Shown here one piece after another: positions 1 to 64,000 of a DNA stretch of 64,000 bases; positions within the stretch are counted from its first letter, which is position 1, and each line of letters starts with the position of its first letter. Position numbers and translations under genes: made by a program. Origin of the DNA: Scatophagus argus. Its lineage: Eukaryota; Chordata; Actinopteri; Scatophagidae. Under the pieces are notes generated by a model. That model searched no databases. It worked only from the letters and a program-made list of their open reading frames with translations, and was not told the DNA's origin. The stretch covers positions 13,253,872-13,317,871 of the forward strand of contig NC_058499.1 in assembly GCF_020382885.2 (NCBI RefSeq). The letters are read 5' to 3'.

Positions 1-3000
1 CCCCATGTGCCTTTTCCCTCCCCATTTCTGGCCTATCATCTATCTCTGGACCATGGTGGGGTTGTCATGTCGACCAGCCCACAAGTTACTATGACAACAG
101 CTCAAGGGGAAGCACTTGCTAGGGAGGTTATTGCCTCCTTGGGGATGTAAGAAAGACAGGGGAAATGTGAGCAGAGACAAAGATGGAGGGACTTATAGAC
201 TCCGGAAAGGCTTCAGTGAAGGGAGAGGTCAAGTTGGCATATGTAGTGCTGGAAGTGTGTTTGTGAGTGTATGGCAAGGCCAGTTTACATTCACAATTAT
301 GCAGATGTAGATACAGTGTGTGAATCAGAGTTGCTCCATTCAAGCTTTGCTTGCAGAGTAAAGTTTTCTCCCTCCTGGACAAGACCTGAGCCTCCCCTCC
401 ACATGATGTATTACACTTCTTGCTCAGTGCCTTACCCTGGGGCAGAAAGGGGCGGGGGCAAGGGAGGGAGTGACATTAAGGACCCTCCAAGGTGTCAGAT
501 GGGTCCCCAGCTTCCCCCACATTTTGTCATATAAATGTCATAAAGACAAGTTTGGAGTCGAAGAGCTTTTGGCTCTCTTTCTGCCTGGGGGGTATCCAAG
601 TGGTTAATTGCCCCATTAGCACTGACAGGGTAAATTGGTGGAAGGGCTAACTATATATTACAGTGGAAACAACAACCCCTGGCATACACCTGAGGGCATG
701 GAAAGCATGGCACGTTTTACAGTGCGGCCTGCGAATATTTGAGTGTGTATGTAAGAGAGAGAGCGATAGAGAGAGAGACACAGAGAGAGAGAGAGAGAGA
801 GAGAGAGTGTAATGTAAATGTAAATGTACAACAACCTGAGAGCTTTAATATTGGTAAAATATTAGAATTCTATATTTATCAGTACGGAAATGAACTCGTA
901 GTGCCAGTCAAAGAGAGCATCTCCTCTCATATCTTAACTGTCTCAAGGCATTTACAATCAGCCAACCAATTCTATTCTATTCTTTTAAAAAGGTGATTTT
1001 ATGAGGGCTGCTCATACATCTAAAAATATATATTCCTCTATTGTATTATGTTTAGAAATATAAATTCTCAATAAACATATTATCTATTATTATATTAATG
1101 CTAATATATGCAAATATCTATTCCCCTGTTGTATTATCTATAATATCTATTTCATATCTTTGCTTTTCATGCTTTTGAGTGGACTGTGCATTTCGGTGTG
1201 TATTAATTTTAAACCACAAGGACCACATAGTATATAACACATTCCTCACACACAAATGCAAGCATTAGATGTGCAGGTGCTCAACTGCCTTTTTAAAATA
1301 TGGCAATGAAATATAATGGCAAAACCACAAGGAAATTTACACTAGCAGCCAGCGCTGTATTTAATATGAAGGATCATATTGTAAAGTTTAAGATAATTTG
1401 TTTATGATGAAAATCAAAATAAGCAACATTGGCTTAAAAAAATCAAAGCAAACTCATCAGAGTCAAATGTTTTTTACTGAGTTTTTTTCTTCGACATCAC
1501 ACTTGTTTAAAGGCTATTGTTTTACATGTGTACAAGAAGCACAAATAAGATATGTTATGAATACACAGTATATTACATGTTCATCACATATTGCTTCAGC
1601 TTCAATTCACATTTAGACATTTTTCTTTTTGACGAAACCAATAAACCCATGGACAAAACAAGGAAATAAATTATTGTCACTCACTCACTCACACACACAC
1701 ACCTTGAGACAGGGACTAACATTAAAATTATATCACCATTCACTGTCATTGTCTTTTGCTCATAAAATGATATAAAATTGTGACCGTTCGAGCTGCAGCA
1801 CAACAACAACGGAAAAGCTCCATGTGGGCATAAGGACAACAGAACAGTCACTGATTTATGTTTGTGATAACCTGCAATCTTTGCTTAGTGGCACGTGCCA
1901 GACAGCCACTTTAAACGTTTTCACATCGTAAAATAATTATTGGATGTTCTACACACGAAGACCAAATCATTTGACTCTTAATTCATTGGTCAATGCATTG
2001 ATTCTCTATTTTTAGAGATTTATTGTTGCATAAATTCGAGAATATAATGAAACAAAACCAAGATAAACCGAAATCAAAACGTCAGTGCTCTCAAAACCTA
2101 CATAATGAAATATCATTAATATTCATGTACTATTCCGATATGGCCTTGTCGTGCGGGTGTTTCACGCAACACTGAGCTGATAGTAACCTTGCTGCAGTTA
2201 GTGCTGTAGGCCTACCCCCTTTCTTTACCTCTTTTGGTAATACCTATACTATTGCTTTATATTTTTTCCCTCATTTGGACTTTTTTGTGTAATATTGTAG
2301 TCTTCCCAACCTTTCTAAATTTGCGTTTATGCAATAAGAACGAGATCCGCTTTGATAATTAGTGCATAATGAAGTAAAAAGATATCATTTGATATCAAAT
2401 ACATACAAATAAATGCAGTTTTCACCTTCTAAAATATGGACGATCGACAGATTGCACCTCCAGCGTGAAATTCACAATGGTACCTATTATCATAACAATA
2501 GACCCGAGTGGCGAGGATGGGACGGCAGGAGCAGGAAAAAAAAATAAAGCTGGAGGTCTTCTGTGATGACAAACGTAGAAATGAACAGTTCAGTTCAGTC
2601 AGGCCAGTTTAGACTTATTTGTTGTTGTTGTTGTTTCTCAGACTGAGATAATTAACCAGCAATCCAATGCCCGAAACCCAGACCTGCAGCCTCAGTCCAA
2701 AAACAATCAAGGGTAAAATGTCTCATTACATATTCAAGCATATACATATATATTTATATATATTCAGACACATTTATACGAGACTTTTCTCTTTTTGTTT
2801 TAAGCATTCGGGTTTAGATCTCTTTGTTAAATGTCAATATTCAATAAAGTCTGTCAAACCCTTGCGATTATAGGCTACAACTTTTCCAAAGCAAGTGGGC
2901 TATAACAGAAATTCAAATATTGTATTTAAAAAAAGCGATTGAAGTCCTGTTCTTAACGCCTACATTTGAGCGTCTAATCTCAAACAAAGTATCAATATAA

Positions 3001-3350
3001 TATTCCTAAAACAATCCTCTAGGGCCTTGCAGTGTGCCTGCACTCCTCCACAGTAAACCACGATGATAGTGTCGCATTTGTGGCCAATTTTTTTGTCGTC
3101 ACAATATTCCTGTTAAAAGGCTTTTGGGATTAAATGTGTCTGGTTTTGGTCAGCATTCAGGCAATTCTGACATTTTTCTACTTTATGGCATTTTTTACGT
3201 CTTTTTTTGTGTAACTAGAGATTTTTTCTGCAATATTGTTTGTCATACATTTTCGATCAGCCGCGATTTGGGTGAATGTCTATCTAAAACACATTATTGG
3301 AATTCCTCACTCATACCTGTCATTAAAATTCAACGTTTCAATCGTAATTT
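1..3350. other. Non-coding 5' flank of zfhx2
   Basis: No convincing exon is seen on either strand. The open frames are short, lack splice context and are full of simple sequence. The stretch from about 1000 to 3300 is AT-rich and includes a (GA)n run at 781-808 and a GTT run near 2620. I see nothing that can be named beyond possible distal regulatory DNA. Confidence 0.6.
781..808. repeat. (GA)n microsatellite
   Basis: An almost perfect GA dinucleotide run is seen directly. Confidence 0.9.
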
Positions 3351-3449
3351 TTGGTACTTTTAAACATTTTCTTCTTCTCCTTGTCTTCTTTCTGCGTCCC
3401 CTGTAGCCTCTCCCCCCTCCCTCCTTCCCTCCCTCCCTCCCTCTCCCTC

Positions 3450-3605
3450 TGCTTCTCTCTCTCTCGCGGAATCCTATTGATCCAAACGGGCTAATTAGCG
3501 GTGTCTGCGCAATTACGCACATGCGCACTGGGCGTAATCTCAGCCATTTTTTGAAGGAAACTAATTAGCAGGAATAAAGAGCCAAGTGTTTTTCCCCCCA
3601 CAGTG
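3450..3605 (+). promoter_or_regulatory. Candidate zfhx2 promoter with paired homeodomain sites
   Basis: Two copies of CTAATTAGC (about 3490 and 3560) flank a GC-richer core with an NRF1-like stretch (GCACATGCGCAC, near 3518). The block sits just upstream of a likely non-coding first exon that ends in a good GTAAGT donor. CTAATTAG is a classic homeodomain site, so auto- or cross-regulation by homeobox proteins is possible. That is inference; no TSS data exist here. Confidence 0.4.
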
Positions 3606-3873
3606 ATCAGAACTCATTCTACCTCTGGAGCTCGCACAAACCCCTCCGTCCCCCATCTTCTGTTTACTACAGCCTATATGTAGCTTTAATTACACTGTTG
3701 TTTGGTAACAACTTGGACCCCGCTGCTCTCTCCCTCTCCCCATTTTTTCCCTCCTGGCTCCGTAAAAACGCAGAGGATCATTCATAAGGAATGAGTGGGC
3801 TCTCTATACGGTTGTTTTCTGGACTACTACACATTCAGCGTACGGAGCTTTGTACCAGAGCTGCTGCAGAAAT
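3600..3873 (+). other. zfhx2: Probable 5' UTR exon of zfhx2
   Basis: The segment ends in AAAT followed by the consensus donor GTAAGT at 3874. The next strong acceptor is at 6345-6347, 36 bases before the first in-frame ATG of zfhx2. No coding frame joins across, so it would be untranslated. The 5' boundary is a guess. Other first exons outside the window are possible. Confidence 0.35.
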
Positions 3874-5169
3874 GTAAGTCTACCATTTGTTTACGATACT
3901 GAAGGGACCTGGGAGGAAGCAATCCGGCTAAGGGGAGGTGGGGGTGTTTGGTCAGTACAGCCTGTAATTCGAACAAATCAAGCTTTTGTTGATCTGCTTT
4001 GTGCACTGAGTCACCTGTTACTGGATAGCGAAAGCGATCAGTCTTGGTTTAGCTGAAACGGAGCGTGATACGGTCCGATCCATTGTAAACAAAGGCTGCT
4101 GAAGTAGTCTGGAGGCTCAGTGTTGGTCAGTGGCTTGACAACACAGACCGAGACGGGGAGTCAACTTAAAGTCGCTGCCCGTCCGGTATTCTGCAACAGC
4201 CCCCGTAGTAACGCTCCCAGAATAATGTACAATACACCTTAGTGCTATTACCTTGAGACTGGTGTAGGCTGTCTGTGCTCCAGTGTATCCTCATGCATAC
4301 AAAACAGTATTTGTCCATGTGCAGACGTTATTGTCCAGGTCCTATAATGACAAACAGAACGCATTTTCCTAAAGTATAGCCACGCAACTCTTCTCTATGT
4401 CTCTTTCTCTCTCTTCTCCTCACACCCCTGTCTCCCCTTTCTCTCTGTTCTTAAAACACACACGCACGCACACACACACACGCACACACACCACCAGCCA
4501 CCAAGATAGAGATTCAGGCAACACACTTTTGTTGGTCTTTCTGGACATAATACACCTAATAACAAAGATGTCCTGTGTATTGATATTTTCTGCTGTATAT
4601 GCATGTTATATTTCAGGTGTTTGGTGTGTGTGTTTAACTGACATTATCAGAATGAGTTTGCAGTGAACAACAGGATGTACACACATTAGCACACATAGAT
4701 GTACACACACACACACACACACACACGTTGTTAAATGATGGTTTCCCGCACTTGTGATCGATAGAGAGCCAGGAATGTTTATATAAATAGTTACATTGCC
4801 GATAGACCCAGGTTATTGATTGCAGTGTAAATGAAAATCTTTATCAGATTAGAGACTGTTCTCAACTGCTGGCAGGCAGGCGGGCAGGCAGGCTCAGCCC
4901 CTCAGTGCTATCCAGTGGGACAGTGGACAGCTGCAGTGGGCAAGGGTCTGTGGCCTGTGACATAAACACAGTACATTAAAGCACTATCAGAGTGCCGATA
5001 TGAGCCATATATCTTCAAGGTGCAGAGAGGGGGTGGCTACAGGAGACAGAAGGAGAGAGAGGGTGTTTAAGGAGGAGGAGGAGGGGGTTGGTTGGTCGAA
5101 TGAGAAGGTGAAAGGGTACATTAAGGTCTGTCCTTGATTAAAAAAGGTCAGTAATGAGATTGTGGCACA

Positions 5170-5208
<39 letters not shown>

Positions 5209-6347
5209 TAAGAGAGATGTATCTGTCTCATCTGGCATCCATCTGTCAGTCAGAAACACAAGAGGAGGAGAAACCCGATTTCTTCTTCTCATCATTTTTT
5301 TTTTTTTTTTTTTGAAGCCTGTCGGGATGCATGATAATATTTGTGATTCCAAATCACCGTGAAACGTTCTTTTTTTTTTTTTTTGAAAATTTTAATGATG
5401 TTTAAATCCATAAATCTGTTTATGGTCAGATAAGCATACAATAAAATGCCACAGCTCTTGGCTGGTTTCATTAAAATTTATCTTTTTAATAAAGCCAAGT
5501 GAATGCACAGTTAAAATATGCAACTTAGCTTAAAAATTTTACACTTTATTGACTATAAATGCATGATACATGAAGTTTTAGTTTATTACAAAAAGGCGTT
5601 CATTATTTTATACACATCGTTGTTTTAGTGTTTATGTGCATGAGTGTTTTTGTAGGAAGGTAAACACAATATCACACACATACAATACACTGCAACACTA
5701 CAAACTATTGCTTCAAAAAATGACCGGAGATTTTAATCAACACTAAACTGAGATCTTAACAAAGCTTCACACAGGTATTTGTTGTATTTTAGACTAACGG
5801 AGACACAGGTGTTTATTATATTGTTTCCAGTATTTTTGCACTGTGTGTGTTTACAAAATGGCTCGTGCCAAACAGAGACCCCGTTTCCTCACTTAATATC
5901 TCTGTGCTAATTCACAACAAAAGATGTAGAGGTGGATTCACCGGCTTTAAAAACTGTTCTTTTATCCGCTTTTATCTAAATGTGGCAATTTAGTGGAAGC
6001 CCTTTAGCTCAGAAGCGTTCAGTTCTTTATTTAATCCTATCCCCTGAGGAATATTATAGACCTCCTGCGTTGCCTGTACCCGCATTCCTCTACCTAGTTT
6101 AGCGTTCATGCTATTGATTTTCCCATTAAGGGCTCACACTAACCCCTGAGTAACCAGCCTCTGTATTGCGCACTGTGAAGGCAGTATTGAACAGATGCTA
6201 TCCAGGGACTGTAATCAATGACCTCCACTGTTATGCAATGCTATTTACATGACTCATTTATTTCATTTTTTCCCTTCTTTTTTCCCTTCACTTTTCTCCA
6301 ATCTCTGTCTGTCCTGCCCCCTCTTTCTCTTTATCTGAAACATACAG
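3874..6347 (+). other. Putative intron 1 of zfhx2
   Basis: Non-coding. It contains several CA microsatellites (4459-4491, 4704-4728, 5165-5205) and poly-T tracts near 5298 and 5372. The part from about 5930 to 6240 is less repetitive, with AT-rich words such as TGTAATCAATGA, and could hold regulatory DNA. No exon was recognised. Confidence 0.4.
5165..5205. repeat. (CA)n microsatellite
   Basis: A CA run of about 20 units with one interruption near its left end. Confidence 0.9.
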
Positions 6348-6383
6348 GTGGGGTAGTAATGCGTGGCAGCTGTAGCCTCTGGT

Positions 6384-9300
6384 ATGGACAGCGGTGAGGG
6401 AGGAGGAGGAGGGGATGGAGGGGGAGGAGAGGAAAGAGATGCTGACCTCAGTCCCCAGGCTTTATCTCTTCCTCTCCTGACCCTGGCGGTCATTCCTGAG
6501 CAGGGGTCATCCTCTCATACCTCAGCCATGGCCCCTGCCAAAGAGCCCCCGACCCTGCCTCAGCAGCAGCAGCAGGAGGAGGGCGCAGAGGGGTCCCAGG
6601 CTAGAGAAGAGACCCACGGAGGTGAGCAGAAAGAAGGAGGCCGACATTCACTGGAAAATGGAGTGTGTCAAAAGCAGGGGAAAAAGGAAGACTTCGGGGA
6701 GGGATATTTGTCAAGGCAGTGGAAGGAAGAAGGGGAGGTGCACGTAGGTGTGGGAGAGGCGTCAGTTACAGGGGGCCTCCCAGCAGCCCTAAGCAGCAGA
6801 GGCGGAGAGGAGGAGAAGGAAGAGGAGGAGGCCATCTCAAACCAAAGCCAAACCAAATCCAAATGTTCTTTATTACCTCAACAGAGCCAGCACAGCTCTT
6901 CTTCCAGCACTGCAAAGGCCAGTGGCATACTCGACAGCAAAATAGCCGCTTCTCCAAAGCCCTCCCCCACTCCTTCCAACTCTCCAAAGTCCTCCCCTTT
7001 TCTTTCCACCTCTCCAAAGCACTTCATTTGTCCGTCCTCCTCTTCTGCCCTGCTGAGCGAGACAGAGGTAAAAGACATTAAGGGAGATCAGGGCTGGATT
7101 TCTGGGTTTCCTCAGAGCTTTAAATCCCAGCAGTCTACTCTGGCTTTTCCAGTGGCAGGTACAGAGCTGGCCAGTACACCTGCTGAGGATGATGGGCCGG
7201 CAGGGGTTCCTCACTCTTCCATTTCGAATGGAGATGGTGCCAAAGCTCCAGAACCAAATGACAGCCAGCTAGACACAGAGGTGGATGATGAGAGAGACAA
7301 AGAAGGAGAACAGAAAGAAGCTGTCCTTAAAAACCTCAACCAAGACCTCTCTCCTAATTCACTGACTAGTCACATGACCATAATGCACTCACGTAATTCC
7401 TGCAAAACGCTGAAATGCCCCAAGTGTAACTGGCACTATAAGTCACAGCATACACTGCAAGTACACATGAAAGAGAAACATCCAGAGACCGGAGGCCAGT
7501 GTGTGTGTGGCGCCTCTGGGGGAAAGTGTGTTTGTGGTGGTGCAACACGAGATGTGTGTGGATACTGCAGTTCGGGAAAACCCCATCCTCGCTTGGCTCG
7601 CGGTGAAACATACGCCTGTGGCTACAAGCCCTACCGCTGTGAGGTGTGTGACTATGCTACCTCATCGAAAGGCAACCTCAGCATACACATGCAGTCGGAT
7701 AAACACCTTAATAATGTTCAAAATGGGGGACACGCAAATGGTCACATGCACACTTCTCACATTACCAACAGCAGCAGCTCCTCCAATGGTCACACAGTGG
7801 ATGAGCCAACATACAAGCTTCCACTCTCTATTCCTACGCCCACCACCCAGCCCACTAAGCTCACACCACCTGCACACTCTCACTCTCATTGTAAGCGGTG
7901 GCGGTGTGATGTGTGCGACTATGAGACCAGCATTGCCCGCAATCTGCGCATACACACCACCAGCGAGAAACACACGCATAACATGTTACGGCTCCAGAGA
8001 GGTTACTATCTGTCTCACTGCAGGAGTCTGGCCCCGCAGCTTAAACACCTACAAAACACAGGTGAGTAATGCATCACATCTCTCGCTGTAATCCAACATA
8101 GAAAAACGTGCACATTCTTACAGGGATTCTCTCTGTGTTTTAGGCGCCGAGCTCTCCCTCAACATGAGATTGACCAGTCAGCAAGTCACAGAACAGCCAG
8201 TCTCCCTGGGGTCTACACTGACTCCTTCTCCCTCCCCTTCTCCCTCTCCCCCTCCAGCCTCATGTCTGTCCCCCACTTCGCCCCTCTCCCAGGGCGTGTT
8301 TCAATGCCTTGTCTGCTCCTGCTTCTCATCCGACAGCTTAGAGTCTGTGGAGCAGCACCTGAACACCCCTCGCTCTCTGCCCCAGTCTGAGTGGTGCTCC
8401 CTGGTCGCTGGTGGCTGCCACTGCAGGCTGTGTGGATACACAACCCCACTGAGGGCTAACTTCTCTTTGCACTGCCAGACTGACAGACATCGCACCCGAT
8501 ACCAGCTAGCTGCTCACCTACAGGAAGGTGGTGACAGGGGTCAGGAGGGGGCCGCCCTCATTGCTAAGGGTAACCCTGTTCAGCTGAGGTGCAACCTGTG
8601 TGACTACGTGACCAGCAGTTTGGAGAAGCTACGAGGACATTCCCTCAATTCCCACCACGAGGCCGGCGTCCGGGTTTACAGAGTCAGTAAACTTTCAATA
8701 ATAATTCCTTTTTTTTGGACCTGCAAGCAGCTTTGTGATAATCAGATTAGATTTAGATTTTGTCCAACCACAGTAATTTTTTTTTTTGTCTCTTTTGTGC
8801 CTCGTTATTTGCAGTTCCTGCAGCAGTATGATGGTGAGGTTGATGGAGGTTCGTGGCTGTTCCATTGTCTCCTATGCAACCACTCCTCCTCTTCTAAACT
8901 CCAAGTACTGAAACACAGTCAAACCCCAACGCATCAACAGAGGGAAGGGCTACTGCAGCTGCAGCCAATGGGCGGAGAGGAGCTGGCGGCCATTTTTACC
9001 ATCAGGAAAAGCCCTGGTGGTGACACAGGTGAGAATATGAACTGTATGGGTGTTTTTGAATTCATGTTGTGTGTGCCTGCTGGCATCTGAGGTACAGAAA
9101 GAGGATTAAGATGAAAAGAGTGAGATAATGAGTAATGGCAGTTGTTGAGATATTGATGAAGTAAATTGATTAGTCAATACTCATCCTTGTTATATCCCCA
9201 ATAACCCCTGACAACAGCTAACTAGCACCTGCTAATCAATGGACCAATACAGATCCCCCTCTACAAGAATGGGGGAGGTGGAGGCTAGTCACTAGTCTGC

Positions 9301-12300
9301 AGTCTGTTCAAATAAAATACTGATTTTAGATTGTCTATAAAGCTGGCAAGGACACCCAAAATGAGTAGTTCAACACTTCAGTGGTGAATTAAAAGTATCC
9401 TGTGATTTGTCAATGTGCAGATTAAGACTTATCGAGGTGAACTGATGTGTTGTAAGTCCATATTACCTCTACTCCACCTCTGAGGAGAATCTAATGGAGA
9501 ATCAATACTTGATCAATAGTGTATGGAGGCAAGCAAGAAGAATGAAGTGTGGTCAGAAGACATTGGTCTTTTTTGAAGGATGCTATCTAGAGAATAATAT
9601 AAACTGCAATTAGCCCGATAGTTTGTGAGAACATATTATATAAAACACAACATTTGTATAGCATAATTATTTGTCTTGTCGTCACCCAGGAGAGCTCAGT
9701 GAGGATATGGAAACCTCCATTGAGACCACCACTGGTCCTCTGGACACAACCAAAGACTCATGTAACTTGGGGGCAAAGCAGATTTCTGAGGAGACAGGTA
9801 CGGCTGCTTCTACATGCAATGTAATTCAGCATGGTCTAAAACATTTTATAGTTAACACAAACAGTTACATGATAATAAATTACTTACACAGTAAACATCA
9901 ATTTATATCCATTTTAATATAATTTTTTCCCTTGTAGGAGAAACCAAGGGGGAGGAAAGAGAAAGTCGAGAGTCCTTTCCCCCAGTTAAACGCCCATCCT
10001 CTGGATGTGGGGAGATGGAAAACTCCATCTCAACCAAACGCCCCAGAATACACCAGCAAAATGAGAACCAGCAGGTGAGTAGTGGACCTACGCTTTAATA
10101 ATTTAAGTATGTCCATGTGAATATAAAATGTAATAATATATGCAACAATTGCAGTACTAGATTAGAATACCCGGCAGTTTCTCTTCACTTCTCTCGTTTC
10201 CTTTTTTCCCTGTGTACTCTTTTAGACTGTCCAGTGCCCTTTGTGCCAGGTTACGCTCCCATACATACATCTTCAACAGCATCTTAGACATGTGCACAGT
10301 GTGGCTCAGGACTGTGTAGACAAGCTCATCAGCACAGTAAGTGTATGCACGTGTATGTTTGTTATATTTGCGTTCGTCAGGAAGCAAAAGAAAATGAGAA
10401 AGCAAAGTGATGGGGGATGGGGGAGAGTGAAATGTAGGGAGACAATTCCATTAAGAAGGCACCAGAGAGAAAGGCGGCGCTTTTTTTTAATGCATGTTTA
10501 AGTAGCTCCCCGCTATCATCTTTGATGCAGCCGTGCTTTCTGTGTGTATGTGTATGTGTATGCGCGTCTTTTAGAGTGGAAGAGACTGAGTGAGTGAGGG
10601 AAAAGCCAGCCTTTCTATAATGCATGTTTAAGTAGCCCTCTATTACCAGAAGTGCAGTCAAGCTAAAAAGGGGCCCCCATGCTTTTTACTGTGTCTCTCC
10701 AACTAACAAAGACTGGTCATCTATCCACATCACCATCCTCCATCTCCCTGGCCCGTATGCTAAGTGGCCTTTGTCTCTTGCGCTCTTCGCCTCCACTTGA
10801 CTGACTGCTTTTCACCCTTTCTCCCCTTTGCTGTCCTTTTCTCCCCCCTCAAGCTACTCCTATCATTCCTATTCAGCAATCTCTGTTTCTGCCCCTCCCT
10901 TTCTGTCTCTCCCAAGCTCTCTCTCAATTTCTTATGCGTTACCCCTCCCTCACTCACTCTCTCTCTCTCTCACTCTCTGAAGCAGTTTTTTTTGTTCATT
11001 GCCCCATACTTCCTCCCTCCCTCTTCCTGCTCCTTCTCTTTTTCATAACCCCCCCATCACCACCACCATCACCACCACCACCACCATCACCATCGTCCTC
11101 CCTCCTACCCCTCCCTCACTCTCTCTGATAGTAATTGAGGTTCATTAATTCAGACTGAGGTGATGATGGCCATTATGTACCTTGCTTTCCAATTACGCTC
11201 TCTAGATTAAGCCTGACCTTCAGTTTTCTCTGCAGTGTGTATGTGTGTGTCTGTGTGGTTGTCCCTCTCTTTCTCTCTTATGAAGCTGTTATGTAGGAAA
11301 AACTCTTGTCATGTAAATCTCATCTTTAGTTGTCCATCCTTTCCTTAGGGTAGCTAGCTGCTTGCATAGATAAAGTATTTGCTCTCAGTGCTTGAAGCTG
11401 TAGAGATGGAGGTTTTCTCTATGAAGAATGATTTTAAATAAATTCATTATTCAGCTCAGTAAAGTTTTATTAAACCCTTGAGGCATGTTGGAGGGTGTCG
11501 TTGGAGCTGAAGGGCAGACCCACATATTTCAACCATATACACTTATTACCAAATTGATGTGCTTTGCCATCTATACTGCTGTGAAGGCAGGTGCAGGATG
11601 TAACAATGCACTTACGGATTCACACTTTAATGTTTTATGATATTAGGAAGGGGTGTGCAGACACTATATTTGTACATCTTGATATTTTCTTGCATTTATG
11701 CTGTACAATTAAACATGTTTTATTCATAATGTTGGATTAAGAAAATATGGTAATATCCCATTTTTCTTTAGTCTGAATTAATAAAACAGCTAGCATGCAA
11801 TAAAAAACAAAAAAGACTGAAAGTGACAGACTATCACTTTTTTTTGTGCTCCAGGTCACACTTTCCATGGAGCAACCGCAGCTTCCACCACAGATGGACC
11901 CACAGACAGAGTTGCACACAGATGATACTCAGAAAAACAAAAACACCAAGAATAACAATGCAAATTGTTGCCATACTGCTGATTCTGTTGCCCCTGCTGA
12001 TTCACAGAAAAACAAAGGTTTGTATAAAATACATGAAAAAAACTGACCAGATGTGGATATGAATTAAAGAATTAAACCATTTCACAATCATTTGTTCAAA
12101 ACATCATCTTATTAGCCAAATGTCATTGTAAAATAATTTTAAATTCACAATCACTGTTTTTATGTGTTTTTTCAGGCATTTCAGTGGACAACACTGAAGG
12201 AGATGTAGCCGCACCCAAAGATGTCACAGCTCTACTCACCCCACCCCTAGAAGAGAACACCACTCACCCTTCCAATGGCAGACTGGCTCCTCAGTCCCCG

Positions 12301-15300
12301 ACTCAGATCCCCCACTCTTCCCCGCCCACCTCCCCACCCAGCGATCCCCCTCCCCTTTCTGATCGCCATGGTTACCGGTTCCGTTGCAGCAGGTGCAGCC
12401 TGGCGTTCCCCACTCAGGAGAAGCTCCAGCTGCACTGGCAGTACCATGCCATGAGGGCGGCGACAGAGTGCCCCCTCTGTTCTAGGCAATGTCGCAGTCA
12501 GGAGGCCCTGCAGAGACACATGCAAAACACACACTCACAGCTGGACAACATACAGGGGCAGAACACACTATTACCGCCCCATACTGCACAATACATGGAG
12601 CATAATAAGAGTTCAGTTCAACAGGATTTTAGTTTGTCACCTCAAGTGGGTCAAGAAGCAGGAGAGGGTGAGGATGAAGAGATAGAGGAAGAAGCAATAG
12701 GCATGGAGGGAATGGAGGAGCAAAAAGAAGAAGTACAATTTAAAGAGAAGGACATTGTTGGTGAAGTTGATAGAGATGAAGAGGATTTAACTGAGCTAGA
12801 GAAAGGGTCACATGAAGAGATCATATCAGAGCCTAGTTCCAGCTCTATTGTCAAAAAGACCTCTAACCCCACAATGGACCGCTATCTTGATCCAACCAGG
12901 CCCTATAAGTGCACCATATGCTCAGAATCTTTTACTCAGAAAACCATTCTTCTGGTCCACTATAACTCTGTGTCTCATCTCCACCGAGCGAGAAGAGCCC
13001 TGCAGGACTCCGGCACAGGCGTTGCTGCACCTGAGGCTCCCCGTGGCCCAGATCCTAGGCCATACCGCTGCCGATTGTGTGGAGTGGGCTATAGCCAGAG
13101 CTCCACACTGGACATACATCTTCGCTCTGTGCTTCATCAGACTAGAGCTCGTGCTGCCCAGAACACAGCTCCACAGACCTCAGCATGTAGTGTAGCTGCT
13201 CCTGTGTCAGTCCCCACTACTGCCACTCCGACTGCTACCACCAGAGAAGAAACATCCAAGAGTTTCCCTTTCACCAAGAGGTCCGATGTGGTGAATTCTT
13301 CAACCTCCTCGCTTTTGGGCTTAGCAGCTGAGGCCCAGCCAACCCTCTCTAACCTAACTGACAGCCAGCAGACTAAAAAGAGAGTGGCAGATCTTCTCGC
13401 ATCAAGAAACCAGCTAATGCTAATACAACAGCAGCAGTTAGCCCAGGCTCAGGCACAGGCCCAAGCTCAGTTACAGCAACACACAGCTCTGCTCCAGTCC
13501 CAGTTGATCCAGCATCTTCCTTTAGGGCCAGAGAGTCTCCTTAAACAGCAATTCCCCTTGACACCAGAAAACCTGCTCTCTCTGCAGCAGCAACTTCTTC
13601 TGCCTTTTTACCTGTCAGGGGACGTGAAGCTCAACCCAGAGTTAGCAGTTAAGAGCTCAGAACTTAGTCAGTTAGTATCTGCAAACTCCACCCCAAAAGA
13701 ACAAGTTAAGGCAGAAGCTAAAAGGGAGTCTCAGCCCCAAATAGATGAGAAACAAAACAACAAAACAAAACAACAGAGGGAAAATTCAAACTCAGCTGCT
13801 GTCCAGCCAAAGGATCCGGTGCAGTGTGAAGCCAAGGTTGAAGCAGGCTGCAGTGGATCCTCCATCAGTCAGACAGAAAGAGATCACAGCCATTCTAGTC
13901 TTGAGGAAGAAAAAGAAGAAATGCTTGTTCCTACTATTAAAAATGACAGTCAGAAGGAGGAAACAGGTTCCTCATCATTTAACCTAATTGGATTTCAGTG
14001 TCCTCCTCCCAGAGTGCCCTATGCTGCTGTGAATGGGGAGCCTCTTAGAGCCTTGTTACAAAGTTATGGCTATGAGTTGGCACTGCAGTATATACAAAGT
14101 AGACACAGACATCAGCAACAGATATCAACTCATATGATGCCAGATAAACAAGAGGGCTCTGACATCAACAAGATGGAGATGTGCTCAGATGAAGAAAGAG
14201 ATGAGTTTAATGAATTACAGGATGGAAAGATGGAAGGCTATAAAGACAACAACAAAGGAACAGACAGCAATGGAGAGACAGAAGAGAAGATGCAGAACAA
14301 AGATGAGCAGTTAGCAAACAAAGAGAAAAAATGCTGTGGAAAAGGAGAAAAATGTAGGGACTGCGGAAAGTTTTTTTCAGATGCGCTGATTTTAAAAAGC
14401 CACAAGGAGTACATTCACAGGATCCTGTTTCCCACTGCTGCGCTTGAGAGGTTTTCCAGAGAATACAGGCTGCAGTATGACCAGATGTACCCCCTCACAC
14501 AGCCTAAATCCGGGGACACTTCTAATGCTTGTCCCCAAGCTGCAGCCCCAGCCCCATCCTCAGAAACAGAACTACCACTGGAAACAGTTAAGCCTCAAGT
14601 TAAAACCCTTGCAACTTCATCTATATCTTCAGTTTTAGACCCCATAACCAAAACATGCAGTCCAGCTACAGACCTAACACCAAATGCTCCTGCACCTCCT
14701 CCTCCTTCCCAACCTCAAGATATTTTACAACAAGAGGAACCCATCCCAAGCACATCTGCCACAGTTCCTTCTCAAGCCACATCCCCAGCTAAGTCCATAC
14801 CTCTTCCCTTACCTAAAATACCTATGCTTCCTCTCCCTTTGCCCCAGCTTCCTTTGCCCCCATTGACTTTACCCAAGCTTCCCCTACCCCCCCTTCCTTT
14901 TCCCATGGAGCTACCTCTCCTCCCTCCAGTTGTGATGCAGTCTGTGGCTCTCCAGCCCCAACCTTGGTTAGACTCAAGTGTGAACCCTGAACTGGCAAAA
15001 CTCTATCAATCTCAACTCAACCCAGCACTGCTAGGAAAACAGCCACAGCTTAGTCCTGCTTTGCTAGCCCAGCAATCCCAGCTCAGCCCAGCTTTGCAAG
15101 GCCAGCCTTCACAGCTCAATCATGCGCTGCTGGCTCAACCATCTCAAGCCAGCCCTATCCAAACAGGACAACAACCCCAAGTCAACCCAACAATACTTGA
15201 ACAACAGCTTAAGAGAACCCGAACACGAATTTCTGAGGAACAACTGGCTATTCTGAGGAAACACTTTGATATTAACTGCCTCCCCAGTGACGAAGAGATT

Positions 15301-18034
15301 AACAAGATGTCTGGTCTGTCTGGTCTGCCACACAAAGTTATCAAACACTGGTTCCGCAATACCCTGTTTAAAGAGCGCCAGCGAGACAAGGATTCCCCTT
15401 ACAATTTTAATAATCCCCCAATCATATCACTGGAGGAGTCCAGTGAGGAAGTCGAACAAAACCAGCCTCAGACACTTTCCTCTTGTTCACTGTCCCCAGG
15501 CCTTTCAACCAAAACCTCCCTCCAGACAACAGACCTCGAGAGAGGAGAGCCTCATAGGGGCCGACGCTCTTCCCGAACACGCTTCACAGAGCAGCAGCTT
15601 GAGACCCTGCAGGGTGTGTTTGAGGCCACTCCCTACCCCAGAGAGGAAGAATATGACAGGTTATCTGCTCTACTGTCTCTCCCTAACAGAGTAATTGTGG
15701 TATGGTTCCAAAATGCTAGACAGAGAGCCCGCAAAAATCAAGACCGAGGAATAGAAGATGGATTAGAAGAAAAGAACCAGCTTGACAACATTCACACACA
15801 GAGAAACGGCTGCTATAAAAATAGTGATGATAATGGGGATAACTGCTATGGGGATGAAGGACAGGCTGAATCTCAGAATGAAAACTCCATGGATCTGACT
15901 TATGAGTATTACACCAACCCTGACTCGCCTGTCCTTGATTCTTCCTCTCACTGCACAGACACTGAGAATCCAACAGCCAAAGGTGAACCAACATCTGTTA
16001 CCAGGACACAGGAAGATCAAAAAATCTCTCCTGTGGCTAGCAAGAGCCCAGCCCTTGCTCAAACTCAGAAGGAAATTTCAAATGCAGACATCCAGCATCA
16101 GGAAATTGTTCAAGCAGTGAAACAAGGATTGTCTCCACAACCTGAGCCCAAACTGCAGCCAGAAAGTACTTCAGAAAGAACACAGCCTTCCTCTTCCTCA
16201 TCTTCACAAAAAACAAAACCCCCCACCCTGCCCATGGCTCATTCTAGTCATGGCCGTACATATAGCTCTCCTTCTGATAAAGCTGTTGAAAGACCTGCTG
16301 ATACATCACCCAACCTTCTTGCTGGTCCAGACACAGAAACAGGCCACACTCTGCTGCCTGATGCCACCCAAGGCCTATCCAGTGAAGTCCAGTCAAAAAA
16401 CCAGCTCCAACCCCAAACCCAGTCTCAGTTCCAGTGCAGTCTATGTCCAATGTCCTTGCCTTCATTCCAGCTGTGGCAGGAGCATCAGACCAGACATGTC
16501 CTGGCAGCTCAGACCCAGGTCCAGTTTCTCCACTCTGGCTTCACAGACCGAACCATGCCTTATATGATGCTCCATCCCAACCACACCCTGATGGCCAGCC
16601 AAATGCTTTCAGGCGCCATGTCCCAGATACACACTACTCCCACACATCCCATGATTTCACATTTAAACAGCATACAAATTAAGAACACACTCTCTGACCA
16701 CTCAAGTAATGCCCTCACCAGCCTCTCTCAAAGTTCCTTGACACCAATGAAGCAGAATTCAAAGCTTATGTCAGAGACCAGTTTTGAGATTCAAAGGGGC
16801 AGTAGAGAGGTTGAAGAGGAGCACAGAAGGGATAAGCGTCAGAGAACCACAATTACCCCAGAACAACTTGAAGTGTTGTATCAGCGTTACAGCTTGGATT
16901 CTAACCCCACCAGAGGAGTCCTGGAAAGCATCGCACGTGATGTAGGCCTCACAAGACGTGTGGTTCAGGTACTTCAGGGATGTTTGTTGTGTTTGGATAT
17001 ATGTGAATGTTATGTTTTGAGAGAGAGAGAGAGAGAGAAAGACAGGCATAGAAAATGATGTAATGCTTTTGAGTATTTTGAATTTTAAAACATCCTGGCC
17101 CTTTCCTTCACAGGTCTGGTTTCAGAATACACGAGCCAGAGAGAGAAAAGGACAGTTTCGCTCAATGGGTCCAGGATCCAGTTTCAGCTTGGGTTTCAAC
17201 CACCTGCGCTGCCCATTCTGCAGGGCGCTCTTCAAGGTTAAAAGTGCTCTTGATGCCCATGTGAGGTCACGCCACTGGGCGGAGGCTGAAAGAGCAGGCT
17301 TTAACTTATCCATGAGCAGTGGTTCCGGTGCGCAGACTGGCATGGCTATGCCATCTGCCATGGACAGGCCAGGCCCATCTATCTCCTCCAACCCCATCCC
17401 AAAACAAGGCTATGTCAACAGCAACAAAGAGGCAACTGTGAAGGCACCTGTGGCCACTTTGTCTTCAGCCACAGATCTGAACAACCCAGAGGAGGATGAT
17501 GACTATGACGAGGATGATGAGGAATACCCATATGAGGAGTGCCGCAGTATGGCTGACCAAGCTTCTCCTAGTCCTGAGGGATCTGGGGGTCCAAGCTCAG
17601 ATTGGGGTGAGACACAGACTCTGCAGCAGCACCACCATCATCATCAACAGCGCCAAAGGACACAGATGAGCCACTTCCAGGTACTCCAGCTGAGAGACTT
17701 CTACAGGAGCCACCGTACCCCCAACCGTCATGAGTGTGAGGCACTGGGCCAGGAGTTGGGACTGCCTCACCGCGTGGTACAGGTAAATCTTCTCAAATAT
17801 TCATAAGTAATAAAGTAATACAATGCAGTTTTATCTAAATGTATTAAAACAATAATACACTTATTAAAACAATAGTAATAGTTAAAAAAAATTATTCATA
17901 CAAATATTTTTTTGCAGGTGTGGTTCCAGAATGCCAGAGCCAAGGAGAAGAGGGCCAGGAGTCTGAGCTCTGACTCTGCAGAGAGGGAGCAGGCAGAGCT
18001 GTCCGCAGGGGCAGGGGAGAGAGACAGAGCTTAA
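6384..18034 (+). CDS. zfhx2: Zinc finger homeobox protein (ZFHX family, zfhx2-like)
   Basis: Large nuclear transcription factor of the ATBF1/ZFHX family, expected to bind DNA. Coding exons by frame and GT-AG sites: 6384-8061, 8144-8682, 8815-9028, 9690-9797, 9938-10074, 10226-10336, 11855-12017, 12176-16968, 17114-17782, 17918-18034; total 2842 residues. The start is the ATG at 6384; an in-frame stop lies at 6357-6359. C2H2 fingers fall near residues 345, 417, 507, 653, 708, 755 and 895, with more in exon 8, including the family-typical [18 protein letters not shown]. Homeodomains: about 1995-2054, 2112-2171, 2538-2597 and 2760-2819; the last two are each split by an intron just before VWFQN, as in the family. 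Acidic, Gln-rich and Pro-rich linkers separate them. Length, a short N-terminus before the [19 protein letters not shown] motif and compact introns favour zfhx2 over zfhx3/4, but human ZFHX2 has only three homeodomains, so the paralogue call is less sure than the family call. Confidence 0.9.
10337..11854 (+). other. zfhx2 intron 6 with conserved-looking blocks
   Basis: This 1.5 kb intron is the largest inside the coding part of the gene. It holds two diverged copies of a segment sharing TAATGCATGTTTAAGTAGC (10488-10506 and 10618-10636), a pyrimidine-rich and CAC/CAT-rich tract at 10760-11125, and an AT-rich homeodomain-site-like block at about 11120-11225. No exon is seen in it; the flanking exons join in phase 0. 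Confidence 0.5.
11120..11225. promoter_or_regulatory. Candidate intronic enhancer block
   Basis: Non-repetitive sequence with several TAAT/ATTA cores (AGTAATTGAGG, TTCATTAATTCAG, GGCCATTATG, CCAATTACGC, AGATTAAGCC) set between low-complexity tracts. The composition resembles conserved vertebrate developmental enhancers. Conservation is not tested here. Confidence 0.35.
15007..15204 (+). repeat. Six 11-codon tandem repeats before homeodomain 1
   Basis: Six consecutive 33-base units encode variants of an 11-residue unit, with units such as [11 protein letters not shown] and [11 protein letters not shown]. They cover about residues 1928-1993 of the ZFHX protein and stop two residues before homeodomain 1. 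The unit edges follow the codon frame with no indels, so the array has been kept in frame. A coding minisatellite is the simplest explanation. Confidence 0.75.
17015..17040. repeat. (GA)n microsatellite in a zfhx2 intron
   Basis: It lies just after the donor that splits homeodomain 3. Reading through it would append a non-family tail rich in Arg and Glu, which confirms that it is intronic. Confidence 0.85.
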
Positions 18035-20955
18035 AGAGGCAGACTACAGTTCCTTTGCGTCCTAATACAACATTCTCCCCAAAACCTCTCCTGCACTGCA
18101 GTCAACCTCTAAAAATATAACCTGTCCACTTTGCTGCCAAACCTGTAACCTGAACACCCCAAAGATTCAGAGCCACAGTGGCCCAAAGACAAACTCTCTC
18201 AACTGAAAAATGGAAAGAGCCCAAACCAAGTCCTCTTTACCACAGCTTTCCTCTTTTCTTATTGTTTTTAAACTCTCTTTCCTGGTCTAAACTTTCATGT
18301 TGAAAAGAGCTCCTCTCCCTGTTCTGTCAGACACCTTACTACAACCAAACACCACCTTGATAAAAACCAACCAGATGCCACAGAGGCCAAAGAGCATTCT
18401 CCAAGTATGTGACCTCACTGCCCAGCTAGACCTGCAGTCTACCTCTCAGTCTGCATGACAGACTCACAATGGGCCCTCCACCAGACAGTGCTAGATGACT
18501 AGCTGTGTAGCATGTAGTGCCAGTCTGCAAGAGGCTGGAGAACAAATTGTCAAAGAGATTTTAGTGTAAATAGAGAGCTCCAAGAGATAAACTTGAAGAA
18601 AAACAAAGCAGTTAACTGTGGAAGAAGATTATGAAAAAAAAAACATAAAAATATCGTTGAAATAGACTGAGGTATTCGCATAGAGCTTTTGTAAAGACTG
18701 ACTCAGAATTCCAAAGCTCGTAACCAAAATTTTACATGTCTGTGGATTTAGTTTCAACACGTTTGTTTTCAGTGACAAACTGCAGAGCTGACGTCTGTAC
18801 GGTAAAAGGGTGATATCTGCAACCGGCATAGGTAAGCCGAGTACCAATAGACTGATATGGTGCAGCTTCACCCTCCACAAGCCAATGATGAGTCTTCTGT
18901 TGTACATGTACTCCTTCTGTGTTCCTTTAGAGGATAACAGCGCAAATAGCACAGAGCGAAAAGGTCAGTTTGTCCTGTCAGGGCAAACTATTTTTTATAG
19001 CACTCAACCATTATACTGTATATGAAAACTTTAACCAAACTCAAATTTACATTGTGTGTGTTTAGTAATAGTTTCTTAATATAAATCTTATGGATTGAGA
19101 TAAACTGTCTTGCTTCGATATAATAGTGTCATGATTATGAAAAGATTATGACAGCTTTGATATGTTCAGGCGAGGTGACTTACTGCCTTTCCGTTCTAAT
19201 TGAATATACCAATGGCTGACCAATGTTATGTGATAATTGTAAAGCTTTCTATGCTCAGGTCAACAGCTCAACATGGCTCCACTTCAAATGTGATCTTAAT
19301 ACTGTACTTTTCTGTTTATAAAACAGAAAAGGCATGGTTCAACCTTGGACTGAGTATTAAAAAATATCTACAAACCATCTCTGTATTTCAAAGATCTGAG
19401 CTTTTCACCTGTGAGTAATAGATTGTTACAAAAACCTTATTGAAACTAAAGTGTTTAATAGTGTGAGGGGTAAATGTACAGTATTTAGCTTTTGTATGGT
19501 TGACTCAAGACTTCATTGGATGATTGAGACACAGCTCCCTTTTCCACTTACAGATAGGGAGCTACTGCGCAAAGCTGAGAAGAACTTTGGATGTTATTGA
19601 TGTTATTTTTGTACACTTAATTTATTTTTCTTCTTTCTTTCTCCCCACCTACTTTCCTGTTTAGCTCTCTACCTATATTCCCGTGTTCATTTGCAACCAG
19701 TCCTTATTCTAACTGTAATAATGATAATATAACAATAATAACTAAACAATAATTAATGCTTTAAGACAAAAATCCAAAGACGTGATAATACTTTAACCGT
19801 ATGACCTACAAAAATAAGCGCTACTGTTTACTTGACGATGTATTACTGTTTTTAAAGAAGGAAGGAGTCCCTATATCTAAGCTACTGTTTTCTGCCTCTC
19901 ATAAGCACACTGGAGACTGTAACCAAAACCCCAAACTAGAGCCATGGCAGTCTGTAATATAGCGGTTAAAGAGTTTTACTTCTCTTAAGAAATGTTGCAG
20001 TTTATTTTTCTTTTTTTCTACCATAGTGTTGAACTCCAGCCCTTAAGGATGTCCAGTTTGCTGCTAATGTACTGTAGTTTCTAACGATACTGTAGAAAGA
20101 TGCATGCTCTGATCGCTTTACCACTAGGCTTTAATGACTACAAGCTGTAATGATACCTGTGATGCTGTTGATAGACTGCTCCTCTCTTATTCTATTGAAA
20201 ACAAAATGGATATGTGGGGCTCAATTCCATCAGGTTTGTTTGTCAGTATCCTATTAATTACCCCTACTCAGAAGATTAAAATAGCTTTCATAATACCAGA
20301 AATATTTTTTCAAGCTTCCAGTTTCAAAGAAACCTACCTGGGGCATTAACCTCTCACATGGAGATACTGCATAGCTATTTGAAGGAGTTCAGCCCCAGAC
20401 CTTCCACTGGTATGTTGTCAGTCTTTCTGTGCTGCAATGTCTGTAGTCCATTTGTCCAGCCAAAACAGCTTTGCTGAATTCAGACTGATATCACAGCCAA
20501 TTTTCCAAAGGATGTGGACTGACTAACTCTGTCATGTTTTGTTCTTAAACTAACCAATGTTTACGACAATACCAATGAGCTTTCTTCTGTACAGAAATGT
20601 GCATTCCAAATACCACAAAGGCAGTTTTTGTATACTGATTATGTTAAATTTTGTTTCTCTCGTATTCTCTTGATCTTAGTGACTGTAAGATGTACATATT
20701 GGGGTCCTCTATGGTGAAGGGACTCTTATCCTTACTGTAGGTAAAACTATTCATTTCTTTTTTTTTCTGGATATGTTGTTGCCATAGTGATGACCAAAAA
20801 GATACCTGTGATGTGCACCTGTCCTTATGTCCTGCTCCAGTGGTTTAGTGTGTCTCTATACTCTCCCTCCCCTTCTTCCCTACTGGTGTGTGTTTCTCTT
20901 CCTTTCCCTTCCCATACTCCACTGAGCTAAATAAAGTCTGCTTTGGTGCATGCTC
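18035..20955 (+). other. zfhx2: zfhx2 3' UTR and polyadenylation signal
   Basis: After the TAA at 18032-18034 no further coding frame is seen for 2.9 kb. A canonical AATAAA lies at 20930-20935, followed by a GT-rich stretch from about 20940, as expected downstream of a cleavage site. AT-rich segments fill most of the interval. The exact cleavage point is inferred. Confidence 0.6.
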
Positions 20956-21887
20956 TGGTCTCATCCCTTTGGTCTGAGAGAAGCCATTTTGTGATTGTTG
21001 TGGTATGCGAGGGTGTCGGCCTGTTATATTTCATATTCCAGGTTGTATGTTGGGTGGTGGTAGTGTGTGTCTGACAGGAAAGCTTGTGATGTACAATGGT
21101 GTGTGTGTGTGTCTGTGTGTGTAACACAGCAGTGTGTGGAAGGTGTTTGGTGAATGGAGCCGTGACCTCTGGGGTCACTTCATTAATTACATCTGTGACA
21201 TTCAGCCAGATGAGTTTCCTTTGTGACTAAATGATATGATGAATATTAACGACCTCGGATGAATTACACTGCTGCTTCTGCTGCTGCTCCTGATGATAAT
21301 GTGTTTTATGACTCTGGGAGAGAGGGGAGGAAAATTGCACACTACAGCACATTTAGGACATGCAGATTTTCATATGCAACGTTTCAAAGACCAAAGTGTA
21401 GCTTGGTAGAACAGATTTTATTATTTTGTTCTTTTGTTGAGTAAAACTTTCCAGTGGTTGATGAGACAACTTGCCAGACAGGAGAAAGTACAATACAAGA
21501 ATGCATTGCTCATTCAGTCTCAAGCACAAACTGGCATATGTTCCTTTTTCTCTAGCAGCAAGCCATTCATTTAACCATTATACATAAATGCAACAGCAGA
21601 GGAAACATATGAGAAATAGTTCTGACTGAGGTTGCAGGGAAGAGACAAACAGATGCGTGTGGAGAACAATAGCAAAGTAAACACAGAAGAGGACTTCAGA
21701 TAGCTTCGTAGCTCATGATAGCCATCTTAGAAAGCCTTCCTGATAAAGTGATCCCCCACCATTTCTCCTTCTCCCTGTCCTCCCCCTCTTAATCAAATGA
21801 GTACTGTGCAGCTGGTGGGGTTGCGGCAAAAAGGGGTACGAGTGTGTGTGCAGAGGAGGTGGAGAGGGGGGCTTTGAGGGATGGCGT

Positions 21888-22000
21888 GAAATTATTGCCT
21901 GCTGGTGTATATGTGTCGCTGGGGGTAGTAGGGTAGAGAAGGGGGTTGGGCTGGGGGTGGGGGGGTGTAATGTCATTGCCTGCTGGTGTATCTGTAGTGG
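21888..22000. repeat. Imperfect short duplication
   Basis: ATTGCCTGCTGGTGTAT occurs at about 21893 and again at about 21974, roughly 80 bases apart, in a G-rich tract. Both copies are followed by a short run and then several G residues. It looks like a two-unit minisatellite. Confidence 0.5.
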
Positions 22001-23135
22001 GGGCTCATTTAGATTTAGATTGGTTATGTGAGGAGAGAGCTGAAAGGCCAGCTCATGTTTATGCATGAATCCCAAATCATGCTGCTGCTGTGGTGGAGCA
22101 CCGAGTTAAAGAGACAGAGCTGAAATACATTCGTGCGTTTAGACACAGCTCTTGCTTCTTTGGAAAAAGCTTCAGTTGAAGCAACGCTGTGCTATCAGAT
22201 ACATTTCAGTCAGCGTTTGTGCCTGTTTGTGGCAAACTGATAGATCACAGCTCCGACCAAATTAACCACCATGCTGCTTCTTTTTATCTTAAAATTATGA
22301 TCTCATTTTAGTTTTAACAACGTGAACAACACTGCCCACTGCCCGTCTGTGTCCTGAAGATTGCGTTGGTATCATCTATAGCTAATGAAGAGTTACCCAC
22401 AATACATGGATGTTTCCCGCATTACACTTACTCGTACACAGAGAGTAATCAGTAAATGTCTCTGAAGGAGAGTTTGTTCAGCACTTCATCAGGTATAAAG
22501 TGGTTTTTATTTGGAAATGTGGTCCCTATCCATCTTTTAAATGACTTTTTAATGGTCGTCACACCATCCTAATCAATCATGTGGCAGAGCTAGCCTGCAA
22601 GCGCAAATACACTCTATTTATAATTCCTACATTCTGCTGCAAAAACTGACACTCCGTGCCTTCTTAGTATTGTAAGCGAACAGAAAAATGAGTGAAATTG
22701 TCTCCCTGATTTTGAAGAAACATTAGAAAGACTATGCTGAGCTCCAGCATCCTAGTTATGAGGCACCCTTTGTAATCTGTCTGTATATTACAGTATAACA
22801 CTCTGCAGACCTCTGCAGAGAGTCTGGATAGTATGACTTTATAAAGATACTGCTGCCTATTGTTATTTGTTGGGGTCTCTACATTCAGGCACACTTTTTT
22901 GTGACCCTTCACCATCCCCCATCTACACTGGCACCCCCCCATTGGTCCCCCTTCAGTACTTTACATGTATAATGAGATACAAATACGCATCAGCAGGACA
23001 GTGTCTACGCCACGCGTCACTGTGTGAATATTACTCACACTTATTAGCTGGATTATGTTAATCTTTACACTCTCTGCTCACAGACAACAGACTCCCCATG
23101 ATATGGTGGTGGTCACGGCAGTAAGCGTGTGTTGT

Positions 23136-23163
23136 CGTGTGTGTGTGTGTGTGTGTGTGTGTG
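23136..23163. repeat. (GT)n microsatellite
   Basis: A clean GT run of about 14 units. Confidence 0.9.
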
Positions 23164-23689
23164 CGTTACATGGAATGATTGCCATGTTGTCAAACTGATC
23201 TGCATGTGAAAGGGTGGTCTAATTACATCACTTATGCAAATGAGAAATGCACGTATGCACGCACATACATACACACTCCTGACAGCTTACTGCTAAGGTC
23301 AAAAAGACAGTGTGAGTTATCCTTTTAAGGGTGGCATCCCCACCTGTCAGACATTGACATGTCTTGACACAATACACAGAAGTCACAATGGATGTTTTGA
23401 TACACTCCTCCAGATAAATTGGAGAAAAGAGAGGATGGGTCAAGCTCAGAGTAAACTAAAGCACTTAGACTGTTATTGGAAAGTGTCCGACTACATATCA
23501 ACTGATTAGTCTTTTTTCAGACTGAAACATTGATAGCATCCCTGTTGGAATGATTGATTGAGTCTGACACATTTTAATTACGCCCAAATTAAATGAATCG
23601 GCTGGCGGACTATAAAACATTGCTGTTTAATAACGAGCACCTCCATTTGCCTTTTTTTCCTTCCTTCATCCAATCCCATTTTGGCTGCC

Positions 23690-23800
23690 CGCACAAAATA
23701 ACCTCTCTCCATTTAATGATATGCAAATGAATTTTCATGAACCCCATGATCCCATGCGATGATTAAACTGAGATGACATTAGCTGCCATGCTGCTGCCAC
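23690..23800. promoter_or_regulatory. Octamer-containing candidate enhancer
   Basis: A block of balanced composition contains TTTAATGATATGCAAATGAA, with the POU octamer ATGCAAAT at 23721-23728, then TTTTCATGAA and GATGATTAAACTG. No repeats or coding frame are present. The enhancer role is inference from motif density. Confidence 0.35.
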
Positions 23801-24189
23801 TGTCACTGTTTCTGTCTGCCTCCTTTCTCTCTCCCTATCTCTACCATCTTCTCTCGTATCCGCGACAACAGCCAACTGGTGATATTAAGAGGTTCATTGT
23901 CATCATTCCCTTATGAATTTGCTTTGTGAGAGATGACATTCTGCGTATCCAGTGTTATTTCAGAGAAGTTTTTCCAGTGGCAGCAGAGATGGAGCATCAC
24001 AGTGCAAAATGTTGGTTCTCACACCTCATGTGGTACACAGAAGACATACATGTTACAACAATCTTCAGTTACTATAACATCAGAACATCAAATGGACAAT
24101 CTTGGCAACATTTTCCATCCATTTTCCACTTCCAGTACTCCCCTCCCACCATTCCGTTTCAGTCTGGATCCAGCTCCACCTCTGCTGTC

Positions 24190-24450
24190 GTTTATTGTAC
24201 TCCATTTGCATAATGAAGCCCAGGCTTAATTAAGATCCCACTGGAGTCTGGAGCCAAGGATGAAGGAAAGAAGGACGAGGAGGTGGGGAGGGGGGATCCA
24301 GCGTTCCTTAGCTTATCCGCACGTGTCCAAATAGGAGGCACAATTTAAGGGGGGAGAAAAACGTTGACGAGCGATTAAATCGCTAATTATGATCGGCTGT
24401 TAGAATTAGTGTGTGGCTGTTAATTAGCTGCAGATGAGATGCCCAGACAG
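24190..24450. promoter_or_regulatory. Homeodomain/POU-site-rich candidate enhancer
   Basis: It contains an octamer-like ATTTGCATAATGAAG near 24203, CTTAATTAAG near 24224, the near-palindrome GCGATTAAATCGC at 24371-24383, CTAATTATGAT just after it and TTAATTAGCTGCAG near 24420. Such dense TAAT cores outside repeats are typical of developmental enhancers. Conservation has not been tested. Confidence 0.4.
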
Positions 24451-24969
24451 TTGCCCGCCCCTGACGACTGCTGCACCCTCCCTGACTGGCAATACAGAAA
24501 CACAGCTTGACACCCTGGAGATGATGCCAACACATCCCTCCCTCTCACACACACAGCAGTCTGAGGGGATATCCCTTTAAGAACATCCCAGGTGTGCATG
24601 TGCAGGAAAGAGGCTCTTCATCATCCTTGTCCACCCACTCCCACTGTTCTTCGTTAAGCACAATATTCCCTGTTTTTTTCTTCTTCTATATCCTTTATTC
24701 ATTTTGCTCGTTATTCCTTTTCTCTTCCTCTCCACAGTGGAACGGTACACTCCCTTGTCTGATTTCTTTGTAATGGGCAACAGCTTCCTTCCTGTGGAAC
24801 TGCTGGCACTGAGTATAGTTGGCATTGAGGAAATGGTTTCTGTCCCATACTCCCACCCAAGTTGCATCTGTGGTTCTGGTTCCAACCTTCTGGTACTATT
24901 TTGTGTACGCACGTACTACGCTTTTGTACAGCTTCTGTTGGCGCCCTTGAATGCCTCCCAGTTTGCGCC

Positions 24970-25762
24970 TGGCATGGTGCCATCTCTGTTTCTGGTCTCT
25001 CCCTTGAGGGGATGCCTTCGCCAAAACATTTAAGGCATCCAAAATGTTCTGCTCACCGTATGGAGGTTTCTGTTTGCAAATGTGTGTGTTATGTTGACTT
25101 GGCAGCGTGCCATCTTCCTCCCCTTGCCCTCGCTGCCCCTGAAAACATGCCATCACAGAATCGCTGGCAACCGTTGCCTGGGCACCTCTTCTTAGCTTTG
25201 TCCAAGCAAACAAACGGTGATTAGCAGCAAATCCTCAGAGGTGAGTTTCCTTGTCTTCGACTAAGACAGTTCTCCGCCAACCGTCATGATTGCTTCGGTT
25301 ATGCCATGACTGCAGGCTCACACGGTGCCCGCCGGTTGGCACGCAGTGGCTGGCATCGAGAGAAAGAAAAGTCAGAAAATGGATAGAATGCAGGATTTTC
25401 CACCGACATTTTTCTTCGTACGATCAACAGTCATGACGGAGTTACGCCTCACAGTTTCGTGGTATCATCCATTGCTCTATTCAACATCCTTACGCTTCCT
25501 TTCATTAATCGACATCTGAGTCATCCTCTGTCTGCTGGCATCTTGCTCACTTCCATCCACTGCTTTCCTCTGGTATTTTCTATCTCCCTCTTCTCTGCCC
25601 ATTCTGCTCTTCGTTTTCGCCCCATTGTGCCTGTGCCAAGGTGGCACCATGGTAGTAGTATGGAGGTCTGTTTCTCTTCCACTTCCATTCTTATTCTCTT
25701 CGCCCCTTTGCCCATGCCCATGCCCGCCCCCGCTCAAGTCCTGACTGGATGGCACTGTGCCA
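24970..25762. promoter_or_regulatory. Cluster of NFI-type palindromes
   Basis: Three perfect TGGCA-N3-TGCCA palindromes lie at 24970-24982, 25100-25112 and 25750-25762, the arrangement bound by nuclear factor I dimers. Many single TGGCA or TTGGC half-sites lie between and around them (for example near 24806, 24821, 25336, 25353, 25635, 25996 and 26043). The motifs are visible directly; binding is inferred from known NFI specificity. Confidence 0.5.
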
Positions 25763-28700
25763 ACCTGCCACCGCCATCGCTCTCATTTGTAGCTCATCTC
25801 TCCGTTGCCCTTCCCCCGTCTCTACATTTCCGTCCCTCTCTCTTTCTCTCATTCCATTCATTCACTTTCAGAATCATTGTGTGTTTCAAATACTGTATAT
25901 AAGACACATTACTCAATTGACATATATACAACTTTTTATTTCTTCGCTGCATGTCGCAAATCTTTCGTATTTGTTGTCGTTTGGTAGACTTTTTTTGGCA
26001 CCTGAAGGAATGCTCTGAGTGACTGCCTGGTAGGTAATTACCGTGGCACTTAGTATTCCACCGAGACAAGAGGAGAAAGACGGAGAGAGCCCTGAGTTTG
26101 GAGAAAGCTTGTGTTGTTTTAATTAACTTTCACCAACCCCCATCATGTGTGCTTCATTCTCTAACAGCTTTGTGCAGGTGGTGCTTGTTCAAGCACGCAC
26201 TATACAGCAATATGATTGAAGTGATTTCCAGTAAAATCGATCATGTACCATTGACTTCAAGCACTTTTCTAACATGACCCTTCCTCCCTTGTTTTCCCTT
26301 TTTTCTTCTCCTCTTTAAAATCTCTTGTGTCGCACAAAAGCTGTCAGTAGTGGTAGGGGTATTCAGCAAATACTCATTAGTACACAAAACATAATGAATA
26401 TGTAAATGGTGTGTGTAATTTATGCATGGGCTGAGAGACTTGTTCTCTTTTCAGTCCTCCATTGTATTCACTCTATTTATATTCCCTTTCCTTAAAACTT
26501 CACACTCTTACGCCAATTCTCCTCTTTTCTTAGACCACATCCTGTGAATGAATCCAACAGGGATTTCTTGGGGTCTCACTATTATCTCTTTTATTCTGTG
26601 TTTTTTACACATTTCTCCTTGCCTATAACCATAGTCTGTAGTTTCTAACAGTCTCTCAGCATCTCTCTCTCTCTTTTTCTCTGTTTGCTTCTTTCTGCTC
26701 ACAGCCTGTCCTCTCCAAAAACAAACCCTGCAGTGACGCATTAAACCAACAGCCGTGTGTTTGAACAAGGTCTTTCTTCTAGGAATATGAATGCTGAATA
26801 ATCTTTCCACTAAATCACAGCTACACTTGACTGTGTGGTATGCTGTGTTCTCCCTCTGTCCCTCTGTGACTGTGTTGATCTTAATGTGTGGTCCAAACTG
26901 TGTGGTAAATTGAAGCGTGTCCTGATAGATGGAGAGTAGCCTTGCTCCTGTCTAGGATAAACACCTATAATACTCTGGCTCCCTTGCCAATCACCATAGC
27001 AACAAACCATGGTACCCACGTGTGTTGCATAATAAGACGTTCCCTGAGACCACGGACCATAAAGCGGCGACAAACTAGATACCCGCGGCGATGAATGTGA
27101 ATCAGAAAATAATCATTGAAATATCAAACTTCATTTCTGATTCATTCCAGACCATTCTTTTCTATTTATCAGTAGGCTTGCATCACACAACACACATGCA
27201 TACACAACCTGATGCACATGCACCATCTCTCTGTCTCTCCAGACCTTAACAGGTGCTGATGAGCCGCAGTCAATGATTGTAATGAGCTATCGATCACCGT
27301 GGGAAAACAGAGGGACAGAGAGGGGTGAGGAAGGTAGGGGGAACCAGAGGACACACACACACACACAAACAGAAGGAGGTGGACTGCCAGGGGGAAAAAA
27401 AGAAAAACTTTAGATGAACTAAATGGAGACAAGCTACTGAAGACAGAGTATCAATACCTGCTTTAATCAAGTCCTTATCTCTTATTATTCTGCTTAAAAT
27501 AGAATTTATGGGAAAGCGCTTTCTGCCAGTGCAGGCTGAAGTGAAGTGTTTCCGTTTGGAGCAGATGACCATGCAGACATGCATGTCATGACCGAGTCCA
27601 GATGCCGGTGAATGGCACTGACGCAGTATCTCTATTTTCTCGGCTTTTTTTTTGTGCTGTGTGCATGGAGTGGAGGCAGACAGCTTTAGGGAAGGGGGAG
27701 GTGCGTTTTGTGTGTGTGTGTGTCGTGTGTGTTGGCTGGCGTTTCAGATAATGAAATGCAGCAGGGAACAAAGAGCTGGGGGCCCCTATTCTCTGTGCTG
27801 CAGCTTCATTTTCACTCCCGTCAGTCTATGATTCTTCCATACCCTCTTTCTTGTGTACGTGTATATGTGTGTTTATGTTTGTATGAGCAGTTTGTTGTAT
27901 GCACCAGTGTCCCCCTCCTCCTCCTGTTAGTATTCTGCATGGCAGATCCCCCTAATGTAATAACTGTGTCTGCATGTCTAATTTACAGCAGGAGAGAGTA
28001 AATAGCCTGTGGTTAATTACAGTACGTGTGTGTGTGTGTATGTGTGTGTCTATGTATGTGTCTACATGCGCGTGGGTGTGTCAGAATGATTTATGAGTTG
28101 CAAATAGCTACACCAGTGGCCCGTTTCTCCTCACTTAGTTTTTAATCTGTCGTTCCATTAATTTTCCTGGAGACGTTATTATGGTTTTATAACAATGTGC
28201 ACGAGGATGCACATGTGAGTGCACGTATGTGTTAATGAGGCAAAGGTGTGGGATTTTGATGGTGAATCGAGGCTTCTTGGGCACTCGAGCTGCACTTTGC
28301 TTTACCCCCTCTCTACCTCTCTATTTCCCTTCCTTCCTTTCCCCTTTTCTCTTTTCCGGTGCTTCATTCACTCTCCTCACTGAGAGCCACAATGAACACA
28401 GATCTTTATTGACAGTACATGGTGGAACATGGAAACAGCAGGTCAATCCGTTTAGCCCAAGGGCCGATACACCAATTCACCAATTTGTCAGTGTTAGTTT
28501 GAGAGAGAAAAGCAGCTAATCTCTCCTCTCTGCTCTCTATTGATCACACACTTACACTCCACTTCTCTGTCTAAACACTATTGATTCTCTCTCTCTCTCA
28601 ATCTCGTTCTCTCTCTCTCTCCCTCGCTCTCTTTCTGTCTTGCTCTCGCCACATACCACAGCTCTCAACACTTCTTCCCTTCATACGCTCTATTTCTCAA

Positions 28701-29674
28701 ATAAAAGCATGATTAATTGAGACAATATGTCCTTGTACATGAAGCCTCGAGTCACATTTTGGATGAAAACTTGAGAATATGTTACCTTGAAAAAAAAAGC
28801 CTTACAGCATTATGCTTTTCAACTACACAAAGCGTTTTAGAGTCTGCTCCACAAGTGTTACAAATTATGGTTCCCCGCTGTGCATGTTCAAACTCTTATG
28901 CATGGTCTCATTAACAAAAAAACAGCAACAAAAAAATGCTATTACTTATTAATACTTAGCAACCCCTCTACAGAGTGAATACAGACATGATTACAAATAC
29001 ACTGCTGGGTACACTGTTTCTTAGCTTTGTTTTTTCACCTACCATCACAGCACGCACTTGTAGAAGAACCAGTTCCTGTCAAGATGAAGGCCATGTAAAA
29101 ATAATAGAGTGGTTATCTTAAGAGAGAGATGTCCATCAGCATTTTTTTTAATCTCAGCAATCCCTGATTGATTGGATTTAGTTTGTGGGGAACCATATCA
29201 TGACAAATTTTAGTTGGGATGTATGATTTGGAATGACTATAATGTGGATGGAGAGTAAGAATGAAACATATGACAAAAACATACGTTGTAATCATGTTTA
29301 TTATTTCCATATTTCTCTACCCTCAAGTCATATTAATGAAATGTAAACAGGGAATCCCATGCTGTGAAAAAACAGCAACGCACCCATGGGGCTCACTGTC
29401 CTCCCTACCTAGCTCTTATTAGTTAGACTTGCACTCCCCCTACTGGTGATATTCACACATTACAAACCTTTAATTTGGAAGGTTACAAAACACTAACACA
29501 TGGGTTGTGTAACTGAAAATCAGCTGTTTGGTAACCAGTACCGTGGGTAGGTTCAGGACGTATATGTTCTGAATGCGTGCGTTTAAACGATGTAATAGAC
29601 TTATTGTTCTTATTATTATAAGTACGTAGCATTTTTACAGCATCTCATAATTTATCGCCACCTTTCACTTGAAG

Positions 29675-32600
29675 ATGCCTCCTTCAGTCGCGGGTGGTGC
29701 CGAAGATAGTAAAGCCTTGGTGAGAAAGATGTTAAGGGAAGTCCTGGTGGGTCGAGAGGATCCAGAAGGTTTTTTTGCGATGTGCGTGTCCGCCCTGGGA
29801 CACCAGGAGACCCGCTCTAAGTTCCTGTCCCTCATCCAGCCCCTGTCCACGGCCAACATCTCCCTGCACTCCAACCTCACCTCCATCTACAAGGAGTATT
29901 TCTCTGAGGTCAGTGTGACTGTACTAAAATCGTTGAACTAAGTTTTAAATACCCAGGTTACAAAGTGGTTCAAAGTTATAAATGAAAGAACAACTTTAGT
30001 TAGATTTTAAAAAACCAAACCAAACCATAAATCAAATACGTAAACATTTCAGCACTGATGACAATAGCTTTATTTAGTTAAATCACTCAGAGACGAGAAG
30101 AGTATGAAAAGCGAGTGTTTTCGTTGGCGAGTAACGTTGGTCGGTATGTTGTGTCTCACTACCTACTTAAGTTGCATAAAGTATTCCTTAACCACTTCAA
30201 AAGGCAAAACTACTTCAGTTTGATCAAAACTTGTGAGCTGTATTGAAGTTGACTTGAAGTTGTCATGGCTAACGTGCTAGCAAACAACTACGTAAGTTAC
30301 GTTGACATTAGCGGAAAAAGAGCGACAAGTTGTGGAACTCTCTTAAATTTAAGTGCCACTTCAGCTGACTTTTCAGCCCCTTTTTGTCTACCAGCTTTTG
30401 AGAAAAACACCAATATCTCCTTTTCTGTACTTGGTTTCCTGCTTCTTAAGAGATGCCAGGTAAAGCTAGCTCATGTTAGCTCCTGTGCGGAGAGAAACTG
30501 CCACACGCTTATTCCAATTAAAACAATTATATTCCTTGAGTGTATAATACGTATAATAAGCCAAATGGCAGCCCTCATGTACTATTCAGCCAACCTAATC
30601 ACATTACGTAAGATTACCACCAGGCAGTGTTATGATAGTTCAATGAGAAAAAAACAATTATTGAAAGTAATAAAAACTTTTACATTTGCAGATTTTACAC
30701 CATTAATGACTAATCTGTGTGAATATTAGTCTACATTTGTAAGCATTACATTTGTTTTCACTTTTACTGGTTGATAAAGATTTGTCATTAATGCTAAGCT
30801 TTAGTAAAACAAACAAGCAAACAAACAAACAAAAATAAGTAATATATTAATTAGTAGCACTCACTAAGAATGGCAAAGTAGTATATTTTTCTGCTCATAC
30901 AGGTGAAACAAACCTAACAGTAGAGTCAATGGAAGTCAATGGAAGCCTCGTACTTAGAAGACATCCAATCGATTTAAATTAGTGAAAACATTTTTGCATA
31001 GTCTTTGCATAACACCAATCTTACTGTTTGGTCATATATTGTACTGTTCATACTGAAACAGCTTGCTCTTGTTTTGCTTGTGTGTATGTTAATATTTGCA
31101 CTTGTGTTTGCAAATATTGCACATGAAATTCATTATCATCATCTCTACCTCAATAACTATGAATAATTATTTGGACAGTAATACAACTATGGGTTGTCCT
31201 GATCAAATTTTAGTCTGAAGATGATGAACTGGAACTTGCCTTGGCTCTCTCTCTGCTGGAAACGAAAGATGACCAGCTGTCAACCCCCAGCCGACAGTCC
31301 AAACTTAAAAGAAACCCTGCTCGACTGACCTCGCTACCTCAGACTCAGGGAGGCAGCCACACTCAGTCTGCAGATGTAGACTCCAGGGTAAAAAACATCA
31401 GCTCACTCCGAGATGGACCCTGGGTCAAGCTGAGCACACCACAAATAACCGGAGAAGCCAGCCTTCAGGGAACCGCACATATTGAATATAATAAGGAAAC
31501 ACCAGGGACAAGTCAGACTGTGCATGTTTCCACACTGCCTGGCTCAATTTTCAAGCAAGAAATGGGTGAAGAAGGCGAGCAAATGATGGATGAGGGACAT
31601 TCAGATCAGTCAGAGAATCGAAAGCGCTCTAAGAACAGGCGCCAGCGCCGTAGAGGTGCCAGCCAACAGGTTGTAGGTTTGCCCTGTTCTCCATCAGCAC
31701 TACCACCGGTCCTGCTGTGGTTCAGGAGGGACTTGCGTCTGTGTGATAACCCTGCTCTCACTGGCTCTTTGGAGCTCGGTGCGCCTGTCATCCCCATCTT
31801 CATCTGGAGCCCTGAAGAAGAGGAGGGACCTGGGATTACGGTGGCTATGGGGGGAGCTTGTAAGTTGCCTGAGTAATCAGTTATGATATCAGATATATCA
31901 GATTATGGCAGTCTTTGTCTCTGCCCTTAGTAGTAGCTGTGCTTGTTGTAACTTTTCATGCAGAACTAAAGCTTATTTTCTAAGTTGAAAATCTCTTGAC
32001 TTGTCTAATCACATTTTTTTTTTTTTACTGACAGGTAAATACTGGCTTCATCAAGCTTTGTCTTGTTTTTGTTCTTCTCTGGAGCACATTGGCAGCCATC
32101 TTGTGTTCTTCAAGGCGACAGGACAGGGGAATGAGGTTGGATCTTCTCTATGTATCCTTAAGGGGCTAGTAAAGGAGACAGGGGCGAGAACAGTCCTGGC
32201 AAATGCCCTCTATGAGCCCTGGCTGAAGGAGCGGGATGACGCTGTGGTGTCAGCTCTTCAGAAACATGGTGTCGAATGCAGGATGTTCCACTCGTACTGT
32301 CTCAGAGACCCTTACACTGTCAGCACGGAGGGTGTAGGACTCAGAGGTTAGTCTTAACGGCAAACTCAGCTTGTACTCAGCTTGTTTAAACATTTGAGTT
32401 TAATATCAAGATTTGAAATATCTATGGAGATACAAGATGATTAGCAACATCTTCATCTTATGGTGAACCTTCTTCTCTCTTGATTTAGGAATAGGTTCAG
32501 TGTCTCACTTCATGAGCTGCTGTAGACAGAACCCAGGGTCTGCTTTAGGGGTCCCCCTAGACCCTCCTGTATCTCTGCCTACGCCTGCCCACTGGCCTCA

Positions 32601-34619
32601 GGGCGTCTCTTTGGACACACTAGGCCTGGCACGCATGCCTCGTAGGAAGGATGGCACAACGGTCGGTAACCACAGCCCTGTAGTGATGAGCAACAGCCCA
32701 GTATATGACTAAGATTAGATCCTCAATATTTTCTTGTGTTCATTTTGTCCTTCAGATTGACTGGGCAGCTAACATTCGTAAATCCTGGGATTTCAGTGAA
32801 GAAGGTGCCCATGCACGGCTAGAAGCCTTCCTTCATGATGGTGAGACACCTTAGTGAGACCTGGTAAATATTATCACACTCTATGTTTGGAGGAAAGAAG
32901 GCATTGGTCTAACTCTATCGTATGACTCTCCCATGTATCCTAGGTGTGTATAGATATGAAAAAGAGTCAGGCAGGGCAGATGCCCCGAACACCAGCTGTC
33001 TGTCTCCATACCTTCACTTTGGTCAGCTCAGCCCACGCTGGCTGTTGTGGGACGCCAAAGGGGCACGCTGTCGTCCCCCAAAGTTCCAGCGTAAACTGGC
33101 ATGGAGGGATTTAGCATACTGGCAGCTAACATTGTTTCCTGACCTCCCCTGGGAATCCCTCAGACCTCCGTACAAGGTAGAAATCGGCTACAGATAACTT
33201 AAAAACTTATTAACATATACTTTAATGTTACACCTAAATGCAAAGAAAAAAAATATGTTGAACCGTGCTTCAGTTTCTTCGTACGTAATTTAAAGCCTGT
33301 GTCACACTATCAAGAATAAAGAAAGTTTATTACAAAGTAGTGTTCATTCATTTGAAGGCTCTGCGGTGGAGCAGTGATCGTGGCCACCTAAAAGCCTGGC
33401 AGCGAGGTCGAACAGGCTACCCCCTGGTGGATGCAGCAATGAGGCAGCTGTGGCTGACAGGCTGGATGAACAACTACATGAGACATGTGGTGGCATCTTT
33501 TCTCATAGCATATCTCCACCTACCATGGCAAGAGGGCTATCGCTGGTTCCAGGTGAGACTTGTATGTGTGAGATGTGCATGCATATACACACACACACAC
33601 ATACACATACACATATATACGTATGAAGCAATGCACAATAATAATAATAAGTAATAATAAGTATAACTTACTGACTGTATTCACATGTGTTTAGGACACT
33701 TTAGTGGATGCAGATGTGGCGATAGATGCTATGATGTGGCAGAATGGCGGCATGTGTGGTCTGGATCATTGGAACTTTGTCATGCATCCAGTCGATGCAG
33801 CGATGACCTGTGACCCCTACGGCAGCTATGTTCGGAAATGGTGTCCTGAACTTTCAGATCTGCCTGACGAGCTTATTCACAAACCCTGGAAGTGTCCTGC
33901 GTCTATGCTTCGGCGAGCTGGTGAGGAAGTTATGACTCTGCTTCTTCATATTTTTCATTTTCAATTAGATATTTAGTCTAAATAAAATGTAGTTTTTTAA
34001 ACATGCTACATACAGTATACAGTTCCACGCCTTAACAAACTAAATCTCCTCGCCTTGCTCCCCTCATTGTTTAGGTGTGGTGTTTGGCCAGACATATCCT
34101 GAGAGAATAGTTACAGACCTGGAGGAGCGGAGGAGTCAGTCTCTGCGAGATGTAGCTCTGGTGCGAAAAGAGTTTGGACAGTATGTGGACAAGCGCTCAG
34201 GCTGTGACTTGGTGCCTCTGCCCCCACGTCTGGTCTCTGAGGCTCTGGGCTTATCACACAGGGATGGGAGTGTAGTGACGGCAGGGAAACAGTTCCTGTT
34301 GCCTGTTATCACCCGCATGGAATTCAAACACCAGCTAGACGATCCAGATGGAGATGCTGCCACAAATCCCTACAACGCTGTTCTGAAAGGATACGTGAGC
34401 CGCAAGAGGGATGATACCATTGCCTTCCTTAACGAGCGAGACTTTACTGCCAGCGTGATGTACGAGGGAACCCAGAGGAGGGAGAGGCTGGAAAGTGATT
34501 ATCGCAGAATAGAGGGACTCCCTCGGCCTCCTGCACCTCGGGGCAGGGCCAGGCGAACTCCAACAGCCAAGGACAGATTTTCCATAGTGCCTGGTGGGAC
34601 TGTCACTTCACTCAGGTGA
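29675..34619 (+). CDS. Photolyase/cryptochrome-like protein with N-terminal UIM
   Basis: Exons: 29675-29908, 31214-31859, 32035-32346, 32489-32661, 32756-32840, 32944-33176, 33358-33552, 33695-33920, 34075-34619; 882 residues with an unbroken frame. Residues 1-78 form a helical-looking segment I do not recognise. Residues 79-94 (SEDDELELALALSLLE) fit the ubiquitin-interacting motif. A basic stretch from residue 214 resembles a nuclear localisation signal. The photolyase region starts near 241 (VLLWFRRDLRLCDNPAL) and runs to about 715, with YLHFGQLSPR, AWQRGRTGYPLVDAAMRQL and LVDADVAIDAMMWQ. The Trp triad of E. coli photolyase (W306, W359, W382) aligns with W565, W618 and W641. Asn378 aligns with Asp637, and Glu274 with Lys534. 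It is not CRY-DASH, (6-4) photolyase or animal CRY by these motifs; it recalls plant cryptochrome or plant photolyase-like proteins. FAD binding is likely; repair or signalling function is undecided. A C-terminal tail of about 165 residues is Arg-rich. Confidence 0.88.
29909..31213 (+). other. Intron 1 of the photolyase-like gene, with D-box-like sites
   Basis: It separates the N-terminal segment from the UIM exon and joins in phase 0. A long open frame (from about 30265) has no family features and no splice support, so it is not called a gene. PAR-bZIP D-box-like words occur: CTACGTAAG (30288-30296), GTTACGTTG (30296-30304) and ATTACGTAAG (30603-30612). The last matches RTTAYGTAAY at nine of ten positions. 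Confidence 0.5.
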
Positions 34620-35395
34620 CCCGAGACTGAAGGTATACAGGTTCTAAATGACCAATTAACTGGCCAGTTGCCATTAAAATCCATGAGTACAGAGTGTTAC
34701 ACAATAATCTGTAAAATGAGATAAGAACAGGCCAACAAGTTAAAACTCCAGACTGGACACACGCAGGTGGATAGAGTCTGGAAAATAGTTTTTTGGTTTT
34801 GTGTTGAGAAAACTGAGACAACCTTTACAAGAGGATTACACAATGCTTGTAACATTTTCTACGAGTGTTGAGTATAAGTTCAAGGACTGAGCAGTAGTAT
34901 TACACCAGCTGAGTTGTCAAACACTTTCTTTGTAGGATTTGAGTTGTACGTGCGGAACGAATGACATTCAGTGTTTCTCAGCATTTCACTTGCAGAGCAG
35001 AGACCCATTTTACAATGTTTACAAACTAATGTAAACAGTTTTAGAAAACTGAGAAAGTTATCTCTCTGTGTGTAAACATAAAAATTGGAGTTTTATTAGG
35101 TTGTAATCTTGTGCTCAGCTGTGGGGTATCTTTTAGTATACAAGTACATTACATGGGTTGTATCTTTGGGGTGAAAATTGTGTGTGTGTGTGTGTGCAGA
35201 ATAGGTGGTTAACTAAAGTGTATTTAAAATGTATTTTATGTTATGCAAATTACCAAAAATTGTATTTTTAATCATGTGTCACTGACACAGTGACATATGT
35301 TCAGTATCTTGTAAGACAAGTGGTAAACTACTGCCCACATTTGTAATATAAAATCTGGAAAACATTTGGAAAATTAAAAAAATGACAAAGAAAAC
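34620..35395 (+). other. 3' UTR of the photolyase-like gene
   Basis: Non-coding after the TGA at 34617-34619. An ATTAAA variant polyadenylation signal at 35373-35378 is the best candidate near the end. The inferred 3' end is within a few tens of bases of the inferred gcsh 3' end on the other strand. A GT run lies near 35178-35197. Confidence 0.4.
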
Positions 35396-35413
35396 ACAAT
35401 GTTTCAGGAAATA

Positions 35414-35866
35414 TTTATTTTCTAATATACAGGTCCTGAGTCTACAGTGCTTTTGTCAAACATGCAGTGTAGACCAACATTATTATTACCACATAGACCA
35501 AAGTGCTTTAAGTCTAACAATGTCATAGAACAGAAATTCAAGTTTTGACTGAAATGTTTGGAAACTTCTATTGATCGTGAGTCTCAATCTCTTGTGTTTG
35601 AGGATTTGAGGCTGCAACAACCCAACATTAAATGTTTAGTCAGTGCAGACTGACAGGTCCCCTAGAGTCAGTCTTTAACAGTAGATAAAGGATCCCTAAT
35701 GTTCACAGCTCTACAACACTGGCAGGTCAACAATCTGGCGCTCTGAGCTCCTCTGGTGGATGTGAAGCGTACTGTTGAAACTGACACAGGCACAACTTGA
35801 GGCTCTCCCTGCCAGTAGTGTTTGAAAAGGAGAGAGGGAGCATAGCACTTATTAGGAGGTGTTAGG
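35414..35866 (-). other. gcsh: gcsh 3' UTR with polyadenylation signal
   Basis: On the minus strand an AATAAA signal is read at 35414-35419, about 450 bases after the gcsh stop codon. No other feature is seen between them. Confidence 0.5.
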
Positions 35867-38786
35867 TTAGTCCTCAATGGAGCGGATGTATCTCTCGTAG
35901 GCTGCTTCATCCATTAGAGTATCAAGCTCTGCGGGGTTGGCAATGGTCATCTTCATCAACCAACCTAAAATGAAGAGGTTTAAATCAGGTTAGACTATGA
36001 GTAGAGGGCCATATCAGTGTTTTTGTATAGCTCAGCCCACATACAGTATTTTTAACATCACTGCCACTGGCTTCCTTTTTTCATTTGAATATGATAATCT
36101 ACAACCCACATTCCCAAAAAGTTGGGATGCAGTAATCAAACTGATTATTTGATCTGTTTGACATATACTAAGTTGAAAACAGAAAAGTGGCAATATACTT
36201 GTGTGTTTCATCCGAGCAATTTCAGTGAGTTGGGAATTTGATGATATCAGCATGTACGAAATAAGCTGGGACAGAGACAACAGTGGAAAGCCGACTGCTC
36301 AGAAAACACCTGCTTGGAAAGTTCCATTGATAACAGGTGAAAATGTCATGGTTGCGTATGAAAGGGGCATCCTCAAAAAGCTCACTTGTTCACAAACAAG
36401 GATGAGGTAAGGTTCACCACTCTGAAACACAAGATTGTGTGAAGGATATGACTGCACGGGCTCTGTAAAACTTGTGTCGGTAAAGAAATGATTGTTTTTG
36501 ATAAGGCAACAAAGCACGTCACTGGGCTTGTTTCGGATGTACTGCCAAGGATATAGTTAGTGAAAACTCTTTGCAGTGACAATGTAATTCCGGCAAAAGC
36601 AAAAAGCATTTTTTGCCACATCAACCAAGCTGATTTTCAAATTTGTCAATGAAAGGAAACCATGTTGCTGGTATGCCGTGAAAAACAGCGAGCAGTAATT
36701 TGTGACATTACGAATTTGTTATAACATGCAAAAAAAGTTGGTATATATCAGGTGTGTGGTAAAGATGGCTCACACTACAAAATGTGCTACATTGGTTACT
36801 CTTCACAAACAAAATAAAAAAAGATTATACAAAGTACAAGACAGTAATTTGAATTATACAAAAAGGTCTTCACTCCTAGTGGCTTCCTACTATGCTATGT
36901 TGCATTACTGCCATCTACTGCCAAACTGGAACCAGTAAATATTTTCCTTAAACCTCAGAGCCGATTTCTGGGAAGATTATAGTTTGCAAAACCAAAAACA
37001 GTAAAACATTTCTTAATCAGTATTTAGATGTTATATTAAAGTTTTGAAACGGGTTAAAATTAAACATTTATCTGTAAAAATGTATTTGTATGATCCAGAC
37101 CTGCAGCCACAGTTTTATAAATTTTCTTTTTTACCTGGTGTTCAAGTACAAAATATACAAAAAAATCTTAGAATCTATAGGGTTGTTATTATATATACTT
37201 TGCAAAGCCTTATTCAAATAACCAAATATTCTATATAGATTACGCATTTTTAAGTGTGTGCTTACCATCTTTATAGCAAGATTGGTTGACCAGACCCGGT
37301 TTGTCTGCCAGTAATGTATTGACCTCTACGACTTCTCCAGTCAAAGGAGAATAGAGTTCACTGGCTGCCTTCACGCTTTCCAGAGCTCCAAACTCATCTG
37401 TGAAAGTAAATGGTAGAAAAAGGTGCATTCACATCAAAGGTCAGGCCAGAAGTATGGCAGCCATACAGAGGACACAGGCAGTTATACTCCAAGTCATGTT
37501 GACCTTAATTAAGGCAGGTGTTTTGTAGCACAACTATATGTGTTTGCTTATTCAGTGGTTCTGCAAGGTACACAAAAATCAAATGCACCAATTCAAAATT
37601 GCATGAAAAAAATATTTACAATTGCTGACTTAGTTTCTTGAGAATAGGTAAAAAAAAAAATCTATCAAATCAATCTATTTCTCATTTTTAAATTTGGATT
37701 TAGATCAACCAATGATCAGCGCCTCTCTACAATCCTTGATGCACGTCACTGTTCTATTAAATTACTTATTTTATTAAATAAATTCCTTTTGGTGCCTTTT
37801 GGTTGAAATAAAGAGTAGCTATGTTACTGTCATCTACAAAATAATGTTGACAAGATCAGACAATCGGTATGTTGATCATTTTTTTTTATTTCACTCATTA
37901 GTAAGATAAGTTCAGAAAACTGTATTAAATCATCGTATTGTTACCCTCAAGCCTGTGCTAAAAATCTTCAAAATAAAATTTTAATTTTAAGACAGTACTA
38001 TCTTAATCACAAATCTCACATCACAAAACAACTACAGCGCGTCAACAGAATTTTCTCTTCAATACCACGGACTGAAACGCATAAGCTTATTAGTACTTAA
38101 TAAGTGGGTGCTGTAATGTTAACGTGAGCCACACTACCCTCATCTTCATACCTTGCTGAGCCAGCTGTGTTCCAACCTCTGGAAGTCCACAGTAAACTAC
38201 GTCTCCCAGAGCCTCCTGCAAGCGGCAGAAAGCAGTGAGAGGTAGCAGCAAAAACATTTACTTCACAGTGTGCTTTGTGTGCGGGCGGTTGTGAAAGTGT
38301 ACGCTCTTGTCCAGAAAACTTACTTGTGCGAAGTGGCTGATGCCGACGGTACCAATTCCTCCGTCTTCTACTCGAATCCATTCGTGCTTGTCTGTGAATT
38401 TAAGCGCTGCAAAATAACACAACAGACTCATGACATAAATAGGCTTCCGTTAGAAGACTTTTGAAGTATTTTGTAATACACGATCAACATGATGATGACC
38501 AGCAGGAACATGCATCAGCGTAGCCAGCTCTCATGCCCTTTTCTCTAGCTAATGTTACCCTCTAGCAACCGAAATTGTCTGCTAACATGCCGCAACGGAA
38601 CGCATTTACGGGGGCCATACATGCTAATTACCTACCTGCTGTTATTCGGCTAGAAGAGGCTAATGTTCTTCCAAAATAAAGTTTAGTTGTCAGTCGCAGC
38701 GGAGAAAGTGGTGCCGAGCGGGTAAGTAAAGGCAAAACTGTGAAAAAGTTGGAAGACAGGGAGCGGAAAAGCCCACAGGCGGCCAT
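35867..38786 (-). CDS. gcsh: Glycine cleavage system H protein, mitochondrial
   Basis: Lipoyl-carrying shuttle protein of the mitochondrial glycine cleavage complex; its lipoyl arm carries the aminomethyl group from P protein to T protein and is reoxidised by L protein. Exons on the minus strand: 38636-38786, 38324-38406, 38152-38215, 37266-37397, 35867-35964; 175 residues, close to the human length. The first exon encodes a Met-Ala-Ala start and an Arg/Ser/Leu-rich, acid-free mitochondrial presequence. The mature part includes [32 protein letters not shown] and [20 protein letters not shown], where the Lys of ESVKA is the lipoylation site. It ends in [12 protein letters not shown]. Intron 4 carries a transposon remnant. 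The gene is tail-to-tail with the photolyase-like gene. Teleosts can have two gcsh copies; I cannot tell which this is. Confidence 0.95.
36100..36745. mobile_element. Internally deleted Tc1/mariner-type transposon copy
   Basis: The left end begins ACAACCCACATTCCC followed by AAAAAGTTGGG, and the right end carries CAAAAAAAGTTGG. Ends of this kind are familiar from a common teleost DNA transposon. The inside contains words from its transposase leader (GGCATCCTCAAAAAGCTCA, GGTTCACCACTCTGAAACAC) and then jumps to later sequence, so most of the transposase is gone. It is non-autonomous and lies inside gcsh intron 4. Identification is from memory; the right boundary is approximate. Confidence 0.55.
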
Positions 38787-40384
38787 GTTTGTCGCTGTCT
38801 GATGAGATCACAGGTCAAATTCTTCTTCGTGGATAAGAGAGGCATCAGTAGAGCTTCACTGCCCTCCACTGACCACAATGGGTTCAACGGAATAACTATT
38901 TTTTTCGTAGGTCATATTTTGATGCTGTACTGAAACTGTTTATAGGTATTTTCTGATATACCGAGTTGCTTCACTATGTATGGACAGCCACATCCACGAG
39001 ATCCAAGATGATTAAAATAAACGAGTATCTGAAATTGCAACTGAAATTTGAATCAAACAATATTTGTCAGTTCTTTGGTGTTTCCGCTCGCATAGGTCTA
39101 CTTATTTGGTCGAAGCTGTGGTTGCCTAAAAGAAGAATTTAACCCATGTGGCTGTGGTTTTGAACTGATGGTTCTTTATTATCATGCTTGCCCCATCAAA
39201 ATCAGAAAAAACATACCTGTATTTTACTTTAAAGAGTATCGGCTTCAACCCCACAGTGATCCAGTTCTCATACCATTCGTGTCACTTAATAGCCCAGTTT
39301 TCTCCTCATTGGCATCATGTTGATGGAAATACTGCAAGCTTTTAGTGCGCTATTCTTTAAAACAGTACTGAATACAGATAAATAATGTCCATTTTAAATT
39401 CCTACTACCAAGTATTGCAATGGCAATAATATCCATTTTTTATTATTATTAAGATTCTTCTTATTATTATACAGTATATTAAGTGACTTCTTTGCTGTAT
39501 TTGAGGTTGTGCCATGTGTAGTCCATTCTCTGATTTGCCACCATGGAAAACAAGCTGAGAGCCTGCTTCTGTTCCATATACTACCCGATGTCCAGACATG
39601 TGAAGGTTGGCAGTCTTTTGAGCAATGTCAATATCAGCTTCGCACTAAATAAACCGAGCTTACTGCAGTGATGAGCTCTGTTTGAAGGGCACACTGCTTT
39701 GCTGTTATCTTTGCATGGCATTCCATTCAGAACATTATTATTAGTACCTATTAGATAAAAAAAAAAAAAATCCAGCAACACACAAAATAATAAAAACAAT
39801 AATAATAATAATAATGATGGTACGTGTTAGAATTACGTTTATTTAAAATAAGATTCTGGAGAAAAACACAGGGTTACGTTGTAAGAAATTTGCTTCTTTT
39901 CATGGGAATAACAGCTATCATCTCTTGGAGACCCATAAACAAGAATTTTATATCAATAATATTATTTAGTGGTATTTAATCACTACATGTACACATTAAG
40001 ATCCAGAGTTATCACAGTTTCTCACATTAAGCAACCATTTTGGAATTTTGTGTATGGTGATGGCAACATATGCTGGTTGTTTTGCAGATGGCCACTTTAA
40101 TTCAGATTTCCCGATTTAAATGATCTGCCTGCACATCTATGGCTCCATTGTAACTAAAGGAAAAAAATACTGCATTGATGAAGTTCCAGGACGCTTATCA
40201 GAGTTGTATCAGGAGCCATGAACTACCAATGAATTTTATCTTTTTATGACAGGTGGCCATCCGGTGTTCACTTTCTGCCAAGTCCTTTGATCATAAAAGC
40301 ACACAAAGACTGATCAGACAGAGCCTAGGGATTTTTCGTTTGGACCAACCTAACAAAAACTTAAATTATTTATTAAGTAACAGT
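38787..40384. other. Intergenic region between gcsh and fam107b
   Basis: The part next to 38787 must hold the gcsh promoter and 5' UTR; the sequence there is GC-richer with several CG dinucleotides. The remainder is AT-rich with an ATT-trinucleotide run near 39440 and an AAT run near 39800. No exon is seen. Confidence 0.5.
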
Positions 40385-41224
40385 TTTATTCATACAAAAC
40401 AACAGAGTATATAAAGAAAAGGTCACTCTCATGCCTGGGAGTTCTACTATTGCTCAAAATTGCATTAGCTGAGGAAATGGCATGTTTATAATAAAAAAAA
40501 TAATTAAGCAAACTTGAGTGTTTCACACGATCATACACTCCCTTTGTCCTGTTCTGGCTTCATTAAACTATGCTGTAAAACAAACTAAAATACAGAACGA
40601 CTAAAAGTGTCCTCCCATATATCTGGGCTAAAAGCTACGAACATAAATAACAAATGCACATTTTGTTTGGCTTTTACATTACACAGCTTCAAGAGTCCAT
40701 CCAGTGTCCACTTTTCCTTTTTTGTTTCTGAAGAAAAGAACAAAAAAACAAGAAACCCCAAAACGATAACAACATTGATAACAGTAAAGAGAAACGACAG
40801 CTTGCTGTGGAGAGAGGAGTGAAAACAGAGGGGATGAAGTGTGTGTGTGTGTGCGTGTGTGTGTGTGTGTTTGGTTGTTTCTCCATCAGAGCTCATTGGA
40901 AGCTTGCTTGCCCTCGTTGAAAGGCGTGTAACATGTCTGTGTTAGGTCCCTCCTGCGGGGGGTGCTGTGTGCGGCTGGATGTGTGTGAGGAGCAGAGGTG
41001 AGTACTGGCAGTCCGTGGCAGGCAGACAGAGGGGTTGTCTTTAGTCTGTAAAGTCTCTCTCCTCACTGCAGGAAGGAACAGCTAGGTTGGGAAAGCCAGG
41101 AAGTTCATCTCGGACCACGGCCAGGTCACCACCACACACTCTCTCTTTCGCGCATACACTCCTGACGTCTCTGTGCCCACAAACACGCGCACAATCAGCC
41201 AGACCCAGACACCCCTGCTGGGTT
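40385..41224 (-). other. fam107b: fam107b 3' UTR
   Basis: It follows the TAA at 41225-41227 on the minus strand. An AATAAA on the minus strand is read at 40385-40390. A GT/CA microsatellite lies at 40839-40870. There is no coding potential. Confidence 0.45.
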
Positions 41225-42838
41225 TTAGGTGGTTCGCTCCTCGCCATCGGTCTCTTGCTTGGTCCTGCGCAGGTTGCTCTTCATCTTCACAAACTCGGGG
41301 GTGTTCTCTTGCTCCTCCTCAATTTTCTGTTGCTCCAGCTCCAGCTGCAGGAACACATACATTTAGATTAAACAAATAATGACACTACAAACTGGATCTT
41401 GCTTACCCAAATTCTATTTGCTCTTTCAATCATTTACCTGCTCCAGTTTCTGTTGTCTTTTCATGAGCTCTATCTCCAGGTCGCTCCTCTTCTTGTGGGC
41501 CTCCTGCTCTTCCTTCTGAGCCTTGAGAACTTGCTCCCTCTTTCTCTTCTCCAGAACCTTCTGGAGCTCAGGTTTGTTCTGAGGAGCCAGACCCCTGTAA
41601 AATAAAGCTTAATGAACAATCCACACGACAATCCAGGGTAATGACACTACAAGGCCCCACTCAGAGGTGGATTAGCGTTCAGATTTGTGTGTAACAGATG
41701 ATAACCATGACCTCGTTCTGGTTTGACATGCATATCTGCATTAGATGTGCTGGATTAAACATGTCAGCTTCAGGAAAGTCTTGTTTTTGAGCCAATCACA
41801 GATTATTCCACATTTTTCAATCCAGCTTTGGAGCTGACTTTTGTAAAGTTTGTTGAAATCATGGGCCTTTTTTTTCTTTTGTCCCTTACCAAACCAGTAC
41901 CAAAAACAACAGAGGGATTGTTACACAATGATCTGTGTACGTGCAGCAAATTTCAGAAAGAGAACAGGGACATCTTAGTAAAGTGCGAGTGTGTCTTGTG
42001 AAGAATAGCAAAAATACCAAATGTTATGTAACGCTCCAAACTCCTCCAAATTATATGAGAGATGGGTGGGGGCTGAGGATGAGTCTAGGGAGTAGGGGTA
42101 TTTAAGACAGAGAGGGATGAAGAGGGGTTGGAGCCAGTTACTAAAGGCGAAAGCCAATAAACAGCAAAGCACACAAAGGATTAGGGAGGCACAAAATGTG
42201 CCGTACAAAAAAAAAAAAAAGAAATAAAACAGAAAACAGAGGGCAGTAAATGGACAGAGGCTATCCGATGGTCAAAAATCTCCATGCTCTTTACCATATT
42301 ATCCGGATTACTTAAGTCTTCTTGTGGTTACTGATTTTCCTTTTACCCGACTGTGCACAGGCTGCATTGGTTAACATCAACAACGCATTAATTAAATCTT
42401 TAAGATTACATAACTGAGTCTGCAATGTTCCAAGAAGGAGTGAGAGGTAATTTACAATGATACACTGCTTTACCTACAGTTACCGCCACTGAGGGCGATG
42501 GTAACGATGGTGAGGGTCTTATTAGTGCACTTTATGGGCTGTGGCAAAGGGGGAAAGATGTGATGGGGCCAGGCTGTTTCTGAGCACCTTGCGCAGAAAT
42601 GAGAGTCAGGTCAAGGTCACTGAAAGCAAGAAGACAGGCTATAAAGATGTTTACGTCACTCTGCTTTCATGGTGGCCAGTGCTTATGTAATAACTGACGC
42701 TCCTATTCACGACCCCCCTCATGAGCACACACCCTCTAGCAGACTGGGAAGAATGTGTGTTCAAAATCCCACACCTCAGTACCTCCATCTGCTCAAATGC
42801 TTCACCAGTCTTGGTGGCTGAATATCTGAAATTGCTGT

Positions 42839-42874
<36 letters not shown>

Positions 42875-44350
42875 GAGGGGTCAAAACAGCGAAGGTAGCA
42901 AAGGCAGAGAAAGGCCCTCAGCTAGAGACTGTTTTGTAATCTTGATTACATAACACATTTTTTCTCATCATCCAGCCATCCATCCATGCATCCATCCATC
43001 CATCCAACCCCCCCTCCCCGTCCTCCTCTCATGAGCGTGACTAATCCACTATGCAAGCAAGCTTTCTATACTTTCAGTACACGATAGATAGTCCAAACAA
43101 AACAAGTTCATTCCTCCAAAACCCTGCAGATTTATCACCCAGATGTCTACTGATATTCAGTCTAGGTGACTAGAAATGCTATTCTGTCACATTGGAACTG
43201 AAAAATGATTTGTTCCCCCTAACATTTTTTATTACATTTTTTCCATATCCTCCTTATCCTGTCCAGGCCTCTTTCTCATCATTCATTAATGCCCTGCTTC
43301 CATCACTACAAAAGCGCCTCACTCTTTGACCCGTTTAAGGCCGAGCATCGCTGCTGTGATGTAACAGCTGTCAACAGCATGTGTGTTTATGTAGCTATTT
43401 ATAGCTTAGGACACAAAGCTGCTGGCACCGTTTGGTGAAAGAAAATACAAACATTTAACATCAAAAGCGCAATCATAGGCACCAGCGTGCACGTGTATTC
43501 ACACACAGAGGCGTTAACATGGATACAGGTTGTTCACATAGAATGCATGAAATCCTCTGTTGTATGGTTTAGTGCGAATATCGGCAGCCAGACCGGGTTT
43601 ATCCTGTGCATTTTATCTGTGTGACCTTTATGTAACCGATTCTAGATACATTAATGCACTTGAGGTTTTATATAATACTTCCTATGAAAGTTTCATACCG
43701 TGAGCTTTATTGCTGCCGGAGTTTGGAGGCACCAGTGAAGTCAAGTGAAGCGACACACTGCAGAAGCATCAGAACAGTCTGCATAGATACTATCAGACCA
43801 ATTAGAACAAAGTGGCAGCGTTACTGTTGACTCATCCTCCATTAGTTAGGCTAAACTAAATTAGCCTTGATCTGGAGACTGTACTGTTTGTGCCAGTCTA
43901 ACCTGTTCTGGATAGGGGAAAACCTGATATTGTTGCCATAAAACAAAGGAGATGATGATAATCCAAAAAGGGTTGGACAGCAATAGAATTTTACCCCTAC
44001 GTAAATGATTAAACTATTATTTGCTCAGTCATGTGCTGCACGTGAAGAAATATAGCTACTAGCTGCTTTTTTATTGTCCAAATGATCATCTGTTTGGAAT
44101 TTAGACATCCTTGATAGACAATAATCTTGTTTTGTTTTTGTGCCATAAACTATGATAAGCTTTCTTGGAAGAAATAAACACGATACAAAGGAAGTAAGCT
44201 GGTTCAGGAATATTTTTCTGACCTCTTCTGGTTCATGAGTAGCTCTCGGTGCAGGTCCTGGTGATTGCGAGAGTTCTTGACTGGGTTGATAAGCTTTTTG
44301 GGTTTGATGAGCTCATCACAATCTCCCTCCAAATAGTCGGGCTCCGCCAT
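41225..44350 (-). CDS. fam107b: FAM107B protein (HITS-like)
   Basis: Small nuclear/cytoskeleton-associated protein of the FAM107 (DUF1151) family, linked in mammals to heat-shock-inducible growth suppression. Minus-strand exons: 44223-44350, 41438-41594, 41225-41344; 134 residues (human 131). It starts [20 protein letters not shown] and contains the family signature [21 protein letters not shown] long charged helix follows, probably coiled coil, with [20 protein letters not shown] and [19 protein letters not shown]. The C-terminal motif is [17 protein letters not shown]. The sequence follows FAM107B rather than FAM107A at the N-terminus and in the helix. The first coding exon begins at an acceptor at 44395, and the frame stays open upstream of the ATG, so a longer isoform is possible. 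Intron 1 of the coding part is 2.6 kb, the second only 93 bases. Confidence 0.95.
42845..42872. repeat. (GT)n microsatellite in a fam107b intron
   Basis: A clean GT run of about 14 units. Confidence 0.9.
42965..43008. repeat. (CATC)n tetranucleotide repeat
   Basis: About nine CATC units with a few changes, followed by a C-rich stretch. Confidence 0.8.
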
Positions 44351-44394
44351 GACACTCCTCCCCGGTGACAGCGACAGACCAGGGTCACACGGAT
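44351..44394 (-). other. fam107b: 5' UTR part of fam107b coding exon 1
   Basis: The acceptor TTGATTCAG is read on the minus strand immediately above 44394. The 44 bases to the ATG contain no stop in the coding frame, so translation from an upstream exon could continue through here. Confidence 0.55.
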
Positions 44395-45306
44395 CTGAAT
44401 CAAAGGGGACAAATGAAAAAGACCTTCATTTGACCATCACTGATGATGACACGGGTTCAGGTGCAGCCCTGTGGTGCACAGGAATCTTTATATTTCTGTT
44501 GCAAGGACTAACATTTTTCATGGACCTATTATTTCTCTGAAATGATGGTACTTTTAAACTGTGATATGAGGACCCGCTCCTCTGGCACCAGCTCAGAGTT
44601 TTTTGAATGGACTGGAACAGGTGCTAAAATTACATAATGGTCCCAGAGTGAAGAGGAACATTTCATACACATTTCATACCCTCATCACAATATGGAAAAT
44701 AACGAAGAGATGAATCAGTACAGGCACATATTTATGTGAATATTTTAAAAGTTGCTAATATGTTACTAACTCAAAGGTTAAATCCACAATTTTTAATGAC
44801 CTCACAAATCAACATGATTCATGACCCCAGACATGGCCACACTGCCTTTACAAAACAATTTTTTACTTTACAAAACAAGAATATTTCACAAGTATTGTGT
44901 TATCTGGCCATCATAAAGCCGATAAACAGCCAGGTTACATGAAGTTGAGCAGTGCTTTGTGATAATTGCAGGGTATGTAAAATAACACCAAAGTAAATAA
45001 CTTACGACAGCTAAGTGCCACTGTTCCTGAGTCTGCTTTGCTCAATGAAAACGCTGCACTGCATCTCACTGATAGCTCACATGCTCCATGTCAAAAAAAT
45101 GAATGTCCAAAAATGTCTAAATGAACACGTCAACATAAAATTGTGTGTGCAACCAAATGAAATGAGAAAAGAATAATATTTGAATAAAACCACTTTTATT
45201 TTTATTTTATTTGTATACACCTAAGATAAAAACAGAGCAAAACAGAGAAGTACTTAACTTTTACCTATAAAATAAATGCACCAAATTCAACCTTGGCTTA
45301 ACTCAC

Positions 45307-45560
45307 CCTGCAGATGAGGAAAGACGGGGTATCTGAACATTGTCGTCATCTCGGCTACTTTAATTCAGTGTGTTTTCCAGGAAAAGCTCTTAAAAATCTT
45401 ACTGTCCTGTTAATCAGTATGTTATCGAGCTCCACGCGGGAGAAGAGCTTTCGTCTGCACAGCTGACTGCTACTGAGCTGGTTGGATTTCAAAGTCTGTT
45501 TTATAGCTGTGCTCACACACACACACACACACACTGTCTCGCTCCCTCCCTCCCTCCCTC
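45307..45560 (-). other. fam107b: Probable proximal 5' UTR exon and promoter of fam107b
   Basis: On the minus strand a CAGG|GTGAGT donor is read at 45306/45307. It fits splicing to the acceptor above 44394. The exon lies beside a pyrimidine/purine-rich tract and a CA run (45512-45533). No coding frame continues across it with confidence. The 5' end is a guess. Confidence 0.4.
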
Positions 45561-45983
45561 TCTCTCTCTTTCCCGCCCTCACCTACTCCCCTCCTACTCA
45601 CTTTCAATGTTTATCTCTGGGCAAAGAACAGTTTCCCACAATGATTAATGAATGTGATATTCTCAACTATTCATTTATGGAATTTCATGGTATTCTTTTA
45701 TTGTCAGTAACATAGTCCTATACAGAATTGACAACAAAAGTCTGTCTTAAAATAACAGTAAACTGATATAGATGTCCAATAAAACATTACTCCCTGTTTA
45801 CTTGATAACAGAGTCTCTTGCATTTCTTGGCCCCCAGGGTCTACTGAATAACTAAGATTTACAACAACTGTGTTCTCAGATGCTGTCCTGCTGTCCTGCG
45901 CAGGTTGCTCCTATTTTTAGGACTGAAAGACTAAAAACAGAGTGAGTCACATTCATCGCTTGTACCAAAGACGCATGATATTG

Positions 45984-46131
45984 CACGTGCCAGACACAAA
46001 GGCGGGGGAGTGCGTCCTCAGAATCAAAACATTCATGTGGAAGATTGGTGTAAGGAGTTAAACGCACCACTAGAAGGCAGCATTCTCGCATCCCACAAAC
46101 TAAACCATGTCAGTTACATAAGTTACATAAC
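45984..46131. promoter_or_regulatory. E-box plus tandem D-boxes upstream of fam107b
   Basis: An E-box CACGTG lies at 45984-45989. Two overlapping D-box words follow: GTTACATAAG (46113-46122) and GTTACATAAC (46122-46131), the second a perfect reverse-strand match to RTTAYGTAAY. The group is about 0.5 kb upstream of the proximal fam107b exon. In teleosts, combined E- and D-boxes mediate light and clock control (zebrafish per2). The link to fam107b is inference. Confidence 0.4.
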
Positions 46132-49100
46132 AAAGAAGACTAGAATAAACATGGTTTGTGGCAGCATGCTGCAGAACAAAGAGAGACAAATACCATGTAA
46201 TAAATATGCTCGATGGCTGTAGTTAAATGTGTTGATGGGTGAAAACACTTTTTCCCAGTTGGGTACAATCTGCAGTCATAGTGGTGAGTAATCCCCTCTA
46301 ATCTCAGATTAGTGAACTTTTAAAAAATTGTGTTTACTAACTCATGTCGCCAACACAAATCTTAAAATCTATGTGGCCAAAAAATTTATAAAAGCATCTT
46401 AGCAGCATATTAACTTACAGAAGTCAAGGGTCAACTCAATATTTTACCAGTTTTGCTAACACGTGTTAGTATTTGCTGTCAGGAAAACGCAAGCTGCTGT
46501 GCATTTTGTGACACAGTCAGAACATGGAGACAGTGTTTGTGCATGTGAGCTCGTAGAAGCAAGCAGGGGCTGCATGTGAGCACACACATACTGTGAACAT
46601 CAAAGATGGTTTCTGTTAATGCCGGCAGCAGGGGGTGGAGGAACTTACAGACTGGCAGTGTTGTCAAAGTGTCTGTTAGTTTAACACATCTGCTCCAACT
46701 TCCTCTATGCCCCGAGGGTTAGGGGGAGCGACACAGGGAGTTCAATAATAAGACTCAAATCGGAGCCCTGTTTAAACCTTTGTTGTTTTGCATGTTCTGT
46801 CACTTACAAGCTATAGAGATAACAAGCATCACTCTATCAGTTAAGGCCAACACCTAAAGAGTGCAGCAGATAACCAAGTTAACAGGTCGGATGAAAAGTA
46901 TGATTGTGCCAAGATCTTTTGCTCTACAGGTGTCTTACTAAGTGGGGGTTTCAGAAATATAACAGCAAACAGCCACTTCAATGCACTCAGACACACACAG
47001 AGGAGTATATGTGTACGTGTAACTGGAACACAACTTTACTAAAACATAAACCGTGGAAGCAAACCATCCAAGTATTTCTGTGTGTGGATTATGGTACACT
47101 GTTTCCTGCTGTTCCAGGACTCCCATTAAAACAGTTTGTTTATTGGTTTCTTGGAAACACACCCTTGCAGCTGCACACGCATACACACACACACACACAG
47201 ACACACACACACACAGATAATGGGCACCTTAAAGACCTAAATGTCCAAAATGTCCAAGAGAATATGCACATCACAAAGAGAATTCAAAATGTCCAAGCAT
47301 TCAGGGGTAAAATGAGAAGTAAGTTGGTAAAAACAATGGAAAAGGAAGGAGAGAAACTGGGTCAGAGCAGAGTCTAATACTGAAGAGAAGGGAATTTGCT
47401 GAAGACAACCTTCTTCTGTTAACCTCAATCTCCCCCCATCATCCTCATGACCTGTGTATGACTGTCATGTCATATACTGTGAAGTGTCAGCTGCAAGAAT
47501 TATGCATCGTATAAGAAAAATACCAAAAAAAAAAATAAAAGAAATAAAATAAAAGAAGTACAGCACAAAGTTAAATCCACGAAAAGGCTGAAACTATATA
47601 TGGAAGTTTTTAAGAATATACCACCATATCATCCTCACACTCAGGCTTGTTTTTTACTGCATAAATCTGAAAAGAACACATGCGTTTGACAACTTTTTAA
47701 GTTTGAAAACAGGCAGTATTTGGATTTATAAGCATGTTTGCAGAGGTGATTGCATGTGTGTGTGTATGTGTGTGTGGGGGGAAGTGTACCCCACAGTGGC
47801 AGGTTGCATTAGGGCTGATAGAATGACTTATCTTGGAGGGACTAAGTGCCTGCACGGTGCCAAGCGATTGCGTCACTGCGGCCAGTTCCGCTATATGGGC
47901 TAACATGCACAAAGACTTGCATTCATAACAAGGACTCATTTCTCAACTTCCCCACCCACCCCCAAACTGTCATCTTCTCAGAGTTGCCATGGAGACCAAC
48001 CATCACCCACACTTCACCTAATGACACAGCACTCAGGAGCAGGAAAGAGCTGCTGCCAACTCATACTGACACCTGAAGGCTTCAAATGGGCATCACTGAG
48101 GAGACTTTCATCAATTGAAACAAATTCAAAAACAACCTCAAAGCGGCAATGATCTATACTTTCAGAACAACAATGGATCAAATGACAGTTTGTAATGTGG
48201 AAGGTGTCCGTAGCAGTGACGTATTACAGAGAATTAACACAGACCTTGCAGTTCTCCTCAGCTTGATGGAGCTTTCATTCTTCTTTCAGCTCCCTGTTTT
48301 TGTTTATCAGCCCATAACTTTAATGTTTTGGTTCCCTCTCAGATATTTTTCTAAGTTTTTCTTTTTGCAGGTTTAGAGAGCACAGAAACAGAGATAAAAG
48401 ACATAACAACACAACTCTGAATGATTAAGTTGACAAATAACCAAAGGCGATAATGTGTTACTATCGGGTTCAAAGTTTCTGTTTGTGGTTATCACAGGTT
48501 CAAAAAGTGTTTACAATTCTGCATAAATAAACATGTTCATTTATTTGAAAAACAAAATCTATGCACGAAAAACGCTCCTCCTCATCTAACCCAAGCTGAG
48601 AGGAGTGCAGATGGACAGAAAGACTAATGATGAGGGATTGGGATGGGAAGCTAAATTGGCCATTGTCAATGCTTCTCGTTCGTTTTGCTGCCAGGAAGCA
48701 AACAAACACACAACAGGAAACAAGCAGTTACAAAAAGTGGTTTCCTACATGAAAGACAAGACAGAAAGAGGCCGATATCTTTATGTTGCAATCAAGACGG
48801 ACGGACTGGGTTTAGCTCTCACGAGTCGGGGATGGCCTTCTTCCTGTGCAGCCTCGACAGGCAGGGAAAATGAAGGCAAGGAGAGCAGCTGGTAGCCTGG
48901 TTCACCATCTGACCCCCCCTGTCCTCCTCCAGGATACAGGCACAAACTGAGCAGACCATCCAGTGCTCTGCACAGGGTGGGGCTGGGATATCAATTGTTA
49001 TTGGCTGTGAACACATGGCTGACCACATCCACTCCATCATCAGTGAGCTGGGATTTGCTTTCCTCAGCATCCTGCACAAACATACTAGAGTCAGTTTAAC

Positions 49101-49669
49101 AACAAAAAAGGGAAGCGGTTGATCAGCATGTTAGTGTGCAGTTTGATATGTGCTGATCATGGACACATCTGACATTGGCTTGTGCTTATTTTTTTTCACA
49201 CATGGGTGGTGCTTATTGGTTAAAGTGAGGCTGAAAATGGCAGTTCCATAAGTAATAGTAAACTACACTTAAATAGCACAAGAGAACCACCAATGACTTT
49301 GGCCTTGGTCTATTGTCGTGATTTTAGCTACAGTTTTGGAGCACTAACATACCATAAAGAGTCTCAACACGAGGTATAACTTAATCATACCCTGAATACA
49401 CTCCACAGAATCAGAGTATTATTAACATTTTCTTGAAACTTAATTTACCATCTCCTGTCCCATACATATAGTTCCTCTTGTTCAATCTCCATTTATCTTT
49501 TCTGTTTGGCCAGATCCTGTCACAGATGGGAGGTCCACCCCTCAGGGGAAATTACGTCATCAATATCCCTAAAGCAACCCCCACAACCCGTTCTCTCTCT
49601 CTCTTTCACACACACACCCACACACCCGTTCCCCCCAGCTCTCTCTAAAAAGCTGGACGGATCCGTATG

Positions 49670-49745
49670 CGTCTCCTAGCCTTTCTGTTAATGAAGCGGC
49701 CATTCAGGCATAAACAGGGGAGGCCCTAATTAAAATACACAGATA
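49670..49745. promoter_or_regulatory. Candidate conserved non-coding block
   Basis: Balanced, non-repetitive sequence with TTTCTGTTAATGAAGCGGCC, ATTCAGGCATAAACAGGG and CCCTAATTAAAATACAC lies between simple repeats. The composition is enhancer-like. This is a motif impression only. Confidence 0.25.
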
Positions 49746-52700
49746 GATGAGCTTTTAACTGATGTCTGTGTGGGGATGGGGGTGGTGGGAGTGCAGTGGT
49801 GTGTATGTCTCTGAGAGAGAGAAAGTTGCAGAGAAAGGGAAGGGGAAGCACAGAGTTTGAGGCCTAGAATTGACAATGAGCTTTTTTCCCTGACAGGCCA
49901 AGTGCACGTACACGCTCATTTTACAAGCCAAGCGAGTGACGTGCGTGTTCACATGTTTCCAGAGCACAGAATCAAACAATAGAAACGCACATTTTTCCTG
50001 CCACTAGCACGTATAAACACGTTCAAAGTCAACAGTCAACCAAAAAGGAACAGCCCACATACCCACATTGTTTGTTTTTAGTGTAGTACAATCCATGTGT
50101 AGGCAAAATAGTGTGTGAAGGTAAATGACACTCAAGCTCCCTCAGGAAGAACTGACCTGCCAGTGTGTGCCATAGAAAGACACAGCCAATAAAGTGAGAT
50201 ACAACTTTAATCATGAACTATTCAGGAGCACAAACACATTTCTGTCTGTGCACAACTCTTGCTAATTTAGAGCAGCCAAGCAGCTAAAATATACAGTTAT
50301 TAGTCTTCAGAGAACAATAGAGTGAGTGGCAAATGAAGATATGATGTTTATTCAAGTATATTTAGACCCCAAAACTAACTTTCACAGCACTTGGCCAAAG
50401 AGAATTATGAATTATGAGATGATCTGAGGGAGAAACATGGTTCCTCAAAAGTACGCTTAAGCTTTTGGGGGTTGTTTTGTATTTCCTGCCTTGAAACTGG
50501 GGTCTGGAGCAGAGGAGAAAGAGGAGCTGGGGAATTTCTCTGGGCTCATCACATACTGACCTCAAAAAGGGTCCTTCTCGCTCCCACAATGCGATGATGT
50601 CACTTGAGAGACATGGGGGTATGGGAATTTACAGTCAGGATTTTAGGGTTCATAAAGCACAGATGTGCACCAACACCCACACAATGAAAGGATAATGTGA
50701 CATGCAGTACATCATGTGAGGGAGGAATGAGTTGTTAAGCTGTGTGTGCATGTGGGTGTGGATGTTTAACAAACCTTGGTGTCATGAAGGATGTACTAGG
50801 CGGCTCTGTAGACTGTCATTATGAAAAGTAAACATCAAAACTCATTATTGCTCCAAGCAGCCAGGAATAATAGTTCATACAAATCATCTGAGTTACTGTG
50901 ACTCTCTCCCTCTAACTTGCTTGTCAGATGCTTACTGTAAAAATGTCTTTATTTCTTTGTCTTCATTTGCAGACTGAGTAATATCTATAACCCTTTGCAA
51001 GAAGACCTGGGTGCGTGGACTTACAATCAGTTTTGATCTTAAGGATGCCGTAAGCAGAAAATCAGGTTTAAGTAGTTATTTATACCTTAGATACCAATGT
51101 GGAAATGATCTTATCTCAGAGCAAAGGGTTGACTTGACTTGCCTAGACATGATTTTCCTGCTGATGGCTCATACAGAGTTTACAAGGCTTAGACGCATAT
51201 GAACAAATTCTGAACAAATTTGTTACAGGAATTATTAGTTAAAGTCGTGAGGACTTAGCAGATCTACAGACATTATGTTTGGACACAGTTCATCAATTAA
51301 TCTTTTCATATTCTTAAGCAGGGGCATTTCTCTTTAAGTCTGTTTAATCGACCTGAGTTCTGTCTGCCTGCCCAACCTTGTTCACTGCAGCGCCGACACA
51401 CACAGTGCCGTCTGCTTGGATTTGTTCGCCAACCTACTGTTTAGTTCGCTGATTAATACGTATAGCCTGGTCACAATTTCCTCTTCCATCGCATTACATA
51501 AGAGAAAATAGCAAGGCAGGAACCATCACTTTAACTTGATGTGAGATTTATAGATCACAGGTTTATAAGTTGGAAATGATCTAAAGACTATGTTCAAGCA
51601 TAAACCCAAGAACTTTTCCTAAACAAAGCCCCAGGACTGATAAATCGTCCAAACTGGCATGTTGGTCAATATGATGAATTTCAATTTTATTTTTTTTTTT
51701 CATCTTCTCGAAACAGTCGAAATCCTTCAAAAGTCTTCAAAAACAAATTTTAAGTTTTTCCAGTTTTTTAGACTCTCATATCTCAACATCCGTCTGGCAT
51801 TGCTTTGCATTGCTTTCTATCCCATCTTCTCACGATGACTGTATGAATTTGAGGAGCATAAGCTCTTCAGGATTCAGGACCTTTAACTAGCAAGTGAAGT
51901 TGAGGAAATTCAAAATGCAAGTTTAATCTCATCACACAAAGTCCTTAGATGTACAACGGACATTGTAATTTCAGATAACAAGCAAAAATGGAGGAACTGC
52001 TACAACTCTACTTTTCATGTCAGTGTTCTGCACAAGTAAGTTCCTGTTCTTGTGAAAAACAGAAACAGTATATTCATCTGACTGGAATCCCAGTGTTGTG
52101 ATTTTAAAGTAACCATCTCCTGTGGCTGTTGTTCTTTAAGTCTGCCTGTGTGACTTTGCGTGCCTTTTCGTGTCTCTTGGATAACCACACTGGCCGCATT
52201 TTGTCGTGTCTGATTATAATGCGTGTTTGGCTGCTTCCAGATTTGGCTTTTCTGAGTCGATTGCAATACGAACAAGTATCCAGATCTGCTACTGGACATG
52301 CCCTGACGCCTGTCTTTAAAATGACAAGAATAAACTTTTTATTGCTAACATGACAAGCACAATCAATCATGTTAAGTTGCAATCCCTCCCAGTGAATTTA
52401 AACATGCCTGTATTGACAGTGTGCGCTCAGCACTGACTGAAGTTATTCAGTGTGGTAGCTCGTGAGCAGTCCTGTTGCCACACGTTGTGAGCCCCGGGCG
52501 GAGGCAGATTACAGAATGAATGGGATGGATTGAAAAGGCACAGACGCCACTTTGGGTCACACTGTTGGAATGTGATGAACCTGCAAAGTGATTATTGCTT
52601 TGGGCACAAAACAGCATATGCTACATGTAGGGGCACATACACGCACAGCTAGAGGCGCACTTTAAAGAGGTTAAAATCACAGTGCTGACTCGCACCAAAT

Positions 52701-55491
52701 TCTGAACATATGTCCTAAATAGCTGGTGTGGAGGTACAGTCTGGGGTCACACCTGTCAGTTACAAACAAAAGGCTGATCTATACTCACTGACAGCTGGCA
52801 CTGACACATGGTCCTGTATGTATATGTATAGTCTTGATGAGAGCAGGTGGACCAGGACAGACGAACAACCACTGCGCAGAGTGCAGACTGTTTTCTCCAT
52901 ATAGACACACCCTTAGAAGGCAAATTATAGGCAGACGGCCACATGCATGTCTCATGTGGCTCCTCCTCACTGAGATGTAAACATGTGCTCATATACTGCA
53001 CATTCCTCACACACATCATCCTTTTAAATGCAATTCCGATGTCTGTCTCTTTAGTGGTATAAAAGCCATGTAGTTAAAAAACCACAGCCGTTTTGTCCGG
53101 CTCAGCAGTGTGAAATGTCGTTCAGTCATAAAGGAAGAGTCTTTGTTACAGCTCGGCTGTCTGTTCCAGTTCCAGATTCAAAGCTTTGTGCTTTACTGCT
53201 TTCCCTTATGGAGCAGAGTCACGCCCCTCCCTGCTTCCTACTGGCTGAGCACAGCTGGGAGCTCCATCCTCATTGGCTGGGGGGCACACTGGGAAGGATT
53301 TGGTAGCTTCTCCTTTGTTTACATGCTAGTAAAGAAAACCTCAATAACAACTGTTACCTTGGGCAACCAGGCAATCTACAGTTAGCCAGCAAGCTGACCG
53401 ACAGACAGACGTGGGTACAAGCTGATCACGCACCACACATGTATAATGAGGTAATCAGGTGTCCAAAAACAGGCCAAACGAGGAGTTGTTGTGCTCTCTG
53501 ATTCCATGCTTTATGCTTGACATGACACAAAATATAGGTATGTAAATGCATATTTTTAGCTGGGACAGTTGGCAATCATGTGGTTTCATTGTCTGATGAA
53601 ACTTTCCAAAGCCTGTATGGCTATACAGTGTGAAAGCCCAGTTGGTTTCAGGCCATAACAGAAAGAAACGTCTCTGTTCTTCTGTGGGCGTAGGTTCCTG
53701 TTTGTGTTTGTAATAAGACAGGATCATATATCTTGATACTGACTTCCAAAGCGCTCAATCCAATTCATGCAGCTCAGACTTCCAATCTCTCTATACTTCA
53801 GCCTAACAGGCTGAAAGGAAGGAGGCATTTAGAGTCTGTGTGCATGCATGTCATCCTTTCTCTAAGACTACGCAAAGTGGTCAGCACAGTAATGGTGCTT
53901 TATTGTGATTGAAGCTCCAGCATAACTGCAGGAAAATCAATGGGATTCTCTGAGAAGCTGAATTTCTGTAGGTGTGTGTGTCTGATTCAGTACTTGGTAC
54001 ACACACCTTATCTCCTTTGTATGAGTAAATCAACAATGTAATTCAAGTCTGCGTGTGTTTAACTTTCATATGACACAACACACTATTTCACCATCCATCC
54101 CACTCCAGCTCTCTGTCAGGAAACTCAATACCTTAATCGTGACATCATAATATAAACCATGGCAACAAAGCTTCAGCACAGTGTAAACAGACCCTTTGTC
54201 CTGCTATAGGAGTCTGTGATTGCATCACTTGTGTTTGCACAAACCACGCTCATACAGAGCTGTAGTGCAGACCGTAATGTTTTTCTAGCACTGGGTGTAG
54301 AAAAAAAAATGTTAATAGCCACAAATTCTTTGTTGGGGTCTTGATTTCCTGTTAAGAATTTGTTTAACTGAGGTGGCAAACCAACCAGATCTAATGTATC
54401 TTGTCTCATGATAAGCAGTAGGTGAGAGTCTAAACAACAACCCCCCCGTCAATAAATATAAGGTATGTTCTGTTTAAGACAGCACACAGATTTCCAAAAA
54501 GTTCCAAAAACTTATCCCTTATGATGTTAGAAGAATGATTTTGATGTTTGACATTCTACTCTTTTTCTCTGAAGTTCTAATGTTCATAAAGGTGGTCTTT
54601 GTTTCAGATGGGGTCATCCACCTCCACTCTAAAACACTGAGGGGAACTTTAGGTCTCATTTATGTGCTAAAAAATTTGTGATTTAAGTCATAACCCTTTC
54701 AGTTTTACATAGTTTTAATCTGGGCAAATCCTGACTCAGTCTGTGTCCATTTTACTGTTGAAAACTTTTGTTTGTCTTGTTTAACAGAGTCAAGATAATT
54801 CTAGAAAGAAAGAAAGTATTGCTTTGGCATCACTATCCAAACACAAACATTACACTGACAAATCTGTAAAATTTAAAACAATACCTAGCTCTAGTCTCCT
54901 AATTTTAGATCATGGAAAACAGAAAAAAAAAACATTGCACAAATGAATGCCTCCATGTAGGAACTGGACAGAGTGGAGACGTGTTTGGTAAAACCATGAG
55001 GACTTCAGCACGGAGGCCCACTGAAACCTCATTCTTTGTTTAAATGGCTCATTACAGGGCAAGAACACATTTTCTACAAGGTAGTCTTTCACCACCCATG
55101 AGCAACATGTCTGTGAAGATCCAGTAACACAGCCTGATCACTGTGTCTTGTGTGGTACTCCAGGATTGGCACGTTCTGCTGACTAATGAAGATTTTGCGG
55201 CCTCAGACAGACCAGCAGGACTGTGGGAGATAATACTGTCAACACACATGTGGGTTGCCAGTTACTCCTCCTCGACACACACCCATTCCTAACCCAAATA
55301 CCTTGATTTTCTTGAGGTCAGGTTGAGTCCTTGACATGGACTCATATTCTATAAAAACACATCTGAGAAATGCACCAGAACCGCTAATGGACACGTGCCA
55401 TTATAGGATGGAAACGCATTTCATTCACATATTTAAATTCCTTTGAGTGCAGTAATAACGGAGCAAGAGAGCATTCCAGTTGTAACACTCA

Positions 55492-55492
<1 letters not shown>

Positions 55493-55529
<37 letters not shown>

Positions 55530-55540
55530 ACACACACACA
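55493..55540. repeat. (CA)n microsatellite
   Basis: A CA run of about 24 units with one T interruption. Confidence 0.9.
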
Positions 55541-56981
55541 GACAGTGACAACATCAACCCTTACGGGAAACAGAAGACAGCAAGAGAGTTGAGTAGGAGA
55601 AACAGGAGAGAAGAGGGAAGGAGGGGGTTCAAAGATCAGAAAACAGATGTAAATCGTTTAGCTAACTCCCCTCCAAATGACTAACACATGTGCGAGAAAC
55701 TTTCCCCTCCTTGTGCGCACTCGCACACACGCATCCTCTCTTGAAAGCTCTGCACTTCGACAATGTAACGTACTCATTCATACCACCTGCTTTTGTCACT
55801 TCTCCTCTCACTAGAACACATCTGATGAATCAGAGTTGAACTACCTCACATGTCAAAGCTGCTCAGCTCTGTTTGCCGGACCTCAATCCTGCCTCCACCC
55901 ATTGAACACACACACTAAAACCCTCAGGCTGGAAATGTGCTGCTCGACCTTGTTTGTTTAACGTCTTGTTAAAGTTAAACAGCAACTAGTTAACAAAGTA
56001 TAAGCCACAGTGGATAAGAAACACCATAAGTTTTAGACCTGCAGACCTGTTGCCACATTAAACACACACACACACACACCTTATCACATGACAGTTGGTC
56101 TGTCTGCCTGATGACAGCAGCACAGGCGAGGCCAATGTGTCAGCCCTGACTGAAGCCATGTGCTCTGACACAGAAGGCAGTGGTCATTGCTGTGCTATTA
56201 CACACAGTCTTACTCACACATAATGATTTCAGAAACAGCTCATCCAAAAAAAATATGGTTTCTTTTAAGGCTGTTTGTCTCACCAGTGGGCTTCACTTCA
56301 ACATACAGTGTTTTATAGGCTACGGTGGCAAGTAATAAAAACCATAAAACAACAAATCTTCTGTTGTATTGTAAAGCAATACGAGACAAATATGTGATTT
56401 TGGGAGAGGTTTATAATGTTGACGTTCCTTCAAAACAAAAGGTGATTTTATTATTTTGGAAGATCTGTGTACAGACATTGCCAACTGTAACACCATATGT
56501 GAGCCTTATAACATCTTCTCCCAAAGCCGCAGAAACACACTAAATAATAAACGCTGATTTTTTTTCTTCTACATTTCTCCTCCAGAGAACAAAAGTATCA
56601 ACTGCCATGAATAGTATCAGTCCAAAGTGAACGCTACTGTAGTCTGTACAACAATCTCAGCGTGTTTGTTCTCCACTGTCCCGTCGACTACAGTCATGCG
56701 CTGCAACAAAAGGAGACAATGAAACAAGAGTTTGCATTTTGCAATCTCATTCTCTCTATCTCTCTCTCTTTCTCCTCGGGCTTTTCTTTCCCTTCATACT
56801 TTCCAGTTTTTTAACCCGAACCTGCTGTTTTGTTTTCCTCCGACGGGATCGGACAGACAGTTGAAACGAGCAGCTTTTGTTAGTGTGCTCGTGCAACAAC
56901 CTCACAGAAAAAAAACCCCCCAAAAAACCAAAACGCACGAGCTTCAGACACACACATATATACACACACACACACACCTAC

Positions 56982-57210
56982 CTCAAAGTCGACCCCGACG
57001 CGACTTCTCCAACTGAAGTTGTTTATTATTTAAAATGCCGAAGTGGTTCAGGCCACATCGGTGCCTCTCCGGTTCACTTCTTGGGCTTGAGGTGTGTCTC
57101 TCGCTTTTGAAAACTGTTCAATGGCTCGCGCACACACATACACTCAGTCAGGACCCATAGAAAATGTAAATTTAAGCAGAAAGGGAGGGGCGTGGTGACG
57201 TCACGCACAG
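56982..57210 (-). promoter_or_regulatory. Candidate distal promoter and first exon on the minus strand
   Basis: A perfect CRE (TGACGTCA, 57196-57203) sits in a CpG-rich stretch. Downstream on the minus strand a GAG|GTAGGT donor is read at 56981/56982. The implied exon contains only a short upstream reading frame, so it would be untranslated. It points toward fam107b, which is known in mammals to use several promoters. The gene it serves is inferred. Confidence 0.35.
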
Positions 57211-58610
57211 GTCCCTCCCCCTCCCCCCTTCTCTGCATTCATCTACTCACTGAAGTAGATGAGTGGGGGACTCCTCGAGCTCGGGCCGGGGCGTGTCAAG
57301 GAGGGCGCGTGCGCACCCATAAACACACGCGCACACAAACGAAGACCAGATTTTTAACATTCATGGGCATCCACAGCACTTACCGAAAGATGGTTAAGTT
57401 TCTACGGTAGACTTGCTCTTCATTCTTCAAGTGTTTTTTACCCTTTTAATACGATTTCTTTGACATATTTTAAGCTGCAGTTGCTGAATGTCTTTTAACA
57501 AGCATTTCTACTTCTCCTTAAGGTAGCACCATCAGTATTTTAATTTTAACAGTGGATCAAATTTCTAAGTCTAATGTGAAAGGGGTGTTTCACAGTGACA
57601 AACCCACAGAAAATTATCACCCAGCCGTCAATCTCTGCAGTTATGCAGTGTTCTGGCATCTTCTGACAAATATATATACACGTTTAGTTTGACAACTCAC
57701 AGCTTTACAGTTTGGGCTAACTTTCATTGCTCTCATGACCTGCAGCTCTGGCAAACTCAGTGTATGTCCAACACCAAGCACCAGACAACAGTAACGCCAC
57801 TTGGAAACCTTAAGGTATCACATGTACTCCACTCTGTACTCCACTCACTGTATCATATCATCATTGCTCCAAAAACTTTATGCGGTATCTTTGGTAAATT
57901 TGTCATCTCTTCCATCCAAAAAACATGTGTGGGTTTGAACAATGTTTTAAATTGCTCTCTCTCTATAATGTTCTTTAAATATTATGATTGTTCTTTTTCT
58001 TTAAGAACTTAAGGTGACAGTTTTTCATCATTCCTTCCCGGAGATCTTTTTATTTTGATAAGAACAGATCAGTCAGCTCTCTGTAATTGTCACAGACTGA
58101 ATATCCTGAGTATTCTTTGTGATGAAGAGTAATCTGCTTACTGATGAAGGATCAGTGGATCTGCTGATCCACCACCCTTCTGTTAAGTAGGCTGACCGAA
58201 ACCCCTACTTTCAGGGTGATCTGCTTGTTTCGGGGGAAATTATCTTCTTGACTATATTTCACCGGGTTGCAGGCTTACTGGAAATGAACAGAACAGAACA
58301 CATCCCAAGGGTTGGGTTTGAAATCTAAACATGAGGGAGGTGGGGGCGTCGCAGAAGTAAAACATTCCCGTGGACCTTCTCATAATTTAGGAGAGGGGTG
58401 ACTAAGAGTGTTGATGTGAACAATAGGATGAGTCATGAGAGGGGTCGCCTCTGATAGAGAGGACACTCCCTCCAGGGACCACCACGCTCACAGCTCCCAC
58501 CATGCAGGAAACAGATGTGTATGCAGTGTAAAGTGGAGGCTGTGGAAGTAAGAGAAACATCTATCATTAAAGTCATCCCCACCATGCTGTTTCACATTGC
58601 TAAAAAGAAT
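57211..58610. other. Non-coding region right of the distal promoter
   Basis: It begins CpG-rich to about 57330 and then becomes AT-rich. A small inverted repeat (GTGGATC-TGCT-GATCCAC) lies at about 58155-58172. No coding sequence was recognised. Confidence 0.4.
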
Positions 58611-59072
58611 GGTTTGACATTTTGGGAAATATGCTTATTTGTCTTTTTGCTGTGAGATGAGAAGAGTGATACCACACTCACATAGCAGAAAGACTGGAAA
58701 CAGAGACAAAGAGCTAGCCTGACCCTGTCTGACGTAGGCCTGCAACTAGCGATTAATTTCATCATCGGCTAATCTGCAGTTGATTTTCACGATTAATCAA
58801 TTAATCACTTAAGTATCAAACAAAATATCAAAAATGTGAGAAATGCTTCAACCAACAATCCAACACCCAAACGCTGCCATAAATGACATAATATTTTTTT
58901 TACATATATTTGACATTCTTTTATTGAAATGATTAACCAATTAGCAAAATTGGTTGTACTTTTAGTGCAGAGGCAACAAAATCTGCCTAACAGAATTTCT
59001 GAAGTGTATTAATTAACATGACACATCTTGTTTAGTTTAACTTGTCTAAAAAACTAGATGTAAAAATGTCAT
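58611..59072. mobile_element. Dispersed fish repeat interrupted by a second element
   Basis: The left part (from GGTTTGACATTTTGGGAAAT at 58611 to about 58734, with AGACTGGAAACAG and GAGCTAGCCTG inside) and the right part (from AACAAAATCTGCCTA near 58975, then ATTAATTAACATGACACATC) read as the two halves of one familiar teleost repeat. They are separated by about 235 bases of unrelated sequence. Recognition is from memory of fish repeats; the class is not certain. Confidence 0.55.
58735..58970. mobile_element. Inserted hAT-like non-autonomous element
   Basis: It begins GCCTGCAACTAGCGATTAAT with several GATTAAT words (ATTTTCACGATTAATC) and ends near GATTAACCAATTAGC. That matches the style of a very common teleost MITE that starts GGGCTGCAACTAACGATTA. 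It lies inside the repeat described at 58611-59072. Target-site duplications are too decayed to call by eye. Confidence 0.5.
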
Positions 59073-59149
59073 TTTTTCCCATTAAAGACCAACTAGAGAA
59101 AAAAAAATGAATACGACCTCATCTGACAGACACACTGGTTGAACTAAAA

Positions 59150-59475
59150 CAAACAACACTTTCAGTGTTATTTATCTGCACTTCAGTACAGGCACTCATC
59201 TATGCTTCACCTGCTGACCATTTGCACTGTTTACTTCACCTACTTGCACTACTTCCACTCTGTACTACCTCATTTTTGTACTACCTCCGGAACCATATTT
59301 ATTTTACTTATCTTATTTTATTTTATTTTATTCTATTATTGTATGTTACTCATTCTTACGTTCTATGTATGGACCAATCACCAAGGCAAATTTCTAGTAA
59401 TGTGAAACATTACCTCTTCACTTGCATGGCAATAAAGACTTACTTTATTCAGACGATTCTGATTCTGATTTAAAC
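59150..59475 (+). mobile_element. LINE 3'-end fragment with GATTCT tail
   Basis: Low-complexity TTTATTTTA-type sequence leads to GGCAATAAAGACTTACTTTA and a tail of repeated GATTCT units at about 59456-59470. An AATAAA just before a short tandem tail is typical of 5'-truncated fish non-LTR retrotransposons. No reverse transcriptase coding remains. The family is not assigned. Confidence 0.5.
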
Positions 59476-59557
59476 TCAAGTCACATGAGACTGAAAACCT
59501 TAACCGCTTTGTGGATAAAGTACTTCCACAGTGCAATATCAGTCGACACCTTCTTCA

Positions 59558-59577
59558 GAAGAAGAAGAAGAAGAAGA
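59558..59577. repeat. (GAA)n microsatellite
   Basis: A run of about six AGA/GAA units directly precedes ATCAACTTTATTGGCAG, a junction often seen at fish LINE fragments. Confidence 0.6.
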
Positions 59578-59599
59578 ATCAACTTTATTGGCAGTATAA

Positions 59600-59843
59600 C
59601 CCCCCTACAGTGAAACACTCATACACATAGTCTGGCACTAAGTGCACTTTGTTTTTATCTACCTCACTCTGTATTCTGCATTTTGTACTTTGTATTTTAT
59701 ATTTTTATATTTTTTTTCTAAGGTGTGCAATTTTTTATTTTCCTATTTAGAAGTGTGTTTTGAAGCTGAGAATCTGCACAAAATTTCGTTATGCTTGCAT
59801 AATGACAATAAAGACTCTTGAATCTTGAATCTTGAATCTTGAG
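59600..59843 (+). mobile_element. LINE 3'-end fragment with (CTTGAAT)n tail
   Basis: The sequence AAAATTTCGTTATGCTTGCA then ATGACAATAAAGA is followed by four CTTGAAT-type units (about 59816-59843). This is the usual 3' end of an L2-type fish LINE whose tail is a 7-base repeat. No coding part remains. Confidence 0.6.
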
Positions 59844-59859
59844 TATATATATTTTTACA

Positions 59860-60040
59860 TACACATACTGAATTTGACTTCTGCATTTAACCCATCCTTA
59901 GTTGAACACATGCAACAACCAGCAAATTACATGCAGTGAAACACACACAGGAGCAGTGGGCGGCGTCAAGCGCCCGGGGAGCATATTGGGGGGTTAAGTG
60001 CCTTGCTCAAGGGCACATCCACCGGCTAATGAAGGGGGGG
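59860..60040. mobile_element. Dispersed teleost repeat fragment
   Basis: It contains TTCTGCATTTAACCCATCCT, GGAGCAGTGGGCGGCGTCA, GCGCCCGGGGAGCA and TTAAGTGCCTTGCTCAAGGG in the order typical of a very abundant fish repeat. Class and boundaries are not certain. Confidence 0.5.
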
Positions 60041-61651
60041 GGCATTTTTTCGCATTCAGTGATCAGCCATGGCATCTGTCGGCAGTTTAAGTTTCAGATA
60101 GTTTCAGAGAAGTTTCATTTAAACTTCTTCTTTTTAACCACAACCGGGCGGAAGAGATTCGGCAGGACAGTTACATCACAGAGACACACCCCAGATAATG
60201 GTCTGAACAAGTGAAAACCCCTTTTTACTGCTCTAGAAAAGACACAAATTTCCGCCTAAAACCCAGTATGCTCTTTACCCTGATTACCTACAATTTTTGT
60301 TATGTGCATACACAATGTGATGCCAGCTCAAAATGTCATTATGAGTGATCTGTGCTAACACATTCACACACAGAGATACAGCCCAGACTGATGAATATTT
60401 CCTTGACTGTAAATAAGGCCTGATGTGGTGATGTGGGCAGCTTTGGAAACTGAAGGCCTTGTTTCATGTTGCCTCTTCCTGTGTGTAAATGGGGGTTTCC
60501 TTACTGAATGTCACTACCTGGAAACAAACAGTTTTACTGCCCTGCCCCCCCCAGTCTCACACTGCTGGTATCTGAAGTCTTATTTCAGGGCCAGATGTTT
60601 CTGTTATCGCCACAGGGTTTCCCATCGTTCATGTACACATGTGTCTATGTAGGTCTGCATGTGAGGCCCCTTTCTTTCTTTCTTTTTTTTTTAGGCCTCT
60701 GAGGGACTTCATTTTGAACAGGACAGTGCAGTTATCTGAAAACCATGGTGACAAGAGAGGTCTTCCTGTAAGTGAGGGCAGGTCTTAAAACTGATGATAG
60801 TGCTCTTGAGCACACAGCACAACATTTGTGCTCAATTTTTGTGCACTTTTGTTTGTGAAGTAAACTGACATGAAAGGGGATTGGAAATTCACACCAAGAA
60901 AGTGATTTATTCATTGCTGTTGTGAAAAATCTTAAGTCCTACTTAACATCACACCAGTACAGGAAAAGAGTAGATGGTAAATAATTGCATGTAATTGTAG
61001 TGTACATAAACAGCAACCCCACATGTGTGACCTACTTCTGAATGACTGGAGGTTTTCACAAGCACTACACCCACCATATGCTGAAGCTGCCCTTGATTAA
61101 ATCTGAAAAACTCGTTGAAATCTTCCATGCTTCTCCTTTAACATGAACCCCATCATTTCTTTCCTTCTCACTCGTCCCAAATAGACTTAATGCATTCTTT
61201 CCACTCTGTTTTCTCCCTCATGTCTGACCCAGAGATAGTTTAGGGCATAAAACCTCACTGCACTGGTGGAGAAACCACAAGATAAAACTCTGCTCTGTGA
61301 GTAGTATTCCACATTTATGACATTTGTTTTGGAAAAAATTGCCAATTCGGTCACTGTAAGCAATTTTGTGTATTTCTGTGCATGCATGCATTTGTGTGTG
61401 CACTGTAAAGAGGGTGGGCGCAAGCGGTTAGCATAGCTTTGATAAAGCTGGGGGCTATGTTGGATTTATTTATTTTTAAATAAAACTTGTGTGACGCTCC
61501 CACTGTCAGCCTGTCTGTCTCCGAGATGTGTTCACCAGTTCTTGGGGTAACGTAATGCATTCAGCTTTTCCCTGTGAGTGTTCATCCAAAGTTCAGCTAA
61601 TTCAATCACTGGTCGATGACTCACACCACAGTGTCCCTTTCTGCACAGATG

Positions 61652-61660
<9 letters not shown>

Positions 61661-61710
<50 letters not shown>
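61661..61710. repeat. (AC)25 microsatellite
   Basis: The longest uninterrupted dinucleotide run in the window: 25 perfect AC units. Confidence 0.95.
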
Positions 61711-61713
<3 letters not shown>

Positions 61714-63172
61714 TACCATGGTGCCTGGCTGGATGAGGTTTATGCGGTCAGTGCTACGTCAGCCTCTCAGTGCACTTGTGAAACGATCTCTTGTTCGCCA
61801 GCTTCATTACCGACTCACACTCTCTTGTTTCTCTGTTTTTTTTATCAGCTGATGCACATCTGTTGTCATTCACAGTTTTCTTGTTTATATTATCTGTTTG
61901 GGGTGTCTCTTACAGAAAGGCATGAAATGCAGTCTGGAGCAACAGTAATTAAATAAATCTCACCTTTTCAGGGCTGCTCTCATTTCCGTGATTGCTTACT
62001 GAAATAGCACCTGAAAGGCTTTTGCCGCTAATTTTATTATATCAGAGTTTCTTTTCCTCTTGTCTGTCACCAAACATTCCTACCAGCCGAGAATTTGACC
62101 ATGAATTCATTCTATTCAAATTGAAAACGCACTCAAGTGGAGTGGAAGAGAAAATGACAGGCTTCACATCACTGCCTGCGTTTGCATGCCTGTGTGTGTG
62201 TCTGTGTTTGCATGTGTTTGAATGTCATGCATGAGGGCATGCAAAAAGATCAAGATACAGTAATTTAACTGCAGTCAGTGGATATTGTCACTGAGCCTGT
62301 TATTACTGGTAAAGCCACTCCGATTTATAGAGCTTTACCGTACAGAGCCTTTCCACTTAGCCTAATGCCTACCAAGAGGAATGAGACCAGATGGCTTTGT
62401 TACAGTACAGTGAGGGTGAAATATCCACAGAGTAAGACATAAGTGCCCACTACTTACATGTCTATTTTATCACATGGACCACACAGTAAATTAATGTGTA
62501 GCAAAGATATAAACTTTTGCCAAACTTATGACTGATATGCCACACATATTCATATTATTCTTTGGGTACACAAATGAAGTAGTACATTATTCCCTGTACA
62601 AATACAGAACTTAAAAGCTGTTTTTATACTTGGGCATATGCACACATGCAATACAAACAACCTCAAATACCTCACGGATCCTTGAGCGACATTCATGTTT
62701 GTTAATCATAAACTGTGTAAGAAACAAAGCAGGTGGAACGGAGGTGAGCTGGCCGGGGTAAACCCCTACAGGAAAGACGGGCAACATACCCGGGAAATAA
62801 AGTATCTGTCTTTTTGTCCGTCCGTCTGTCTGCTTGTTTGTGTGAATAAGCTGAATAAGCGGGATTTCTAACACAGAGAGCAGGAAGGCCCTTCCAACAA
62901 CACCGTGAGCACAGGAAATCAAGGTCAGTGTGACAATTGTGTGTGAGTCAGAGAAAGACAGAGGAGGTTCTGTACTCACTTTACCCCCTGGTGCATCATA
63001 ATCTCTCCCATTTTATCCTCGGTGGAAGAGAGGACAAAAAAAGCAAGCTCATATTGTTTTAATGTCCCTCATTGGGATAGAAAGGCTCCAGTTGCCGCAC
63101 ATTCAGTGCTCTTTGTGCTGATAAAACAACTCTTAGAGAACCACATGTAGCAGATGTTCTCGGTTTCCTTTT

Positions 63173-63173
<1 letters not shown>

Positions 63174-63203
<30 letters not shown>
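63174..63203. repeat. (GT)n microsatellite
   Basis: A GT run of about 15 units. Confidence 0.9.
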
Positions 63204-63206
<3 letters not shown>

Positions 63207-64000
63207 CCATGTGCTTGTGGAACACAGGCATAGTTAAAGATGTTAATCCTTTAAAAGCATCTGAAACGCTGTACTGCGTTAGTAAAGCTTAATACAAGTT
63301 GTAGTTTGGTTAACTCACTCTGCGTGTTGTTCCACCCTCCACCACCAGCACAGAAACCCCCCGCCCCATTATGAACAGTAGGACAAAAATAATGTTTTTT
63401 TTTTAAATATTAAAGTATGTAATTTTTTTAGTAGAACCCTGAAATAAAGTATGAACCTGAAAATGAGCATGATGTATTTAAATACATCTAATTTATAATT
63501 TAATGCAAAGCATGGGATAGTAGATATAATCTATACTGTGTATTTACGAGCCAGTAAAATAAAGGTCACATCTCTGAAACTTTAAAATTTATACTTTTTG
63601 GTGTGTCAAATTCTGTCATGTTTGAGGCTGTAGCTCATTAGCTCATGTTTTTAGCTCATGTTTTTGTGAGATGTTTTTATCACCCCACCCCCACCCCAAA
63701 ATCCATTCTTTGTAATGTTATCAGACGGGGTTAGAAAACAAAAAGCAGAGAGACTGACTGCAGATGCAAAAGCTTTGTTTGATGCATGCCAGCGCTTTGT
63801 TACATACCCGCTCCTATAGGTCTGCTGGCATACAGGACTACGCTCAAACACACACTTACATTTGGCCATGCATGCGGACACACAGTGTACACACTCAATC
63901 ACATTATTAGTCAGGCACTCAACTCCATCCTTTTACCAATTTGTAGCCCTTCACCCCTCCCAGGGCCTTGCCCCAAGACTCATCGCCAAGGTAACCGCCA

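Follow-up and report, generated by a model that had tools for sequence, protein, structure and literature searches.

The locus considered here raises two questions: to which branch of the photolyase/cryptochrome family does a gene of the fish Scatophagus argus belong, whose product appears to carry a ubiquitin-interacting motif (UIM) ahead of its photolyase core, and is this product a DNA repair enzyme or a cryptochrome? The gene lies in a stretch of 64,000 nucleotides of contig NC_058499.1 (positions 13,253,872 to 13,317,871 of the forward strand). This stretch is referred to as the window, and all coordinates below are counted from its first nucleotide.

Gene structure and neighbourhood

The predicted gene is located on the + strand and consists of nine exons, with a coding sequence (29675-34619) of 882 codons plus a stop codon. 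The features of the gene are listed in Table 1. A preliminary description of this DNA had placed the gene at 29675..31859; the start remains as given, but it is only exon 2 that ends at 31859, and the coding sequence reaches 34619. The length given there for the spliced protein, 882 residues, is also the length obtained with the nine-exon model. The ATG at 29675 is the first Met codon past the upstream in-frame stop (open reading frame 29651-29941), and the next in-frame Met codon corresponds to residue 19. Exon 1 comprises 78 codons, and exon 2 joins it in phase 0. In Pfam searches, PF00875 matched residues 244-392 with 104.7 bits and PF03441, the FAD-binding domain, matched residues 531-726 with 226.8 bits. 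Both scores are far above cut-off, and the membership in the photolyase/cryptochrome family given in the preliminary description is correct. A 243-residue N-terminal extension precedes the core, in agreement with the earlier estimate of about 240.

Table 1. Features of the predicted gene in the window
Feature	Position	Strand	Evidence
Exon 1: start codon and 78-residue N-terminal module	29675..29908	+	gene model, ORF list
Exon 2: UIM, linker, basic NLS/NoLS-like stretch, start of photolyase homology region	31214..31859	+	gene model, Pfam, pattern
UIM, residues 79-94, SEDDELELALALSLLE	31214..31261	+	Pfam below cut-off; pattern and shuffles; counterpart of XtCRY6 DI-UIM
Exon 3: photolyase alpha/beta domain	32035..32346	+	gene model, Pfam
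Exon 4: VGLR/exon-junction region shared with exon 3; TrCry6 primer spans its 3' junction	32489..32661	+	
Exon 5: junctions 4/5 and 5/6 each spanned by a TrCry6 primer	32756..32840	+	
Exon 6: PCRY-like motif WRDLAY, residues 537-542	32944..33176	+	
Exon 7: FAD-binding domain (W565, N600-H604, W618)	33358..33552	+	
Exon 8: FAD-binding domain (D631, D633, D637, W641), PCRY-like motif MWQNGG 640-645	33695..33920	+	
Exon 9: end of core, C-terminal extension, stop codon	34075..34619	+	

One can ask whether the model describes a pseudogene or joins exons that do not belong together, since the joining of exon 1 to exon 2 is based solely on splice sites, reading frame and agreement with Xenopus tropicalis CRY6 (XtCRY6). 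This is hardly credible, however: all 882 codons are open, the introns are of the GT-AG type in eight cases out of eight, the photolyase domains detected by Pfam run unbroken through exons 2-9, and primers designed for Takifugu rubripes Cry6 (TrCry6) match over two of the exon junctions.

The neighbouring genes are ordinary. Upstream, on the + strand (6384-17055), two long open stretches belong to a ZFHX3-like zinc-finger homeobox gene; they contain three homeodomain matches and C2H2 zinc fingers, one of which matches a ZFHX3-specific finger model. Downstream, the - strand (37243-38449) carries exons of a gene for the glycine cleavage H-protein, with PF01597 matched by two of the three translated stretches.

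Relationship to vertebrate CRY6

When the protein was compared with PDB sequences, the score obtained with 4u63, which we take to be a class III CPD photolyase, was 293 bits; six sequences that we assign to plant-type cryptochromes scored 236-246, and the next, of the animal 6-4 type, scored 162. By PDB score, which provides a ranking and not a tree, the core is thus nearer to plant cryptochromes than to animal ones (236-246 vs. at most 162).

The three motifs of the PCRY-like subfamily (pl1, pl2 and pl3; PMC9498864) are all present in the fish protein, as VGLR at 394, WRDLAY at 537 and MWQNGG at 640. In the sequence collection of that paper, MWQNxG is found in 100 of 103 PCRY-like sequences and in 0 of 2144 others. 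Its main text uses the term "N-terminal extension" 0 times, in contrast to the fish protein, which has such an extension, with a UIM and an NLS/NoLS-like stretch, as XtCRY6 does.

A more specific link is provided by published primers. All four TrCry6 primers (PMC5394683) match the predicted coding sequence (19/22, 18/20, 18/19 and 21/23 bases), in mutually consistent order and orientation. The two that span junctions 4/5 and 5/6 match the spliced sequence better than the genomic one (18 vs. 17 and 21 vs. 16 bases). Six control primers picked from other genes in the same Fugu primer table reached at best 14 matching bases in the coding sequence and 16 in the whole window. The comparison with Takifugu CRY6 covers these four primer sites. 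Three of the four XtCry6 primers (PMC11520951) have no clear match in the gene (12-14 matching bases); the fourth matches at 16 of 20 positions at the expected place, a value that one control 20-mer equals elsewhere in the 64-kb window. The name "Cry6" has also been used for another group, in PMC4350181 (whose table places Drosophila cry there) and in a cuttlefish paper (PMC7553075), and that group is not the one of the fish gene. As judged from these sequence comparisons, this fish gene is almost certainly orthologous to vertebrate cryptochrome 6 (CRY6), for which the names plant-like CRY and PCRY-like are in use as well.

The N-terminal extension and its UIM

Residues 81-94 satisfy the strict UIM pattern, an acidic run being followed by Leu84, Ala87 (+3), Ser91 (+7) and Glu94 (+10); in this respect the fish motif, DDE-L-E-L-A-L-A-L-S-L-L-E, is a complete UIM. 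The profile PF02809 (UIM) matched at 79-92 with 11.6 bits (E 0.27) in the whole protein, with 13.1 bits in one fragment and with 15.9 bits in another, and PF23625 (UIM_2) scored 11.8 bits in the whole protein and 14.8 and 16.4 bits in two fragments. With both profiles, the UIM at 79-94 thus stays under the curated Pfam cut-off, which is 21 in each case. With PF02809, the Xenopus CRY6 peptide scores 22.6 bits. The UIM announced in the preliminary description is therefore borne out by pattern but not by its PF02809 score (11.6-15.9 bits vs. 21), and the profile search proposed there for the spliced protein supports the two photolyase domains, well above cut-off, and not the UIM.

When residues 1-243 were shuffled 20,000 times, the strict pattern arose once; with as many shuffles (20,000) of the complete protein, it arose twice. 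It occurs at a single place in the six-frame translation of the window (121,723 residues). A looser pattern was found in 1.2% of N-terminal shuffles, so it is the strict form that carries the weight. A search for the UIM family in the whole S. argus genome (570.7 Mb, 48 contigs) returned nothing; a 14-genome control equally returned nothing, and the search is therefore given no weight.

In the consensus of double-sided UIMs, the second face carries a Ser. In the fish helix, this position is occupied by Leu93, and the inverted-UIM core D-x-x-L-A-x-x-L, which the Xenopus peptide fits, is matched only with Glu83 replacing Asp. Together with the scores under the Pfam cut-off, these two substitutions would speak for a chance acidic amphipathic helix that has no ubiquitin role in S. 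argus. We regard this as very improbable given the rarity of the strict pattern among N-terminal shuffles and the location, which is shared with the polyubiquitin-binding Xenopus motif; according to the authors who described that motif, the CRY6 proteins of Takifugu and zebrafish have conserved UIMs as well (PMC11520951).

The preliminary description held that no animal photolyase or cryptochrome with a UIM had been described. This is not the case: an extension of ca. 200 residues with a DI-UIM, an NLS/NoLS and a KaiA/RbsU-like domain predicted to be tetrahelical was published for XtCRY6 in 2023, and the DI-UIM was tested by pull-down (PMC11520951). According to that report, the GST-DI-UIM pulled down K48 polyubiquitin in vitro, and shuffling of the motif reduced the pull-down, though not to zero. 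Three copies of the NLS/NoLS directed GFP mostly to the nucleolus, but in HEK293 cells the full-length fusion, GFP-XtCRY6, was located mostly in the cytoplasm. Searches of open-licence papers showed no further study of a CRY6 UIM.

The fish and frog proteins have in common the long N-terminal extension and the plant-CRY-like core, and the parts of the extension occupy similar positions. The UIM is at 79-94 in the fish protein, while the XtCRY6 motif lies within 78-105 (PMC11520951). The letters of the two motifs are SEDDELELALALSLLE and YETDLELAIALSLQEH, respectively; the former fits the strict pattern and has Glu for the inverted-UIM Asp, whereas the latter does not fit the strict pattern and has the inverted core. 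A basic NLS-like stretch, as noticed earlier, is indeed present in the fish protein (RKRSKNRRQRRR) at residues 214-225, compared with 212-221 in XtCRY6 (PMC11520951). The separate 78-residue N-terminal module with an exon of its own, also part of the preliminary description, is retained in our model. It has no Pfam match, and the first 106 residues have no match among PDB sequences at E values up to 10; the module sits where XtCRY6 has the predicted tetrahelical domain, a likeness by position. The fish gene is thus genuine and an ordinary representative of a family whose UIM-bearing architecture was already known, and its identity as CRY6 together with its make-up as a UIM-bearing cryptochrome is highly probable.

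Core residues, possible role and origin

Core residues were compared with those of E. coli phr, 4u63 and chains 1u3c and 6x24, the latter two being, we assume, plant cryptochromes; the roles of the compared positions are presumed from the photolyase literature. Alignments with 1u3c, 6x24 and 4u63 begin no earlier than query residue 232, where the core starts, and identity over the aligned stretches is 35.0%, 34.1% and 38.8%, respectively. The Trp triad is complete in the fish protein (W565, W618, W641) and is shared with these three proteins. R603 (E. coli R344) and both FAD aspartates, D631 and D633, are retained. At the flavin position corresponding to E. coli N378, the fish protein has Asp637; this residue is Asp in both plant cryptochromes and Asn in both photolyases. 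Of the six positions that we take to contact the CPD in E. coli phr (R226, E274, W277, R342, M345 and W384), five differ: R226S, E274K, R342Y, M345H and W384N (fish S492, K534, Y601, H604 and N643). W277 (fish W537) is kept, and so is N341 (fish N600), a pocket residue checked in addition to the six. Unlike the fish protein, 4u63 retains the CPD-contact residues. With five of six contact positions changed, the core resembles that of a cryptochrome more than that of a CPD photolyase, and the residue comparison favours this assignment.

The changed residues Tyr601 and His604, which replace the Arg and Met of CPD photolyases, are found in the stretch GWMNNYMRH (residues 596-604, within 33358-33552). 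The Asn-Tyr-His combination of this region is absent from all four aligned reference proteins.

The preliminary description had suggested an active DNA photolyase recruited by its UIM to ubiquitinated chromatin at lesions. The closest solved relative of the fish protein is indeed 4u63, presumably a class III enzyme; the retained equivalents of W277 and N341 leave room for repair of some lesion; and His604 occupies a position where 6-4 photolyases carry His. TrCry6, moreover, belongs to a light-induced cluster with Xpc, Neil1, CPD-Phr, 6-4 Phr and Cry-DASH, as well as with some non-repair genes (PMC5394683). Light induction in such company is compatible with the lesion idea. Nevertheless, an active photolyase appears improbable, given the altered CPD-contact positions and an Asp at the N378 position, as in both plant cryptochromes. 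The mostly cytoplasmic location of GFP-XtCRY6 (PMC11520951) speaks mildly against a role at ubiquitinated chromatin.

The role that we consider most likely for CRY6 is that of a blue-light flavoprotein whose N-terminus would engage ubiquitinated partners. The induction of TrCry6 mRNA by blue light (LL/DD ratio 4.17; PMC5394683) is in line with this. The fish protein probably binds FAD and would be photoreduced by blue light; for XtCRY6, chromophore binding and photosensitivity are posed as questions to answer in the Discussion of PMC11520951. By analogy with the Xenopus motif in vitro, the fish UIM is likely to bind mono- or polyubiquitin on partner proteins. Light might also control the access or localisation of the N-terminus, and CRY6 would then recognise ubiquitinated proteins under light control instead of acting as a repair enzyme, but this is doubtful. 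The most far-reaching version must be considered unlikely as a whole: CRY6 would take part in the light/UV damage response by reading ubiquitin under a light switch, docking light-dependently on ubiquitinated proteins through its N-terminal UIM and nucleolar signal. Its photolyase chemistry would be mostly lost, with electron transfer kept and its expression induced by light in a cluster that also holds repair genes, and its extension (oyster, fish, frog) would be an old, vertically inherited animal invention.

Light-response elements upstream of the gene were considered and dropped. There is a lone D-box-like site, TTGTGTAA (29505-29512), which ends 163 bases upstream of the start codon. Since the window holds 27 copies of the D-box-like pattern (18.2 expected; a count of 27 is attained in 2 of 100 shuffles), a single upstream site says little. 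CACGTG occurs 11 times in the window (6.9 expected), and none of these sites is within 2 kb upstream of the start codon.

Two accounts of the origin of PCRY-like genes have been given: one invokes horizontal transfer (PMC9498864), the other an ancient gene that was passed on vertically and lost many times (Oliveri et al., cited in PMC5224872). Cry-DASH usually accompanies PCRY-like (PMC9498864), and a plant-like Cry was reported in zebrafish (PMC4564169). One scan of prokaryote genomes for relatives of the core gave six pattern matches, none confirmed by tblastn. An extended N-terminal fragment was noted in 2017 in the plant-like cry of oyster (PMC5224872); its presence there and in frog, as reported, and in fish, as found here, would favour vertical over horizontal origin. 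If the extension is an old animal invention, this would count against the horizontal-transfer account of PCRY-like genes.

Because the ubiquitin link was already published for frog, the window adds one further fish ortholog; its own contribution is the exon structure of this ortholog and a set of core residues that speak for a cryptochrome and against a CPD repair enzyme. Among vertebrate cryptochromes, CRY6 has received little study, and the UIM it carries hints that a flavin photoreceptor may be connected to ubiquitin signalling.
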